A stretch of 64,000 nt of DNA from positions 433,543 to 497,542 of the forward strand of contig DS990260.1 in assembly GCA_000155435.1 (NCBI GenBank), in the 5' to 3' direction. Below, piece by piece: positions 1-64,000 of the stretch (position 1 is the first letter of the stretch; each line of letters opens with the position of its first letter). This DNA is from Clostridiales bacterium 1_7_47FAA. Its GTDB lineage: Bacteria > Bacillota > Clostridia > Lachnospirales > Lachnospiraceae. Made by a program: the position numbers and the translations under genes. The notes under the pieces are model-generated. The model was not told the DNA's origin and searched no databases. It saw only the letters and a list, made by a program, of their open reading frames with translations.

Positions 1-2
1 AA

Positions 3-18
3 ATTCGCATATACGAAT
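3..18. promoter_or_regulatory. candidate regulator binding site (ATTCG-N6-CGAAT)
   Basis: An almost perfect 16-bp inverted repeat, ATTCGCATATACGAAT, followed about 20 bp later by a related CATATTTGCGA. The core resembles the CGTATATGC motif repeated upstream of the neighbouring IclR-type gene (914-981), so it may be another site for the same regulator, controlling a gene left of the window. Inference from motif similarity only. Confidence 0.35.
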
Positions 19-116
19 CAATTTCATATTTGCGATTTTATACTTAAATTTTAATCGCTACCGCTTGATTTGTCAACAGCAAAAGATGTAAAAATATAAG
101 TTTTTCTACTGCCTTT

Positions 117-878
117 TCAGCATTTCCCCAAAAAGCCCAGCAGCTTTGATATCTCTGCCGCCTTGGTCCGCACCAGGCAGCCCAGCGCATCGTAATCTTC
201 CGTGGGTTTGTAAAGGCTGGATACGCTGATGGCGCCCATGACATTGCCGTCCTGGCCAAATACCGGCGATCCCACACATTCCATGTGTTCCTCCAGCTCC
301 CTTGCGTCAAAAGCATAGCCCTTGTCACGCACACGCTCCAGTTCCTTCTCCAGTTCCTCCCTGGTAACTATGGTCCGCTCCGTATGCTTCTTAAATGTAA
401 TGCGCTCCATCAGCTGCCCTGTCTCCTCCTCATCCGAGTAAGCCAGGATGGCCTTTCCCAGGGAAGTGCAGTAAATCGGATTCTTGGTGCCCACAGTGGC
501 TGTGGTGATGATGGGGTTCTCCGGCTCAAATTTGCAGATGTAGACAATGGCATCGTCGGAGCGGATGCCAAAGAATACGGTCTTTCCCACCTCCCTTGAA
601 AATGCCTTCAGCACCGGGTCAATGGTGCTGATGAAATCCAGGTTATTGGTATAGTTGATGCCGATCCTGTATGCCGTAAGACCGATGGTATAACGCTGCT
701 TCTGCCCTCTGGCCACATGAATCATCCCGGTCTGTACCAGTGTTGTCACGATGTCGTAGCCGCTTGTCTTGGGCAGGTCCAGCTTCTCGCATATCTCGTC
801 CAGCGTAATCCCGTCCGGCTTCTTGGACACCAGTTTCAGTATGTCTATGGTCCGCAGTGTGGTTCTGTTTAATTTCAT
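117..878 (-). CDS. IclR family transcriptional regulator
   Basis: 253 residues, the usual IclR length. The N-terminal 65 residues form a winged helix-turn-helix (around SKKPDGITLDEICEKLDLPK), and the rest is the IclR effector domain with the typical segments YCTSLGKAILAY and AFDARELEEHMECVGSPVF. The second of these is characteristic of KdgR-like IclR proteins that sense hexuronate or ketogluconate compounds. The ATG is preceded by GGGAGG at good spacing. It lies 353 bp downstream of uxaA on the same strand, but the gap holds its own motif array, so it probably has its own promoter. It likely controls hexuronate genes here or to the left of the window; the effector is inferred from context. 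Confidence 0.9.
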   Translation of the reverse strand: MKLNRTTLRTIDILKLVSKKPDGITLDEICEKLDLPKTSGYDIVTTLVQTGMIHVARGQKQRYTIGLTAYRIGINYTNNLDFISTIDPVLKAFSREVGKTVFFGIRSDDAIVYICKFEPENPIITTATVGTKNPIYCTSLGKAILAYSDEEETGQLMERITFKKHTERTIVTREELEKELERVRDKGYAFDARELEEHMECVGSPVFGQDGNVMGAISVSSLYKPTEDYDALGCLVRTKAAEISKLLGFLGKC

Positions 879-913
879 GGATACCTCCCACCTTCTGTCA
901 CATGTATGTCACC

Positions 914-981
914 CGTATATGCAAATGGATTTGGATATGCAGATATTGTATTCGTATATGCATTCTCAATCCGTATATACG
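914..981. promoter_or_regulatory. phased array of four CGTATATGC-like motifs
   Basis: Four related decamers lie upstream of the IclR-type gene at 914-923 (CGTATATGCA), 932-941 (TGGATATGCA), 953-962 (CGTATATGCA) and 972-981 (CGTATATACG, a perfect palindrome). Start-to-start distances are 18, 21 and 19 bp, close to two helical turns, so all copies lie on roughly one face of the DNA. The likely role is autoregulation by the IclR protein. Confidence 0.45.
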
Positions 982-1114
982 ATATTATAGATTCAGTATA
1001 CATCATCTGTCCCTGTGATGCAAGGGGTAATTCCTCCATAAACAACTGTTTTTCGCGCTATTTTATCCAACGGTCCGGCGGCTGTGCCTGTGATGACGGT
1101 ATCCGGCTATCAGG

Positions 1115-1228
1115 TTAACTACTGCTACCGGACTTAATTCCTGCCACCGGGCTTAATTGCTACCACCGGACTTAACTACTGCCGCCGGACTTAACTACTG
1201 TCACCAGACTTAACTACTGCCGCCGGGC
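1115..1228. repeat. six tandem 19-bp repeats
   Basis: Six consecutive units of exactly 19 bp with consensus TTAACTACTGCCRCCGGAC start at 1115, 1134, 1153, 1172, 1191 and 1210. Units differ at a few positions only. The array ends three bases from the uxaA stop codon, in the untranslated space between uxaA and the IclR gene. There are no spacers, so it is not a CRISPR array. It is probably a minisatellite that can vary in copy number. Confidence 0.9.
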
Positions 1229-1231
1229 TTC

Positions 1232-2713
1232 CTACAGTGTAACTCCCTGCTTGAAGATTGCCATATCATGGAAGCCAGCTTCTTCTGACTTCACTTTCCT
1301 GCCGGAAGCAACTGCAAGCACATAATCCAACAGTTCTTCTGCCAGTTCTTCCTTGGTCATATCCTCCACCATGCGTCCCGCATTGAAATCAATCCAGTTA
1401 TCCTTGTGTCCTGCCAGCTTTGAATTGCTGGAAATCTTCACTGTAGGCACAGGGGATGCAAAGGGCGTTCCCCTTCCTGTGGTGAACAGGACCATATGGG
1501 CGCCGGACAGGGCCAGGGCAGTGGATGCCACCAGGTCGTTGCCCGGGGCGCTTAAAAGGTTCAGTCCCTTTACCTTGACCATCTCCGTGTATTCCAGGAC
1601 GCCTCTTACCAGGGCGCTGCCTGACTTCTGGGTACAGCCCAGGGACTTGTCCTCCAGGGTGGAGATGCCGCCCTTCTTATTGCCTGGCGAGGGGTTCTCA
1701 TAGATGGTCTGGTTGTGGCTGGTAAAATAATCCTTGAACCCGTTAATCAGGTTCACGGTCTTTTCAAACAGTTCAGGCGTGGCGCAGCGGTTCATGAGCA
1801 ATGTCTCCGCCCCGAACATTTCCGGCACCTCTGTCAGGATGGTGGTTCCGCCCTTGCTTACCAGAAGGTCCGAGAATGCACCCACCACCGGGTTGGCCGT
1901 TATGCCGGAAAGTCCGTCAGAGCCGCCGCACTTCATTCCAATCACAAGCTCGCTGGCATCAATCTTCTCCCTGGTAAATGCCCCTGCATACACTGCCAGT
2001 TCCTTTAACAGGTCCATGGCCGCCTCCATCTCATCCTCCACATCCTGGCACTGGAGGAATTTCACACGGTCCTTGTCATAATCCCCGATGTAATCCATCA
2101 GCACGGGAATATTGCTGTTCTCACAGCCCAGTCCGAGTACCAGCACGCCGCCTGCGTTGGGGTGATGGATCATGTCGGCCAGCACCTTCCTGGTGTTTTC
2201 CTGGTCATCCCCCATCTGGGAACATCCATATGGATGGGGAAATGCAATCACATCCTCCACACTGCCCTTTACCAGTTCCCTGGCCCGGGCCTCAAGCGCC
2301 TTGGCAATGGAATTCACACATCCTACCGTGGGAATGATCCAGATTTCGTTACGGATGCCCGCCTTGCCGTCAGACCTGCGGTAACCGTCAAAGCAAACGT
2401 GCTCCGTTGGCTGGACATCCGTTCCGTCCGGCGTATAATCATAGGTAAGGACATCTCCCAGGGCTGTCCTCACATTATGGACATGGACCCATCCGCCTTC
2501 CTTAATATCTTCCTTTGCATATCCGATGCGGAAACCATACTTAATGACTTCTGCACCGCTTCCAATGTCCTTCAGGGCAAACTTATGTCCCTGTGGGATA
2601 TCTTCCTGAATGGCTACCTTCCTGCCCTCCACGTCAAGTGTCTCGCCCTTTGAAACAGGCCGCAGCGCAACGGCGACATTATCGTTCCTGTTAATCTTAA
2701 CAATATCCTGCAT
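1232..2713 (-). CDS. uxaA: altronate dehydratase
   Basis: Dehydrates D-altronate to 2-keto-3-deoxygluconate in galacturonate catabolism. The 493 residues match full-length UxaA: an N-terminal SAF domain (about residues 10-90) followed by the dehydratase domain with GCSQMGDD, LGLGCENSNIP and the family hallmark KCGGSDGLSGITANP. A consensus promoter (TTGACT-17-TAGAAT) lies 64-92 bp upstream, with an 18-bp palindrome directly downstream of its -10 box. It is transcribed divergently from the lacI-type regulator and uxaC, so it probably belongs to the same regulon. uxaB and uxuA-like genes are not in the window, so only part of the pathway is visible. Confidence 0.95.
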   Translation of the reverse strand: MQDIVKINRNDNVAVALRPVSKGETLDVEGRKVAIQEDIPQGHKFALKDIGSGAEVIKYGFRIGYAKEDIKEGGWVHVHNVRTALGDVLTYDYTPDGTDVQPTEHVCFDGYRRSDGKAGIRNEIWIIPTVGCVNSIAKALEARARELVKGSVEDVIAFPHPYGCSQMGDDQENTRKVLADMIHHPNAGGVLVLGLGCENSNIPVLMDYIGDYDKDRVKFLQCQDVEDEMEAAMDLLKELAVYAGAFTREKIDASELVIGMKCGGSDGLSGITANPVVGAFSDLLVSKGGTTILTEVPEMFGAETLLMNRCATPELFEKTVNLINGFKDYFTSHNQTIYENPSPGNKKGGISTLEDKSLGCTQKSGSALVRGVLEYTEMVKVKGLNLLSAPGNDLVASTALALSGAHMVLFTTGRGTPFASPVPTVKISSNSKLAGHKDNWIDFNAGRMVEDMTKEELAEELLDYVLAVASGRKVKSEEAGFHDMAIFKQGVTL

Positions 2714-2757
2714 GGTCTTTACATTCTCCTATCATTGTTATTTGGTGTGCCCGCTTT

Positions 2758-2775
2758 ATTGTAAGTACTTACAAT
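2758..2775. promoter_or_regulatory. LacI-type operator at the uxaA promoter
   Basis: A perfect 18-bp palindrome, ATTGTAAGTACTTACAAT. It sits immediately downstream of the uxaA -10 box and so covers the expected transcription start. It shares the TGTAAGyrCTTACA core with the operator at 2863-2876. Repression of uxaA by the divergent LacI-type protein is the natural reading. Confidence 0.8.
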
Positions 2776-2776
2776 T

Positions 2777-2805
2777 ATTCTACTCATTTTCAAGGAATAA
2801 GTCAA
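2777..2805 (-). promoter_or_regulatory. uxaA promoter
   Basis: On the minus strand TTGACT (2805-2800) and TAGAAT (2782-2777) are separated by 17 bp. This is a close match to the vegetative sigma consensus and directly abuts the palindromic operator. Confidence 0.8.
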
Positions 2806-2823
2806 TAAAAAAATAGAAAAGTA

Positions 2824-2852
2824 TTGCAATATTTACGCGGAATATGTATAAT
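2824..2852 (+). promoter_or_regulatory. promoter of the lacI-type gene and uxaC
   Basis: TTGCAA (2824-2829) and a perfect TATAAT (2847-2852) are spaced by 17 bp. The second operator begins 11 bp downstream of the -10 box. The gene start is at 2894. Confidence 0.8.
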
Positions 2853-2862
2853 GAACTTAGCT

Positions 2863-2876
2863 TGTAAGCGCTTACA
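2863..2876. promoter_or_regulatory. LacI-type operator at the lacI/uxaC promoter
   Basis: A perfect 14-bp palindrome, TGTAAGCGCTTACA, with the central CG typical of LacI/GalR operators. It covers the start region of the rightward promoter, implying autorepression and co-repression of uxaC. Confidence 0.8.
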
Positions 2877-2893
2877 GAATGTGAGGTTATTTT

Positions 2894-3895
2894 ATGAATA
2901 TATACGATGTCTCTGAACATGCAGGGGTATCCATTGCAACTGTTTCCAGGGTACTGAACGGCAATCCCAACGTCAGTGAAAAGACCAGGGAAAAGGTCCT
3001 TAAGGTCATGGATGACCTGGGATATACCCCGAATGTATTTGCCAGGGGACTGGGGCTTAACACCATGCAGACCATCGGAATCATGTGTTCCGATTCCTCC
3101 GACCCCTATCTGGCGGGTGCCATCTACTATCTGGAACGCGGACTCAGGTCCCATAATTATGATGCAATCCTGTGCTGTACGGGATATGACCTGGATGCAA
3201 AGCAGAAGTATTTTGAGCTGCTGCGCTCCAAACGTGTGGATGCCATCATCCTGGCCGGCTCCAAGTTTGTGGAGATGCGGCCCAAGGATAATGCATATAT
3301 TACGGAAGCTGCTTCAGAACTTCCCATCATGCTGGTTAACGGATACCTGGAAGGGGATAATATCTACAGTACGGTGTGCGATGACCATGCTGCCATGTAC
3401 GGCGCCGCTTCCCAGCTCCTTAAGGCCGGCAGGAGACGTATCCTGTATCTTTACACCAGCTATTCCTACAGCGGGGTCAACAAGCTGGAGGGCTACAAGG
3501 ATGCCCTGAAAGCTTACGGAATGGCCCCCTGCGATGAACTGATCCGGCAGTGTCCCAAGGACATATCTGCTGCCAAGGAACTGCTTGTGTCCCTTCATGG
3601 ACAGGGACTGGAATTTGACGCGGTCATGACAAGCGATGATTCCCTGGCCGTGGGTACTGTTAAGTATGCCCACGCATCCGGCATTTCCATACCCGATGAA
3701 CTGAATATCATCGGATACAACAACTCCATCCTGTCCCAGTGCACGGATCCGGAGATAACATCCATTGACAGCAAGGTAGAAGCACTGTGCACCACCACCA
3801 TCAACACACTTATGGGGGTTTTCAGCGGCGTGAATGTGCCCAGCAGGACCACGATCGCCTCTGATTTAATAAAAAGAAAAACCACTAATTTTTAA
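2894..3895 (+). CDS. LacI family transcriptional regulator (probable hexuronate repressor)
   Basis: 333 residues. The N-terminal helix-turn-helix (NIYDVSEHAGVSIATVSRVLNG) and hinge region are canonical LacI/GalR; residues 60-333 form a periplasmic-binding-protein-like sugar-binding domain. GAGG precedes the ATG. The gene lies 21 bp upstream of uxaC and is probably co-transcribed with it. It is divergent from uxaA, and two palindromes with the same core flank the intergenic region at both promoters. The natural inference is a repressor of uxaA and uxaC relieved by a hexuronate or an intermediate such as tagaturonate; the effector is not shown by the sequence. Confidence 0.93.
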   Translation: MNIYDVSEHAGVSIATVSRVLNGNPNVSEKTREKVLKVMDDLGYTPNVFARGLGLNTMQTIGIMCSDSSDPYLAGAIYYLERGLRSHNYDAILCCTGYDLDAKQKYFELLRSKRVDAIILAGSKFVEMRPKDNAYITEAASELPIMLVNGYLEGDNIYSTVCDDHAAMYGAASQLLKAGRRRILYLYTSYSYSGVNKLEGYKDALKAYGMAPCDELIRQCPKDISAAKELLVSLHGQGLEFDAVMTSDDSLAVGTVKYAHASGISIPDELNIIGYNNSILSQCTDPEITSIDSKVEALCTTTINTLMGVFSGVNVPSRTTIASDLIKRKTTNF

Positions 3896-3916
3896 TTCTT
3901 AAGGAGGATTAACAAC

Positions 3917-5332
3917 ATGAAAGCATTTATGGACAAGGACTTCCTATTATCCAGTGATATGGCAAAGGAGCTGTATCATGATTTCGCAGAGAACATGCCG
4001 ATTCTTGACTATCACTGCCACATCAATCCGCAGGAGATTTACGAAGACCGCAAGTTTGATAATATCACCCAGGTATGGCTGGGCGGCGACCATTACAAGT
4101 GGCGCCAGATGCGCTCCAACGGCATAGACGAAACGTACGTGACCGGAGACAGCACGGACTGGGAGAAGTTCAAAGCATGGGCAGAGACCATGCCCAAGTT
4201 AATCGGCAACCCGCTGTACCACTGGAGCCATCTGGAACTGAGGAAGTATTTTGGTTACCAGGGCTTCTTAAACGGAGATACGGCTGAGGAAGTATGGAAC
4301 CTCTGCAACGCAAAGCTGCAGGAGGATTCCATGACAGTCCGCAACCTGATCAAGCAGTCCAATGTCACCCTTATCTGCACCACCGATGACCCGGTTGACA
4401 CACTGGAGTGGCACAAGAAGATTGCCGAGGATGACACATTTGACGTACAGGTCCTTCCTGCCTGGAGACCGGACAAGGCCATGAACGTCGAGAAGCCAAC
4501 CTTTGCAGCTTACATGGCGCAGCTCTCCCAGGTCAGCGGTGTTAAGGTAACTGATTTTGCCTCCTTAAAGGAAGCCCTTAAGAACCGTATGGCATTCTTC
4601 ACCTCCATGGGATGCTGTGTATCTGACCACGCACTTGAATACGTAATGTACGTTCCCGCGGATGAGGCTGAAATTGACGCCATCCTTGCCAAGGGGTTAA
4701 AGGGAGAAGCCATTACCAAGGAAGAAGAACTGAAGTTCAAGACCGCATTCATGCTCTTTGTTGCCCGTGAATACACCAGGATGGGCTGGATCATGCAGAT
4801 CCATTACGGCTGCAAGCGCGACAATAACGCCTACATGTTTGAGCAGATTGGCGCTGATACCGGTTTTGACTGCATCAACAATTACGCCCCCAGCGCACAG
4901 ATGGCTGACTTCTTAAATGCACTGAGCGCTTCCAATGAGATACCAAAGACCATCCTCTACTCACTGAACCCCAATGACAATGCCTCCATCGGCACCATCA
5001 TCGGCTGCTTCCAGGACAAGTTCCCGGGCAAGATCCAGCAGGGTTCTGCATGGTGGTTCAATGACCACAAGGTGGGAATGACTGAGCAGATGACCAGCCT
5101 TGCAAACCTGGGCTGCCTGGGCAACTTCATCGGTATGCTCACAGACTCCAGAAGCTTCCTGTCCTACACCAGACACGAATACTTCCGCCGCATCCTGTGC
5201 GAACTCATCGGCGGCTGGGTAGAAAACGGGGAGTATCCCGCAGACATGAAAGCCTTAGAGGACATCATCAAAGGCATCTGCTATAACAATTCCGTAAAAT
5301 ACTTCGGTTTCAACCTGGATGTTGTAAAATAA
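3917..5332 (+). CDS. uxaC: glucuronate / galacturonate isomerase
   Basis: Isomerises D-glucuronate to fructuronate and D-galacturonate to tagaturonate, the first cytosolic step of hexuronate breakdown. 471 residues, the normal UxaC length. It belongs to the amidohydrolase-like TIM-barrel family, with the N-terminal metal motif DYHCHINPQEIYED (about residues 31-44) and a C-terminal segment containing GMLTDSRSFLSYTRHEYFRRILCE. A strong ribosome binding site (AAGGAGG) precedes the ATG. It follows the lacI-type gene by 21 bp and is followed by a stem-loop terminator. With uxaA it gives two of the three core enzymes of the isomerase pathway. Confidence 0.96.
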   Translation: MKAFMDKDFLLSSDMAKELYHDFAENMPILDYHCHINPQEIYEDRKFDNITQVWLGGDHYKWRQMRSNGIDETYVTGDSTDWEKFKAWAETMPKLIGNPLYHWSHLELRKYFGYQGFLNGDTAEEVWNLCNAKLQEDSMTVRNLIKQSNVTLICTTDDPVDTLEWHKKIAEDDTFDVQVLPAWRPDKAMNVEKPTFAAYMAQLSQVSGVKVTDFASLKEALKNRMAFFTSMGCCVSDHALEYVMYVPADEAEIDAILAKGLKGEAITKEEELKFKTAFMLFVAREYTRMGWIMQIHYGCKRDNNAYMFEQIGADTGFDCINNYAPSAQMADFLNALSASNEIPKTILYSLNPNDNASIGTIIGCFQDKFPGKIQQGSAWWFNDHKVGMTEQMTSLANLGCLGNFIGMLTDSRSFLSYTRHEYFRRILCELIGGWVENGEYPADMKALEDIIKGICYNNSVKYFGFNLDVVK

Positions 5333-5340
5333 AATCACTT

Positions 5341-5428
5341 ATATGATAAACTTGGTCATATAGCAAAATCAGGCTGGCGTCCGACGGGAGAATTCCCAGC
5401 GGATGGGATACACAGGTACGAAGGACGC
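5341..5428 (+). other. structured 3' region of uxaC mRNA
   Basis: Between the uxaC stop and its terminator lie several short inverted repeats: ATATGA/TCATAT, a closing stem GCGTCC (5377-5382) with GGACGC (5423-5428), and an inner GGGA-GAAT-TCCC hairpin. This suggests a folded RNA element, but it matches no family I recognise. Confidence 0.3.
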
Positions 5429-5432
5429 AGAA

Positions 5433-5470
5433 AGCCCCCTCAAATCAACAGATGACTGAGGGGGCTATTC
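5433..5470 (+). terminator. terminator after uxaC
   Basis: A 10-bp GC-rich stem, AGCCCCCTCA (5433-5442) with TGAGGGGGCT (5457-5466), followed by ATTCTT. The U-run is short, but the stem is strong and the position fits the end of the lacI-uxaC unit. Confidence 0.75.
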
Positions 5471-5527
5471 TTAATTCCAAATTCTACAAATAAATATCAT
5501 ACTTTCAATCCACAGAATAATCCAGCC

Positions 5528-5902
5528 TTATTTCAGCCGCACCACATGCTGGCAGTAAATATACAGATTCTTTATCTTCTTGGCCTGCTGCCCATCATCT
5601 CCCAACACAATAGGCTGTGTTCCTGAAGGTGTTATGTACAGTTTAAACGCAAGCGCATCCTGACCAACATGCATATCTTTTACCGGTGCGTATGCGAAAT
5701 CCTGTCGTTCAATATCCAGATATTCAAACATGATATGTTCCAATTCAGGGTTTGAAAAGACGCGTACAATATCCGCCGCTCCCTTCATCTCCATGATGGC
5801 TTTTGCTTCTTCAAATGCAATATTAGTGAAACGGTAGTCGCCATTCCCCAAAATATAAGCCAGCATACTATTATCCAATAACAATAACGGATCTTTCGCC
5901 AT
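5528..5902 (-). CDS. small DUF1874 / STIV-B116-like protein (tentative)
   Basis: 124 residues, acidic, no membrane segment. The order of segments (an LLLLDNSML start, DYRFTNIAFEEAKAI, a helical middle, YLDIERQDFAYAPVKDMHVGQDALAFKL) resembles the DUF1874 family (Sulfolobus virus B116, Bacillus YddF). Members of that family include the AcrIII-1/Crn2 ring nucleases that degrade cyclic tetra-adenylate. The conserved Gly-His-Glu catalytic segment is not evident: the corresponding place reads VFSNPELEH. It is therefore either a catalytically different relative or only a look-alike. The ATG has an AGGAGG-like site (GGAGGTAAT). It stands alone, in AT-richer DNA than its neighbours. Confidence 0.4.
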   Translation of the reverse strand: MAKDPLLLLDNSMLAYILGNGDYRFTNIAFEEAKAIMEMKGAADIVRVFSNPELEHIMFEYLDIERQDFAYAPVKDMHVGQDALAFKLYITPSGTQPIVLGDDGQQAKKIKNLYIYCQHVVRLK

Positions 5903-5960
5903 AACATTACCTCCTTTTTATTAATACACTTCGTTTCACTATTATCATAAGCCATTATAC

Positions 5961-5999
5961 AAATATTGTCAATATTGTTAGAAAACAATCAATATTGTT
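5961..5999. promoter_or_regulatory. AATATTGT direct repeats upstream of the small gene
   Basis: TCAATATTGTT occurs twice (5969-5979 and 5989-5999), exactly 20 bp apart, with a third AATATTGT at 5962-5969. The position, 60-100 bp upstream of the 124-aa gene, suits an operator array. The regulator is unknown. Confidence 0.4.
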
Positions 6000-6080
6000 C
6001 GATATTTATCAAACAAATTTCACAAAGCGATTAAAATTACCTTGACATATCAAAAGAGTTTTTCAACAATTCACAATTTA

Positions 6081-7478
6081 TCAGAGGTCCATTTTCTCTA
6101 TGCGGATTCTATATCTTCCCAATTGAGCCAGTACATGATTGTCTTCCGCTTTCATTTTCGGACTCCTTTCCCATATCAGGTCCTGATAGCGGTATATGCT
6201 AAGCAGGATTCCGAGCAGTCCATAGACAGCAACCGTGTGATATCCCCCATATGTAAAAAAGGGAAGCCCGGCCGTGGACACAAAGACGAATCCAAGGTTC
6301 AGCATCAGGTTCCAGCCTGTTTCCAGGACAAGGATCATGACACATCCATAACCAATCAGCTGCCCAAGCTGATTCTTCTGCTTTTTCACCATGTGGAACA
6401 GCAGGAACAAAAACAGGATTAACAATCCGGCCAGAATTCCTACTGCCAGGACTCCCCAGGTGGAGGCTGCCTGCAGCATCACATAATCATATTGTGCACC
6501 AGGAAGCAAATGGATTGGGGTTCCCTCCGGCGTACCGCCCTTTGTAAGCCCGCCCAGGAATTTAAGCTGCTTCATGATATCCCTTGTCACCACTACCTGG
6601 AATGCCTCTTCCCTGGCATAAGCCCATGGACTCAGGATTGCCCTTAACCTTGCCATCTGATATGGCTGCATTCCAAGGTAGGAATAACATCCGCCCGCCA
6701 AGGCCAATGCCCCCAGCCCAAGAATCGGCCTGCTTTTCCGTTTCACCTGATACCAGTTCCTGAACAGGGAATACATCAGCATCATGAAGCACACAGACAT
6801 CACATCCAGTGTAATGCCAATCCCGCCGCCAATCACTGCAAATGAAGTATAGGCAGCAGCCAGCAGCCATAAAAGGGAACGGATGACACCTGAATAACCG
6901 GTACCGCGATACCCATAGAGAATCCCTCCATACATGGGAATGAACAGATACATGACCGTCTTCATATAGCTGTGTCCTCCATTGATGACCTGGACCATCC
7001 CCAGATTGCAGACGAGGATGATTGAAACCAGGAACAGCCCTCCAATCAGTTTCCCATATCTGCTAAACAGACTGTAATCACAAAAGTAAAGGATTGACAT
7101 GAATCCCAATCCCAAGAAAGTGTAAAGGCATTGGCGGGCAAATGCATCCTGGTTTATCCGGTACAGGTTTTCTGTACCAAACCGGTAAATACAGAAATAC
7201 TGTACCAACAGCCCGGCCAGACTTAAGAGCATTGCCATTCCCAAAACCATCCAGTTGTTTTTGGGCCTGTGGATACGGTCCATATCAATCCCTACTTCCA
7301 CGGGGCTTCCCATCTGGCGGACCGCTTCTTCCAGCGCCTCATCCCTGGTCCGCCCCATCTGCTCATAAACCTGGGCCTGGTCTTCGATATGAGTCCGGAT
7401 TTCCCTCTCAACCTCCTGCTTTGCCTTTTTATTACGGATCTGCCCGGTTAATTCAGACAAATATTCATGCATTTCCAT
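6081..7478 (-). CDS. SEDS (FtsW/RodA/SpoVE-like) membrane protein with N-terminal permease-prefix domain
   Basis: 465 residues. The first 75 are soluble and resemble the permease-prefix domain that often accompanies PadR regulators (HEYLSELTGQIRNKKAKQEVEREI). About ten membrane segments follow and resemble the SEDS family of peptidoglycan glycosyltransferases and lipid II polymerases. The segment LLPGAQYDYVMLQAASTWG aligns with the family motif PExHTDFIF, so the conserved Asp appears to be kept; the conserved Pro-Glu is not. Start chosen at the ATG eight bases after AGGAGG; an upstream GTG is less likely. It overlaps the padR stop by 14 nt, so the two are translationally coupled. It may be a specialised wall polymerase; its substrate is unknown. 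Confidence 0.75.
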   Translation of the reverse strand: MEMHEYLSELTGQIRNKKAKQEVEREIRTHIEDQAQVYEQMGRTRDEALEEAVRQMGSPVEVGIDMDRIHRPKNNWMVLGMAMLLSLAGLLVQYFCIYRFGTENLYRINQDAFARQCLYTFLGLGFMSILYFCDYSLFSRYGKLIGGLFLVSIILVCNLGMVQVINGGHSYMKTVMYLFIPMYGGILYGYRGTGYSGVIRSLLWLLAAAYTSFAVIGGGIGITLDVMSVCFMMLMYSLFRNWYQVKRKSRPILGLGALALAGGCYSYLGMQPYQMARLRAILSPWAYAREEAFQVVVTRDIMKQLKFLGGLTKGGTPEGTPIHLLPGAQYDYVMLQAASTWGVLAVGILAGLLILFLFLLFHMVKKQKNQLGQLIGYGCVMILVLETGWNLMLNLGFVFVSTAGLPFFTYGGYHTVAVYGLLGILLSIYRYQDLIWERSPKMKAEDNHVLAQLGRYRIRIEKMDL

Positions 7479-7806
7479 ATAAGGCACCTCCTATCACCTG
7501 TCCCACTGCCTTTGTATAGGTTTCCCATGCCTCCTTTTTCCTTATCAGTTCCGCCATGCCCTGCTTTGTGATGGAATAATATCTGCGCACCTTGCCCTGG
7601 GCTTCCTTTTCATAGGATATGAGTAGTTTCCTGGACTCCATGGTGTGGAGCAGCGGATACATGGTGCCCGCTTTCAGGCTAAATACATATTCGGAGCGTT
7701 TTTCCAGCTCTTCTATCATTTCATAGCCATACATGTCTTTTTCGGATAAAAGCTGTAAAAGGAGCATGGATGTATTGCCTGATGATACAATCTTCTCTTC
7801 TGCCAT
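7465..7806 (-). CDS. PadR family transcriptional regulator
   Basis: 113 residues, a typical small PadR protein: a winged helix with SMLLLQLLSEKDMYGYEMIEELEKRSEYVFSLKAGTMYPLLHTMESRKLL, then a C-terminal dimerisation helix. AGGAGG precedes the ATG. It is the first gene of a two-gene operon with the SEDS-like protein, the usual arrangement of PadR with permease-prefix proteins. The upstream region contains two identical long palindromes that are probable operators, so autorepression is likely. Confidence 0.93.
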   Translation of the reverse strand: MAEEKIVSSGNTSMLLLQLLSEKDMYGYEMIEELEKRSEYVFSLKAGTMYPLLHTMESRKLLISYEKEAQGKVRRYYSITKQGMAELIRKKEAWETYTKAVGQVIGGALYGNA

Positions 7807-7885
7807 AATTGATTCCTCCTGTTGACGCGTGTATTGTTTTCATGGATAGTTTTGGATGGGTTTGGGTATCTTTATATGGATGATG

Positions 7886-7908
7886 GATATATAGATAATC
7901 TATATATC
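7886..7908. promoter_or_regulatory. PadR operator candidate, copy 1
   Basis: A 23-bp palindrome with one central base, core ATATAGAT-A-ATCTATAT, 80 bp upstream of padR. The central 21 bp are identical to the copy at 8017-8037. Confidence 0.6.
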
Positions 7909-8016
7909 ATGATATGATTTATCTATGGACATCCTTTATGCCACTACATGATTATCATATAGCCATTCCATATACCATGGCACGTTCATTATATAGCCGT
8001 TCTACCTATCATAATT

Positions 8017-8037
8017 ATATATAGATAATCTATATAT
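8017..8037. promoter_or_regulatory. PadR operator candidate, copy 2
   Basis: A 21-bp palindrome identical to the centre of the copy at 7886-7908 and 130 bp away, centre to centre. It lies one base beyond the stop codon of the upstream UPF0104 gene. Confidence 0.55.
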
Positions 8038-8038
8038 G

Positions 8039-9079
8039 TCAAACACTGATTTTCCCTTTCTTCCTGTTCATCTGCAGCACGGCCGTCACCGCGCCGCTGA
8101 CAGCAAGGAGCGCATAAAAGCTGATTCCGCGGCTCAGCATCATCACCGGGAAAACCTGTCCCCCGCCAAGTATGGGCCTGTATAGCGAAATAAAACTGCC
8201 CTCTGAGGCGCCAACCGACCCCGGAAGCGGAACCGCGGTCACAGCAAGGCTCAGGATGGCCTGCATGGCAAGGAACCGACCAGGTTCCGCCTCTATTCCA
8301 AGGGCCAGGCAGGCAAAGTAAGGTACCAGGAACAGGGCTGTCAGCTGAATCAGCGCGCGAAGGAACATCCTGACAACCACCAGCGGGTACTGTCTCAGAT
8401 ACGCCCCTCCCCTGCTGTATTCGTTAATCAGTCCCTCCATTTTGCGCTGGGCCTTTTTGCGGTTCCTTATGAGCTTTACCCTGGTTAATATACGGATGGC
8501 CCACAGTACCACCCGCTCTGCCAGAAGGCTGTTTAAAATAATCAGCAGGATCAGGCCGGAGCAGATTCCATTGACCAGGATACCGAATACCAGAAGCCAC
8601 TGTATGAGTCTTCCCTGGGACATGACAAAGGACAGGTTAAGGAGTACCATGACGCTTCCATACACCAGCACCGTCATCTGATACACGGCCGCCACAGCCA
8701 AAAGTGTAAAGGAACTGTGGGCAAATCCGAACCCGTCCCTGGTCATGTAAAACAGCTGCATGGGCTGTCCGCCCGTGGCAGAAGGCGTGATGGCGCTGAA
8801 ATAAAAGCCTGCAAAGGAATAGGACAGGGAGCGTCTGTAGGGAATCTTTTTATGGAAGGTCCTCATAAGCAGCCGTATATTGGCTGCTTCACAGTTGATG
8901 AACACGAACATGCAGAAAAATGCAGGCAGCACGAACCTAAGTTCCGCCCGCTGAAAGGTTTCCCCCATGGTTTCCATGGAATGGTTCTGAAAAAGCACGT
9001 GAAATGTCACCAGGGCCAGGACTGCAACCATACAAAGCCCTATGAGCATTTCCTTCATTTTCATTTTCTTCTGCTCCAT
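8039..9079 (-). CDS. UPF0104 / lysylphosphatidylglycerol synthetase-like membrane protein
   Basis: 346 residues from the chosen ATG, with about eight to nine membrane segments. It matches the flippase-like integral domain shared by MprF and AglD-type proteins: an early SFAGFYFSAITPSATGGQPMQ segment and a late AVPLPGSVGASEGSFISLY segment are hallmarks. The cytosolic aminoacyl-transferase domain of MprF is absent, so it is a stand-alone transmembrane protein, perhaps moving a lipid-linked substrate. An in-frame ATG 27 codons earlier has no ribosome binding site, whereas AAGGAAGG lies before this one. Its upstream region carries three tandem 27-bp repeats. Confidence 0.85.
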   Translation of the reverse strand: MEQKKMKMKEMLIGLCMVAVLALVTFHVLFQNHSMETMGETFQRAELRFVLPAFFCMFVFINCEAANIRLLMRTFHKKIPYRRSLSYSFAGFYFSAITPSATGGQPMQLFYMTRDGFGFAHSSFTLLAVAAVYQMTVLVYGSVMVLLNLSFVMSQGRLIQWLLVFGILVNGICSGLILLIILNSLLAERVVLWAIRILTRVKLIRNRKKAQRKMEGLINEYSRGGAYLRQYPLVVVRMFLRALIQLTALFLVPYFACLALGIEAEPGRFLAMQAILSLAVTAVPLPGSVGASEGSFISLYRPILGGGQVFPVMMLSRGISFYALLAVSGAVTAVLQMNRKKGKISV

Positions 9080-9164
9080 CCTGCGCCACCTTCCTTCTTT
9101 TCCTCTGTAATTCCCAAATCCTGTCCAGACATCCATCCCCGCTATCTGCACGGGCGGCATCCTG

Positions 9165-9246
9165 TGTTAACGCGCCTATGTATGGAGCCTGATGTTAATA
9201 TGCCAGTGTATGGCACCGGTGTTAATATGCCAGTATATGGCCCACG
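9165..9246. repeat. three tandem 27/28-bp repeats
   Basis: Units start at 9165 (28 bp), 9193 (27 bp) and 9220 (27 bp), each beginning TGTTAA and containing a TATGG near base 18. Units 2 and 3 are almost identical, while unit 1 is diverged. They lie 86-167 bp upstream of the UPF0104 gene. Confidence 0.75.
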
Positions 9247-9349
9247 CCATCCGGACCGGACAATACCATCCTGGATCTGCTGTGTATATTATACTGGCTA
9301 TTTATTAAAACTTACGGTAATTTTCCTTAAGAAACACAGCCAAACCATA

Positions 9350-9386
9350 TAAAAAAGCCTAAGACTCATTATCTTAGACTTTTTTC
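9350..9386 (-). terminator. terminator of rnpB
   Basis: A hairpin AGTCTAAGA / TCTTAGGCT with a short loop, followed on the minus strand by TTTTTT and preceded by AAAAAA, so it can also act in the other direction. It ends the RNase P RNA transcript. Confidence 0.85.
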
Positions 9387-9399
9387 ATGGATGCTGTTG

Positions 9400-9765
9400 T
9401 ATGTGAGCAGGACGGTAAGCCGGGTTATGTCGTTGGATGGCCATCTATCTAGGACTGCCGTCGCCGGCAGCCTCAAGCAACCTACCCGGAAGCTGACGGG
9501 CCGCCATATGCTTCCTGTTCGGTCTTGCTTCGGATGGGGTTTACATGTGCCCCGCCTGTTACCAGGCGGGCGGTAGTCTCTTACACTGCCCTTCCACCCT
9601 TACCTTTCCCGGTCAGGCCGGGAAAGGCGGTACATTTCTGTTGCACTGTCCCTGGAGTCGCCTCCGCCAGACGTTATCTGGCACCCTGCCCTGTGAAGCC
9701 CGGACTTTCCTCTCCTGCGGCCTTGCGGTATCGCAGCAGCGGCCATCTGTCCTACTCACAACTTA
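9400..9765 (-). ncRNA. rnpB: RNase P RNA, class A
   Basis: Catalytic RNA of ribonuclease P, which trims the 5' leader of tRNA precursors. Read on the minus strand it shows the conserved 5' core GAGGAAAGTCCGGGCTTC, the ACAGAAA core segment, the GGTAAGGGTGGAAGGG region, and near the 3' end TAGATAGATGGCCATC and AACCCGGCTTACCG. The length of about 366 nt and the arrangement fit a type A RNase P RNA. Both ends are estimated to within a few bases. A T-tailed hairpin follows directly. Confidence 0.95.
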
Positions 9766-9856
9766 CACAGTTTATCATAGAAACCCTGGTTTGTCCAGTC
9801 ATTTTCCAAGCCGCTGCCCACAATGCCTCAGCCTGCAAGCCGCTGCCCGGCCCTGG

Positions 9857-11509
9857 TTAAACGTTGAGGCAGCTGCCGCCGATGAACTCCCGCAGGATTG
9901 AGTTCTTCGGTATGTCCTCGCTGCTGACACCGATGAAATAATCCAGGAACTTGAGAAGCCGTTTTGCTTCCAGATATTCCTCCGAATCCTTGGGAATGCC
10001 AAACAGCAGTGGCTCCGCATATTGCTTCAGCACGGCGAACTCGTAGACCAGGGCCGAGTTGAACATGGCGTCCGCCTCCTCCTGGAATGGGAAGATGTTC
10101 TCCTCCTCGCCCTTGCGCACGGACGGCCACATACGGATGGTGTCCTGGGCCGATGACCCCCTGGTCCTGGCATCCCGTATCATCCTTCGGATAAGACGTC
10201 CGTCTGTTGTGGGAATCCGGTTGTGCTCATCTACGTTCAGCTGGGTTAAGGCGCTGATGTATATCTTGAACTTACTCTCCTTTGGCAGGGAGTGGGACAG
10301 CCTGTCATTCAGGCAGTGGATGCCTTCAATCACCAGGATGTCCTCCTGCCCCAGCTGCAGGAAACTGCCCTTATACTCCCTAACGCCTTTCTTGAAATTA
10401 TAGTAGGGCATTTCCACCCGTTTCCCATCCAGAAGGTCCATCATGTTCTGGTTAAACAGGTCGATGTCCAGGCATTCCAGAACCTCATAATTATAATTGC
10501 CATGTTCATCCCTTGGGCTGTTCACCCGGTCCACAAAGTAATTGTCCACCGCAATCGGATGGGGCTTAAGCCCGATTGCCTCCAGCTGCACGGAAAGCCT
10601 GTGGGAAAATGTGGTCTTGCCCGAGGAGGACGGCCCTGCAATCATGACGAACTTAGCGTTCCGCCTGGATGCAATCTGCGCCGCTATCTCTGCAATCTTC
10701 TTTTCCTGCAGCGCTTCCTGAACCAGTATCAGATGGGACATCTCCCCCTTTGAAATCTTATCATTCAGGGCGCCCACTGTTTCCAGGTCCAGCCTCCTCC
10801 CCCATTGGGTGGACTCTGTCAGTGTTGCAAACAGCTTGTCCATGGGTTCAAACCTGGGCACCACTTTCGGCTCTGACTTGGAGGGCAGAAGCAGCACGAA
10901 TCCATAGTGGTAAGGAACCAGGTCAAAGTACCGGATATATCCCGTATTCTGGACCATATATCCGTAATAGTAGTCCTCGAAGCCGTCAATGCTGTAGATA
11001 TTGACCCTGGATACCCTGCGGTACCGGAACAGCCGCTCCTTATCATACATCCTGTGGCGGTGGAACAGCTCAACCGCATCATCCGTTGATACACTGCGTT
11101 TCATGATGGGGATCTGCTGCGCCACATACTCCGCCATCTTGTTCTTCACCCGGATGAGAAGGTCATTGTCCAGCACAAAGTTACCCCTGGCCTCCACAAA
11201 GAATCCCCTTCCAAGTGAAAAATCAATGACTATCTTCTCTATATTCTCCGCGCCTGCAACCGCATAAAATGCCTTCAGCATAATCAGGCAGGCGCTTCTC
11301 TGATACGTGGCCAAACCAGGCTTGTCCCTGGCAGTGATGAAGGTAAGCTCACAGTCTTTTACATGCTTGTGAAGCTCCTGGAGCTTTCCGTTCACACGGA
11401 CCAGAAGGATGTCATCCTCATACTGGTACTGATATTCCTCAGCCACTTCCAGCCAGGTTGTCCCCTCCGGATATTCCCGGACAAAACCGTTTACATTAAC
11501 TTGAACCAA
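9857..11509 (-). CDS. nucleoside kinase (uridine kinase-like) with threonyl-tRNA synthetase-like N-terminus
   Basis: 550 residues in three parts: a TGS-like domain (1-60), a region resembling the second domain of ThrRS (about 65-240), and a C-terminal P-loop uridine kinase / phosphoribulokinase domain. The Walker A motif GPSSSGKTT is at 292-300, and the base/ribose-binding segment PHPIAVDNYFVDR follows. This fusion is a recognised clostridial family annotated as nucleoside kinase. It lies downstream of nif3 (54 bp) at the end of the dgt-dnaG-rpoD block and 92 bp upstream of rnpB. Phosphorylation of uridine or cytidine is likely but not certain. Confidence 0.88.
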   Translation of the reverse strand: MVQVNVNGFVREYPEGTTWLEVAEEYQYQYEDDILLVRVNGKLQELHKHVKDCELTFITARDKPGLATYQRSACLIMLKAFYAVAGAENIEKIVIDFSLGRGFFVEARGNFVLDNDLLIRVKNKMAEYVAQQIPIMKRSVSTDDAVELFHRHRMYDKERLFRYRRVSRVNIYSIDGFEDYYYGYMVQNTGYIRYFDLVPYHYGFVLLLPSKSEPKVVPRFEPMDKLFATLTESTQWGRRLDLETVGALNDKISKGEMSHLILVQEALQEKKIAEIAAQIASRRNAKFVMIAGPSSSGKTTFSHRLSVQLEAIGLKPHPIAVDNYFVDRVNSPRDEHGNYNYEVLECLDIDLFNQNMMDLLDGKRVEMPYYNFKKGVREYKGSFLQLGQEDILVIEGIHCLNDRLSHSLPKESKFKIYISALTQLNVDEHNRIPTTDGRLIRRMIRDARTRGSSAQDTIRMWPSVRKGEEENIFPFQEEADAMFNSALVYEFAVLKQYAEPLLFGIPKDSEEYLEAKRLLKFLDYFIGVSSEDIPKNSILREFIGGSCLNV

Positions 11510-11563
11510 AGGCTTTTACCTCCTCTTTCTTATTCAGGCAGTCCCATTCCCTTTTTTATTGTC

Positions 11564-12373
11564 CTATAGGATGACCGTGGGCCATGATGGCGGCGCCTGG
11601 ATTACTTTTACTCCCTCCCCCAGCCTGGCGGCCAGATAGTCAGCCATGTAGGGAATGAAGATATGTTCCAGTCCGTAATGTCCTGCATCGATTACCGCCA
11701 TATTCCTTGCAGCGGCATCAATGCCCTGGTGATGGCTGATATCGCCTGTGACCAGCACCTGGGAACCGGAGGCAATTGCCCCTTCAATCTCGCTGCCCCC
11801 GGCACCCGGACACACGGAAACCTTATTTATCTCCGTATCCAGTAGTTCCTGTCCATAGACCACTGCAAAGGGAAGGCCAAAGGACTCCTTGACCTTCCGT
11901 GCCAGACTGCGCACCGTCACTGGTTCCCTGAGATACCCGGTCTTGCCGATTCCGTAAGGCACCAGGCCCTGGCTCCCTTCCATCTCGCCCATTGCTTCCA
12001 GTGGCACGCATTCCGTAAGGCCCAGGCGTCCTGCGGCCAGGTCGGCCATACAGCCGGGAGCCGCATCAAAATTGGTGTGCATGGCATAGTAGGAAATATC
12101 AGCCTGAATCAGCTTTACCAGCCTTCTGGTAATGAAATTCTGGTCATTTACCTTCTTGATTGCCTTAAAAATCAGGGGATGATGGGTCAGCAGCATATCC
12201 GCGCCCGACTCTATGGCCGATTCCACCACCTGGTCCGTGGCATCCAGGGCAATATAGATTTTCCTGACCTCTTTATCGCTCCTTCCGGCCAGAAGCCCGG
12301 GATTGTCCCATTCACACGCACATCCCTCTGGCGCCAGACTGCTTAACATCTCTATGATCTCACTGCATTTCAT
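11564..12373 (-). CDS. Nif3-like dinuclear metal-centre protein
   Basis: 269 residues of the NIF3 family (YqfO/YbgI), forming hexameric rings with a two-metal site. Likely ligands are visible: the paired histidines in MLLTHHPLIFKA and the late His/Glu in DAGHYGLEH. It has no CutA-like insertion, so it is the short form. The biochemical role of the family is unsettled; annotations as GTP cyclohydrolase I type 2 are weakly supported. The start overlaps the end of trmK by 14 nt. The trmK-nif3 pair after rpoD is conserved in Firmicutes (yqfN-yqfO). Confidence 0.92.
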   Translation of the reverse strand: MKCSEIIEMLSSLAPEGCACEWDNPGLLAGRSDKEVRKIYIALDATDQVVESAIESGADMLLTHHPLIFKAIKKVNDQNFITRRLVKLIQADISYYAMHTNFDAAPGCMADLAAGRLGLTECVPLEAMGEMEGSQGLVPYGIGKTGYLREPVTVRSLARKVKESFGLPFAVVYGQELLDTEINKVSVCPGAGGSEIEGAIASGSQVLVTGDISHHQGIDAAARNMAVIDAGHYGLEHIFIPYMADYLAARLGEGVKVIQAPPSWPTVIL

Positions 12374-13215
12374 CCTGTGCCTCCTTTATCCATCCCAGTT
12401 CTTCCGTAAGGGCATTCCTGGCCCTTAACTGTGCCGCTGTCATGGGGATTGCTGTACATGCCGGGGCCATTACCTGAACCTGGTCCATCCCTTCATCCCC
12501 CTGTGCCTTAAAACGTTCCAGGATTTCCTGGACCCTGGCCCGTTCCTTCTCCAGATATTCCCTCAGTACGCCGTCCTTCCTGTCCAGAAGGATCTTCCCA
12601 TACCGGTACCATATGGGACGCGAATAGGTCATGGAGCCGCGGCCCACATCCATGATGGTATAATATTTCCCCTCATCTTTTACCATGGCTTCCTCTTCAA
12701 TGACAAAGCCATTCTCTTCCAGGAACAGCCTGACCTTGTGTATATCAGACTGCGGGGAAAGGATCCAGTGGCTGACGCTGTCCCACATGTGGCGTCCTTC
12801 CTCCAGGATGCGGATTTCCAGTTCCCCTCCCATTCCGGCGATGATGACCGTGTCCGCTTCGCCTGGTTTTAATTCCTTAAGACCGTCGCTCAGACGGGCT
12901 TCGATGGTGCAGAAGGACGGCTGCCCGCCGGCTGCTGCATTTTTAGCGGCCCACCCTTCATATTCCTTTATGTGTTCCCTGGCCCGCTCAAGAGGCCCCG
13001 GCCTCACATCCATTGCAATGGCCCTGGCTGCCCGGCCTGTCTGGGCCAGATGGATGGGCACATATCCATGATCCGTACCGATATCCGCAATGCGGCTGCC
13101 CGGCCTTACAAAGTCAGCCACTGCCTTTAAACGCAGGGACAGACGCACCACACCTTTTAAGCCGTTGCCGCCCATCCCTGTCATATCCATCTTATCATTT
13201 GTTTCCTGTTTCATA

Positions 13216-13223
<8 letters not shown>
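12360..13223 (-). CDS. trmK: tRNA (adenine(22)-N1)-methyltransferase
   Basis: Uses S-adenosylmethionine to methylate A22 of some tRNAs. 287 residues. The Rossmann-type motif I is [18 protein letters not shown], and the family signature [15 protein letters not shown] follows later. The C-terminal helical part includes [17 protein letters not shown]. The exact start among several early methionines is uncertain. It overlaps the rpoD end by 8 nt and nif3 by 14 nt, so the three genes are translationally coupled. Confidence 0.93.
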
Positions 13224-14340
<1,117 letters not shown>

Positions 14341-14369
14341 AACCGGTCCATCCTTCCTATGAAATGCTG

Positions 14370-16286
14370 TTAATCCAGTGAGATCCGCAGCTTCTTAAGT
14401 GCAGCCTGCTGCTTTATGATTTCCTGTAACTGGGTTATATCTTTTGCATTGCGGCTGGCCGCATCCAGGCTGTTCTTCCTGACCTTCATGACGGTTTCGG
14501 AGAATGCCTTCTTCTGTTCTTCATTGTTTAAGGACTCTTTGAGGCTTGCGTTGAATAGTGCCGCCACTTCCTTGTACTGGTCTTCATCATTGATGAAGTG
14601 GCTGAGTATGGCTGCCGGATTTAAGTTACCCGATGCCTGGCCTTCAAATACCATCTGTGCCACCTGGTGATACAGATCCTCCACAAAATCATCTGATGTA
14701 ATGATACCCTTAATCTTGTCAAATAACTCAGGATTTTCTATCAGCCATGTGAGAAGAAGCCGTTGGGAACGGCGGATGCCATCCTCCTTGTCCGGCTTTT
14801 TGGGGCGTTTGGGACGCGCCTCCCCACCATCCTGATACCCGCTTCTGCCTTCCGGCCCTGCTTCCCCGTAATCGTAATATCCCTCCGGGGGCCCGTCATA
14901 GCCTTCATAGTACCCGTAATCAGGATACATGTCCTCTTCCACGGCCCTGTGCTGTACCTTGCCCCCATGGTCCAGGCTGTCACCGGACTTCATCCCAAAG
15001 CTCATACCCATACGGTTCACCAGCCCCCGCAGCTCATCCGCAGGAATCATCTGCTCCCTGGCAACCGCCTGGAGATAGTTCTCCCGCTCCAGGGCCTCCC
15101 CGAACTGAAGGAGTTTTTTGGCTGTCTCCTGGTAGAACCTGGTCTTCTGCTCCGGGTCATCCATCTGGTAGCCCTGTCTCAGCACGTCCACCTCGAACAG
15201 GAAGCTGTTCTTGGCCTCCTTTATCCTCTGGCGGAAGGCATCGGCCCCCATGTTCTTGATGAACTCATCCGGGTCTTTGTGGGGCTTCATGTTCAGCACC
15301 TTGATGGACATGCCCACCTCCTTAAGGATGGGAATGGCCCTGAGGGCTGCCTTGATACCGGCCCCGTCGCTGTCATAGGTCAGGATGACCTGGTCCGTGT
15401 AGCGTTTCAGCACATTGGCGTGCTGGCTGGTAAATGCCGTGCCCAGGGACGCCACCGCATTGGTGAATCCCGCCTGGTGCAGGGAAATCACATCCAGGTA
15501 TCCCTCGCAGATAAGCAGATATCCTTCCCTGGAAGTCCTGGCATAATTAAGGCCGTACAGGTTGCGGCTCTTATCAAACAGCTTTGTCTCGGGGGAATTT
15601 AAGTATTTAGGTTCCCCGTCCCCCATGACACGGCCGCCGAATCCGATTACACGGTTATTCACATCCATGATTGGGAACATGACGCGGTTCCAGAACTTGT
15701 CCCGTCCCCCGCGCTCTTCCAGTGTCACCAGCCCGGTATCCTTCAGGAAACTGTCCTCATACCCCTTCCCTTTCAGGAAACGGTACAGGTCGTCGCTGGT
15801 CTTATTGGAATATCCAAGGCCGAAATGCACGATCGTATCATCCAGAAGCCCCCTTCTGTCATGGAGATACTCATATCCAAGCTTACCCTGGGGCTGTTTT
15901 AACTGGTAATAAAAATAATTGGCCGCCAGTTTATTTACTTCCAGCAGCCTGGCCCTGTGTTCCGCCTGCTCCCTGGCCTCCTTGCTGTACTCCATCTTAG
16001 GCAGACTGACCCCGGCCCGGTCAGCCAGATGGGCCAGCGCTTCCTGGAACGTGTAGTTTTCATATTCCATCACGAAAGTAAGTACATTCCCACCTGCGCC
16101 GCACCCAAAACAATAGTACATCTGCTTGCCAGGAGACACGGAAAAAGATGGGGACTTCTCATTATGGAAGGGACAGAGTCCAAAATAATTGGCGCCCTTT
16201 TTCTGAAGCTTTACATATCCTGAAATCACATCTACGATGTCGTTCTTCATTCTCACTTCTTCTATGACTTCATCTGGATAGTACAT
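14370..16286 (-). CDS. dnaG: DNA primase
   Basis: 638 residues. The N-terminal CHC2 zinc finger ([14 protein letters not shown]...[10 protein letters not shown]) binds template. The central TOPRIM catalytic core has [18 protein letters not shown] and [11 protein letters not shown], with the acidic residues intact. The C-terminal part binds helicase. Between core and C-terminus (about residues 445-505) lies a Tyr/Gly/Pro-rich linker ([20 protein letters not shown]...), then a basic stretch PKRPKKPDK. It sits 33 bp after dgt and 29 bp before rpoD in one operon. Confidence 0.97.
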
Positions 16287-16319
16287 GTATGAATCTCCCT
16301 TCTGTATCTTAATGCTGCC

Positions 16320-17330
16320 TTAATATACGTTCCACCGCTTGGGGACAAACAGTTCCTCAAACTGGTCAATGGCATAAATATCGCTCATGCCCGCAATATA
16401 ATCGCAGACCACCCGCGACTTCTTCTCCCCTGTGTTTACAATGAGCAGGACATATTCCATGGGCAGCTTATCCACATGCTTCATGTAATAATCATAAAGC
16501 TGCGTAATCATCTGCTGGGCCTTGCCCTCCTCTGCCTTGGGGATGTCGTTCTTATAAACATTGTCAAACATCCACTTGCGAAGGCCCTGCATGGCGTCCT
16601 CCATGCCCTCGGACATGCGTATCTCCGGTTTATCCATGCTGTTGAGGATAATGTCGTGAATCATGGTATTAAGGCGCTCACGCACGCTGCGTCCAAGGAC
16701 ATCCGTATACTCACAGGGCAGATCCTCCTCCTTGAACATCCTGGCCCGGATGGCATCGTCAATATCATGGTTGATATAGGCAATCTTATCCGACAGCCGG
16801 ACAATGGCGCCCTCCAGGGTGGAGGGGTGGCCCGATGTCCTGTGGTTTAAGATCCCGTCCCTCACTTCCCACGTCAGGTTCAGTCCCTTCCCATCCTTTT
16901 CCAGCACCTCCACGATGCGCACGCTCTGTTTATAATGCGCAAACCCATCCTCACAGATCTTATTCAGTATGTATTCCCCGGAATGGCCAAAGGGGGTGTG
17001 GCCCAGGTCGTGGCCCAGGGCAATGGCCTCTGTCAGGCTTTCGTTCAGCCGCAGGGTCTTGGCAATGGTCCTGGCAATCTGGGATACCTCAAGGGTATGG
17101 GTCAGCCTGGTCCGGTAATGGTCGCCCTCAGGCGCAAGGAACACCTGGGTCTTATGCTTTAAGCGCCTGAATGCCTTGGAGTGCAGTATACGGTCCCTGT
17201 CACGCTGGTATTCAGGCCTCATGTCACATAAAGGCTCCGGCTTGTCCCGCCCTCTTGTCTTACTGCTCAGGGACGCATAGGGACTCATATACTGCTCTTC
17301 CAATTCTTCCAGTGACTCCCTGATATTCAT
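16320..17330 (-). CDS. dgt: deoxyguanosinetriphosphate triphosphohydrolase-like protein
   Basis: 336 residues of the HD superfamily. It hydrolyses dNTPs to deoxynucleoside and triphosphate. The metal-binding residues are visible: HTLEVSQIARTIAK followed by AIALGHDLGHTPFGHSGE (the HD pair) and a later Asp in LSDKIAYINHDIDDA. The N-terminus has DRDRILHSKAFRRLKHKTQVF, which is typical. First gene of the dgt-dnaG-rpoD run, it faces a gene-free AT-rich stretch upstream. The short form is common in Firmicutes. Confidence 0.93.
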   Translation of the reverse strand: MNIRESLEELEEQYMSPYASLSSKTRGRDKPEPLCDMRPEYQRDRDRILHSKAFRRLKHKTQVFLAPEGDHYRTRLTHTLEVSQIARTIAKTLRLNESLTEAIALGHDLGHTPFGHSGEYILNKICEDGFAHYKQSVRIVEVLEKDGKGLNLTWEVRDGILNHRTSGHPSTLEGAIVRLSDKIAYINHDIDDAIRARMFKEEDLPCEYTDVLGRSVRERLNTMIHDIILNSMDKPEIRMSEGMEDAMQGLRKWMFDNVYKNDIPKAEEGKAQQMITQLYDYYMKHVDKLPMEYVLLIVNTGEKKSRVVCDYIAGMSDIYAIDQFEELFVPKRWNVY

Positions 17331-17722
17331 CCTCCCACTCCCTATCTCTATTATTATATTGTTAAGTCTCCCATTTTACTACAAAAATTTCATTTTTCGT
17401 GTCACAATCCCATATCTTGTCTGTAAACATGTACCTAATGTCCATATTATATCACAATATATGAATATTTCATATGGGCAGACTCCCTGATATCAAGTTA
17501 ATGTCACAAAGTTTTGGAGCCTTTTTCAAGGCTCCAAGTCTGCAAACCAGCATAACTTCGTAGGGAGTATAGTAAATTAGTGCTAAGTTAGTATTTAGAA
17601 AATATATATATGTTCATTTATAGCAATAAAAACAAATTAACACCGAAATCATTTATAGATTTTAACTTTTTAGACAAATATTCCTATTATACACAATAGT
17701 GATTATGCAACACACCTGCTAA
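17331..17722. other. AT-rich gene-free stretch with one perfect hairpin
   Basis: No credible coding region. The dgt promoter should lie here on the minus strand, but no single candidate stands out. A perfect 10-bp hairpin (TTGGAGCCTT 17514-17523 with AAGGCTCCAA 17528-17537) has no U-run after it on either strand. It may end the small-gene operon to its right. Base composition drops sharply here relative to dgt and stays low through 19.7 kb. Confidence 0.5.
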
Positions 17723-17911
17723 TTATGCGAAGTCTCTTTCTCTTAACTCATAAAAATCTATGCCGCAACCATTTAATTTATAATGAAGTAATTTACAAAT
17801 ACGTTCATCGCAGGAAGCAAAAAACATTTGATTTCTATTTTTATCTCCCAAATACATGTTTTCTAATTTCTGTTTCTCTTTTAAATTAAGTTTCTCCTCT
17901 AAAATACTCAT
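17723..17911 (-). CDS. hypothetical protein, third gene of the ATPase operon
   Basis: 62 residues, charged, probably helical, with two cysteines (ASCDERICK) and one later (GCGIDF). No family recognised. The ATG lies three bases after the stop of the TOPRIM-like gene and GAGGG sits ten bases before it, inside that gene, so the two are translationally coupled. Composition is as AT-rich as the two genes before it. A protein this size at the end of a defence-like operon could be an immunity or accessory factor, but nothing in the sequence shows that. Confidence 0.55.
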   Translation of the reverse strand: MSILEEKLNLKEKQKLENMYLGDKNRNQMFFASCDERICKLLHYKLNGCGIDFYELRERDFA

Positions 17912-17914
17912 GTA

Positions 17915-18442
17915 CTACTTACCCTCTTCTCTATTAAGCAAATCAGAAATTGTCCACTCCCCGTTTCGCACATTTGATACTCTCCGATATTCATAAATTG
18001 CGTGAATCAGTATATCTACGTTAGAGAAGTATGCTTTAACAAAATCATATGATTTAATCTCCTTGCCCTTCATCTTAGCTTTGCAAAATTCACTTGGCTT
18101 TATTCCCGATTTTTTAAATTCGGAATACAACCCTTCATTCAAAATGATTAACATTTCAATCTCAGGTGCCGTTATAACGTTAATAACATCAACTTTTTTT
18201 GCATAAGCTGGACTGAGCTTAAAATTTTCTCTTCTGGAATCTAAAACTCTATAAACTGTGATTTTTTCTGAAAATCCCTTTTTCAAATATCGTTCTTCAA
18301 AATCCTTACCTTTTCTACACCGAAGGATTTCTTCTTCAATCAGGTTTTCTTTTTCAAAAATCAATTTATTGTTCTCTAAAAGCAAATCAAGTATTGCACG
18401 TTCTGCTCCACCTTCACAAATACAAGCTATATATTTCCCCAA
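17915..18442 (-). CDS. TOPRIM / RloB-like (AbiLii-like) protein paired with an ATPase
   Basis: 175 residues. The start IACICEGGAERAILDLLLE looks like the first TOPRIM motif, with Glu at position 10. YRVLDSRRE (about 64-72) is where TOPRIM proteins carry their DxD-type motif, here D-S-R, and TAPEIEMLIILNEG (about 91-104) resembles the PxxExW-like segment of RloB. It is therefore a probable nuclease-like effector with a degenerate or variant acidic triad. Its place 14 bp after an ABC/AAA ATPase matches the layout of RloA-RloB, AbiL and PARIS-type pairs. Family membership is inferred from motif order and context. Markedly AT-rich. Confidence 0.6.
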   Translation of the reverse strand: MGKYIACICEGGAERAILDLLLENNKLIFEKENLIEEEILRCRKGKDFEERYLKKGFSEKITVYRVLDSRRENFKLSPAYAKKVDVINVITAPEIEMLIILNEGLYSEFKKSGIKPSEFCKAKMKGKEIKSYDFVKAYFSNVDILIHAIYEYRRVSNVRNGEWTISDLLNREEGK

Positions 18443-18456
18443 TATGTATTCCTCCT

Positions 18457-19611
18457 CTAGTTACGATTTATGAGGACTTTTTTCAAGGCAATATAAGCTT
18501 CATAGGTTGGAACGGTTCCTTCTAAAAAGTCACTTTGATATGCTTCACTTTTTTTAATATCATTCCTTTTTAATATATTCGATAAGTTCTCTGCCGAAAT
18601 ACCGTTCCGATTCCTAACAATAAAAATATTATCATTTCGTTCAAATTCATCTAATAGTTCGGAATAATGTGTTGAGAAAATAATGACTGCACCATTTTTA
18701 TTGACCTTAGAATCCCGGAAAAATCGAATCAATGTGGAAACAATCTCCCTGTTAAAGTGATTTTCCACCTCGTCTACAATAAGATACCCTCCATCTTCAA
18801 ATGCAAAAAAAGCATTCATAAACACACTGATTCCTTTTATAGTGCCGGAAGAAAGATATTTGTCCAATACCATTGGATTGTTCATTAAGATTTCTTCTTT
18901 TCCTTTAAATTTCAACCGAATATCAACATCTTTCTCATCTACAGCACATTTTAAATATTCAATACTAGGGTCGAGGAATAGTAAAAGCTCTTTCGGAAAT
19001 TTCCCCAGCAAATTCAGCATATTAAAATTTGTCCATTTCGACATGTCACACAGGAACACTTTCGATTTATGCTTTTTATTAAAAGCAATAATTATACTGA
19101 CATCATCCATCAGATATTCTTCGTCCTGATTTCGTTTCACAGCAGGAATGCCTTGAAAATCAAACATCCCCTTCTTCGTTTTTATTTTTGTCGATTTCTG
19201 TGACCACAGGTTTTCACTTTCAATCATATATCTGGTATTCTCATCGATTGGATTTATTGTCTTTTTTATAACAGTTTCCAATTTGTTAAGCAATCCTGAA
19301 TGATAAAAAAACGTAGTAAAAGTTACAGTTTGCTCATCATTAATATCCTCTAAAATTTCCTTTGTTTCAATCGCATTGATTGGCTTATTGTTCAATAAAT
19401 TTATCACAAAAGCTATCACTCTTAAAATTGTAGTTTTTCCCGATGCATTAATGCCAATAAATGATATCGAATTATTAACATAAATATTTGAGAATATCTG
19501 ATACAATCCATCGTTATTCTCTGACTGCACTCTCTGCTGTGCAAAAAAATCAATTTCTAAATTTTCTTTAAAGTGAGGTAAGCCACCTACTTGTATTTTA
19601 ATCAGTTTCAT
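18457..19611 (-). CDS. AAA / ABC-type ATPase of an abortive-infection-like operon (RloA/AbiLi-like)
   Basis: 384 residues of the AAA_15/RecF-like ABC ATPase group found in OLD, RloA, AbiL and PARIS systems. Visible motifs: Walker A GINASGKTT at 53-61, signature-like LSSGT at 253-257, Walker B YLIVDEVEN at 276-284, and switch histidine FSTH at 312-315. The C-terminus GTVPTYEAYIALKKVL is typical of RloA-like proteins. No nuclease domain is fused, consistent with the separate downstream gene. AGGAGGG lies five bases before the ATG, and a consensus promoter lies 47-75 bp upstream. All three genes are much more AT-rich than their flanks, a sign of horizontal transfer. Confidence 0.8.
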   Translation of the reverse strand: MKLIKIQVGGLPHFKENLEIDFFAQQRVQSENNDGLYQIFSNIYVNNSISFIGINASGKTTILRVIAFVINLLNNKPINAIETKEILEDINDEQTVTFTTFFYHSGLLNKLETVIKKTINPIDENTRYMIESENLWSQKSTKIKTKKGMFDFQGIPAVKRNQDEEYLMDDVSIIIAFNKKHKSKVFLCDMSKWTNFNMLNLLGKFPKELLLFLDPSIEYLKCAVDEKDVDIRLKFKGKEEILMNNPMVLDKYLSSGTIKGISVFMNAFFAFEDGGYLIVDEVENHFNREIVSTLIRFFRDSKVNKNGAVIIFSTHYSELLDEFERNDNIFIVRNRNGISAENLSNILKRNDIKKSEAYQSDFLEGTVPTYEAYIALKKVLINRN

Positions 19612-19657
19612 AATCCCTCCTAGAATTTATCTACAAGATTTTCGTTTTTATATTGTT

Positions 19658-19686
19658 ATTATATCCTCTTTTTTTACTTTTATCAA
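19658..19686 (-). promoter_or_regulatory. promoter of the ATPase operon
   Basis: TTGATA (19686-19681) and a perfect TATAAT (19663-19658) with 17-bp spacing, 47 bp upstream of the ATPase start. The operon therefore carries its own strong vegetative promoter directly after the protease stop codon. Confidence 0.85.
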
Positions 19687-19715
19687 TATTTATTTTTAGA
19701 TTTTACGTTATTATA

Positions 19716-21461
19716 TTAAATCGGCAGGCTGTCCCGCACACACAGCGCCCCATACCCCAGCTGCGGATTGGGCCAGGTCCCGTATCCCGGCAGGTGCCTG
19801 GCTCCCCGGGCCAGATATGCCTTTACCTTCTCCCCGTAAAGGAAAGGGTCGTTTCCATCCACGATGCCCCACTGCATGAGGAGGGCCGCGCTACCGGACA
19901 CAAAGGGCGCCGCAAAGGAAGTGCCAGTCACCGCCTCATATCCGCCGCCGCTTCTGGCTGTCACGATGTCCACCCCGGGAGCCACAAGGTCCGGCTTTAC
20001 CTGCTGTGTCTGGCGCGTAAAACCGCGTCCTGAAAAATCCGCATACGATTGGTAAGAATCATCATAGGCGCCCACGGATATCACATTGGCTGCCGTGGAA
20101 GGGATGGTAAGGGTGGTCTCCGGCACAGGCATAAGGAACCGGGTGGAGGGATTCAGGATTCCCCTGGAGGGCAGCCACATGTCGTATTGTCCCGTCACGA
20201 TCCGCTCCGGCGTAAGGCGGAAGGTCCAGATCCCGCTGTCCAGATAGTCCCTTATGGGGATGAAATCAAAATAAACTTCCTGCGCCTTACTGTAAGGGCT
20301 GGGCTTGCCATAATAAATCAGGATCCTGGTCCCCCCGTAATTCAGGGTCTGAGGCCCCAGACGGCTGTCTATGGGACCGATGGTGCCGCCTGAGGGCGTA
20401 ATCAAACGGATGGCAAACCCGTCCACATAGGATTTCCAAAGCTGGACTCCCATGCCGGTCTCAAAAGGCGCAATGGATAATTCCACATCCATGTCACTGC
20501 CCATGACCAGCCGGCCCGCCGTGTGCCCGTTTCCAGTGCCTTCATTTCCAGTCCCTGCAACCAGTACGCTCCTTCCATAATTCGATATATCGTTCATGAA
20601 GGTCTCCAGAAGGCTGGTGCCGTCATGGGAACCATAGGTGTTGCCAAAACTCAGGTTGACTGCAACAGGACGCCCCAGCTCCTGGGCCTGGCGGATTACA
20701 AAGTCCAGTCCCTTCATCAGCTGTGTGGTCCTTGGGAAATTATCAGCCACAGGGGCGCCCAGTTTTACCACCAATAAGTCACTTTCATACGCCACCCCGC
20801 GGTAGACCCCCTGGCTTCCCCTTCCATTCCCGGCCGCAATGGCTGCCACGGCTGTCCCATGGCCGCTTAAATCCACGGAAGGCACAAGGTCAAGGGCGCC
20901 TGCCCGGTCAGATGCGTTCAGCGCCTCATTGATTTCTTCCCGTGTATAAATCCTGTCCCTGTCCTGGTCCATGAGCATGAGGATTCTGGTGGTCCCGTCC
21001 GCATTCCTGAAGTCCTGGTTCAGATAGTCGATGCCAGAATCAATGACCGCCACCAGTACACCGCGTCCGGTCAGTCCGCCCGGCAGTCCGCTTATGACCC
21101 CGCCCGTCACATTGCCCGCGCCTGAGGGGGATTGGACCACGGAAAGACAGGAGGCCGCCCTTGCCATGTTGCTGGCAAAGAACAGCCTCTTTGGTTTCTC
21201 AATATATTCAATCTGGTTCAGCTCACTGACCTGGTCCACAAGGTGTTCCGGCACCACCAGGACAGCGTACCCGTTAAGGAGTTCATCCACCTGGATTCCT
21301 GCCCCTGCAAGGCCCGCAAGACTGCCTGAATGCCGGACAATCAGTTCCCATGTCCGTTCTTCAGGGTCATAACCCACGTCCAGGTTTTCGGAGCGCTCCC
21401 GCTCCTCGTCCGTGGCGCTGAGGGCCAGATTCAGTAGATTTTCCCGTTTTTGGTTCTGCAT
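19716..21461 (-). CDS. subtilisin-like serine protease (Csp-like, S8 family)
   Basis: 581 residues without a signal peptide. The catalytic triad is intact: Asp in VAVIDSGIDYLNQDF, His in DLSGHGTAVAAIAAG and Ser in TGTSFAAPFVSGSAALLM. A long insertion between His and Ser (about 180 residues of jelly-roll-like sequence) and the short N-terminal prodomain match the clostridial Csp proteases. Those cleave pro-SleC to start spore cortex hydrolysis or act as germinant-sensing pseudoproteases; the intact triad here favours an active enzyme. It stands alone between the ATPase operon and a transporter. Confidence 0.88.
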   Translation of the reverse strand: MQNQKRENLLNLALSATDEERERSENLDVGYDPEERTWELIVRHSGSLAGLAGAGIQVDELLNGYAVLVVPEHLVDQVSELNQIEYIEKPKRLFFASNMARAASCLSVVQSPSGAGNVTGGVISGLPGGLTGRGVLVAVIDSGIDYLNQDFRNADGTTRILMLMDQDRDRIYTREEINEALNASDRAGALDLVPSVDLSGHGTAVAAIAAGNGRGSQGVYRGVAYESDLLVVKLGAPVADNFPRTTQLMKGLDFVIRQAQELGRPVAVNLSFGNTYGSHDGTSLLETFMNDISNYGRSVLVAGTGNEGTGNGHTAGRLVMGSDMDVELSIAPFETGMGVQLWKSYVDGFAIRLITPSGGTIGPIDSRLGPQTLNYGGTRILIYYGKPSPYSKAQEVYFDFIPIRDYLDSGIWTFRLTPERIVTGQYDMWLPSRGILNPSTRFLMPVPETTLTIPSTAANVISVGAYDDSYQSYADFSGRGFTRQTQQVKPDLVAPGVDIVTARSGGGYEAVTGTSFAAPFVSGSAALLMQWGIVDGNDPFLYGEKVKAYLARGARHLPGYGTWPNPQLGYGALCVRDSLPI

Positions 21462-21540
21462 GGTCGTTCTCCGGCATTCCTTATCATTAGATGCTATTGA
21501 TCAATGCTCTAAATTATTCCAAATAATATGATTACCATTC

Positions 21541-22869
21541 TTATCCGCGGACCGTCATGTAGATATTATAGAATCCGGTCAGGGTCACCACCAGTACCAT
21601 GATCGGTGTAAGGAAACGGATGCAGAGTATCCACAGTTTTTTAAGTTTAAAAGGTATCCCGTCTTTTTCGATTTCATCCACCAAGTTGTTGGGGTCCCAT
21701 TTCCATCCGATGTAATAACACATGGTCACGCCTCCCATGGGAAGCAGGATATTGTCTGTTATCATTCCCACAAAATCAAATACGCTGTAGTTTAAGATGG
21801 TCACATTGCCCAGTGTCCCAAAGGAAAGGGCGCTGGGAATCCCCACAAGGAAACATGCCGTGCCAAGAAGGATGGTGCCGGTCCGTCTGCTCAGGCGCAT
21901 GGTGTCCAGGGCAAAGGAAACCGTTACTTCCAGCAGGGCAATGGCGCTTGTGACTGCCGCAAAGAATACAAGGGTAAAGAATACAAGGGCGAAAAACGGA
22001 CCGAACCGTATGGATGAGAACACCTTTGGAAGGGTTCCGAAAATCAATCCAGGCCCCTGTCCCGGTTCCAGGCCAAAGGAAAACACGGCCGGGAAAATAG
22101 CGGTTCCGGCCATCAGCGCAATGATGGTGTCAAGTCCGGCCACGCTAAGGCAGCTCCTTGGTATATTCTCCTTGTCGCTAAGGTAGCTTCCATATGTGAT
22201 GGTAATGCCCATACAGAGGCTGAGGGAATAGAATACCTGGCCCAGGGCAGCGCTGACCGCTGTCATGTTAAATGCGGAACGGTTGGGTATGAATATGAAC
22301 CTAAGGCCCTCTTCTGCATTGGGAAGGGTCACGCCCCTTACAATGATCACAATCAGCAGCAGGAACAGCAGCGGCATCATGATCTTGCTGACCTTTTCGA
22401 TTCCGTTGATACCAAAACAGCAGATGACCGTGGTCACAAACAGGAACAGGAAATGCCAGAATACCGGTTCCACCGGGGAGCTGATAAAGGCGGTAAAGTC
22501 CTCTGGCGCCTGATAGGTGGACGCATAGCTGACAATGTATTTTAAGATCCATCCGCCAATGACACTGTAATAGGACAGGATAAGAAATGCTGCCGCCACG
22601 CCGAACACACCCACAATACGCGCATTGGAATTGATGTCGCCATAGGCCTGTACCGGGTCATGGCGCGTACGTCTTCCAAGGGACATTTCAATCATCATGA
22701 CCGGTATGCCCAGTATACAGATAAAAAACAGGTAAACAGCCAGAAAGGAGGCTCCTCCGTTGCGTCCCATCAGATAGGGGAATTTCCACAGATTGCCCAG
22801 TCCGATGGCAGCGCCTGCCGTAGCCATGATAAAGCCCAGTTTACTGGCCCACTGATTCTTTGTCTTCAT
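21541..22869 (-). CDS. sodium-dependent transporter of the NSS/SNF family
   Basis: 442 residues with about eleven membrane segments. The N-terminal signature WASKLGFIMATAGAAIGLGNLWKFPYLMGRNGGASFL is diagnostic of the neurotransmitter:sodium symporter family. Bacterial members import amino acids with Na+; the substrate cannot be read from sequence. It begins 12 bp after the nhaC-like gene, so the symporter and a Na+-linked antiporter are probably co-transcribed with the sufCB pair. Confidence 0.92.
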   Translation of the reverse strand: MKTKNQWASKLGFIMATAGAAIGLGNLWKFPYLMGRNGGASFLAVYLFFICILGIPVMMIEMSLGRRTRHDPVQAYGDINSNARIVGVFGVAAAFLILSYYSVIGGWILKYIVSYASTYQAPEDFTAFISSPVEPVFWHFLFLFVTTVICCFGINGIEKVSKIMMPLLFLLLIVIIVRGVTLPNAEEGLRFIFIPNRSAFNMTAVSAALGQVFYSLSLCMGITITYGSYLSDKENIPRSCLSVAGLDTIIALMAGTAIFPAVFSFGLEPGQGPGLIFGTLPKVFSSIRFGPFFALVFFTLVFFAAVTSAIALLEVTVSFALDTMRLSRRTGTILLGTACFLVGIPSALSFGTLGNVTILNYSVFDFVGMITDNILLPMGGVTMCYYIGWKWDPNNLVDEIEKDGIPFKLKKLWILCIRFLTPIMVLVVTLTGFYNIYMTVRG

Positions 22870-22881
22870 ATTTTAGTCTTC

Positions 22882-24171
22882 CTACTCTCTTGTGCGTTTT
22901 TTTATAAATATAAATACCAGACCGCTGACCCCCATCAAAATGGGGTAAAAGCAATATGGGGTAATCTCAAAAGGCGTTAGGCCCGTCAGGGTCGCCGCCG
23001 CAAGGAGCTGTGCCCCATAGGGAATCATCCCCTGTCCCATGGAGCTGAACATGTCCAGCAGGGAAGCGCTACGCCTGGGAGTCACGCCAAAGTCATCGCT
23101 GATTTCCTTTGCAATAGGCCCGGACATGACAATGGCCACCGTGTTGTTGGCCGTGCACATATCCACCAAAAGGGCCAGGGCGGCAATTCCCAGCTCCCCT
23201 CCCCGTTCCCCGTTAATCCTTTTCCTGATAAAGGACAGGATGAAATCAATGCCCCCGTATTCCTTTACCAGGGCCACAATACAGGCCACGATAATGGAAA
23301 TCACAGTAATATCATACATCCCCATGATTCCCTCCCCCACATGGGTGAACATGTCCCCCAAGCCGAAGGCTCCCGTGCCCACGCCTGCAATCAGGGACAG
23401 CACCGTGCCTGCAATCAGGACGATGAATACATTCACGCCTGCCAGGGCGCCCACCAGTACCACCAGATAGGGAAGGACGCGGAATATGTTGTAGGTCAGT
23501 TCATCCTTTAGCTGGAAAGCAGCGTCCCTGCCCAGAACCAGGAACAGCAGGATGGTCACGATGGCTGCCGGAAGCACTATCAGGAAATTCTCCCTGAATT
23601 TATCCTTCATCTCACAGCCCTGGGTCTTTACAGCGGCAATGGTCGTGTCGCTTATCATGGACAGGTTATCCCCGAACATGGCGCCGCCCACAACGGCGCC
23701 GGCGCATACGGCCATGGAAAACCCGGTCTTCTGGCTGATTCCCACTGCAATGGGCGCCAGCGCCGTAATGGTCCCCACGGAGGTCCCCATGGATATGGAT
23801 ATGAAGCAGCCGATAAGGAACAGTCCCGCCACCGCCACATTGGACGGCAGGATGGACAGGCCCAGGTTCACCGTGCTGTCCACGCCCCCTGCTGCCTTTA
23901 CAGCCCCTGTAAAAGCACCTGCGGCCAGAAATATAAGGCACATGGTTATGATGTTCTCATCCCCCACGCCTTCTGCAGCCAGCCTGATCTTATCTGCGAA
24001 TCCCAGCTGCCGGTTCTGTACAAAGGCAACCAGAAGCGCAATTAAGAAAGCAGCAATCGCCGGCATGCTGTAAAAATCCCCGGTAATGAATCCAGAACCT
24101 AAGAATATTAACAGAAACACCAGAATAGGGAGAAGGGCAGATGCCCTTCCCTCTTTTGTATTCCCCATCAT
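22882..24171 (-). CDS. NhaC family Na+/H+ antiporter-like protein
   Basis: 429 residues, about eleven membrane segments. Family features include GVGDENIITMCLIFLAAGAFTGA, the re-entrant SISMGTSVGTITALAPIA and GGAMFGDNLSMISDTTIAAVKTQGC, all typical of NhaC/YuiF-like ion transporters. NhaC relatives may exchange Na+ and H+ with organic acids or amino acids, so the role is open. It lies 31 bp downstream of the SufB-like gene and 12 bp upstream of the NSS symporter. Confidence 0.88.
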   Translation of the reverse strand: MMGNTKEGRASALLPILVFLLIFLGSGFITGDFYSMPAIAAFLIALLVAFVQNRQLGFADKIRLAAEGVGDENIITMCLIFLAAGAFTGAVKAAGGVDSTVNLGLSILPSNVAVAGLFLIGCFISISMGTSVGTITALAPIAVGISQKTGFSMAVCAGAVVGGAMFGDNLSMISDTTIAAVKTQGCEMKDKFRENFLIVLPAAIVTILLFLVLGRDAAFQLKDELTYNIFRVLPYLVVLVGALAGVNVFIVLIAGTVLSLIAGVGTGAFGLGDMFTHVGEGIMGMYDITVISIIVACIVALVKEYGGIDFILSFIRKRINGERGGELGIAALALLVDMCTANNTVAIVMSGPIAKEISDDFGVTPRRSASLLDMFSSMGQGMIPYGAQLLAAATLTGLTPFEITPYCFYPILMGVSGLVFIFIKKRTRE

Positions 24172-24202
24172 ATAATCCCCCTGTACATCGTGTCCGCCCC
24201 TG

Positions 24203-25126
24203 TTACTTCAGGAAGCCATTGACAATCTGGGCCTCTGCCTCTTCCTCTGTCAGCCCCAGCGTCATCAGCTTCACAATCTGCTCCCCTGCAATCTTACCGA
24301 TTGCAGCCTCATGGATCAGGGCGGCATCGATATCATTGGCAATCAGGCCCGGAATGGCGAATATCTTGGCATCGTCCATGATGATGGCATCGCACTCCGT
24401 GTGTCCGCTGCACTTTGCATTGCCTACGATTTTGGAATTGAAGGTCTGCTTTGACCGGTCCTTTGCAACGGAACGCGATACCACGTCCGCGCTGGAGTCA
24501 TCCCCGTTCAGGTTCACGATATAGGTGCTCTCCGCATCCTGGGTCCCATGGGTCAGAAGGCGCTCCCTGACAATCAGCTTGGCGCCTGCGGCCAGCTCCG
24601 CCGTGTTGGTCCTGTTGGTGGAATCCACGCCTTTAATCTGGACCATTTCCATCTCCATGTAGCTGTTTTCTTCCATATATACCTCGGTTCCGGGATTCAG
24701 GATACGCTTACCCTCCCCATCGCCTTCGCCGTAATGCTTTTCCACGTATTTAACCCTGGCATTCCTGCCCACGAAGAAACGGTGGATGCCGTCGTGTTCA
24801 GAATCCTGGTCCCCGCAGTTATGGATGCCGCAGCCAGCCACGATGACCACATCCGCGTCATCCCCGATGAAAAAGTCATTGTATACCATTTCCTTTAAGC
24901 CGCTGGCGCTGACCACCACCGGGATATGGACGCTTTCATGTTTTGTCCCCGGTTTGATGCGTATGTCGATTCCTGCCTTGTCCGTCTTGGTGGTTATATC
25001 TATGTTGGCCGTTGTGGCACGAGCTGATGTCTTTCCATTGGAACGGATATTATAAGCTCCTTCCGGCACGCCGTGCAGGTCAGCCACTTCTTCTAACATT
25101 CTCTCCTGTATTGCGTCTCCCATCAT
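24203..25126 (-). CDS. short SufB/SufD family Fe-S scaffold protein (SmsB-like)
   Basis: 307 residues, much shorter than classical SufB (about 470), lacking the N-terminal region. The right-handed beta-helix core is recognisable: VVIVAGCGIHNCG, HDGIHRFFVGRNARVKYVEKHYGEG, and the C-terminal ECDAIIMDDAKIFAIPGLIANDIDAALIHEAAIGKIAGEQ, including the conserved acidic/His segment. GGGGAGG precedes the ATG. It is paired with the SufC ATPase 12 bp upstream and no SufS, SufU or SufD follows. This is the layout of minimal SmsCB systems of anaerobes. Confidence 0.88.
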   Translation of the reverse strand: MMGDAIQERMLEEVADLHGVPEGAYNIRSNGKTSARATTANIDITTKTDKAGIDIRIKPGTKHESVHIPVVVSASGLKEMVYNDFFIGDDADVVIVAGCGIHNCGDQDSEHDGIHRFFVGRNARVKYVEKHYGEGDGEGKRILNPGTEVYMEENSYMEMEMVQIKGVDSTNRTNTAELAAGAKLIVRERLLTHGTQDAESTYIVNLNGDDSSADVVSRSVAKDRSKQTFNSKIVGNAKCSGHTECDAIIMDDAKIFAIPGLIANDIDAALIHEAAIGKIAGEQIVKLMTLGLTEEEAEAQIVNGFLK

Positions 25127-25138
25127 TGGTTCCTCCCC

Positions 25139-25876
25139 TTACTGTGCTGTCTCGTAAAACTTACTGCATGCATCCACCGCGGAAGCAGTACCCATGATCT
25201 GAGGAAGCACCTCATCCTTGGGCCCCTGGTTCACAACGCGGCCGTCTGCAATTACCACGATTTCATCTGCAATATTAAGGATCCTCTCCTGATGTGAAAT
25301 AATCAGGATGGAGCCGTTGGTGTTCTGGCGCATACGCTCAAATACCTGAATCAGGTTCTGGAAGCTCCACAAATCGATTCCGGCCTCAGGTTCATCGAAC
25401 ACGGAAAGCTTGGATGCCCTGGCAATGACAGACGCAATCTCAATCCTCTTAAGCTCGCCGCCTGAAAGGCTGGCATTGACTTCACGGTTAATATAATCCT
25501 TGGCGCAGAGGCCTACCTCGGCCAGATACTGACAGGCTTCCGCCACGCTCAGCTTCTTCTTGGCTGCCAGGCGCAAAAGGTCCAGCACCTGCACGCCCTT
25601 AAAGCGCACCGGCTGCTGGAATGCAAAACTGATTCCCAGATTCGCCCTGTCCGTAATGCCCATATCCGTGATATCCTGTCCGTCAAACAGGATACGGCCC
25701 CCAGTAGGCCTCTCTATTCCCATAATCAGCTTGGCTGTGGTGGACTTGCCCCCGCCGTTCGGTCCGGTGATGACAACGAACTTCCCATCATCCACTGTAA
25801 GGCTGATATCCTTGATGATCCCCTTTTCTCCTTTTTCGTCATTCACATCAAAGGAGAGATTCTCTAATGTAAGCAT
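25139..25876 (-). CDS. sufC: Fe-S cluster assembly ATPase SufC (SmsC-like)
   Basis: 245 residues, an ABC-type ATPase. Walker A GPNGGGKSTTAK (about 38-49), Q-loop in SFAFQQPVRFKGV, signature LSGGELKRIEIASV, Walker B SVFDEPEAGIDLW. The FDEPEAGID variant and overall length are SufC features. It works with the SufB-like partner as a cytosolic scaffold complex building Fe-S clusters. It is the first gene of the sufC-sufB-nhaC-NSS run; about 150 bp upstream lies a 16-bp inverted repeat. Confidence 0.93.
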   Translation of the reverse strand: MLTLENLSFDVNDEKGEKGIIKDISLTVDDGKFVVITGPNGGGKSTTAKLIMGIERPTGGRILFDGQDITDMGITDRANLGISFAFQQPVRFKGVQVLDLLRLAAKKKLSVAEACQYLAEVGLCAKDYINREVNASLSGGELKRIEIASVIARASKLSVFDEPEAGIDLWSFQNLIQVFERMRQNTNGSILIISHQERILNIADEIVVIADGRVVNQGPKDEVLPQIMGTASAVDACSKFYETAQ

Positions 25877-26026
25877 TCTGTTTCCTACCTCTCTTTATCT
25901 CTTCTTTTTATTTCCGGGTACGGCAAAAAGCCTGTCCCCCCTACGGTTTTTAGGCCACAAATTACAGTATAAACTATTTCCCACCAAATTACTATCAAAA
26001 CTTTACCTCTTATGGCAGAAAATGTC

Positions 26027-26042
26027 TGTTGCAAATGCAACA
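26027..26042. promoter_or_regulatory. inverted repeat upstream of sufC
   Basis: TGTTGCA-AA-TGCAACA, 7-bp perfect arms around two bases. It lies between the tRNA-Leu terminator and sufC, in the region where the suf promoter should be, and is a plausible operator. No regulator is identified. Confidence 0.35.
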
Positions 26043-26105
26043 TTGCTAGTTTTCCCTTAAAACCATATTTATATTTATGTTTCAAGGGAATATTCCCCTG
26101 CATGC

Positions 26106-26134
26106 AAAAAAACAGGAAGCCATCAGCTTCCTGT
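26106..26134 (-). terminator. terminator after tRNA-Leu
   Basis: A 9-bp perfect stem ACAGGAAGC / GCTTCCTGT with a 5-nt loop, followed on the minus strand by a run of seven T. It lies 7 bp after the tRNA. Confidence 0.92.
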
Positions 26135-26140
26135 CCGTAC

Positions 26141-26224
26141 TGCAGAAGAAGGGAGTCGAACCCTCAAGGTATTACTACCACACGGACCTGAACCGTGCGC
26201 GTCTGCCAATTCCGCCACTTCTGC
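26141..26224 (-). tRNA. tRNA-Leu (anticodon CAG)
   Basis: Minus-strand cloverleaf: acceptor GCAGAAG (26224-26218) pairs with CTTCTGC (26148-26142). The D arm contains GCGGAATTGGCAGACGC. The anticodon loop TTCAGGT has CAG at 26190-26188. A long variable arm (GGTA-GTAA-TACC) marks a class II tRNA, and the T arm has GGTTCGACTCC. CCA is not encoded. Reads CUG codons. Followed by a strong terminator. Confidence 0.96.
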
Positions 26225-26279
26225 GTTACGCTGCTCTCGCAAGCAACGTAGGTAATTATAATAGATGAATCGAAATTTG

Positions 26280-29200
26280 TCAATGGCTTTTTAATAAAAA
26301 CTTTTCAAAGAACTCATCCATGGGAATGGGCTTTGAAAAATAGTAGCCCTGCCCGATGGAACAACCCATCTCCGTCACCATGTCCAGCTGTTCCTTTGTC
26401 TCAATTCCCTCACACAGGGAAACAAAACCCATTTTGTTGGTCATCTGGATCAGCTGCCTTAAGAATTCCCTTCCTCTTTCCGTATTCCGGCAGGACTGCA
26501 CAAAACCGCAGTCCAGTTTAATCACATCGCTGGGAATATCCGCCATCATGTTCATGATGGAATACCCTGAACCGAAATCATCAATGGATGTGGTAAACCC
26601 GCTGTCCCGCAGTTCCTTCATCACGTGGAAGGTCCGGTCCGTGTCTTTCAGGAATGCGGTTTCCGTCAGTTCAAACTCCAGGAGCCCGTGGTCGATTCCG
26701 TACTCCTGCGTCCCCTCCATGATATCGGACAGGATACTGTCCATCCGGATATCCACACTGGAAAGGTTAAGGGAGATACAGACAGGGCGCACACCTTTAT
26801 CCAGCCATTCCCGGAGTTTCCTGCATACCTGCCTGAAAATACTTAAATCCATCTGTGAAATAAAACCGTTCTTCTCAAACAATGGCAGGAACTCTCCCGG
26901 CGCAATGATGGTGCCGTCCTCCCTCTGCCATCTGACCAGGGCCTCTGCCCCGGCCAGGCTGTGGTCCTTCAGTGAAAGCTTGGGCTGCAGGTACACCTTA
27001 AACTCATGGTGTTTCAGTGCGTATTCCATCCGGTTGATGATTTCATTTTCCCGGAAACTGCTGTCAAATGGACCATCGTTAAACACCACCACGGCGGACT
27101 GTATGATATAATCCACTGACCGTCTGGCAATATTGGCCCTGTCAATGGCCGCGTCAATCTCCCTGCATTCCCTCTCAATGAAATAAATCCCGGAACGCAC
27201 CATGAGATTGACATTCGTGAACATCTGGTTCTGTATCCTGCAGAAATCCCCATTCAGGCGCTGGACCATCTCCACGAATTGATTACGGTCCATCCTGCAT
27301 ATGCCAAAGCACAGGAACTGGTCCGCGCTTACCCTTGTGTAACGGTTTTCCTCCCGCCCATTCTGTGTCAGCATGTCTGCAAACATGCGCAGGATATTGT
27401 CCCCCTGGGTGTACCCCACTGCCTCGTTAATGAATTTGAATCCCTTGATATCACTGGCAATGATGACATATCCACCTGCCCCGGCGTCCATTATCTTCTG
27501 GCACTCATCCTTAAAACAGGCATAACTCATCAGTCCGGTAAGGATATCCCGGTTTTTATAATATTCGGCCTTCTGCCTGGCCTCCATCAGGCGCAGGGAT
27601 GTCCTGGCATTGGTCCCCACCACCTTGGCCAGCTCAGATATGGCGCTACGCTCTGACTGTGCCCACTCCCTTTCCTCCTCCGTATTCACAAGCACCATCA
27701 TCCCAACGTACCTTCCATCGATGAAAATGCCCGCAAACAGCATGGTCTTTGCCCTGGCCCGGTCCATGATTCTTCTCATGCCTGTATTGTAGACTTCCAG
27801 CTTGTCCCGGTTCAGCACGGCAATCCCATCGCTGTCATACAGATTGTAACTGAGATAAAATTCCTCCTGCCGGAATGAATCCGAAGGGTCAAACAGCATG
27901 GCCGTCCTGTCATCCACCCACTGGTAAGCGCTGTGTCCCTCCCCTTCCCTTTCCCCGTTCATGTAAATGGCAATGCGGTTAAGGCGGAACCGGCTGCCGA
28001 TAAAGCCCATGAGGATATGCAGCGCCTCCTCAAAGGAGGAGGTCTTCTCAAACACCTCCAGGGCAACCGCTGTGCTGGTCTTTCCCTGCAGGCTGCTCTG
28101 CTCCTTCAGCTTTTTATCATTCAGTTCCTTCAGCCGTTCATAGGTAAATATATCATCCTCTTTATCAGTGACAGACTCATAGAAGCGGACCCCGCCCTTG
28201 CCATCCCTCTTAACCTGGTGCATGGCCTGGTCCGCCTTTACCATGATATCGTAAAAGCCCTTTTCATCCTCCGCAATCATCCGGCCGCCGATGCTGCAGC
28301 ACACCGTCATTCCTCCGTACTCGCTGCTGTCCAGTATACCGCTTATCTCCCGGACAATGAGCGCCGCTGTCCTTGATGCTTCCTCCATGTCCGTGTCCTT
28401 TAACAGCACAAGGAATTCATCCCCGCCGAACCGTCCAATCAGGTCTCCCTCCCTGCAGGTGCGCTTCAGGCAGCTGGCAACATTCATCAGCACAACATTG
28501 CCGAACAGTTTACCGCGGGCCTCATTAATCTTATGGAAATCATCCATATCCAGCAACAGTGCCGCTGTCCGCTCCGGCTTTGGCACTGTTTTCAGGTATT
28601 CTTCCATCTGCCGCTCAAATGCCCCTACCGTAAGCAGGTTGGTAAGCGCATCATGGTCCTCCGAAGCCTCTTCCTTGCTGCTTCTTAGTTCCGTCACATC
28701 ATTGAGCACGCTCTGAAGGTGGTCCAGTTTCTGCATCAGTATGTTCTGTACCCTGTCCTTTAACAGGAAGGTCCCCACTATCTGTGCCACATAGGTGAGG
28801 ACTGATATCTGTTCCCTGGTCCAGCGCCGGTTCTCCCTGCACTCGTCAAAGCCGATAAATCCCACCAGGCGTCCATTATCATAAATCCCGCACTGAAGGA
28901 TGGCCTTAATGCCCTGGGAGGTCAGCACCTCTTTCTGTACCGGATGGAGTTCCTCCACATCCATGCACAGGAAAATCCCGTTCTTATCAAAATTATCCCT
29001 GTATCCCGGCGCATCCTCTTCATAAGACATATCCTGCAGATTGTCAATCTGCGGACTGATTCCCTGGTTGCACCACTCAAAGGTATTACTCATGAACAGC
29101 CCGTCCGGGCTGTCCTCAAATATATAGACACGGCTTACATTAAACTGAAGCCCCACTATCTTAAGGATGGTATTGATGGCCTGCCTCGTATCCTCCGATT

Positions 29201-30254
29201 CATACAGCACCTTGAAAACATAGTGGATTACCTTATCACCGCCATATACCGGGCCATTATCAGAATCTATGTCAGGCACGCGCCCTGAAAATGCCTCCCA
29301 CTTCTTAGCGTCCACCGAAGGCAGGGAAGGTTCATAAAACACGCATTTGCCTTTTCCTGTCTGCTTACCGGAATAAAGGGCAATGTCCGCCTTGGTAAAG
29401 AGCTGGTCAAACTCCCTTCCATTCTCCGGATACATGGAAACACCGATACAGCATCTGAGTTCAATGGGATTATCACCGGCAGCGGAGATTCCTGACATTC
29501 CCTCCATGATGCGGTCTGCATAAGCCATGACCGCTTCACGGCTTCCCATGCCTGCGAGAAATACAAGGAACTCATCCCCGCCGATCCTGGCCACCACATC
29601 GCTTTTCCTGGACACGCTGTTTATACATCCGGCGGCCTCGGTCAGCACACTGTCCCCAAAAAGATGGCCCTTTGTATCATTCACTTCCTTAAAATTATCC
29701 AGATCCACAATCATAAGGGCGGCCGTCATCCTGCTCTTGCCTGCCTCTTCCAGGAACTCCGATATCCGTTCCCTGGAGGCTTCCCGGTTCAGGAGCCCGG
29801 TAAGGGAATCCCTTCTGGACTTCTCCCTGTAGGTACGGATCCGGTTCTTATCGTCCGTGTCATCCAGCATCATGGCATAGAACCAGATCTGCCCTTCATC
29901 CCCCTTAATGATACGCCCACGGCAATCCACCCAGCAGGTGCTTTTATCCTTCCTGACAATACGGAATTCCGTCTTAAGGACCTCCCTGTGCTCCCTCAGC
30001 TGTTGTCTGCACTCTGAAAGCGCATGATGGTAGTCCTTCTCCAGAATCATCCCCTTAAGCGTACCTCCGGTCAGCACATTAAACTCATCCTCATCCCTGC
30101 ATCTGAAAAGTTCCAGGATACCCTGGTTCACAAGGTCCACCCGTCTTTCCTTATCCGCTGTACAGCGGAAGAAACCGGCCGGCATGGAATCCATCAGAAA
30201 ATGAGTCCCCCATTCAGCCCGTACCCCTTTTATCATTTGCCCATAATCACCCAT
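26280..30254 (-). CDS. multidomain cyclic-di-GMP protein: PAS, GGDEF, GAF, GGDEF, GAF, degenerate GGDEF, EAL
   Basis: 1,324 residues. Order: PAS-like sensor (about 20-135); GGDEF 1 with intact RIGGDEF near 221; GAF-like; GGDEF 2 with intact RFGGDEF near 606; second GAF-like; GGDEF 3 in which the motif has become SADQF near 975; and a C-terminal EAL domain. The EAL domain keeps EALVRW, LNLSS, ELTETAF, IDDFGSGYS, IKLD, CEGIET and GQGYYFSKP, so it should be an active phosphodiesterase. No membrane segment, hence a soluble sensor. Start moved to the ATG with GGAGG ten bases before it; a longer frame starting at 30320 lacks such a site. It may synthesise, degrade or sense c-di-GMP. Confidence 0.9.
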   Translation of the reverse strand: MGDYGQMIKGVRAEWGTHFLMDSMPAGFFRCTADKERRVDLVNQGILELFRCRDEDEFNVLTGGTLKGMILEKDYHHALSECRQQLREHREVLKTEFRIVRKDKSTCWVDCRGRIIKGDEGQIWFYAMMLDDTDDKNRIRTYREKSRRDSLTGLLNREASRERISEFLEEAGKSRMTAALMIVDLDNFKEVNDTKGHLFGDSVLTEAAGCINSVSRKSDVVARIGGDEFLVFLAGMGSREAVMAYADRIMEGMSGISAAGDNPIELRCCIGVSMYPENGREFDQLFTKADIALYSGKQTGKGKCVFYEPSLPSVDAKKWEAFSGRVPDIDSDNGPVYGGDKVIHYVFKVLYESEDTRQAINTILKIVGLQFNVSRVYIFEDSPDGLFMSNTFEWCNQGISPQIDNLQDMSYEEDAPGYRDNFDKNGIFLCMDVEELHPVQKEVLTSQGIKAILQCGIYDNGRLVGFIGFDECRENRRWTREQISVLTYVAQIVGTFLLKDRVQNILMQKLDHLQSVLNDVTELRSSKEEASEDHDALTNLLTVGAFERQMEEYLKTVPKPERTAALLLDMDDFHKINEARGKLFGNVVLMNVASCLKRTCREGDLIGRFGGDEFLVLLKDTDMEEASRTAALIVREISGILDSSEYGGMTVCCSIGGRMIAEDEKGFYDIMVKADQAMHQVKRDGKGGVRFYESVTDKEDDIFTYERLKELNDKKLKEQSSLQGKTSTAVALEVFEKTSSFEEALHILMGFIGSRFRLNRIAIYMNGEREGEGHSAYQWVDDRTAMLFDPSDSFRQEEFYLSYNLYDSDGIAVLNRDKLEVYNTGMRRIMDRARAKTMLFAGIFIDGRYVGMMVLVNTEEEREWAQSERSAISELAKVVGTNARTSLRLMEARQKAEYYKNRDILTGLMSYACFKDECQKIMDAGAGGYVIIASDIKGFKFINEAVGYTQGDNILRMFADMLTQNGREENRYTRVSADQFLCFGICRMDRNQFVEMVQRLNGDFCRIQNQMFTNVNLMVRSGIYFIERECREIDAAIDRANIARRSVDYIIQSAVVVFNDGPFDSSFRENEIINRMEYALKHHEFKVYLQPKLSLKDHSLAGAEALVRWQREDGTIIAPGEFLPLFEKNGFISQMDLSIFRQVCRKLREWLDKGVRPVCISLNLSSVDIRMDSILSDIMEGTQEYGIDHGLLEFELTETAFLKDTDRTFHVMKELRDSGFTTSIDDFGSGYSIMNMMADIPSDVIKLDCGFVQSCRNTERGREFLRQLIQMTNKMGFVSLCEGIETKEQLDMVTEMGCSIGQGYYFSKPIPMDEFFEKFLLKSH

Positions 30255-30332
30255 ATCAAGTGTGCCTCCGCATACGCCGACCTTGTGCCATGATTTGATT
30301 ATACTGGAGATTCCAAACATTTACAAGTGTTA

Positions 30333-30650
30333 GAATTTAGGTTTTGGGAGGGCGGTAGGGGGAGGTGCATCCGTCCGTGAGGGGAATGGCAGCGGGGGAG
30401 ATGGACGCGGCTTTGGGGCTAGTGCTTCTAATGCTCCGGGATCCGGCGCTGGACAAGAGGCTGGCTGCCAAACTCGCGCTTTGTCTTCTCCAACCATGAC
30501 GATATCGGGCTCAGACAAAAGGCGCCAGCCTCTTAGCACCGGTTCCCGCAGCATAAGAATCACACGCCCCTGCAGAAGCATCCATCTCCCCCGCCGCCAT
30601 TCCCCTCACCCACTACGTACCTCCTCTTACACATGACAAAATCTAAGTTC
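30333..30650. repeat. giant imperfect hairpin H1 (318 bp)
   Basis: The region folds on itself over its whole length. Outer arms 30333-30346 and 30637-30650 pair 14/14 counting two G-U pairs. Arms 30378-30405 and 30581-30608 pair 27/28. Arms 30422-30450 and 30535-30563 pair at 24 of 29. Arms 30455-30465 and 30524-30534 pair 11/11. The loop is around 30487-30512. No coding region is credible. It could be a MITE-like palindrome or a structured RNA. Confidence 0.85.
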
Positions 30651-30750
30651 GGGAGGAAGATAAGCTTTCCGCTCCCTTTTCTGGCTATTCTTCCTCACCG
30701 CTTTTTCCCTTATTTCACATCTTTACCTCTTACTCCCCCGTTGTTTGATT

Positions 30751-31106
30751 GTTTGGACGCAGTAGCCGGATGGCACAGCAGCCTCTTCATAAACTTAGCT
30801 GGAGGCAGGGGCGGGAGGCGGGCGGGGGTGCGGGGCCTTGTGGAGGGGGTATGGTCTGCTTGCTCAAAAAGGCGGTAAAAACAGGGCCGAGTGAGGGCAT
30901 CAAAGCCCGAACGCAGAGCGCCTACGGAAGAAAAATCATCAAGATTTCTTCTGTAGTTGGCGCGGTGCCCTGTTTTTACCGTCTTTTTGAGTTAGCAGAC
31001 CATGCGCCCGGAACCAGGCCCCGCAGCCCCGCCCGCCTCCCGCCCCTGGCTCTGGAAACACCAAAAAGCAGAGGCTGCGTACCCCCGCAAACCTCTGCCT
31101 CCAAAC
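30751..31106. repeat. giant imperfect hairpin H2 (356 bp)
   Basis: A second self-complementary block, ending seven bases before the pheT stop. Outer arms 30751-30762 / 31095-31106 pair 11/12; 30778-30786 / 31070-31078 pair 9/9; the GC-rich arms 30806-30838 / 31016-31048 pair 32/33; 30851-30886 / 30968-31003 pair 33/36 plus two G-U; the inner stem runs from 30918 to 30963. It may serve as an oversized end structure for pheST mRNA or be an inserted palindrome. Confidence 0.87.
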
Positions 31107-31112
31107 CTCAAA

Positions 31113-33545
31113 TCAACCTCTAAGTTCAATCCCAAGGCCACTGAGTCCATTCAATATCTTATTCATTACCGCACTGACTTCCTTGTCTTCCAGTGTATGG
31201 TCCTTTGCCCGGAAGGTGATGGAGTATGCCACGGATTTATGTCCTGCCAGGACCTGGGCTCCCTCGTAGATGTCGAAGAGCTTATAGCTTTCTAAGAACC
31301 TGCCGCCGCGCTGTTCGATGATGTCTTCAATCTGTCCCACCAGGATGTCCTTGGGCACAACCATGCTGATGTCACGGGTTACGGCAGGGAACTTGGCAAT
31401 TCCGGTGTATTTCCTGTCAAATGTGGTGAAGTCCATGATGGAGGGCATGTCAATAACGGCAACATAAGCCCTGTCGCCAATTTTATAATTGTCTGCCACA
31501 TCCGGGTGAACTTCGCCGAGGAAGCCTACAACAGTCCCGTCATAGACAATGTCTGCCTTTCTTCCGGGATGAAGATATGGATGCTCCCCATTGGGATTGT
31601 AGTGGGGCTTCTTGTGCATGCCGGCTTTATCAAAGAATTCCTCCACAACGCCCTTCATGGTGAAGAAATCCCCATCGCCGTACATACCCAGTGTGAACTG
31701 CATGCGCTCATCCGGAAGCTCTGTCAGCGGAAGGGCTATGGGACGGTATACGTTGGCCAGTTCATACAGGCGCACATCCTTGTTGCGTCGGTTGTAGTTG
31801 GTTGCAAGGGATGTGAGCATCCCGTTCAGGGAGGTGGTCCGCATCACGCTGAAGTCCTCGCCCAGGGGATTGGAAATGTTCACGGTCGCACGCAGGGGAC
31901 TGTCTGCCGGAATCAGCATCTTATCAAATACCTTGGGGCTTTCAAAGGAATAGGTCATTCCCTGTGAGAAACCGCAGAACTCAGCAATCTCCCTTGCCAG
32001 TTCCTCAATGCGCAGCTTGTAAGACAGCTTTCCGGTGGTCGCCTCGCCGGATGGAAGGGTGGTTGGGATTTTGTCATATCCATAGAACCTTGCAACCTCC
32101 TCTGCCACGTCGGCCATGCGCTCCAGGTCCTGCCGCCAGGTAGGTGCAATAACCTCTTTTGTATCAGCGTCATAGCCCAGTTCTATCATCTTGAAGTATT
32201 CCAGCATGTCTGCTTCCGGGATATCCGTGCCAAGAAGCCTGTTAATCCTGGCTGCATCAAATGGTATCCTCTTCTCTTCCTTTTTCACGGGATAGATATC
32301 GATGATGCCTCCGATTACCTCGCCTGCCCCCAGTTCTTCAATCAGCTGACATGCGCGGTTTACTGCTTCCTCTGCCGTGTTGGGGTCCAGGCCTTTTTCA
32401 TACTTGCCTGAGGCATCAGTGCGCAGTCCCACCTTTTTGGCGGATAAACGGATGTTGGTTCCGTTGAAACATGCGGATTCGAATACCATGGTCGTTACGT
32501 CATCTGTAATCTTGGAGTTCTCACCGCCCATGATTCCCGCGATGCCCACTTCCTTTTCCCCGTCATTAATCATGAGGATGGTGGAGTCCAGCTTCCGCTC
32601 CTGGCCGTCCAGGGTCTGGAACACATCCCCGTCCTTTGCACATTTTACAATGATTTCATGGCCGGCCAGCTGGTCATAGTTAAATGCATGCATGGGCTGT
32701 CCGTACTCTTCCATCACGTAGTTGGTTATGTCCACGATATTGTTGATGGGACGGATCCCGCTGGCAGCCAGACGGCGCTGCATCCACTGGGGGGATGGGG
32801 CAAGCTTGATGTTCTTGACCATCCTTGCGCAGTAACGGGGGCACAGCTGGCTGTTTTCAACGCATACCTTCAGGTAATCATTAATATCCTCATCATTGCC
32901 GGTCTTTGCGACGGACGGCGCCGTGAAGGATTTTTTAAAGGTGGCTGCCGCTTCCCTGGCAATGCCGATTACACTGTAGCAGTCCACGCGGTTGGATGTG
33001 ATTTCATATTCAAATACCACATCCCGCAGTCCCATGACAGCCACCGCGTCTTCTCCCGGTACACTGTCCTTTGGAAGGATGTAGATGCCGCTCTCCGGCG
33101 CGTCCGGATACATATCCCGGTCAGCTCCCAGTTCCTCGATGGAACACATCATACCGCAGGACTCCACGCCCCTTAATTTGCCTTTCTTAATCTTAATGCC
33201 GTCCTCAGGAAGGGCGCCGCCGTCATGGCCGCCTGCCACGCGTCCGCCGTCCAGGACCACGGGAACCTTTTCGCCCACCGAAGCTTCCGTTATATTGGGC
33301 GCTCCTGTCACAATCTGGACAGGCGCGTCAGCCCCCACATTGACCTGGCACACCACCAGTTTGTCCGCATCCGGGTGGCGCTCAACAGAGAGCACCTCGC
33401 CCACTACGATATTTTCCAGGTTCTTATCCAGACAGGAATAGCCTTCCACCTTTGTACCTGTGAGTGTCATGGCATCCGTGTATTCCTGGGCAGTGACATC
33501 AAGGTCCGGCACATATGCTTTAATCCATGATAATGCTGTATTCAT
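31113..33545 (-). CDS. pheT: phenylalanine-tRNA ligase beta subunit
   Basis: 810 residues from the chosen ATG (AAGGAG eight bases before it); a frame ten codons longer lacks this. Domain order is that of bacterial PheT: an N-terminal tRNA-binding EMAP-like domain (EGYSCLDKNLENIVVGEVLSVERHPDADKL), B3/B4 editing domain, B5 domain, the catalytic-like core and the C-terminal anticodon-binding FDX-ACB domain (KFPAVTRDISMVVPKDI). Forms a heterotetramer with PheS, whose gene is 41 bp upstream in the same T-box-controlled operon. Hairpin H2 follows directly. Confidence 0.97.
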   Translation of the reverse strand: MNTALSWIKAYVPDLDVTAQEYTDAMTLTGTKVEGYSCLDKNLENIVVGEVLSVERHPDADKLVVCQVNVGADAPVQIVTGAPNITEASVGEKVPVVLDGGRVAGGHDGGALPEDGIKIKKGKLRGVESCGMMCSIEELGADRDMYPDAPESGIYILPKDSVPGEDAVAVMGLRDVVFEYEITSNRVDCYSVIGIAREAAATFKKSFTAPSVAKTGNDEDINDYLKVCVENSQLCPRYCARMVKNIKLAPSPQWMQRRLAASGIRPINNIVDITNYVMEEYGQPMHAFNYDQLAGHEIIVKCAKDGDVFQTLDGQERKLDSTILMINDGEKEVGIAGIMGGENSKITDDVTTMVFESACFNGTNIRLSAKKVGLRTDASGKYEKGLDPNTAEEAVNRACQLIEELGAGEVIGGIIDIYPVKKEEKRIPFDAARINRLLGTDIPEADMLEYFKMIELGYDADTKEVIAPTWRQDLERMADVAEEVARFYGYDKIPTTLPSGEATTGKLSYKLRIEELAREIAEFCGFSQGMTYSFESPKVFDKMLIPADSPLRATVNISNPLGEDFSVMRTTSLNGMLTSLATNYNRRNKDVRLYELANVYRPIALPLTELPDERMQFTLGMYGDGDFFTMKGVVEEFFDKAGMHKKPHYNPNGEHPYLHPGRKADIVYDGTVVGFLGEVHPDVADNYKIGDRAYVAVIDMPSIMDFTTFDRKYTGIAKFPAVTRDISMVVPKDILVGQIEDIIEQRGGRFLESYKLFDIYEGAQVLAGHKSVAYSITFRAKDHTLEDKEVSAVMNKILNGLSGLGIELRG

Positions 33546-33586
33546 ATTGGTTCTCCTTCTATATTCACTAATCAATCATGTATGCA

Positions 33587-34606
33587 TCAGAACTGTTTCA
33601 GGAAACGGATATCGTTCTCATACAACAGGCGCATGTCATCAATCTCATACTTAAGCAGTGCAATACGCTCAAGGCCAACGCCAAACGCAAATCCGGAATA
33701 CTCATCCGGGTCAATGTTACACATCTCCAGCACATGAGGATGGACCATGCCGCAGCCCAGGATTTCAATCCAGCCGGAGCCTTTGCAGAACCGGCAGCCC
33801 TTGCCGCCGCATTTGAAGCAGGTCACGTCCACCTCTGCGCTGGGTTCTGTGAATGGGAAATGATGGGGACGGAACTTAACCTTTGTCTCTGGTCCGAACA
33901 GTTCTTTTGCAAATTCTGCCAGTGTGCCCTTTAAGTCGGCAAATGTAATGTTCTTGTCAATTACAAGTCCCTCAATCTGATGGAAGGAAGGTGAATGGGT
34001 GGCATCTACCTCATCGGAACGGAATACACGTCCCGGTGCAATCATACGGATGGGAAGCTTTCCCTTTTCCATGGTACGCACCTGTACAGGGGATGTCTGG
34101 CTTCTTAAAAGGATGGTGTCGTTGATGTAGAAGGTATCCTGCTCATCCCTGGCCGGATGGCCCTTCGGGATATTCAGCTTCTCGAAGTTATAGCGGTCGT
34201 ATTCCACCTCGGGTCCTTCCACCACCTCGTAGCCCATGCCCACGAAGATGCGCTCCACCTCTTCCAGGGCGATTGTATTAGGGTGGCTGTGGCCCACATT
34301 ATTCTTCCTGGCCGGAAGGGTGACATCAATCACTTCCTTCTTAAGCTGCTCTTCCCTGGCCTTTCTTGCCAGTACATTCTTTGTCTCTTCCAGCCTGGCT
34401 TCGATAATGGCCCTGGCGTCATTGACCATCTGCCCCACCTTGGGGCGCTCCTCAGGGGAAACATCCTTCATGCTCTTTAAAAGGCTTGTGAGTTCTCCTT
34501 TTTTGCCCAGATAGGACACACGGATATCATTCAGCTTTTCCAGCGCATCGGAAGCTTCGATTTTCTTTAAGGCTTCTTCTTTGATTTTCTCTAACTGCTC
34601 TTTCAT
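33587..34606 (-). CDS. pheS: phenylalanine-tRNA ligase alpha subunit
   Basis: 339 residues. N-terminal coiled-coil tRNA-binding arm ([17 protein letters not shown]), then the class II catalytic core: motif 2 in the region [16 protein letters not shown] and motif 3 in [22 protein letters not shown]. The ATG at 34606 has AAGGAG five bases before it. The open frame continues 57 codons further, but that part is antisense-like sequence inside the T-box leader and is not coding. Confidence 0.97.
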
Positions 34607-34679
34607 GGCTTCTCCTTTTCTAATCTCTGTTGGGTGTAATCCGCGGCTTCCTATGTTGTGCCATGCCTGTGAAAGCAAT

Positions 34680-34945
34680 AAAAAAAGCCCCATCCCTCCA
34701 TACGAAGGGACGAGACAATACCCGCGGTACCACCCTGATTCCTGCTTAAAGGCCTTGCGGCCTGTCAATGCAGACACTTAAACGCATGTAACGTATGCTC
34801 ACGTCACGGACTACAGGAATACCTTCCTTCATCCATGCAGCTCCAGTGGGAATTTCAACCTCTTATCTGAACCTGGGCAGGCTTTCAGCCGGTGGCCTCC
34901 CCTCTCTGGTGGAAAATAAGTGTCTACTGTACACCTTCATTGCTT
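34680..34945 (-). promoter_or_regulatory. T-box leader (tRNA-Phe responsive) of pheST
   Basis: On the minus strand the conserved T-box AGGGTGGTACCGCGGGTAT is followed by a terminator stem built from CGTCCCT...AGGGATGG and a T-run (34687-34681). The antiterminator and terminator overlap at the T-box, as in class I T-boxes. Upstream lies stem I; the TTC in CAGGTTCAGATAAGAGG is the probable specifier, matching phenylalanine. Uncharged tRNA-Phe should therefore allow read-through into pheS. Confidence 0.93.
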
Positions 34946-34967
34946 TTAAGATGTAAATCTAATGTAC

Positions 34968-34996
34968 ATTCTAGCCACATCTTGGGGAAATGTCAA
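34968..34996 (-). promoter_or_regulatory. pheST promoter
   Basis: A perfect TTGACA (34996-34991) and TAGAAT (34973-34968) with 17-bp spacing, directly upstream of the T-box leader. Confidence 0.88.
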
Positions 34997-35084
34997 GAGG
35001 TTTTGGGATGATTTCTCATTTGACGAAAACCAGGTTAAGGGTTAAACTTATTTTTAGACGGAACAAAAGAAAGGTTGTACAACT

Positions 35085-36095
35085 ATGATTACCAAACATA
35101 CAATACCCTGCCTTGATTTAAAACAGATTGCTGAATCCGGGCAGTGTTTCAGGATGAACCCGCTGGACCTGGACCTGCTGCCTGAGGGAACAGATTACGG
35201 ATACCGGATCATCAGCAGGGGGCGGCTTCTTGACATATGGCAGCAGGGACAGGAACTGACTTTTGACTGCGCCGGGGAGGACCTGGATTTCTGGCTGGAT
35301 TATTTTGATATTGCAACGGATTACCAGGCCATGATTAACTGCGTGGCCCCAGGGAACACGTATCTGGCCGAGGCCGCGCAGGCCGGAAAGGGCATACGTA
35401 TCTTAAAACAGGACCCATGGGAAATGATCATCACCTTCGTGATATCCCAGCAGAAAACCATCCCGAAAATCCGCCAGCTGGTGGAAGCCCTCTGTGCCTC
35501 TTACGGCACCCCGGTTAACGGTGCCCTGGTTAATGGTGCCCCGGTTAATGGCACCCCGGTTAATGGTGCCCCGGTTAATGGCACCCCGGCCAACGGCATC
35601 CCCGGGAAAGGGCCGGAGGTTTCCATCGATGGCCCCGATTCAAGCCAGCGCCTGTTTTCCTTCCCCTCCCCGGAAGAGCTATCCCGCGCCACGCTGGATG
35701 AGCTTAAGGAGCTGAAACTTGGATACCGGGCCAAATACATATACCAGTTGTGCCAGGATGCGGTATCCGGCGCCCTGGACCTTGCCATGCTGGATACCAT
35801 GGATTATGATGCCGCCCTTTTATACCTGACAGGCTTTTATGGAATCGGTAAGAAGGTGGCCAACTGCGTGTGCCTGTTCGGCCTGCACCATATTGGGGCA
35901 TTTCCCGTGGACACATGGATAGAGAAAATCCTTATGGCCCAGTACTATGATAAACGCAAATACCGCCGCACCCCCAAGACATGTCTCTGCGATACAATCG
36001 TAAAGGATGTCTTTGGCCAGTACGGCGGCTGTGCCGGCGTCATGCAGCAGTATATATTCTACTATGAACGGCTGAGGAACAGCAAGCTGTCTTAG
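35085..36095 (+). CDS. 8-oxoguanine DNA glycosylase / AP lyase (OGG1-like)
   Basis: 336 residues. The N-terminal domain is OGG_N-like (LDLKQIAESGQCFRMN), followed by an HhH-GPD domain. The hairpin-helix-hairpin LTGFYGIGKKVANCVCLFG carries the catalytic lysine, and the catalytic aspartate lies in GAFPVDTWI. It excises oxidised guanine. Between DPWEMIITFVISQQKTIPKIRQLVEALC and the next helix, residues 141-170 are a six-fold G(T/A)PVN repeat absent from normal family members. The gene is divergent from pheST. AAAGG precedes the start. Confidence 0.9.
   Translation: MITKHTIPCLDLKQIAESGQCFRMNPLDLDLLPEGTDYGYRIISRGRLLDIWQQGQELTFDCAGEDLDFWLDYFDIATDYQAMINCVAPGNTYLAEAAQAGKGIRILKQDPWEMIITFVISQQKTIPKIRQLVEALCASYGTPVNGALVNGAPVNGTPVNGAPVNGTPANGIPGKGPEVSIDGPDSSQRLFSFPSPEELSRATLDELKELKLGYRAKYIYQLCQDAVSGALDLAMLDTMDYDAALLYLTGFYGIGKKVANCVCLFGLHHIGAFPVDTWIEKILMAQYYDKRKYRRTPKTCLCDTIVKDVFGQYGGCAGVMQQYIFYYERLRNSKLS
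35505..35594 (+). repeat. in-frame 15-bp tandem repeat within the glycosylase gene
   Basis: Six units of 15 bp, consensus GGYRCCCCGGTTAAT, starting at 35505 and repeated every 15 bp to 35594, with a decayed seventh (35595-35609). Each unit encodes five residues, so changes in copy number keep the reading frame. Confidence 0.93.
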
Positions 36096-36101
36096 AACGT
36101 G

Positions 36102-36689
36102 TCACATCATCCCCAGCTCAAATATCTTCCACTTCCCTCTAAAGCCCGATTCTTTTCCCACCGCAAAGTCCCTGGTATACGTACCGTCCCCCCACTGGGG
36201 CGCCAGTTCCAGGGCTTTGTCGGACCAGCGCTGGGAGAAGTCCACCCGCACCACCTTATATTCCTTAAAGCCATACCGGCTGGCCTGTTCATCGTAATAT
36301 GGCTTTTGGTCCGCATACTCCACGGTTGCAAGGGTCTGAAAGCCATGGATGGTATATTCTTTTATATAACGGCCTTCCCTGAAGTTTAAGTCATCCTGCC
36401 CAAAGTTAAGGCTCTCAAGCTGGTCCTGGGGGAACAGCCTGACGCACCTGTCAAACTGGGCAAGGCCCATGTATTTGAAGTACCATGCAGCAGCCAGCTG
36501 CGCATCATCCGATGGCATTTTCTCAAACTTGACGTGTCTTGGAAGGGAGTCCTCAACCGTGTATTCCTTCACCAGATGCTCCCCGCCTCTTGACCGGTTG
36601 ACAGCAGCCACCATGAACATGATGGCCAGGCATGCCAGGGTGATGCCGCATATCTTTAATGCCTGGGGTGAGAATTTCTCTTTGCTCAT
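36102..36689 (-). CDS. membrane-anchored hypothetical protein
   Basis: 195 residues. A single hydrophobic segment near the N-terminus (ICGITLACLAIMFMVAAV) acts as anchor or uncleaved signal, and the rest is a soluble extracytoplasmic domain. The C-terminal part (EYKVVRVDFSQRWSDKALELAPQWGDGTYTRDFAV) resembles small clostridial proteins of the NTF2/DUF4829 type, but I do not recognise a definite family. It is convergent with the glycosylase gene (6 bp between stops) and lies 25 bp upstream of a sugar-nucleotide reductase-like gene on the same strand in the sense that both could be co-transcribed. Confidence 0.7.
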   Translation of the reverse strand: MSKEKFSPQALKICGITLACLAIMFMVAAVNRSRGGEHLVKEYTVEDSLPRHVKFEKMPSDDAQLAAAWYFKYMGLAQFDRCVRLFPQDQLESLNFGQDDLNFREGRYIKEYTIHGFQTLATVEYADQKPYYDEQASRYGFKEYKVVRVDFSQRWSDKALELAPQWGDGTYTRDFAVGKESGFRGKWKIFELGMM

Positions 36690-36714
36690 TGATTTTATCC
36701 TTTCACTTGCCTTT

Positions 36715-37602
36715 TTATCCGGTCTGTCTTGGTATCACCTGATAATCGGCCAGACAGGTACGGATACCCTCCTGGGTGTCCCCGATGCAGATTCCCTGCC
36801 TGCGGATCCGCTCCGTATCAATCATAAGGTTTCTTGGGCAGGAGGCAAACCGCTCCGTATCCCGCTCTATCAGGCCGGACACATCGCTGCTTCCCGTCAC
36901 CGCCTTAAGGAACAGGGCCGCCGTGTCAAATGTGCTGCGGCTGTTCTGGCTGCCAAAATTATAGACCCCGCCAGGGAGTCTCATGGCTGCTTCCATATTC
37001 CTTATCACTTCCCACACATATGTGATGCCCCTGTAATCGTGTACAGGCAGCTTCAGGATCCGGTTCTCCCTTCTGGCATCCAGGAGACTGCCAAGCAGGC
37101 CGCAGCCGCCCGGACGGTCACTGGACGGATAGTCATACATCCAGGTCAGGCGCAGCGCCACCGCGTCGTGGAGACAGGTCAACATGGCTTCCTCCGCACG
37201 CTTTTTATCCCTTCCGTAGACAGAGCAGGGACGGTGAGGCCCCTCCTCCCGGTTTGGCTCCATGGAATCGGATGCATTGTATATCTGGTCCGAACTCATG
37301 AATACCATCCTGCTTCCGGACTGCCTGCACGCCTTGGCCATATTGGAGGTTCCCCGCACATTAATCTGTTCGGAACGCTCAGGCTCCTTCTCACATGCGG
37401 CTGTATTGGACACGCCCGCACAGTGCAGCACGTAATCCGGCCGGATTGCCTTTATGAATGCCGACACCGCCAGGGAATCGCTTACTTCCAGTTCCCTGTG
37501 GCTCACGCCAAGGGTTTCATATCCATCTATCTTCCTGAAATATTCTGAAAGCCGGGAACCTAAGAATCCATTGGCCCCGGTTATTAAAATACGCTTTTTC
37601 AT
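36715..37602 (-). CDS. SDR-family NAD(P)-dependent sugar-nucleotide reductase (RmlD-like)
   Basis: About 295 residues of the extended short-chain dehydrogenase group. The nucleotide-binding motif is ITGANGFLGSRLSEYF at the N-terminus, with VLHCAGVSNTAACEKEPE and the catalytic YxxxK in SVYGRDKKRAEEAM, an arrangement seen in dTDP-4-dehydrorhamnose reductases. No rml neighbours are present, so the substrate is unknown. Several in-frame ATGs exist; the one at 37602 was chosen because a frame starting at 37638 would overlap a TATAAT-like -10 box. Confidence 0.8.
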   Translation of the reverse strand: MKKRILITGANGFLGSRLSEYFRKIDGYETLGVSHRELEVSDSLAVSAFIKAIRPDYVLHCAGVSNTAACEKEPERSEQINVRGTSNMAKACRQSGSRMVFMSSDQIYNASDSMEPNREEGPHRPCSVYGRDKKRAEEAMLTCLHDAVALRLTWMYDYPSSDRPGGCGLLGSLLDARRENRILKLPVHDYRGITYVWEVIRNMEAAMRLPGGVYNFGSQNSRSTFDTAALFLKAVTGSSDVSGLIERDTERFASCPRNLMIDTERIRRQGICIGDTQEGIRTCLADYQVIPRQTG

Positions 37603-37754
37603 TGTACTGCTCATACCTTTCTTCAGATATGATAACATTATAGCCCAGGTACTGTCTATATTCTTTGCGATTTTCTTAATATTTACCCAGACACTTCTTT
37701 AAAACAGGCAGTCAGTCCTGTCTTTTTCCAAGATATCCCTGCCTGCATGAACAC

Positions 37755-37779
37755 AGGCCCGGTTCAACTGGCCGGGCCT
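37755..37779 (-). terminator. GC-rich hairpin after dnaJ (possible terminator)
   Basis: AGGCCCGG (37755-37762) pairs with CCGGGCCT (37772-37779). It follows the dnaJ stop by about 35 bp. There is no strong U-run, so termination is only probable; a weaker hairpin with T-runs on both sides lies at 37704-37721. Confidence 0.45.
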
Positions 37780-37814
37780 GACTGATATTCCAATGTTCTT
37801 TTGGTTCCTGTGCC

Positions 37815-38963
37815 TTACTTGAATATCCCCTTTTTCTTGGGCTTTTCCTCTTCCGGCGGGGTAATGCCGTTCATGGCGTCATCAAAACGCCTTAAAGCTT
37901 CCTTCTGCGCCTGGTTCATGCGCTCCGGAACCTGGACAACCAGGGTCACATAGTGGTCACCGCGCACATTACGGTTCCGAAGGGAAGGAACGCCCTTGCC
38001 CTTTAAGCGGACCTTAGTGTCTGTCTGAGTGCCTGGCTTCACTTCGTACTCCACCTCGCCGTCCACGGTCTTGATGCGGATTGGACCGCCAAGGGCTGCC
38101 CGGGCAAAGGAAATAGGCACCGTGGAATAGATGCTGGTATCCTGGCGCTTAAAAATCGGGTGCTGTGACACCACTGCCTCCACCAGAAGGTCGCCGCGCT
38201 CACCGCCTCCGGTTCCAGGCTCGCCGCCGCCTGCAAGACGCACGCACTGACCGTTATCAATGCCGCCCGGTATGGATACCTTGAATTTCTTGCGCACGGT
38301 CTTATAGCCTGTGCCATAACAGTCCGGACACTTCTCCTTGATGATCTGGCCCGTGCCGTTACAATCAGGACATGTCTGCACATTCTGGACCTGGCCAAAG
38401 AAGGACTGCTGGGTGTACATGATTTTGCCCTTGCCGTTACACTTGCCGCAGGTCTGGGGTGAAGTGCCTGCCTTGGCTCCTGTACCGTGACAGCTTGCAC
38501 ATGTCTCTTTAAAATTAATCTCAATCTCTTTTTCACATCCGAAAACAGCTTCCTCAAATGTTATCCTGATGGAAGTCTTTATATTGGCGCCGCGCATGGG
38601 ACCGCTCCTCGCCCTGGAAGACCGGCCGCCGCCAAAGATATCGCCAAAAATATCACCGAAGATATCACCCATATCCCCGCCAAAATCAAAACCGCCAAAG
38701 CCGCCGAAGCCACCGGCCCCGCCGCCGCCCTGGTCAAATGCAGCATGGCCGAACTGGTCGTACTGCTGACGTTTCTGAGGGTCGCTTAACACACTGTACG
38801 CCTCTGAAGCTTCTTTGAACCTGGCCTCTGCCTCCTTATCGCCTGGATTGGCATCCGGATGGTATTTCTTGGCAAGTTTCCTGTATGCTTTTTTCAATGC
38901 ATCATCGTCTGCATCCTTGGGAACGCCCAGAACTTCATAGTAATCTCTCTTACTCTCTGCCAT
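37815..38963 (-). CDS. dnaJ: chaperone DnaJ (Hsp40)
   Basis: 382 residues with the full type I layout: J-domain (residues 1-70) with HPD in [11 protein letters not shown]; a Gly/Phe-rich linker (about 78-115); the zinc-finger region with four CxxCxGxG repeats ([32 protein letters not shown]); and the C-terminal substrate-binding domains. Stimulates DnaK ATPase. Last gene of hrcA-grpE-dnaK-dnaJ, 88 bp after dnaK with an intercistronic hairpin between them. Confidence 0.98.
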
Positions 38964-38998
38964 GTTGTTTACCTCTTAACACTCTTTATCTGCATAAA

Positions 38999-39033
38999 GG
39001 GGTTAGAAGCCGGAATACCGGCCCCTAATCCCC
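38999..39033 (-). other. intercistronic hairpin between dnaK and dnaJ
   Basis: GGGGTTAG (38999-39006) with CTAATCCCC (39025-39033), and an inner GCCGG/CCGGC stem, form a strong hairpin without a U-run. It probably stabilises or partly attenuates the dnaK message and lowers dnaJ expression relative to dnaK. Confidence 0.55.
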
Positions 39034-39051
39034 ATTTTCGTTCATCTTGCA

Positions 39052-40953
<1,902 letters not shown>

Positions 40954-41004
40954 TTATATGTTCCACCCAACAAAGTCCGTAAACCCGGCCAGGTGCCTAA
41001 TGCC

Positions 41005-41658
41005 TTAGTTAGCAACTTTTACCATGCTGTGCCTTACGACGCTTTCCCTGTACATGTAGCCCTTCTGTAATTCCTCTGCCACAATGTTCTCGCCCAGGCT
41101 GTCATCATCCACATGCATCACCGCATTGTGGAAGTTGGGGTCAAACTCCTGGCCCACGGCTTCAATCGCCTTCACGCCTGCTTCCTCCAGCGTCTTCTGG
41201 AACTGCTTATATATCTTCTCCATACCCTCGGCAATGGGGCTGCCCTTTTCATCCTCGGGTACGGTAGCTAAACCTCTCTCAAAATTATCAACCACGGGAA
41301 GCATACGCTCAATGATATCCCTGGCCCCCATTTCGTACATGGTGGACTTTTCCTTTTCGCTTCTCTTGCGGAAATTCTCAAATTCCGCCATCTGGCGTTT
41401 TACCCGGTCCGTAAGTTCCTCTATTTTCTCATCCCTTGGGTCCTTCTTCTTTTTGAAAAAGCTCTTTTTTTCTTCCTTGGCAGAAGCAGCCTCTTCAGTA
41501 TCCCCGGATGCCTCCTCCGGCGTCCCTTCTTCCTGCTGGCACGCATCCTCTGTGCCGTCACAGGCCGTCTGCCCGTTCTCAGCCATCACTTCTTCCTGCC
41601 CTGTTTCTTTGGCTTCTGCTTCTTTTTTTAACTCTTCGTCCTTCATATCTTCACTCAC
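41005..41658 (-). CDS. grpE: nucleotide exchange factor GrpE
   Basis: 217 residues. The first 75 are very acidic and disordered (repeated EEA/EE), followed by the long helix ERIEELTDRVKRQMAEFENFRKR-type coiled coil, and the C-terminal beta-wing with GVKAIEAVGQEFDPNFHNAVMHVDD and the ending GYMYRESVVRHSMVKVAN. All of these are family signatures. It releases ADP from DnaK. Starts 6 bp after hrcA. Confidence 0.96.
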   Translation of the reverse strand: MSEDMKDEELKKEAEAKETGQEEVMAENGQTACDGTEDACQQEEGTPEEASGDTEEAASAKEEKKSFFKKKKDPRDEKIEELTDRVKRQMAEFENFRKRSEKEKSTMYEMGARDIIERMLPVVDNFERGLATVPEDEKGSPIAEGMEKIYKQFQKTLEEAGVKAIEAVGQEFDPNFHNAVMHVDDDSLGENIVAEELQKGYMYRESVVRHSMVKVAN

Positions 41659-41664
41659 AGCTTA

Positions 41665-42717
41665 TCACCTTTCATCTTTTTTAAATGCCGTATCCAGCTG
41701 ATTCATAAGGGTACGCAGGGTGCCTAACACCTTCTCGTAATCCATGCGCTTGGGGCCGATGATTCCGATGGTTCCCCTAAGGCCTCCGCCCAGGTCATAA
41801 TTGGCAGTCACCACGCTGCAGTCCTTCATGGACTGTACCGGGCTTTCATCGCCAATGTAAACCTGTATGCCCGCATCGCCTTCCACGCCTGCATTGACTT
41901 CAGACACAAACTCCTGCAGCACTTCCTGATGTTCCAATGTACCGATCAGCTGGCTGGCCCTCTCACCTTCCGTCAGTTCGGGATACTTGAAAATGTTGGT
42001 TGCTCCGCTGGTATATATCTGCAGGTCTTCCCCGCCTGCCCGGATGGCTTCCGCCACCTCATTAAGCACCAGGTCCACTACCTGGCTGTGGATGCCCGCG
42101 TCAACCTTCAGCTTACTGATGATATCCAGATTAATCTCTTCAATGGTCAGTCCATTCAGACTGCTGTTCAACAGGATGTTCAGGTTCAGCAGCTCATCAT
42201 CGGTCAGCTCATCGGACACATCCACCATGGTATTCTTGATGATGTTTCCTTCCACCACCACTACCACCAGCATTTTATTCTTCTCCACCTTGGACAGCTG
42301 GATGAACTTAAGCTTGGTCTTGTGGTAACTTGGGCCGCTTATCATGGCTGCGTAGTTGGTGTTGGAGGCAAGTACCTGGGCCATCTTCTTGAGGACCAGT
42401 TCCAGTTTATCAACCTTCTGGACCATCATCTCCTTAAGCTCCGTTACCTCGCTGTCCTTCTCCAACATAATCTGGTCCACGTAAAACCGGTATCCCTTAT
42501 CAGAAGGAATACGGCCCGCAGATGTATGGGGCTGTATAATATAACCCATCTCTTCCAAATCCGACATCTCGTTACGGATGGTGGCAGAACTGAGTTTTAA
42601 ATCCGAATACTTGGAAATGGTCCTGGAACCCACGGGTTCCCCTGTTTCCAGATACGTTTTGATAATCGCCTTTAATATGGTCATCTTCCTGTCATCCAGG
42701 AACGTATCCACCGGCAT
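41665..42717 (-). CDS. hrcA: heat-inducible transcription repressor HrcA
   Basis: 350 residues. N-terminal winged helix (MTILKAIIKTYLETGEPVGSRTISKYSDLKLSSATIRNEMSDLEEMGYI) and C-terminal domain with GLRGTIGIIGPKRMDYEKV. It represses the operon by binding the CIRCE element found at 42742-42768 and is kept active by GroEL. First gene of the hrcA-grpE-dnaK-dnaJ operon. Confidence 0.97.
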   Translation of the reverse strand: MPVDTFLDDRKMTILKAIIKTYLETGEPVGSRTISKYSDLKLSSATIRNEMSDLEEMGYIIQPHTSAGRIPSDKGYRFYVDQIMLEKDSEVTELKEMMVQKVDKLELVLKKMAQVLASNTNYAAMISGPSYHKTKLKFIQLSKVEKNKMLVVVVVEGNIIKNTMVDVSDELTDDELLNLNILLNSSLNGLTIEEINLDIISKLKVDAGIHSQVVDLVLNEVAEAIRAGGEDLQIYTSGATNIFKYPELTEGERASQLIGTLEHQEVLQEFVSEVNAGVEGDAGIQVYIGDESPVQSMKDCSVVTANYDLGGGLRGTIGIIGPKRMDYEKVLGTLRTLMNQLDTAFKKDER

Positions 42718-42741
42718 CTGTCCACCTTCCTTTCCGAATTA

Positions 42742-42768
42742 TTAGCACTCGGTTTCGAGGAGTGCTAA
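42742..42768. promoter_or_regulatory. CIRCE element (HrcA operator)
   Basis: A perfect TTAGCACTC-N9-GAGTGCTAA. It lies 25 bp before hrcA and downstream of the promoter, so it sits in the start region of the transcript, as in other Firmicutes. Confidence 0.98.
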
Positions 42769-42782
42769 CATCTACATTCCAT

Positions 42783-42811
42783 AATATATTCCTTCTGAGT
42801 GAATTTGTCAA
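42783..42811 (-). promoter_or_regulatory. promoter of the hrcA-grpE-dnaK-dnaJ operon
   Basis: TTGACA (42811-42806) and TATATT (42788-42783), 17-bp spacing, on the minus strand immediately upstream of CIRCE. The rest of the 375-bp gap to 43092 holds AT-rich DNA and the divergent promoter at 43001. Confidence 0.88.
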
Positions 42812-43000
42812 GAGATAAATCCAAATTCTTTTATTATAATTTATTTTTCCAGTTTCACAGGACATAGATGATGTAGTCCCCCTCCTGAAAAATACCTATA
42901 TATTTGATTTTATCTCCCACTTTTAACAATTTTCTTGCAAAAATATGTAAAATATTCCCCACTTTTTATGAATATGTAACACTTGTTTAATGATTTCAGC

Positions 43001-43028
43001 TTGACAATTAATAGTTTTGTAATATAAT
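43001..43028 (+). promoter_or_regulatory. promoter of the first 3D-domain gene
   Basis: TTGACA (43001-43006) and TATAAT (43023-43028) with 16-bp spacing. The -10 box overlaps an in-frame ATG at 43027, so translation must start further downstream, at 43093. Confidence 0.85.
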
Positions 43029-43092
43029 GAAATATACATATAATATAGTCATATGGAACCAGAACAATCTGTTAATATTGCGAGGTAAATAT

Positions 43093-43722
43093 ATGCACAA
43101 TACCATAAGAAAAACCGTCCTGGCCGCGGCTGCTGCCGTCTTATGCCTGGCAGCTTCCTTGCCAGCTTATGCAGAAGAAACATCCCATACGGATGTGGCG
43201 GTAATGAAGGATGAGGCTGCCGGCAAAGATGGGACCACGTCTGCGTCAGTGGGCAAGGACGTGACAGTTGTTGAGAACGGATCCCCGGACAGGGACACGG
43301 AACATGGTTCTGCGCAGGATACCGCAGGGACCAGGACCTCCCATAAGGACAGGACCAGCCGCGGTTCAGAAGAAGAATACGTGGACGCGGGTCCCGGCGC
43401 CAGGAAGAAGGAAGAACCGCCTGTTTCCACAGAAACCTCCCTTGGCAGGTTCACCATCACCGGTTACTGCGGATGCGATAAGTGTTCGGGCGGACACGGG
43501 CTTACCTATTCCGGCACGGTTCCCACGCCTAACCACACCATTTCTGCGGACCTGGACCAGTTTCCGCTCGGCACCAGGCTGAAGATTGACGGAACCGTCT
43601 ATACGGTTGAGGATAAGGGTTCTTCTGTCAAGGGTAATATTCTTGATATTTTTTACGGCAGCCACGAGGAAGCGCTTGCCAAAGGTACCTATACCGCAGA
43701 AGTATTTTTAATGGAAGACTGA
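43093..43722 (+). CDS. secreted 3D-domain protein (double-psi barrel, Stp/MltA-like)
   Basis: 209 residues. A signal peptide (RKTVLAAAAAVLCLAASLPAYA) is followed by an acidic, low-complexity spacer (about residues 30-115) and a C-terminal 3D domain. The three aspartates that name the domain are seen in ADLDQFPLG, VEDKGSSVKG and LDIFYGSHEE. The domain is shared with resuscitation/YabE-type proteins and lytic transglycosylases acting on peptidoglycan. GAGG lies before the ATG. A paralogue follows 258 bp downstream. Likely a cell-wall enzyme; the substrate is not shown. Confidence 0.88.
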   Translation: MHNTIRKTVLAAAAAVLCLAASLPAYAEETSHTDVAVMKDEAAGKDGTTSASVGKDVTVVENGSPDRDTEHGSAQDTAGTRTSHKDRTSRGSEEEYVDAGPGARKKEEPPVSTETSLGRFTITGYCGCDKCSGGHGLTYSGTVPTPNHTISADLDQFPLGTRLKIDGTVYTVEDKGSSVKGNILDIFYGSHEEALAKGTYTAEVFLMED

Positions 43723-43750
43723 TTTTCCCGCTACATACGGACATTTTGAA

Positions 43751-43786
43751 AGCCACCAGCATCAAAGGCTGGCGGCTTTTCTTTTT
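43751..43786 (+). terminator. terminator after the first 3D-domain gene
   Basis: AGCCACCAGC (43751-43760) pairs with GCTGGCGGCT (43768-43777) with one mismatch, followed by TTTCTTTTTT. Confidence 0.92.
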
Positions 43787-43980
43787 TGCCCTGGGCACAG
43801 GATTTTCCGGTTACATATCCATGAAATTTCCTTTATTTCCATATATTTCCTTGACAATACAGGAAAATTATGATAAAACCTTGTTTATTGCTCATATATT
43901 ACAAAAGTATTACATATAATTTATTAATATGTTAAGAAACTATTTTGAATATTAAATGAGCAATAGGAGGTAACAAATAA

Positions 43981-44706
43981 ATGAAATTCAGACACTTATT
44001 AACCGGAACCATTCTTACCATCAGCTTACTTGCAGCTTCTGCCGTCACGGCATTTGCAGCTGTATCCAAAGGACGTTTTGAGACAGTTGACAGCACCACC
44101 ATCAGCGGCTGGGCTTACGACAGCGATTCCCCTGATGACGCGTTAAACGTAATGATAACCATCAAGAATAAAAATACAGGTGAGGAAGTATTTTCCCAGC
44201 GCATATCCGCCGGGGAATACAGGGAAGCGCTTTATAAGGAAAACCGGGGCAATGGATGCCACGGCTTCACCATCAATGTGGACTGGAGCGCTTATCCGGA
44301 CGGCATATACCTGGTAGAGGGAACCGTGGGGGGCCGAAGTTTCCCCAATCCCAGGACATACACCAACGGCAGCGGGGATGCCCAGACAGGAAGCGCTGCT
44401 GATGGACAGGGGCTGATACCCCTTGGGGTCTTTAAAACCACCGGCTACTGTCCCTGCCGCGCCTGTTCCGAGGGCTGGGGACGCCATACATGTACCGGCG
44501 CCGTTGCCACTGCCGGACACACCATCGCAGTAGATCCAAGGGTCATCCCTTACGGCTCAAAGGTCATGATTAACGGTGTTGTCTATACGGCTGAGGACCG
44601 CGGGGGCGCTGTGAAAGGCAACCACATCGATATTTTCTTCAATACACACGCTGAGACGAGACAGCATGGAATGCAGAACGCCGAGGTATTCCTGGTCCAG
44701 GGATAG
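43981..44706 (+). CDS. secreted 3D-domain protein with N-terminal beta-rich domain
   Basis: 241 residues. Signal peptide (LLTGTILTISLLAASAVTAFA), then a beta-rich domain (about 30-120: GRFETVDSTTISGWAYDSDSPDDALNVMI), then a 3D domain with GYCPCRACSEGWGRHTCTGAVA, VDPRVIPYGSKV, AEDRGGAVKGNHIDIFF. The aspartate triad is present, and the GYCPC motif is shared with the gene before it (GYCGC), so the two are paralogues with different N-terminal parts. AGGAGG precedes the ATG. Likely exported and acting on cell wall. Confidence 0.9.
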   Translation: MKFRHLLTGTILTISLLAASAVTAFAAVSKGRFETVDSTTISGWAYDSDSPDDALNVMITIKNKNTGEEVFSQRISAGEYREALYKENRGNGCHGFTINVDWSAYPDGIYLVEGTVGGRSFPNPRTYTNGSGDAQTGSAADGQGLIPLGVFKTTGYCPCRACSEGWGRHTCTGAVATAGHTIAVDPRVIPYGSKVMINGVVYTAEDRGGAVKGNHIDIFFNTHAETRQHGMQNAEVFLVQG

Positions 44707-44758
44707 ACAATAAGATATAACGTGATGATTGAATTCTAAGTGCTGCGTCCTTTAAAAA

Positions 44759-44823
44759 ACGGGGCGGATGGCAGCGGACAGGGCCATATGGAATAGCCCA
44801 TCCGCTGTCATCCGCCCCGTTTC
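44759..44823. terminator. bidirectional terminator between convergent genes
   Basis: A 20-bp stem with one mismatch, 44759-44778 with 44801-44820 (GGGGCGGATG...CATCCGCCCC), AAAA on one side and TTT on the other. It separates the 3D-domain gene from the convergent SpoIID-domain gene. Confidence 0.88.
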
Positions 44824-44851
44824 ATATCAGGACTGCATTCCTATCCAGGTC

Positions 44852-47131
44852 CTATCCGCCAATTTCCCGGAGTTCCGTCCCACTGTAAAAGAACTTCAGG
44901 ATGGATTCATAGTCCTTTCCTTCCTTGGCCATTCCCTGGGCGCCGTTCTGGCTCATGCCCACGCCGTGGCCGAATCCGCCTCCATAGATGTGGAAGGATG
45001 GCTTTCCATCCTCTCCTGTCCTTTTTTCTATGGAAATGAAGGCGCTGGGAAGGGTCGCGCTTCCTTCCATTGTCTTGCCGTCCTGTTTGGTAATGACAAT
45101 GCCCGGATTCCCCAGGGCGGAACGGATGGCGCCCTGTCCCTTGACAGTCACTGTCCCGCCGCTTCCCGACACGCTCAGTTCGCTGGCAATACCGCCTGCC
45201 CCCCGCCCCGTGATGGTCATGTCCGTGACTGCTCCGGCCCCATTTATCTGGGCCGATACCATATCGCTGCTTATATCTGTCTCCCAGCGGAACATGGCGT
45301 AGGAGGAGTCATAGGCTGTCACGTCCCTGCTTCTTATAAAGGAATCAAAATTGTCATTATCCCCTACGTCCAGGGGCTGTCTTCCCGACTTCACCTCCAC
45401 TGCCTGGAGATACGGGTATTTCTGCGGGTCCGTGCCCCATACGCCTGCGTCTGCGGTACGGCCGCAGGAGGTGGAGAAATAAAAGGCGTCGATTGGCTTA
45501 TCCTCGTAGAAAAGCATCCTGCCGTATGTCTCCTTGACGGCCTGTGTGGTCTTCTCATCCGCCTGGGTGTTGTTATATACCTGGAAATTCGTACTGTCAT
45601 CCACATGGGCGCCGTACTGGCTGTAGGAATTGCCCTGAATCTGCCTGTATGCATAGGTCCTGGCGCAAACGGCCTGGGCCTTTAAGGCCTCCTTTTCATA
45701 GGAGGGCGGCATTTCGCTGGGCACTACCCTGGTCAGGTAATCTTCCAGATACAGGTCATTGACCAGCACCAGTCCCTCATCGCATTCCTTGATTTCCATT
45801 TTCCCGGTGTAGACCGGCGTACCCTGGCTGCGCTCAATGGAAGTGACCGTGACCCCGTCCGGGTTATCCGGGTTTATGATGATACGGCCGTATTTAAGCC
45901 TGTCATCCCCTGGCTGGATGGTTAACCCGGTTCCCGCCTCCAGGCGTTCCTTCTCCGTCTTGCCTTTGGAGTTCTCATATTCCATCTGCGCCGGACTATT
46001 CAGTACAAGGCTGACCGATGGATGGTACAGGTTTTTAAATCCGGTGTCCATGATCAGGACACGGATGGTCTTGGCGTCAAATTCCCGTTCCAGCAGCGCT
46101 GCACACAGTTTTCCGTCTGCCGCCACAAATTCCTGCAGGTCATAACCCACCAGGATATCATTTATACCTAATATCTTAAAATCCCCGTAAACCTTATATA
46201 CATGGAAATTCTCAGACACAGGTATCTCGCCATATCCCTCAATCTCAATGGCATTCTCTGTAACAGAAAGTACCTTGCCGCTGATGCGTTCCTTTTTCAT
46301 GGTAATCTTCCTGAGTCTGCCGCCCTCCATGTGAAGGTCCGCCAGGTTGCCTGCCATGTCTGATACATCGCCCAGCTTTTCGCTGACAGGGAATTCGCGG
46401 TAGGCTGTTCCCAGATACGCCTTGAAGTTCCTGCCGTCTGTCTCAGACAGCCATATATTCTCGTAAACAACATCCTCCGACACCAGTTCCCTCATAGCAA
46501 TCATCTCGCCGTCCCTGGCAAGGAACCGTATCTCACAGTCCAGGTACGCGTCCAGGGCAAGTCCCTGGAACCCGAAATTGCCTTCTGTCGTGTATGCGGT
46601 CCAGCTCTCGGCCTGCGGAAGGTTGGAAGGCGTGCCGTAAAGCACCGCGTCCACCATCTTCACGGCCCCGTCCGGGTCGGTCTGGGACCTGATACCCTCA
46701 TAGAGCCTCCACCACTCCTCCTCCGGAAATGCCCTGTCCTTATTATGTTTGGTGGCCCCGGCCTCCAGCTTTAGCCTGCCGGAAACCTGTCCGGCCATAA
46801 ATGCCGCCTCCTGATATGTAAGGTATCCCTGGGCCGCAGAAAGGGTGGGCGGCGTCAGCTCCTCATCCAGATAACCCTCATCATAGAGGTAATCCATGTA
46901 TTTGACAAACCAATTGTCCTTTTCCTTGGCAGAAAAATAAGAGCTTCCCCGCTCCTTTTCCCGGCTTGCGCATTCTTCCTTGGTGGCAACCGCCAATGCC
47001 ATGGCCTTAAACGCCTGGGCCCTGGTGATTCCGTCCTTTGGCGGCTCCATGGTCACTATGATTACCATCAGTATGATGACAATGGAAACAACACCGGCCA
47101 CCCATGCAATCATCTTATTCTTCATATTCAT
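44852..47131 (-). CDS. SpoIID/LytB-domain protein, membrane anchored
   Basis: 759 residues, twice the length of sporulation SpoIID. N-terminal anchor (MIAWVAGVVSIVIILMVIIV), then about 110 residues that look like a diverged SLH-type region (ITRAQAFKAMALAVA... LTYQEAAFMAGQVSG), a beta-rich middle, and a C-terminal SpoIID domain. Hallmarks of the latter are EMPPSYEKEALKAQAVCARTYAYRQI, FYFSTSCGRTADA and GGFGHGVGMSQNGAQGMAKEGKDYESILKFFY. SpoIID is a lytic transglycosylase cutting denuded glycan strands. The extra domains suggest a vegetative wall role or a specialised sporulation role. Confidence 0.88.
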   Translation of the reverse strand: MNMKNKMIAWVAGVVSIVIILMVIIVTMEPPKDGITRAQAFKAMALAVATKEECASREKERGSSYFSAKEKDNWFVKYMDYLYDEGYLDEELTPPTLSAAQGYLTYQEAAFMAGQVSGRLKLEAGATKHNKDRAFPEEEWWRLYEGIRSQTDPDGAVKMVDAVLYGTPSNLPQAESWTAYTTEGNFGFQGLALDAYLDCEIRFLARDGEMIAMRELVSEDVVYENIWLSETDGRNFKAYLGTAYREFPVSEKLGDVSDMAGNLADLHMEGGRLRKITMKKERISGKVLSVTENAIEIEGYGEIPVSENFHVYKVYGDFKILGINDILVGYDLQEFVAADGKLCAALLEREFDAKTIRVLIMDTGFKNLYHPSVSLVLNSPAQMEYENSKGKTEKERLEAGTGLTIQPGDDRLKYGRIIINPDNPDGVTVTSIERSQGTPVYTGKMEIKECDEGLVLVNDLYLEDYLTRVVPSEMPPSYEKEALKAQAVCARTYAYRQIQGNSYSQYGAHVDDSTNFQVYNNTQADEKTTQAVKETYGRMLFYEDKPIDAFYFSTSCGRTADAGVWGTDPQKYPYLQAVEVKSGRQPLDVGDNDNFDSFIRSRDVTAYDSSYAMFRWETDISSDMVSAQINGAGAVTDMTITGRGAGGIASELSVSGSGGTVTVKGQGAIRSALGNPGIVITKQDGKTMEGSATLPSAFISIEKRTGEDGKPSFHIYGGGFGHGVGMSQNGAQGMAKEGKDYESILKFFYSGTELREIGG

Positions 47132-47167
47132 ATATCCGCTCCTGTATCATGGGGAGTAAAACGAATG

Positions 47168-47192
47168 AAAGCAGCGGGTGCACCGCTGCTTT
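47168..47192 (-). terminator. hairpin at the 3' end of the 6S-like RNA
   Basis: AAAGCAGCGG (47168-47177) pairs with CCGCTGCTTT (47183-47192). On the minus strand it is followed by CATTCGTTTT, a weak T-rich tail. Confidence 0.6.
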
Positions 47193-47398
47193 TATCATCT
47201 GTAACCCCAAAATGCCGTCTCTTACTTATTGACGCCTAGCAATGCTAGGTGGGCAACCTCACTTAAACTTCTGCCTTCCACTCAAAGGAGGCCTGACATC
47301 CGTTTAAAAATATTGGAATCCCTTGTGTCTAATGTAGGTTCAAAATTGGTAAGAGTGTCGAACATTCCAGGTAATTACAGACGTTCATCATTTATCTT
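47193..47398 (-). ncRNA. ssrS: 6S RNA-like transcript
   Basis: About 200 nt, free of coding sequence, with its own perfect promoter and a 3' hairpin. On the minus strand it folds as a long interrupted rod. The closing stem TCTGTAA/TTACAGA (47381-47375 with 47204-47198) is followed by AATG..CG..CTCTTAC against GTAAGAG..CG..CATT. A large central bubble comes next, whose 3' side holds a small CCTAGC-ATT-GCTAGG hairpin, and an apical arm with GCCTCC/GGAAGGC. This is the architecture of 6S RNA, which mimics an open promoter and binds the housekeeping RNA polymerase. Identification rests on fold and promoter. Confidence 0.7.
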
Positions 47399-47404
47399 GG
47401 TGTT

Positions 47405-47433
47405 ATTATACCCCAAACATCAGCGTTTTTCAA
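47405..47433 (-). promoter_or_regulatory. promoter of the 6S-like RNA
   Basis: TTGAAA (47433-47428) and a perfect TATAAT (47410-47405), 17-bp spacing. The expected start is near 47398, between this box and the first stem of the RNA. Confidence 0.88.
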
Positions 47434-47469
47434 GCTGATTTTTCTGAACATTTATGGAAGTTTTTCCAA

Positions 47470-48795
47470 TCACCCAAACCTTTCCACCCCATATTCAGAA
47501 ACTCTTGCGTATATAAGGGTTTCCGGCCCCGGCGCATCCTGGCTGATGGTACAGGATGAGAGGAATTTATCCGCGCCCGCCTGTATCCGCTCCTGGCTGT
47601 CCGCGTAAAGGACCGCAAGGACATCCCCGGGCATTACCTTTTCGCCGTACTTTTTCTTTAAAATGATTCCGGCCCCATAGTCAATGGCGTCTTCCTTTGT
47701 ATTGCGTCCGGCTCCCAAAAGCACGGAGGCGATTCCGATGCCTTCTGTGTCCATATGGGAGATATAGCCTTCCTCCTGCGCTTTTACCTCATATGCACAG
47801 GATGGGGATTCAAACTGCTCCGGCTTCCATATAAAGCTTTCATCGCCGCCCTGGGCCTTTACCATTGAAGCCAGGCACTTAAGGGCGCTGCCGTCATGGA
47901 TGGATTCCTCCGCCATCCCCCGGCATTCCTCCACGGTCCCCTTACCGGCCATATGAAGCATGTTGGCCGCCAGCTCCAGGCATACCCTGGTTAAATCCTC
48001 TGGTCCCTCTCCCTTTAATGTGCGGATGGCCTCGGTCATCTCCAGGGAATTGCCGATGGCGTATCCCAGGGGGATATCCATATTGGTAATCAGGGCGCAG
48101 CACCTGCGGCCTGCCAGGCATCCGATGGAAACCATCTTCTGCGCCAGGCTGATGGACTCCTCCAGGGTCTTCATGAATGCGCCGCTGCCCGTCTTCACAT
48201 CCAGCACGATGCTGTCGCTTCCGGCAGCCAGTTTCTTGCTCATGATGGAGGACGCGATAAGCGGTATGCTGTCCACCGTGGCAGTCACGTCCCGCAGCGC
48301 ATACAGCTTCTTATCTGCAGGCACCATGTTGCCGGACTGTCCAATCACGGCAATGCCGTTCCTGTTCACGATATCAAAGAATTCTTCCCTTGGGATGGCC
48401 GTCTTAAATCCAGGTATGCTCTCCAGCTTATCCACGGTCCCTCCCGTGTGTCCCAGGCCCCGGCCGCTCATCTTGGCCACCTTCACACCCAGGGAAGCCA
48501 CCATGGGACCTGCAACCAGCGTTGTCTTGTCACCCACGCCGCCGGTACTGTGCTTATCCACCTTGATTCCCTCAATGGGAGACAGGTCCACCATGTCCCC
48601 GGAATGGGCCATCTCTAATGTAAGATATGTGATTTCCTGGTCATTCATTCCCTGAAAATAAATTGCCATCAGCATGGCTGACATCTGGTAGTCTGGAATC
48701 CCTCCATCCACGAATCCCCTGACCATATAGGCAATCTCATCCTTTGTAAGGGCGCCGCCCCGCTTCTTGGTCTCAATTAAGTCATACATCCTCAC
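47470..48795 (-). CDS. pdp: pyrimidine-nucleoside (thymidine) phosphorylase
   Basis: Splits thymidine, deoxyuridine or uridine with phosphate to base and (deoxy)ribose-1-phosphate. About 441 residues. Family signatures: KVDKHSTGGVGDKTTL and KMSGRGLGHTGGTVDKLESIPGF, with the C-terminal lipoyl-like domain (AQEEGYISHMDTEGIGIASVLLGAGR). The GTG at 48795 fits the family N-terminus (VRMYDLIETKKRG) and has GGCGGTGG before it; a GTG three codons earlier and an ATG two codons later are alternatives. Last gene of deoC-cdd-pdp. I cannot tell DeoA from Pdp specificity by reading. Confidence 0.93.
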   Translation of the reverse strand: MRMYDLIETKKRGGALTKDEIAYMVRGFVDGGIPDYQMSAMLMAIYFQGMNDQEITYLTLEMAHSGDMVDLSPIEGIKVDKHSTGGVGDKTTLVAGPMVASLGVKVAKMSGRGLGHTGGTVDKLESIPGFKTAIPREEFFDIVNRNGIAVIGQSGNMVPADKKLYALRDVTATVDSIPLIASSIMSKKLAAGSDSIVLDVKTGSGAFMKTLEESISLAQKMVSIGCLAGRRCCALITNMDIPLGYAIGNSLEMTEAIRTLKGEGPEDLTRVCLELAANMLHMAGKGTVEECRGMAEESIHDGSALKCLASMVKAQGGDESFIWKPEQFESPSCAYEVKAQEEGYISHMDTEGIGIASVLLGAGRNTKEDAIDYGAGIILKKKYGEKVMPGDVLAVLYADSQERIQAGADKFLSSCTISQDAPGPETLIYARVSEYGVERFG

Positions 48796-48825
48796 AGTAT
48801 CCACCGCCTTTCACAGCACCAATCC

Positions 48826-49239
48826 TTATTTCTCCAGGTCATCCGGTCCAAAGCTGTCCGGCAGAAGCTGTTCCAGGGTATATTCCCTGTAATCCTCCGC
48901 GCTTTTTGCCACCAGGATCCGGAAGGTGGACGGATTACAGAATTCCCTCATCACCTGCCTGCACACGCCGCAGGGCGTACAGTAATCCTTTATCACCCCA
49001 TCCGGCCCGCCGCAGATTGCGATGGCCGCAAAATCCCTTCTGCCCTCGCTCACCGCCTTAAAAAATGCACACCGTTCAGCGCATACGCTGGGCGTATAGG
49101 ACGCATTCTCAATGTTATTCCCTGTAAAGACCGTTCCGTCCCCGCAGAGCAGGGCCGCAGAGACATGAAAATGCGAATAAGGGGCATAGGATCTGGGCAG
49201 CCCGTCAATAGCTGCCTGTATCAGCTTCTTTCTGTCCAT
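48826..49239 (-). CDS. cdd: cytidine deaminase
   Basis: 137 residues, the tetrameric short form. Zinc site: [12 protein letters not shown] with the catalytic Glu, and [13 protein letters not shown]-terminus [16 protein letters not shown] is typical. Deaminates (deoxy)cytidine. Start chosen at the ATG with AAAGGGGG before it, giving a 35-nt overlap with deoC. A longer frame to 49332 runs antiphase inside deoC and is not credible. Confidence 0.95.
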
Positions 49240-49900
49240 CCGCGCTCCCCCTTTCCGCCTTGGCCAGCTTGACAATCCGGCTGGTTCCCAGACGTTCTGC
49301 GCCCAGGTTGATGAATTCCTCCGCATCCTCAAAGGACTTAATCCCTCCGGCAGCCTTCATGCGCACGCCTTCCCCGATATGCCCAGAGAACAGCCTGATA
49401 TCTGCAAACGTAGCCCCTGCCTTGGAAAACCCGGTGGATGTCTTGATGAAATCCGCCCCTGCCTGGGTGACGATTCCGCACATCTTGACCTTTTCCTCGT
49501 CCGTAAGGAGACAGGTCTCAATGATTACCTTCAGGATATGGCTGCCGCAGGCAGCCTTCAGCTGGGTAATCTCCTCTTTTATCCGGTCATATGCCTTGTC
49601 CTTTAAGTCACCGATATTGATGACCATGTCAATCTCATCCGCGCCGTTGGCAATGGCATCCTTTGTCTCAAAGACCTTGACCGCCGTTGTATTATAGCCA
49701 TTGGGGAATCCGATGACCGTACATACCGCCATCCGGTCCCCCATATATTCCTTTGCCCGCTTCACATAGGACGGCGGTATGCATACACTGGCCGTTCCAT
49801 ACGCCATGGCGTCGTCGCAGATTTCCTTAATCTGGCTCCATGTGGCGTCCTGCCCCAATAATGTGTGGTCTACCCTGCTGTAAATCTCTTTTCTGTCCAT
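49205..49900 (-). CDS. deoC: deoxyribose-phosphate aldolase
   Basis: 231 residues. Schiff-base lysine in [12 protein letters not shown], with GFPNGYN and [11 protein letters not shown] as further family motifs. Cleaves deoxyribose-5-phosphate to glyceraldehyde-3-phosphate and acetaldehyde. First gene of deoC-cdd-pdp, a pyrimidine deoxynucleoside salvage operon. The C-terminus overlaps cdd. AAAAGGAGAAGG precedes the ATG. Confidence 0.96.
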
Positions 49901-49984
49901 AGGTTCCCTTCTCCTTTTTACATTAACTTTGATTGGCTGTTTCCTGTTAAACAGGCTCTTGTGTATCTTGTCTTAGATATTTCC

Positions 49985-50013
49985 ATTATAATACAATCCG
50001 CATTCCTAAACAA
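49985..50013 (-). promoter_or_regulatory. promoter of deoC-cdd-pdp
   Basis: TTGTTT (50013-50008) and a perfect TATAAT (49990-49985), 17-bp spacing. The -35 box overlaps the last codons of ybaK. A GTTTAACAGGAAAC-like partial repeat lies downstream before deoC. Confidence 0.7.
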
Positions 50014-50473
50014 GGGAAACAAACGTCCCCTCCACATACGCCCTCAGCGCCTCCGGTTCCAGCGTGACCTGGACGCCCCGCTGTCCCGCGCTCACCATGA
50101 CGGTATCATATAGCTGGGCCATCTCTTCTATATAAGTAGGGAAATGCTTCTTCATCCCAATAGGGGAACAGCCGCCCCTGATGTAGCCGGTCACTGCCAG
50201 CATATCCCTGACGTGGATCAATTCCACCTTCTTTTCCCCTGCTGCCCTGGCCGCCTTCTTCAGGTCCAGCTCCTCATCCACAGGGATGCAGCATACAAGG
50301 TAGCCCTTTTTCTCGCCCTTCAACACCAGGGTTTTATACATCCTGTCATGTTCCACTCCCAAAAGGTCCGCTGCATGGCTGCCCGACAGGTCGTTTTCAT
50401 CCACCTCATAGGTTCCTGTCCCATAGGCAATCCCAGCCGCATCCAAAAGCCTCATCACATTTGTCTTAACCAT
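50006..50473 (-). CDS. ybaK: Cys-tRNA(Pro) deacylase (YbaK/EbsC family)
   Basis: 155 residues. Editing domain related to the ProRS INS domain; hydrolyses mischarged Cys-tRNA(Pro). Family motifs: KTLVLKGEKKGYLVCCIPVDEELDLKKAARAAGEKK (conserved Lys early) and VTGYIRGGCSPIGMKKHFPTYI with the GxxSPxG loop. Start chosen at the ATG preceded by GGAGTGGG. It lies on the same strand just upstream of the deoC promoter, apparently a separate unit. Confidence 0.93.
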   Translation of the reverse strand: MVKTNVMRLLDAAGIAYGTGTYEVDENDLSGSHAADLLGVEHDRMYKTLVLKGEKKGYLVCCIPVDEELDLKKAARAAGEKKVELIHVRDMLAVTGYIRGGCSPIGMKKHFPTYIEEMAQLYDTVMVSAGQRGVQVTLEPEALRAYVEGTFVSLV

Positions 50474-50586
50474 CAAGCCCACTCCTGTCCTTCCTTTACA
50501 TTCCAACCCATCATAACCCTTTTTTGTATATCAGTCAATGCAGTCCGTCATATACAAGGCATATCCCCACATTCGCATTCCGCCTA

Positions 50587-50615
50587 TTCACAAAATTGGA
50601 TGTAACATTTATAAT
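50587..50615 (+). promoter_or_regulatory. promoter of the DUF362 gene
   Basis: TTCACA (50587-50592) and a perfect TATAAT (50610-50615) with 17-bp spacing, 59 bp upstream of the gene. Confidence 0.75.
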
Positions 50616-50641
50616 AGGAGAAGAAACGTCTGTGTTACATC
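50599..50641. promoter_or_regulatory. inverted repeat flanking the -10 box
   Basis: GATGTAACA (50599-50607) and TGTTACATC (50633-50641) are perfect 9-bp inverted copies separated by 25 bp, straddling the -10 box and start region. Candidate operator with two half-sites. Confidence 0.5.
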
Positions 50642-50673
50642 AAAACAAGCACAATCAGAAAGGACCTTAACAT

Positions 50674-51768
50674 ATGGAAAGAAACGATATCATCATCATT
50701 CATGGCAAGGATTATAAAAATATGGCAAAGAAGGTGCTGGAACAGGCCGATGTGGCCGGGGATATCGGCAGCAGGGATAAGAAGGTGGCATTAAAGCCCA
50801 ACCTGGTCACGGCCAAGGCCCCGTCCAGCGGAGCCACCACCCACAGCGAACTCCTGGCCGGGGTCATCGAATACCTTCAGGAGCACGGATTCAAGGATAT
50901 CACTGTGATGGAAGGCTCCTGGGTAGGCGACCATACGGGAGAGGCGTTCCGGGCAGCCGGATATGACCGGGTATGCCGCCATTACAATGTTCCCTTTGAG
51001 GACCTGCAAAAGGATACCTGGAAGGAGTATGACGCTGCCGGAATGAAGATCAAGCTCTGCGACAAGGCTGCTGTGGTAGACTATATGATTAACATGCCGG
51101 TACTCAAGGGCCATTGCCAGACCACGGTTACCTGCGCCCTCAAGAACAACAAAGGAATCATCCCTAATTCGGAAAAACGCCGTTTCCACACCCTGGGCCT
51201 TCATAAACCCATTGCCCATCTGAACACCATCGTCCCCGGCGGCTTCATCCTGGTGGACAATATCTGCGGGGACCTGGATTTTGAGGAAGGCGGCAATCCG
51301 GTTGTGATGAACCGTGTGCTGGGCTTTAAGGACCCGGTGCTCTGTGATGCGTTTGTATGCGGCTGTATGGGATATCCGGTGGAAACAGTGCCTTACATCA
51401 CCCTGGCGGAGCGCCTGGGTGTCGGAAGCACGGATGTTGCCCACGCCAACACGGTTTACTTAAACCAGGCGTCTGAGGCGGACGGCCAGTTCCGTATGAC
51501 CAGGCGGGTTGAAAACCTGGCTTCCTATGCCAGGCCATCCGATGCCTGCAGCGCATGTTACGGTTCCCTGATTTACGCCCTGGACCGTTTAAATGACAGC
51601 GGGTACCTGAGGAAGGGCCTTGCGCCCATCTGCATCGGCCAGGGATATAAAGGAAAAGAAGGCGCCATCGGCATCGGCCAATGCACCTCCTGTTTTGCTA
51701 AAACCCTGGGCGGATGTCCGCCAAAGGCAGCTGATATCGTGGACTTCTTAAGTGAGAACTGGAAATAA
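50674..51768 (+). CDS. DUF362 domain protein (probable Fe-S protein)
   Basis: 364 residues. DUF362 features: KPNLVTAKAPSSGATTHSELLAGVIEYLQEHG, VMEGSW, NMPVLKGHCQTTVTCALKNNKGIIPNSEKRRFHTLGL and LVDNICGDLDFEEGG. Unlike many relatives it has no classical 2[4Fe-4S] ferredoxin tail. It does have scattered late cysteines (CSACYG, CTSCFAKTLGGCPP) that could hold a cluster. The biochemical role of the family is unknown. Monocistronic behind its own promoter and inverted repeat. Confidence 0.85.
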   Translation: MERNDIIIIHGKDYKNMAKKVLEQADVAGDIGSRDKKVALKPNLVTAKAPSSGATTHSELLAGVIEYLQEHGFKDITVMEGSWVGDHTGEAFRAAGYDRVCRHYNVPFEDLQKDTWKEYDAAGMKIKLCDKAAVVDYMINMPVLKGHCQTTVTCALKNNKGIIPNSEKRRFHTLGLHKPIAHLNTIVPGGFILVDNICGDLDFEEGGNPVVMNRVLGFKDPVLCDAFVCGCMGYPVETVPYITLAERLGVGSTDVAHANTVYLNQASEADGQFRMTRRVENLASYARPSDACSACYGSLIYALDRLNDSGYLRKGLAPICIGQGYKGKEGAIGIGQCTSCFAKTLGGCPPKAADIVDFLSENWK

Positions 51769-51819
51769 GCACCGGGAATAAGCATCTGGAATAAGCACTG
51801 GAAATAAGCGTTCCCTGCC

Positions 51820-52566
51820 CTACAGTCCCTTTTCCCGCAGCCATCCGACAATATGGCCTGCATAGGCCTTTTCCCTTTTCAGCAGTGTAAAATGGTCTGC
51901 TCCCTTGACAAACACCACCTTTGCATCCGGGATCTGTTCCCCCATCCACAGGGTATGGCGGGGACGTATCATGTCGCGGCGTCCGGTAAGGAGCAGTACA
52001 GGGGCCTGGATCAGGGACAGTTCCGCTGCCGTAAGATGGGGCCAGTTGGCCATCAGTCCATTTAACTGACGGCCTGATACTGCACGTTCCTTCACCCTCC
52101 GGGGCATGGGCAGCTTCTCCACCACACGCCAGAACTTATAACCGGCCTTTACCTGGGCATAGGAGACAGCCGTCATGCCCTTTGGCAGCGCATTGCCGCT
52201 GACAGCCACCACGGCCAGCACCTTATCCGGGTAGCGGCTTGCAGCCTCCAGGGCCACGTTGGCGCCGTCGCTGAAGCCCAGGATGACTGCCTTTGGCACA
52301 TGGAGCACATCCATCACCTGTATCACGTCATCTGCCATGCCGGAAGTGGTAAGCTCCTGGGTCCGGACCGTATCCTTCAGTTTCGAAGCCCCATGCCCGC
52401 GGCTGTCCATGAGGATGACCCGGTAATACCGGCTCATAAGCTCTGCCAGCCGCCCGAATATCTGGTGGCTTTCACCATTTCCATGAAGCATCACAAGGGG
52501 CACTCCCTGCCCCAGCTCCTTATAATATAATGAAGCAAAGCGGTTGTCCGCGTAACCTTCCTTCAT
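51820..52566 (-). CDS. alpha/beta hydrolase
   Basis: 248 residues, alpha/beta-hydrolase fold. Oxyanion motif PLVMLHGNGESHQIF, DSRGHGAS, nucleophile elbow LGFSDGANVALEAA (Ser), Asp in LLLTGRRDMIRPRH and His in KGADHFTLLKREKA, so a complete triad. The substrate cannot be predicted. The ATG eight bases after GGAGG is taken as start; earlier in-frame starts are too close to that site. It faces convergently toward the DUF362 gene. Confidence 0.88.
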   Translation of the reverse strand: MKEGYADNRFASLYYKELGQGVPLVMLHGNGESHQIFGRLAELMSRYYRVILMDSRGHGASKLKDTVRTQELTTSGMADDVIQVMDVLHVPKAVILGFSDGANVALEAASRYPDKVLAVVAVSGNALPKGMTAVSYAQVKAGYKFWRVVEKLPMPRRVKERAVSGRQLNGLMANWPHLTAAELSLIQAPVLLLTGRRDMIRPRHTLWMGEQIPDAKVVFVKGADHFTLLKREKAYAGHIVGWLREKGL

Positions 52567-52601
52567 CTGCATGACCTCCAAAAATTAATATTTCCAAAAG
52601 C

Positions 52602-52650
52602 AGATAAGGCAGAGACTGTGTAACCTCACACAGCGCTCCGCCTTTATCTT
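52602..52650 (-). terminator. terminator after the DEAD-box gene
   Basis: A long imperfect stem: AGATAAGGC and ACTGTGT on one side, ACACAG and GCCTTTATCT on the other. On the minus strand it is followed by GCTTTT. Confidence 0.75.
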
Positions 52651-52655
52651 ATGGT

Positions 52656-54374
52656 CTATCTTCTATTACTGTTCGCTTTTTCCACATGCACATTCCTGCC
52701 TTTAATCTTAGCATGGGACATGGCCTTCAGCACTTCGTCCGCATACTGTCCAGGCACATCCACAAATGTGTATCCGTCGTACATGTCAATGCTTCCCACC
52801 ATACGGCCCGGGATTCCTGATTCGCCTGCAACAGCGCCCAGGATATCTCCTGGCGTGACCCTCTGGGCCTTGCCGATGTTGATGAAAAGCCTTGCCATCT
52901 GACCATCGCCCTCGCCCAGGACATAATCGATGGCAGCCCTGTCGGTTGCCCCCCTGCGGCCCCGTCCGTAAGCAGAGGAACTGCCTCTCTCACGTCCGCG
53001 TCCGCGGCCCATGCCTCTTCCATAGCTGTCCAGGTCATCCAGTGAACGGGCCGGCATGGTGCAGTCAATGACATCTTCATTGTCATCGCCCATGTTCATC
53101 TTGAGAAGGGCTGCAGCCAGGTCCATGGAAGTGTAGTCCTCTTCTATCAGCTTTTTCTCAATGATGTTCACCATCTTGGTCAGGTCATTATCGTTCAGTA
53201 TATCCATTACCTGGTCCAGTACCTTCTCCACCTTGATTTCCGTAATATCATTCAGGGACGGGATGGCCTGGGGAATGATCTTGGTCTTACAGTAGCGCTG
53301 GATGTCACGCAGCTTATACACTTCCTTGCCCACAACCAGGCTGAACGCCTTACCTTCGCGTCCCGCCCTTCCGGTACGGCCGATCCTGTGCACATAGTAC
53401 TCGTCATCCTGTGGCACATCATAGTTGAATACCGCTTCCACGTCGCCTACATCAATACCCCGGGCCGCTACATCCGTTGCTACCAGGATATCGGTGCGTC
53501 CATTGCGGAAACTGCCCATGACGCGGTCACGCTGCACCTGCTTTAAATCCCCGTGAAGGCCTTCTGCAAAATATCCCCTGCCCTGAAGCGCCTGCACCAG
53601 TTCATCTACCTGCCTCTTTGTATTACAGAACACAATGGAAAGCTTTGGCGCATACATGTCTAACAGCCTGCACATGACCTCCACCTTGTTCTTTGGCTTT
53701 ACTTCATAATAATACTGGGTCACTTTGGGAACGGTCAGTTCCTTTTTGATGACCCGGACCGTTACGGGATCGTCCTGGAACTTCCTGGCAATATCCGCAA
53801 TGGCCTGAGGCATGGTTGCTGAAAACATCAGGGTCTGCCTCTCTTCGGGAAGCTGGCTTAAGATGGTTTCCATATCCTCTAAAAATCCCATATTCAGCAT
53901 CTCGTCCGCTTCATCCAGCACAACGGTGTGCACATGGTCCATCTTTACGGTCTTACGGCGCATATGGTCCATCACACGGCCAGGTGTTCCCACCACAATC
54001 TGTGTGCCGTCCTTTAAGGAACGTATCTGCTTTACAATATCCTGCCCTCCGTAAATGGGAAGCACCTTTGTGCCATGCATGAACTTGGCCAGACGGCGCA
54101 TTTCCTCCGCCACCTGGATTGCCAGCTCCCTTGTGGGAAGCAGTATGATGGCCTGGAGCTTTTTCACCTTTGGGTCCACCTTCTGAAGAAGGGGGATTCC
54201 GAATGCCGCCGTCTTGCCGGTACCGGTCTGGGCCTGGCCAATCATGTCACGGCCCTCCATGGCTACCGGGATGGCCTGGGCCTGGATAGGTGAAGCCTCC
54301 TCAAATCCCATTTCCGTAATAGCACGGATAATTCTTTCGTCTAATTGTAACTCGTCAAACTTAACTGTCTCCAT
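52656..54374 (-). CDS. DEAD-box ATP-dependent RNA helicase (DeaD/CshA-like)
   Basis: 572 residues from the chosen ATG. Helicase core with Q-motif (FEEASPIQAQAIP), motif I AQTGTGKT, Ia PTRELAIQ, II VLDEADEML, III FSATMP, and VI HRIGRTGRAGR. The C-terminal extension has an RGG-like stretch (YGRGMGRGRGRERGSS) and a DbpA-type RNA-binding fold (ARLFINIGKAQRVTPGDILGAVAGESGIPGRMVGSIDMYDGYTFVDV, in pieces). It acts in ribosome assembly and cold adaptation in relatives. The preceding 58 in-frame codons cover a structured leader and are unlikely to be translated. Confidence 0.93.
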   Translation of the reverse strand: METVKFDELQLDERIIRAITEMGFEEASPIQAQAIPVAMEGRDMIGQAQTGTGKTAAFGIPLLQKVDPKVKKLQAIILLPTRELAIQVAEEMRRLAKFMHGTKVLPIYGGQDIVKQIRSLKDGTQIVVGTPGRVMDHMRRKTVKMDHVHTVVLDEADEMLNMGFLEDMETILSQLPEERQTLMFSATMPQAIADIARKFQDDPVTVRVIKKELTVPKVTQYYYEVKPKNKVEVMCRLLDMYAPKLSIVFCNTKRQVDELVQALQGRGYFAEGLHGDLKQVQRDRVMGSFRNGRTDILVATDVAARGIDVGDVEAVFNYDVPQDDEYYVHRIGRTGRAGREGKAFSLVVGKEVYKLRDIQRYCKTKIIPQAIPSLNDITEIKVEKVLDQVMDILNDNDLTKMVNIIEKKLIEEDYTSMDLAAALLKMNMGDDNEDVIDCTMPARSLDDLDSYGRGMGRGRGRERGSSSAYGRGRRGATDRAAIDYVLGEGDGQMARLFINIGKAQRVTPGDILGAVAGESGIPGRMVGSIDMYDGYTFVDVPGQYADEVLKAMSHAKIKGRNVHVEKANSNRR

Positions 54375-54593
54375 ATAACTGATTATGTCCTTTCTTCCTC
54401 TGCCTCTTTCCCTCATGGAAAGCAGACAGGCCGCCTTGTGCATTTCCCCCACATTACCGCCAGAACCATATCTCCCGGTGTGGCGCCGTATAACCTTATA
54501 CAGCCCCATACCCGCACCCCTGCTCAGGAAATATGACATGTGATGCACCGCAATATTAAGAGCGTTTCTTCACGAAACGAACATCCTTTTCAC

Positions 54594-54642
54594 ACAAAAA
54601 ACGAGAGGTAATACAGGCACGTCGCGGCCTTTCATCCTCTCG
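54594..54642 (-). terminator. intrinsic terminator in the DEAD-box gene leader
   Basis: On the minus strand CGAGAGG (54642-54636) and CCTCTCG (54608-54602) close a hairpin with an inner AGGC/GCCT, followed by TTTTTTG. It starts only about 10 nt after the predicted transcription start and lies some 220 bp before the gene, so it can act as an attenuator. The rest of the leader (54375-54593) contains a CGTTTC-GTGAA-GAAACG hairpin and no gene. Confidence 0.75.
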
Positions 54643-54658
54643 CTTCCTACGATAGTTA

Positions 54659-54687
54659 ACTATAACAGATATTGGTGCGGCTGTCAA
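54659..54687 (-). promoter_or_regulatory. promoter of the DEAD-box gene
   Basis: A perfect TTGACA (54687-54682) and TATAGT (54664-54659), 17-bp spacing. It places the transcription start near 54652, just before the terminator hairpin. Confidence 0.85.
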
Positions 54688-54739
54688 TGTTTTTACTTAT
54701 TTTTTTCCTGATGCCGTACATAGAACAGATATACTTAAA

Positions 54740-55243
54740 TCATCTCATCTTAAAACAGAAGGTACATTTATGGTCATCATACATCATCTTATCATGCACA
54801 CACTCAAGCCTTTCATTGTATCCGCGCGCAATGGAGGGATCTATGTTTTCGCAATAAATGCGGCCATAACGTTCCTGCCCTTCCTTCATCCAGGTCTCGG
54901 CAAATATGCACCTGTCAAATTCCTGGCGCACCTCTTCTTTCCCATATGTATTCTCATAACCAAACAGGCCGCTCCGCTCCATATCGTAATTCACAAGATA
55001 ATTCTGAAGGTCGTTTTCATTTCCCCTCTGCCTGGCCCTTCTGGCAATATCCTTTCCCCGCCCTTCACCAAATTCCTGTACGGATTGGGCCATGAGTTCA
55101 CGTCCCTCATCCCCCAGCCTCTCTTCTACGCGCCTGGCTATAATAGAAAACATTCTTGCAAACAGAATATACATGGACACCGGTTCATCTATTTCCTGGC
55201 TGTAATCTTGTGTACCATCTGTTTTTTTCTTATCTGACTCCAT
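54740..55243 (-). CDS. L-2-amino-thiazoline-4-carboxylate (ATC) hydrolase family protein
   Basis: 167 residues. Similar to the ATC hydrolase family: GKDIARRARQRG, then FDRCIFAETWMKEG, YGRIYCENIDPSIARGYNERLECVHDKMMYDDHKCTFCF, with Cys and His conserved across the family. In pseudomonads AtcB opens the thiazoline ring to N-carbamoyl-cysteine, which an M20-type carbamoylase (AtcC) converts to cysteine. The gene for an M20 carbamoylase-like enzyme ends 4 bp upstream in the same operon. AAGGAG precedes the ATG. Family assignment is reasonably firm; the substrate is inferred and many gut relatives are uncharacterised. Confidence 0.75.
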   Translation of the reverse strand: MESDKKKTDGTQDYSQEIDEPVSMYILFARMFSIIARRVEERLGDEGRELMAQSVQEFGEGRGKDIARRARQRGNENDLQNYLVNYDMERSGLFGYENTYGKEEVRQEFDRCIFAETWMKEGQERYGRIYCENIDPSIARGYNERLECVHDKMMYDDHKCTFCFKMR

Positions 55244-55247
55244 TTCC

Positions 55248-56495
55248 TTAAATCTCCTTATCCAATCTTATTATCGTACGTATCAAGGCCTCCGTTACCT
55301 TTTCCAGGGCTTGCTCAGATACATATTCCTCCACATTATGGCTGACGCCCCCGGAACACGGGGAAAATATCATGGCCGTTGGGCATATGGACGCAAAGTT
55401 CATGGAATCATGGCCCGCTCCGCTGTCCATAAGCAGGTAATCCTCGTCCATGTCCAGACAGGACTTCCTGACTGCGTCAATTATCTTTTCATCTAACGGC
55501 GCAGGAGACTTTCTTGTAAATGATTTTATTTCCACGGATAATCCCCTTTTGCCGGCAGCCTCATCCAGATACCTGTGGACCTGCCTTTCAATCGTTTCCC
55601 CGATGTCCTGGCGGCTGAAGCGTATGTCCACCGAGAATATGGTTTCCTGTACAATGCTGTTGCCGGACCCGGGAAGCAGTTTCATCTTCCCAATCGTGAT
55701 GGTGGCCTCGTCATTATATTCCTGCTCCACAAAACGGCTGGCCTTCAGACAGACCTCATAGGCGGAAAGGCTGCTGTCCCTTCTTAAACTCATGGGCACC
55801 GTACCGGGATGTCCGCCTTTTCCCTTCAGCCTTACTTCAAAATTGATGATTCCCCTTATCTTCCTGACAATACCGATTTCAATCCCCTTTTGTTCCAGGA
55901 CAGGCCCCTGCTCATCATGGACTTCTATGAATGCAGCCGGAGGTTCCTTAAGCGCCCTGTGACGGGCCACCTTGACCCTCTCTTCCTCCCTATACTGTCT
56001 CAGCATCTCATCCAGGGCGATGCCGTCCGAATCCTTATAATACGGAATTTTCTCATCTTCCAGCGACCTGCATAAGTAGGAGCTTCCCGTGAGCACATTG
56101 CCGGTGCGGGTGCCTTCCTCCTCCACCATACCTATGATTTCCAATGAATGGCTTAGCTTTATCTGGTTGTCCATCAGGAATCTGGCTGCCTCTATGGCGC
56201 AGGCAACCCCTTGTATCCCGTCATATGCGCCAGAGCAGATGACCGTGTCCAGATGGGATCCGGTTACAATGACCCCCTTTCCGGTACTCCCCTCCATAAG
56301 CCCGCACACATTGCCCAGCTCATCTTCCCATACCTGCAGCCCTGTTTCCTCCATACGCTGTTTGATATAATCGGTTCCCTTTGCGTATTCCCTGGTCCAG
56401 CTGACTCTGGTGATTCCCTGTTCAGTGGGTGTGGAGGAAATCCGGCTCAGGGTTTCAATATCCTTCTGTATCCTTTCCGAGCTTACCTTACACAC
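55248..56495 (-). CDS. M20-family N-carbamoyl-amino-acid hydrolase / ureidopropionase-like enzyme
   Basis: 415 residues. Zinc peptidase M20 fold of the AllC/HyuC/AtcC type: metal ligands in GSHLDTV, GAYDGIQGV, EEEGTRTGN, FIEVHDEQGPVLE and a late His in GGVSHNVEEYVSEQA. The dimerisation domain lies in the middle (GIINFEVRLKGKGGHPGTVPMSLRRDS). It removes a carbamoyl group from a ureido compound, releasing ammonia and CO2. Next to the ATC-hydrolase-like gene this could be the AtcC step to cysteine; beta-ureidopropionate or another ureido substrate from pyrimidines is an alternative. The start overlaps the preceding gene by 8 nt. Confidence 0.88.
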   Translation of the reverse strand: MCKVSSERIQKDIETLSRISSTPTEQGITRVSWTREYAKGTDYIKQRMEETGLQVWEDELGNVCGLMEGSTGKGVIVTGSHLDTVICSGAYDGIQGVACAIEAARFLMDNQIKLSHSLEIIGMVEEEGTRTGNVLTGSSYLCRSLEDEKIPYYKDSDGIALDEMLRQYREEERVKVARHRALKEPPAAFIEVHDEQGPVLEQKGIEIGIVRKIRGIINFEVRLKGKGGHPGTVPMSLRRDSSLSAYEVCLKASRFVEQEYNDEATITIGKMKLLPGSGNSIVQETIFSVDIRFSRQDIGETIERQVHRYLDEAAGKRGLSVEIKSFTRKSPAPLDEKIIDAVRKSCLDMDEDYLLMDSGAGHDSMNFASICPTAMIFSPCSGGVSHNVEEYVSEQALEKVTEALIRTIIRLDKEI

Positions 56496-57426
56496 TGATT
56501 TCTTCCTCTTTCCGGTAATATTCCATCATGTCCATGCAAAGATTGACATACCTGTCCATGTCAATATCCATTCCAACCAGGACACGGTCCTCATCCCCAT
56601 GGTAAACAAGCGTCCTGCCATCTTCCAGCGTTCCCTGGGTTTCCACTTTGACGCTGGCTTTCATCCAGCAGAACATGGACGGATCAATGACAGCTGCCAC
56701 AGCTACCGCATCATGGATTACAATTCCAGGGATATTCATTTTCCTGAAATATTCCTCATAATAATAAAATACATCTTCAACCGCCCTGCTTATCCTGCTT
56801 TTTATCCTGTAAAGCTCCCCCATCCTGTTAAATGGGATGGCTGAGCGGTTTGTCACATTCAGGCCCAGCATACGCACGGGGATACCGGAATCAAATACAA
56901 TCCTGGCGCTGTGGGGATCTGCCCAGATGTTAAACTCGGCATACGCAGAACGGTTGCCATAGTCTGCTGACCCTCCCATCATCACGATTTCTTTAATAAG
57001 GGATTCCATATCCGGATATTTTATGATAGCTGCAGCCAGGTTCGTAAGTGGTCCCAAAGCAATGATTACAAGATTTCCCCTGCATCTGACGGCCTCATCA
57101 TGGATAAAGTCCCAGGAAGGCTGTTTTAAGGCGCTGCCTGTGGGTTTGGGGATATCAAATTTCCCAAGTCCCCTGTCGCCATGAAGGAAGGACCCAACCC
57201 TCTGTTCAATGCACATCGGTCCCTCAGCCCCAAAAGCGACCTTGGTATTCATACCTGCAAATTCCTTGATGGCAAGTCCATTTTCAAAGGTCAGTTCCGC
57301 CTTCATATTACCTGCAACCACGGACAATCCCCTGATATCCAGCCGGCTGCTGTTTGCAAGGAAGATGGCAAAAATATCGTCACTGCCAGGATCCGTATCA
57401 ATGATTACCGGGATTTTTTCCATCAT
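56488..57426 (-). CDS. nucleoside hydrolase (inosine-uridine preferring family)
   Basis: 312 residues. N-terminal metal site IDTDPGSDDIFAIFLANSS is intact. LGPLTNLAAAIIKYPDMESLIKEIVMMGGSA and AEFNIWADPHSARIVFDSGIPVRMLGLNVTNRS also match the family, with a late Asp/His in HDAVAVAAVIDPS. Cleaves the N-glycosidic bond of ribonucleosides. Start at the ATG five bases after GGAGG; an upstream in-frame TTG is unlikely. It overlaps the shorter hydrolase-like gene before it by 29 nt, so the two are coupled. Confidence 0.92.
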   Translation of the reverse strand: MMEKIPVIIDTDPGSDDIFAIFLANSSRLDIRGLSVVAGNMKAELTFENGLAIKEFAGMNTKVAFGAEGPMCIEQRVGSFLHGDRGLGKFDIPKPTGSALKQPSWDFIHDEAVRCRGNLVIIALGPLTNLAAAIIKYPDMESLIKEIVMMGGSADYGNRSAYAEFNIWADPHSARIVFDSGIPVRMLGLNVTNRSAIPFNRMGELYRIKSRISRAVEDVFYYYEEYFRKMNIPGIVIHDAVAVAAVIDPSMFCWMKASVKVETQGTLEDGRTLVYHGDEDRVLVGMDIDMDRYVNLCMDMMEYYRKEEEISV

Positions 57427-58024
57427 AATATCCTCCAATCAACACTGCGTTCGGTTTCTTCTTACAGATATCCAGCCTGTCAATATATAAAGACCCATAG
57501 GTACATCCCAGGTCCAGGATGACCGTGGCAGACACAGATGGCTTTACATCCACGGGTTCCTGCCCGGATATACAGCGCTTCATGGTTTCATATTGGGCCT
57601 GCTGTGTTTCTTCAGCCATTATGACTTTTGTCACATCTGCATCCATGACAATCCTGGCAGCAACAGGATCAGACAGGATATGTTCTTCTGATACAGGGCA
57701 ATTCCTGTCCTTATTCTGTTCTCCTGGACATATCAGGATTCTTTTTATATCCGCCTTCACCTCCGGATGTGTAAACATCAGGCATCCCAATGTGGTCATC
57801 TGGCCCAGACAGACATAATACACTTTCTCCCCGGCCATTTTTATCTTGTCATACAACAAATCCAGCGCATTCCTGCCATCTGCCTCAGGAAATCCCCGCC
57901 GCTCCATAAGCGGCTTCCAGGGTCCCATGAATATGGAATCCTCCTGCCTGTAATTCGCTGCCTTTACATGGGCAGACGTAAAATCAGGGCAGATTTTATC
58001 CCCATAATCCATCACAACAAACAT
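57398..58024 (-). CDS. short nucleoside-hydrolase-like protein lacking the metal-site motif
   Basis: 208 residues, compared with about 310 in the family. The region YYVCLGQMTTLGCLMFTHPEVKADIKRILICPGEQ... EEHILSDPVAARIVMDADVTKVIM aligns with LGPLTNLAxA...DPxAAxxV of nucleoside hydrolases. The N-terminal DTDPGxDD metal motif is replaced by VVMDYGDKICPD, and MGG becomes CPG. It is an intact frame with a good ribosome binding site (AAAGG), between the ABC permeases and the full-length hydrolase, so not obviously a pseudogene. It could be a regulatory or heterodimer partner, or a protein of new specificity. Confidence 0.65.
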   Translation of the reverse strand: MFVVMDYGDKICPDFTSAHVKAANYRQEDSIFMGPWKPLMERRGFPEADGRNALDLLYDKIKMAGEKVYYVCLGQMTTLGCLMFTHPEVKADIKRILICPGEQNKDRNCPVSEEHILSDPVAARIVMDADVTKVIMAEETQQAQYETMKRCISGQEPVDVKPSVSATVILDLGCTYGSLYIDRLDICKKKPNAVLIGGYYDGKNPGNH

Positions 58025-58041
58025 TTTAATTATCCTTTCTG

Positions 58042-58971
58042 CTATTTTGCCAGCTTTTTAAGCCGCCTTATCCTTTTTGCATTTACGGAGTAGAAAACCA
58101 GCCCCAGCAGGGTGGCTGCATAGGGAATCATCTGGACAAATTCAGCCGGGACCCGCAGGCTTTGAAGTACATTGGCCAATGCGTCCGCGGTGCCGAACAC
58201 CAGGGAAGCCATCAACGTCCCCCCTGCATTGGCCCTGCCCAGGTATTGGGCCGCAACTGCTGTAAATCCCCGTCCGGCCGTCATATCCCTTGAAAACCAG
58301 GACACATATCCCATGGAAAGATACATCCCCCCAAGGGATGCCAGGAATCCGCATATCAGCAGCGCCGTTACCTGGGTTTTGATGATATTGATGCCCACGC
58401 TTTCCGCTGCCTTCGGATTCTCTCCCACCGCCCGTATCCGGATTCCCAGCTTGGTCCTGTTTATGAAAAACCATACCAGGGCAACTGACAGGAATGCCAG
58501 ATAGGTCAAAATGTTATGGTTGGATACCACTTCACCCACAAAGGGGATGTCCTTAATCAGAGGCAGGGGGACCTGGGGGAAAACCAGGCTTTTGAGCTTG
58601 GTGGTAGTGCCCTTATCTTTTGTGAGCATATACATGATGAACACGGTTGCCCCGGAGGCAATCATATTCATCATCAGTCCAGTAAGAAAAATCTCCGCCT
58701 TCAGCTTAATGGCAAAATACGCCAGAAGCCCTGAAATCAAAAGCCCTGTTGCAATGCCGCACAAGGCGCCTATGAGCAGGCTCTGGGTATAAGCGCTTCC
58801 CACCACCCCTGCAAGGGCGCTGGCAAGCATGGTTCCCTCAAGACCGATATTCGTCACCCCTGCCTTCTTTGCCACAGCTCCTCCAAGGGCCGCAAACAGG
58901 ATGGGCGTTGTCACACGCAGTGCGGAATATAAAAATGCAGCTGAAAAAACTCCACGGATTACTGCTTCCAT
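58042..58971 (-). CDS. BMP-type ABC importer, permease subunit 2
   Basis: 309 residues, eight to nine membrane segments. Belongs to the nucleoside/simple-sugar permease family (NupQ/YufQ, BmpC-like): TTPILFAALGGAVAKKAGVTNIGLEGTMLASALAGVVGSAYTQS (in pieces), ...RAVGENPKAAESVGINI and AAQYLGRANAGGTLMASL. Two bases separate it from the first permease gene, so the pair is co-translated. Together with the ATPase and lipoprotein it forms a complete importer. Confidence 0.92.
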   Translation of the reverse strand: MEAVIRGVFSAAFLYSALRVTTPILFAALGGAVAKKAGVTNIGLEGTMLASALAGVVGSAYTQSLLIGALCGIATGLLISGLLAYFAIKLKAEIFLTGLMMNMIASGATVFIMYMLTKDKGTTTKLKSLVFPQVPLPLIKDIPFVGEVVSNHNILTYLAFLSVALVWFFINRTKLGIRIRAVGENPKAAESVGINIIKTQVTALLICGFLASLGGMYLSMGYVSWFSRDMTAGRGFTAVAAQYLGRANAGGTLMASLVFGTADALANVLQSLRVPAEFVQMIPYAATLLGLVFYSVNAKRIRRLKKLAK

Positions 58972-58973
58972 AC

Positions 58974-60035
58974 CTATGCCTCCTTTGTCTTTGCTGCTCT
59001 AACAATGGCCCACTGTTTATACTTATTCAGGAACAATTTGGATGCCACGAATAAGACAGCAATTGCCTGTACCACGCTGACAATCTCCACTGGTACATCC
59101 GTGGTCCTGGACAGGATGTCTGACCCAATCCTTATGTAGGCCAGGAACAGGGCCGCCACCGGAATCATCTGCGGCTTGTAATCTGCCAGGGTGGCAATGA
59201 TGATGCCGTCAAAGCCATACTGCGGTGATGCCGTGTACTGGAACCTCCGGTACATGCCAAGGATTTCAATGCTTCCCGCCATGCCCCCGATAAATCCGCC
59301 GATGGCCTGGGATGCAAAGATTACAGTCAGCACGCTGATTCCCGTGTACCTGGCAAAATTCTCATTCTTTCCGGCCATCCGTATTGCATACCCCAGTCTG
59401 GTCCGGTACATGACAAGATAGATGAATATGACGCAAAGGACTGCAATCACAATCCCGAAATGGATTCTTGTATGCGGCACAATGGGAGGCAGCTTGGAGG
59501 ATCTGCTGATGGAATAGGATGCAAAATATCCTGCCTGTGAATCAACCAGGAACCGGTTCACGATAAACAGGCCTGAATATAATACGATGTAGTTTAACAT
59601 CAGGGAGGATACCAGTTCATTTGCCTGGAATTTCACCTTCAGGATTGCCGGAACCAGGCATATGAGGCCGCCGATTACCCCGCTGGCCAGGAATATGACA
59701 AGCTGGTGGATTCCAAAAGGCAGCGGCAGGAACACGGAAACAGCGGTCGCAATCACTGCGCCCATGAAGAAGCTTCCCTCTACCGCACAGTTAATCTGGT
59801 TTGCCTCAAACATGATACAGATTGCCAGTCCTGTAAATGTAAGGGGAATGGCCAGTTCAATTATATTTCCGATCCTGGATACGCTCTGAAACGGTCCGAA
59901 CAGAAAGGTTCCCAGCGAAGCCATGGGACTGCCGCTTACAGCCGTAATCACAATCAACATGAAAAGGATAGAGATGGCAATGGCAACCAGCAGACGCAGA
60001 CCGTCAAATGTTTTTTCAATCTTTTTAATCTCCAT
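58974..60035 (-). CDS. BMP-type ABC importer, permease subunit 1
   Basis: 353 residues, about ten membrane segments; NupP/YufP-like. Contains ELAIPLTFTGLAICIMFEANQINCAVEGSFFMGAVIAT and RMAGKNENFARYTGISV, the latter corresponding to the cytosolic loop that contacts the ATPase. The ATG overlaps the stop of the ATPase gene (TAATG). Confidence 0.92.
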   Translation of the reverse strand: MEIKKIEKTFDGLRLLVAIAISILFMLIVITAVSGSPMASLGTFLFGPFQSVSRIGNIIELAIPLTFTGLAICIMFEANQINCAVEGSFFMGAVIATAVSVFLPLPFGIHQLVIFLASGVIGGLICLVPAILKVKFQANELVSSLMLNYIVLYSGLFIVNRFLVDSQAGYFASYSISRSSKLPPIVPHTRIHFGIVIAVLCVIFIYLVMYRTRLGYAIRMAGKNENFARYTGISVLTVIFASQAIGGFIGGMAGSIEILGMYRRFQYTASPQYGFDGIIIATLADYKPQMIPVAALFLAYIRIGSDILSRTTDVPVEIVSVVQAIAVLFVASKLFLNKYKQWAIVRAAKTKEA

Positions 60036-61567
60036 TACATTCCCTCCTGTTTCTTAAGGCCAAGCATATACTCGCCCAGTTCATTTTCCGTGACCTGGCC
60101 CACGTCTTTTATATCTGCCGTGATCCTGCCGTCAAACATGACCATCAGACGGTCACTGAGTTCGAACAGTTCATTCAAATCTGCAGATACCAGCAGCACG
60201 GCGCTTCCCCTGCTTCTGAGTTCTAAAACCTTCTGCCGCACAAACTCGGTAGCGCCCACGTCGATGCCCCTGGTGGGCTGGTTCAGTATGATAAGCTGGG
60301 GATTGGTGGAAAATTCCCTGGCCACCACCACCTTCTGCATGTTCCCTCCGCTGAGCATACGGACCGCCTCTGTCCCGTCCTTGGATTTTACAAGGAATTT
60401 TTCCCGTAAATCCCTGGCATAGCCTGCAATCTTCTTCCTGTCTAAAAGGCCATGGGATGAATACTCTTTTTTATCATAAACATAAGTGATAAGGTTGTCG
60501 CTTACACTGGCATCCCCCACCAGGCCCACAGCCACCCTGTCTTCCGGCACATGGGAGACCCCCATGCCGCGGATTTCCTTTATTGTCTTATTTTTAATCG
60601 AGGTTCCTGAGACAGTGATATCACCTTCCGAAAAGCCTTCCAGTCCTGCGGTTATCTCAGACAGTTCCTTCTGTCCATTGCCCTCCACGGCTGCAATCCC
60701 AACAATCTCACCCGCCCTGATCTGAAAATTAATGTCGTGTAAAACCTGTCTGCCAGATTCATTTTCCTTATTCAGATTCCTGACATCAAGGACAATCCGG
60801 CCTGGTTCAACCGGGTCTTTCTGTGTGTTCACCTCCAGATTCCTGCCCACCATCAGGCTGGAAATCTTCTGTTCCGAAACATCCTTTACATCATAGACCC
60901 CTACGTCCTTCCCATCCCTTAATATGGTAATACGGTCGCACAGTTCCTTGACCTCATTCAGCTTGTGGGATATGAATACAATCGTATGTCCCTTGTCCCT
61001 GAGCCCCTTCAGCTCTGCAAATAATTCCTTTGTCTCCTGCGGGGTGAGCACGGCTGTGGGTTCATCCAGGATTAATATGTCTGCTCCTTTATGCAGTGCT
61101 TTTAAAATCTCCACTTTCTGGCGGATACCCACCGGTAAATCAGCCACCACATCTTCCGGATCCACATTCATGTTATATTTCTGTCCGATGGTCCTTGCCA
61201 TCTCGCTGGCCATGCGGTTATCCAGCACACCATATTTCCCCGGCTCATCCCCCAGCACGATATTCTCCGCCACGGTCAGGGACGGTATCAGCATAAAATG
61301 CTGGTGCACCATACCAATGCCCTTGTGGATGGCGTCAATGGGATTATGGATGGACACAGATGCGCCGCTTAGGATGATTTCCCCTTCATCCGGTTTCTCC
61401 AAACCAAACAGTACTTTCATCAGGGTTGTCTTACCTGCGCCATTTTCCCCTGCCAGCGCATGGATTTCCCCCTTCCTGAGGGAGAAATCCACATGATTGT
61501 TGGCCACAAGTCCGGTAGGGTAAACCTTTGTGATATTTCTCATTTCCAAAATATTCGTATTATCCAC
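60035..61567 (-). CDS. BMP-type ABC importer, ATP-binding protein with two nucleotide-binding domains
   Basis: About 510 residues with two ABC domains. The first has Walker A GENGAGKTTLMK, signature-like LPVGIRQKVEIL and Walker B ILDEPTAVLT. The second has a degenerate Walker A (AVEGNGQKELSEI), signature LSGGNMQKVVVAREF and LNQPTRGIDVGA. This asymmetric two-domain layout is typical of sugar and nucleoside importers (NupO/YufO, RbsA-like). The GTG start is chosen because AGGAGAAGG lies just upstream; an ATG ten codons earlier has no such site. TAATG overlap to the next permease gene. Confidence 0.93.
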   Translation of the reverse strand: MDNTNILEMRNITKVYPTGLVANNHVDFSLRKGEIHALAGENGAGKTTLMKVLFGLEKPDEGEIILSGASVSIHNPIDAIHKGIGMVHQHFMLIPSLTVAENIVLGDEPGKYGVLDNRMASEMARTIGQKYNMNVDPEDVVADLPVGIRQKVEILKALHKGADILILDEPTAVLTPQETKELFAELKGLRDKGHTIVFISHKLNEVKELCDRITILRDGKDVGVYDVKDVSEQKISSLMVGRNLEVNTQKDPVEPGRIVLDVRNLNKENESGRQVLHDINFQIRAGEIVGIAAVEGNGQKELSEITAGLEGFSEGDITVSGTSIKNKTIKEIRGMGVSHVPEDRVAVGLVGDASVSDNLITYVYDKKEYSSHGLLDRKKIAGYARDLREKFLVKSKDGTEAVRMLSGGNMQKVVVAREFSTNPQLIILNQPTRGIDVGATEFVRQKVLELRSRGSAVLLVSADLNELFELSDRLMVMFDGRITADIKDVGQVTENELGEYMLGLKKQEGM

Positions 61568-61609
61568 GTTTCTACCTTCTCCTGAAAAATGGTTCATGTC
61601 TTAGGGTAA

Positions 61610-62785
61610 TCACGGCTTTACGGAATTACGGATTTCGCTTACTTCCTCTGTGGTCATTCCCAATGCGGTTGATACCTTTATGGTCCCATCCACAATAGCC
61701 TTTTCAGCCTGCTCCTCGCTTGCCACAATTTCGTCCGGCACGATGGTTTTATAATTATCATTAACCGCTATCCCGGTTACATTTTCCTTAACACCAACCA
61801 GTTCAAAGGAACCATAGGGAAGAGTTCCGTCAATGGCCATCCCAACCGCGCGCTCAATGGAGACTCCCACACGTTTCATGACAGAGGTCGCAATCACATC
61901 TGCCAGCGGATCATCCATTGATTTTAATACTTCATATTGGTCCGCATCACAGCCGATTGCAAGGACTCCTTTTTCGGAAGCAGCTTCAAACACACCGGTC
62001 CCCGCTCCGCCTGCGCACTGGAAGATGACATCAGCTCCCTGCTGTATCTGTGTCAGGGCCAGTTCCTTTCCTTTACCGGTGTTGACATAATCTCCCACAT
62101 AGGAGGTTATGACCTTGATGTCGCTGTCCACGGACTTTGCACCTTCTATGAATCCAATCAGGAAATCATTGATTACCGTCACATCCTGTCCGCCAACAAA
62201 GCCGATTACTTTTTCTTCATTCATGCCCTCTGCCTTAGAGGTTGTAAGTCCGGCTGCCACCACTCCGGCCAGATAGGCGCCTTCATTGGCAAGGTAATCA
62301 ACCGTGTACACGTTGGACATATTGAAGTTCTCATAGTCAGCCCTTGCCCCAAATAATATGTATTTCTGGTCCGGGTAATCCTGTGCGATTTCCTGGAGGA
62401 TTTCCTTTAAAGTGTTGGTACAGAGTATAATGATGTCCCAGTCCCCGGACTCAGAGTATTCGGTAATGGTAGGTTCGTATTTTGTTGCATCGCTTCCCAT
62501 CTCAACTATCTTTGTCTCACACCCGTAACTTTCCTTAATTGCCTCCATCCCGGCGGCGGCAGAATCATAATAAGACTGGTCGCCTAAAACACCGTTAATC
62601 AGAAGCGCAACCTTAAGTCCTTTTTCTTCTGTTTTATCCCCTGCTGCCGGGGTGTCTGCCGCTGACGGCGCCGAGGAACCGGCTGCCGTGCTGTCCGCTT
62701 TTGTTCCTGCCGTGTTCTGGCACCCGGTTAACAGTGAAAGTGCCATCATACCCGCTAATATTCTTGCATACATTCTTCTCTTCAT
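61610..62785 (-). CDS. BMP family substrate-binding lipoprotein
   Basis: 391 residues. Signal peptide II with lipobox LTGC (Cys22 from the ATG used), then a Ser/Ala/Thr linker and a periplasmic-binding-protein fold of the BmpA/PnrA/NupN group. Motifs include LLINGVLGDQSYYDSAAAGMEAI, VGGQDVTVINDFLIGFIEGAK and QGADVIFQCAGGAGTGVFEAASEKG. PnrA and relatives bind purine nucleosides; here a nucleoside-like ligand fits the nucleoside hydrolase downstream. The start seven codons inside the longest frame has AAAGGGACGGG before it. First gene of the operon. Confidence 0.92.
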   Translation of the reverse strand: MKRRMYARILAGMMALSLLTGCQNTAGTKADSTAAGSSAPSAADTPAAGDKTEEKGLKVALLINGVLGDQSYYDSAAAGMEAIKESYGCETKIVEMGSDATKYEPTITEYSESGDWDIIILCTNTLKEILQEIAQDYPDQKYILFGARADYENFNMSNVYTVDYLANEGAYLAGVVAAGLTTSKAEGMNEEKVIGFVGGQDVTVINDFLIGFIEGAKSVDSDIKVITSYVGDYVNTGKGKELALTQIQQGADVIFQCAGGAGTGVFEAASEKGVLAIGCDADQYEVLKSMDDPLADVIATSVMKRVGVSIERAVGMAIDGTLPYGSFELVGVKENVTGIAVNDNYKTIVPDEIVASEEQAEKAIVDGTIKVSTALGMTTEEVSEIRNSVKP

Positions 62786-62943
62786 TGTAATACCCGTCCC
62801 TTTCATACGAAATTCAGCTTAATACGTCATTCAAACATGTGTTTCACTGCTTACATTGCTTTCTCAATTTATTCTCCAAAAAATATCCTCCCTTCCAATT
62901 TCGTATTTTCCATCGTTTTGTATTGAAATATCAACGATTATTA

Positions 62944-62996
62944 ATTATAATAGCATATGCAGACGATAATGCAACGATATAGACGACAATATCGTC
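62944..62996. promoter_or_regulatory. importer operon promoter with ACGATA half-sites
   Basis: On the minus strand TATAAT (62949-62944) lies near TTGCAT (62974-62969). Overlapping this are ACGATAT (62974-62980) and its inverted copy ATATCGT (62989-62995), plus GACGATA (62962-62968), which is inverted again as TATCGTC (62990-62996). The divergent IclR-type gene begins at 63074, so these half-sites are natural targets for it. Spacing of -35 and -10 is 16 or 19 bp depending on alignment. Confidence 0.5.
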
Positions 62997-63073
62997 ATTA
63001 AATGTTTTTTCTCACATTATACTCAAAACAGATAAGGATAATTTGTGCATATCAAACGAAGGGGGTTTTAAAG

Positions 63074-63871
63074 ATGGAAGGAGATATTAAAAAAATCCAA
63101 TCAGTGCAGAGGGCACTTGATATCATCAATTGTGTTGCCAATTCGAATTCCAGGATTACGCTAAAAGAAATAACGGAGCTGCTGGGCCTGAACATCAACA
63201 CAGCGAGAGGGCTGGCCCAGACCCTGGTGCTGAATGGGTACCTGGCAAAGGACGTGGAGCGCGGGACCTACTCATTGGGATATCAGTTCTATACAAAATC
63301 CACACAGCTTTATGAGTTTCAGCTTAAAAGCATCCGCGATGCATCCTATGCAGAAATGCTGAACATATCCAAAAAGTTCAGGGCGACCACCTGCCTGCAG
63401 ATCAGTTTCTACAGCGACATCTATACATTAGAGACAGTGGTCCCTCCCCAAAGCCCCTATGCCTATGTCCCCAATTCTGCCACTAACCTCCCCTTGCATG
63501 CATCTGCCTCAGGGAAACTTTTAATTGCACATATGTCCTCAAAAGAACAGAAGAAACTGATTGAGAATAGTGACTTACAATCTTTAACCCCATACACCAT
63601 AACCAATAAAGAAGAACTTTGGAATTGCATCAAGGAAATTATCCGCCAGGGGTATGCGGTTGAGTTAAGCGAATTAAGTGTGGGCGTCGGAAGTATTGCA
63701 GTACCGATTTTTGATTTGAGGGGAACGCTCCGGGCAACCATCAGTCTGGTAGGTTCCACTGAAATGCTCCGGTCAAACCTGAACCGGATGGTTGCGGAGT
63801 TACAACGGGCAGGGGAACGCATCACAAACAAAATTTCTTATCCCAGTACCGCATTACATAAATTTCAGTAA
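63074..63871 (+). CDS. IclR family transcriptional regulator (of the importer operon)
   Basis: 265 residues. N-terminal winged helix (KKIQSVQRALDIINCVANSNSRITLKEITELLGLNINTARGLAQTLVLNGYL), then the IclR effector domain (SASGKLLIAHMSSKEQKKLIE, GYAVELSELSVGVGSIAVPIFD). Start chosen at the ATG with AAGGGGG nine bases before it; a frame 24 codons longer overlaps the promoter region. Divergent from the BMP-importer/nucleoside-hydrolase operon and separated by an array of ACGATA half-sites, it is the likely local regulator. The ligand is unknown. Confidence 0.92.
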   Translation: MEGDIKKIQSVQRALDIINCVANSNSRITLKEITELLGLNINTARGLAQTLVLNGYLAKDVERGTYSLGYQFYTKSTQLYEFQLKSIRDASYAEMLNISKKFRATTCLQISFYSDIYTLETVVPPQSPYAYVPNSATNLPLHASASGKLLIAHMSSKEQKKLIENSDLQSLTPYTITNKEELWNCIKEIIRQGYAVELSELSVGVGSIAVPIFDLRGTLRATISLVGSTEMLRSNLNRMVAELQRAGERITNKISYPSTALHKFQ

Positions 63872-64000
63872 AAGGACTTTCCTAATCGGGTTAGGAATCC
63901 CCTGTCCCGCTCCTATTTAAAGTACGGCACATAGGGGTATCTGATAAGTGTATTTAAGAAAGCTTTTTCATTATCTATACAAAAACAGGCATACGCCAAT
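63872..64000. other. right-end stretch without a gene
   Basis: Holds a short hairpin, TTCCTAA-TCGGG-TTAGGAA (about 63878-63896), just after the IclR stop. It lacks a clear T-run, so termination is possible but not certain. Nothing else is recognisable up to the window edge. Confidence 0.4.

Follow-up and report, generated by a model that had tools for sequence, protein, structure and literature searches.

The window, by which we mean the whole 64,000-nucleotide stretch of DNA that was analysed, contains three frames on the minus strand between dgt and the gene for a Csp-type protease. These frames, together with a promoter and two predicted operators, make up most of an inserted stretch with the following features.

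17554..19716, no strand assigned: inserted stretch, ends approximate, from alignment with empty sites of the same genus; GC 30.5%
19690..19714, minus strand: predicted operator O1, ATAATAACG-N7-TAAAAATAA, matching at 8 of 12 fixed positions, with a degenerate right half; immediately before the -35
19658..19686, minus strand: promoter TTGATA-17-TATAAT, between the two predicted operators
19627..19651, minus strand: predicted operator O2, ATAAAAACG-N7-TGTAGATAA, matching at 10 of 12 fixed positions; within the leader, after the -10 and before the ribosome site
18457..19611, minus strand: gene A, 384-aa ABC-type ATPase with an AbiLi/AriA/PtuA/Rad50-like head and no nuclease domain
17915..18442, minus strand: gene B, 175-aa putative nuclease effector, TOPRIM/OLD-like, TTG start
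17723..17911, minus strand: 62-aa frame C, probably left over from the C-terminal end of a Lamassu LmuB-type ATPase; outside the pair

A preliminary description of this DNA had reported three tightly packed, AT-rich frames with a promoter of their own, and each of these features is present: the gaps are 14 bp between A and B and 3 bp between B and C, the promoter reads TTGATA-17-TATAAT at 19686-19658, and the GC content of the 2.16-kb stretch is 30.5% against 50.4% for the whole window, the lowest of all segments of equal length taken in 50-base steps across it. The same description proposed horizontal acquisition, and comparison with related genomes upholds it. In 10 of the 16 other genus genomes the fetched flanks show dgt adjoining the Csp-type protease gene with only an intergenic stretch between them, an empty site, so that the operon is not kept there genus-wide; no protease match was present in the fetched flank of the remaining six. 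Alignment with same-genus genomes places the end of the empty-site homology at ~17,553 and its restart at ~19,717, limits which imply that the insert is essentially the promoter, A, B and C plus ~170 bp, and O1 starts at its very edge. Only AT-rich, chance-like pairs were found as direct repeats at the insertion ends. Among 17 genus genomes, full-length A at high identity occurs in this genome alone; one other (G411) has fragments of A, and the further genus matches to A are partial, at 24–31% identity. The pair also lies downstream of a Csp-type subtilase gene, whole, cut or remnant, in L069, L084, L087, L091 and L092; the site thus recurs, making it a possible insertion hotspot.

Linkage, spread and selection of the A-B pair

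Gene A contains the Walker A motif GINASGKT followed by LSSGT, LIVDEVENHF and STHYS, the ATPase motifs described earlier, all of which are conserved in its relatives. The best of its profile matches is to PADLOC AbiLi (1.1e-31), and its fold is Rad50/PtuA/AriA-like, as in the AriA-type ABC ATPase of PARIS. Its sequence thus marks A as a clear relative of the AbiLi-type ATPases.

To follow the pair across genomes we used relatives of B, of which the best 80 of 205 were kept from a scan of named genomes. In 79 of these best 80 loci the gene immediately upstream of B is A, whole or in part; in the remaining one (L077) A is likewise upstream but separated from B by a transposase-like ORF of 391 aa, which brings the total to 80 of 80. 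The intervening ORF, at L077:4382-5557, appears by eye to be IS110-like. B is also found on seven viral contigs, six with A upstream and a seventh that begins at B, and on three plasmids. The arrangement is that of AbiL, an adjacent two-gene operon with the ATPase first. Distances among A proteins correlate with those among B proteins (r 0.93 over 86 loci, 0 of 999 permutations). Within the family Lachnospiraceae, to which this genome belongs, B is patchy, being matched in 34 of 397 genomes when the own genome and partial matches are included. The pair comes from Lachnospiraceae, other Clostridia and Psychromonas, the last not labelled as a metagenome-assembled genome (MAG), and from MAGs assigned to Sulfurovum, Spirochaetaceae, Synergistaceae, Fusobacteriaceae and Muribaculaceae, for which the binning may be wrong.

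Both genes are under purifying selection: the median dN/dS is 0.07 for A and for B (85 and 81 pairs, highest 0.17) among pairs with 80–99.5% protein identity, nucleotide identity below 97% and dS below 1.5. The A and B sets behind the distances and the residue counts exclude frames with internal stops and frames shorter than 340 aa (A) or 155 aa (B), and count the window copy twice, as the window and as L001. In 35 of the 36 loci that are full-length, the pair region has a lower GC content than the flanking DNA.

No other gene family within 3.5 kb is common to more than 5 of the 81 non-redundant loci, 44 of which have more than 1 kb on both sides. Among the 25 of 116 families listed for 132 neighbours, the AbiLi, AriA and mad3 profiles have three matches each, GajA, reverse-transcriptase, AbiEi and restriction families one or two each, and site-specific recombinases six; the neighbourhoods are thus mildly defence-rich, a weak tendency. 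In four close loci (L087, L091, L092 and L093) a 300-aa protein beginning MKQFLYLDTDIINSII is encoded 42 bp after B. Broken or shortened copies of B occur in L017, L019, L020, L021, L022 and L027; such copies suggest frequent loss of the module.

Promoter and predicted operators

The promoter matches the consensus at 11 of 12 positions and is the best of 11 promoter-like sites found, although the number of sites is meaningless by itself because shuffles give 12.1. A more informative comparison is across relatives, where, of 98 loci with 120 nt available upstream of A, 39 have TTGnnn-16..18-TATAAT in that segment, against 1.0 expected from mononucleotide shuffles.

Upstream of A in these relatives, just before the ribosome site, stands the palindrome TTAnnnACG-N7-CGTnnnTAA, with a half-site of about TTAAAAACG and a 7-bp spacer; a second copy spans or precedes the -35. 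We scored six fixed positions per half with a threshold of at least 9 of 12 in 97 loci with 170 nt upstream, L001 (the window) among them. The proximal site is present in 77 of the 97 loci and both sites in 72, against 0.67 and 0.13 in mononucleotide shuffles; after de-duplication the figures are 63 and 58 of 81. As the loci are related, these counts are not independent events. The two sites lie 61–65 bp apart in 70 loci and 73–74 bp apart in 2. The window, with O1 and O2 63 bp apart, falls outside the 72 because its O1 scores only 8. Other ORF upstreams from the same loci (n=583, upstream of mechanically listed ATG frames of at least 150 aa in L061-L140) have the proximal site alone in three cases and both sites in none. 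The half-site was first spotted by eye in the very loci that were scored, and only five later loci, four of them from other families, were new: three (L189, L190 and L192) have sites 61, 63 and 61 bp apart, those of L192 scoring 9 and 8 of 12, one (L193) lacks the pattern and one (L191) is cut off, so that three of four testable new loci fit.

Fifteen diverged loci were rescored with a looser half-site, TTAAAACR, and the same 7-bp spacer. Two loci alone have both sites scoring above 13, the highest value in shuffles: L127 (Psychromonas), with two strong sites 62 bp apart, and L134 (Fusobacteriaceae MAG), with two such sites 83 bp apart. In most of the others no more than one site rises above the shuffles; L068 (Sulfurovum MAG), for example, combines a strong distal site with one at chance level 63 bp further along. 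The distance between the best two sites is 60.5–63 bp in seven of the 15 loci, 83 bp in one and 15–38 bp in seven. The spacing series of 62, 73 and 83 bp advances by steps of about one helical turn, as is typical of proteins that sit on a single face of the DNA. An RNA hairpin at O2 was considered and rejected: of 231 cells at the unconstrained central positions 110 are paired, fewer than the average of 124.8 in shuffles, and a value at least as high was obtained in 498 of 500 of them. With RNA pairing unsupported, we read the palindromes as DNA operators. Judged from sequence, the pair may be phased operators through which the module controls its own promoter, and may also be the most novel element here; it bears on how two-gene abortive systems might silence themselves without a regulator gene.

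Canonical AbiL/RloB-linked loci gave no operator pair in the 14 of 15 that could be scored, the best single site reaching 8 of 12. The own genome contains such a canonical AbiL/RloAB pair (L163, contig C107 at ~744.5-746.4 kb; AbiLi 7.2e-86, AbiLii 1.3e-28), which likewise lacks the operators of the A-B locus. Promoter control of a defence operon is also reported for CapW, CapK/CapS and RptR; these are separate regulators, whereas A-B has no conserved neighbouring gene. With no conserved neighbouring regulator, binding by the module itself would most simply explain a specificity shared by distant hosts, a reading reached by elimination, since no DNA-binding domain was recognised in A or B. We tentatively suggest that these loci form a separate family of ATPase/TOPRIM modules for immunity in which A, alone or with B, would be a sequence-specific repressor of its own promoter that bridges in-phase operators ~62 bp apart, looping the DNA between them; operator occupancy would then couple sensing, repression and effector release with no separate regulator gene.

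The palindromes might instead be bound by a widely conserved host protein. The same absence of a recognised DNA-binding domain from A and B favours such a protein, and the half-site TTA...ACG shares its ends with the DnaA box, which we take to be TTATNCACA. Positions 6 and 9 of the half-site differ from that box, however, and the same spacer and phasing recur in Lachnospiraceae, Psychromonas, a Spirochaetaceae MAG and others. Nor is the pattern enriched elsewhere: in 10 genomes a relaxed version finds 59 sites, 15 of them at the pair, against 111 for a reversed control. We therefore regard binding by a host protein as doubtful.

Candidate mechanism and effector

We consider it probable that the two genes A and B make a complete sensor-toxin module of ABC-ATPase/TOPRIM type, controlled by the operators, and that the 62-aa frame is an LmuB tail. 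By analogy, the module would work like AbiL and PARIS and serve in defence. According to one report (PMC12409363), the TOPRIM effector of PARIS is held on an ABC ATPase until a phage trigger arrives, and it is from PARIS and AbiL that we assign sensing and restraint to A and cutting to B. An ATP-bound dimer or multimer of A would hold B inactive and sense infection; once triggered, B would act as a metal-dependent TOPRIM-like nuclease, cut nucleic acid and stop growth. Expression would be kept in check by the module itself, most simply by A or an A-B complex binding the two palindromic operators, which bracket the promoter and, with about six helical turns between them, face the same side of the DNA.

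A different reading makes the pair an addiction or stability module of mobile DNA, a toxin-antitoxin system with no primary anti-phage role. Its occurrence on viral contigs and plasmids would suit such a system, as would a bicistron under the predicted operators. AAA proteins acted as antitoxins of TOPRIM_OLD toxins in published tests (PMC10440598), and AbiLii of F. nucleatum is toxic in E. coli while that of L. lactis is not (PMC3985639). The nearest named relatives, AbiL and PARIS, are nevertheless anti-phage systems, and the two functions are not exclusive; we hold a purely addictive role to be unlikely.

B has the motifs CEGGAE, VLDSR and APEIEML as described earlier, conserved in its relatives, and the altered acidic motif noted there proves to be general: D68 is present in 99 of 99 rows, but position 70, the second Asp of the TOPRIM DxD metal motif, is Arg in 91 of 99 and Asp in one. 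A DxR that is family-wide is not local decay, and the missing second Asp makes catalysis by B uncertain. E10, E14, D68, E94 and E96 are conserved in 98–99 of 99 rows, and their spacing is that of the OLD metal ligands (PMC7049728). E72, present in 97 of 99 rows, could from its conservation stand in for the second Asp. The topology of B appears TOPRIM/OLD-like, with OLD regions making up four of the top five structural rows, but the fold match is modest (VIA Z < 8), and Foldseek gave no match at E<=0.001 against PDB or BFVD. AriB is absent from the 50 VIA rows listed for B, an absence that excludes nothing.

Searches by sequence fare differently for the two genes: an AbiLi-type ATPase with a TOPRIM/RloB-like partner, as proposed earlier, is supported for A by its AbiLi match and for B by topology and ligand spacing, B itself matching no family model. 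B reaches no sequence-level significance against RloB or any TOPRIM protein (hhalign probability 0.05-0.4 of 100; 0.25 against a 15-sequence RloB alignment), though low-threshold, non-significant profile alignments with RloB are collinear at the CEG and Asp motifs. No PADLOC or Pfam match to AbiLii or RloB (PF13707) was obtained, a null result for which the AbiLii match at L163 (1.3e-28) is a positive control, and DUF4435 (PF14491) was not matched by 17 B members at E<=1. DUF4435 itself was matched in only 2 of 120 genomes, and for this reason no comparator profile was built. A PDB sequence search with B gave a chance-level match only (E 0.13), as did an RloB query (E 0.1). A match of one of 17 members to the Pfam family DNA_pol3_a_NII (E 0.0018; score 18.6 bits, cut-off 26.3) was taken as chance. 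Phage records contained no match to B. No model in Pfam, NCBIfam, PHROGs or PADLOC picks up the B family, although the partner ATPase is detected, indicating that some effectors of the widespread ATPase/TOPRIM pairs are invisible to current profiles. No published description of the B family or the operator pair was found among the titles and abstract openings listed, mostly of non-subscription literature.

The locus resembles AbiL (AbiLi plus AbiLii/RloB; PADLOC PDLC02335 and PDLC02337) in that a short TOPRIM-like gene comes close behind an ATPase gene, and departs from it in B. It resembles PARIS (AriA plus AriB/DUF4435) in A but again not in its partner. With OLD and Gabija GajA, B shares the metal ligands of the TOPRIM region in the same order and spacing, but it is not fused to an ATPase and lacks the second Asp of DxD. 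The best reading of B is as a new effector subfamily of an AbiL/PARIS-like abortive-infection module, with a presumed role in defence.

Were B instead a catalytically dead TOPRIM-like protein, or of another fold, it would be a regulator or adaptor and A-B a DNA-bound sensor or regulator. The DxR substitution and the lack of a significant Foldseek match would be expected in that case. Near-invariant ligands with OLD-like spacing would not, and E72 offers a possible substitute, which leads us to consider an inactive B quite improbable.

The 62-aa frame

The preliminary description proposed C as a possible third component of the system and asked whether its homologues always follow the pair. They do not: no relative of C occurs in any of the best 80 of 205 loci. 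Residues ~24-62 of C match the tails of LmuB-type proteins at 44–56% identity with E down to 4.5e-9. In 5 of 396 other family genomes C matches the terminal part of a larger frame (E 4.5e-9 to 2.0e-5), while further matches are at E 0.005 or worse; none of the 396 has a stand-alone relative at E<=1e-4, and none was confirmed in viral contigs. The two larger frames that were scanned of the five (L145 and L146) score as Lamassu LmuB (1.8e-22 and 3e-20) and contain the CPxCG zinc-hook motif, a feature of LmuB according to PMC10586767. The other 23 residues of C align weakly to the preceding LmuB region. With the L145 LmuB as query, no other match at E<=0.001 was found in the genome of the window. 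The likeness of C to Lamassu LmuB lies in the last ~39 residues; unlike a full LmuB with its Walker A and B motifs, the window has the tail only, lacking Walker A, the signature motif, the coiled coil and the zinc hook. Among 119 pair loci, an LmuB-tail match occurs at one, that of the window.

The absence of C from the 80 loci, together with the match of ~39 residues to an LmuB C-terminus, indicates that C is most likely a leftover LmuB tail, the simplest reading of its sequence, and the apparent third gene is then probably debris of another defence system. That C is a genuine coupled subunit of this lineage, such as an inhibitor or adaptor, would suit an intact frame whose ATG lies 3 bp past the B stop behind a GAGGG-like ribosome site, but the LmuB-type tail, found only here among the 119 pair loci, and the lack of free-standing relatives in the other family genomes make this highly improbable.

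Another small frame, of 55 aa, lies 12 bp after B in L013 behind a good ribosome site and has no similarity to C (tblastn, E<=0.01). Short LmuB-type frames of 208 and 140 aa are present in L142 and L144, from genomes of the same family, and are possibly remnants like that in the window.
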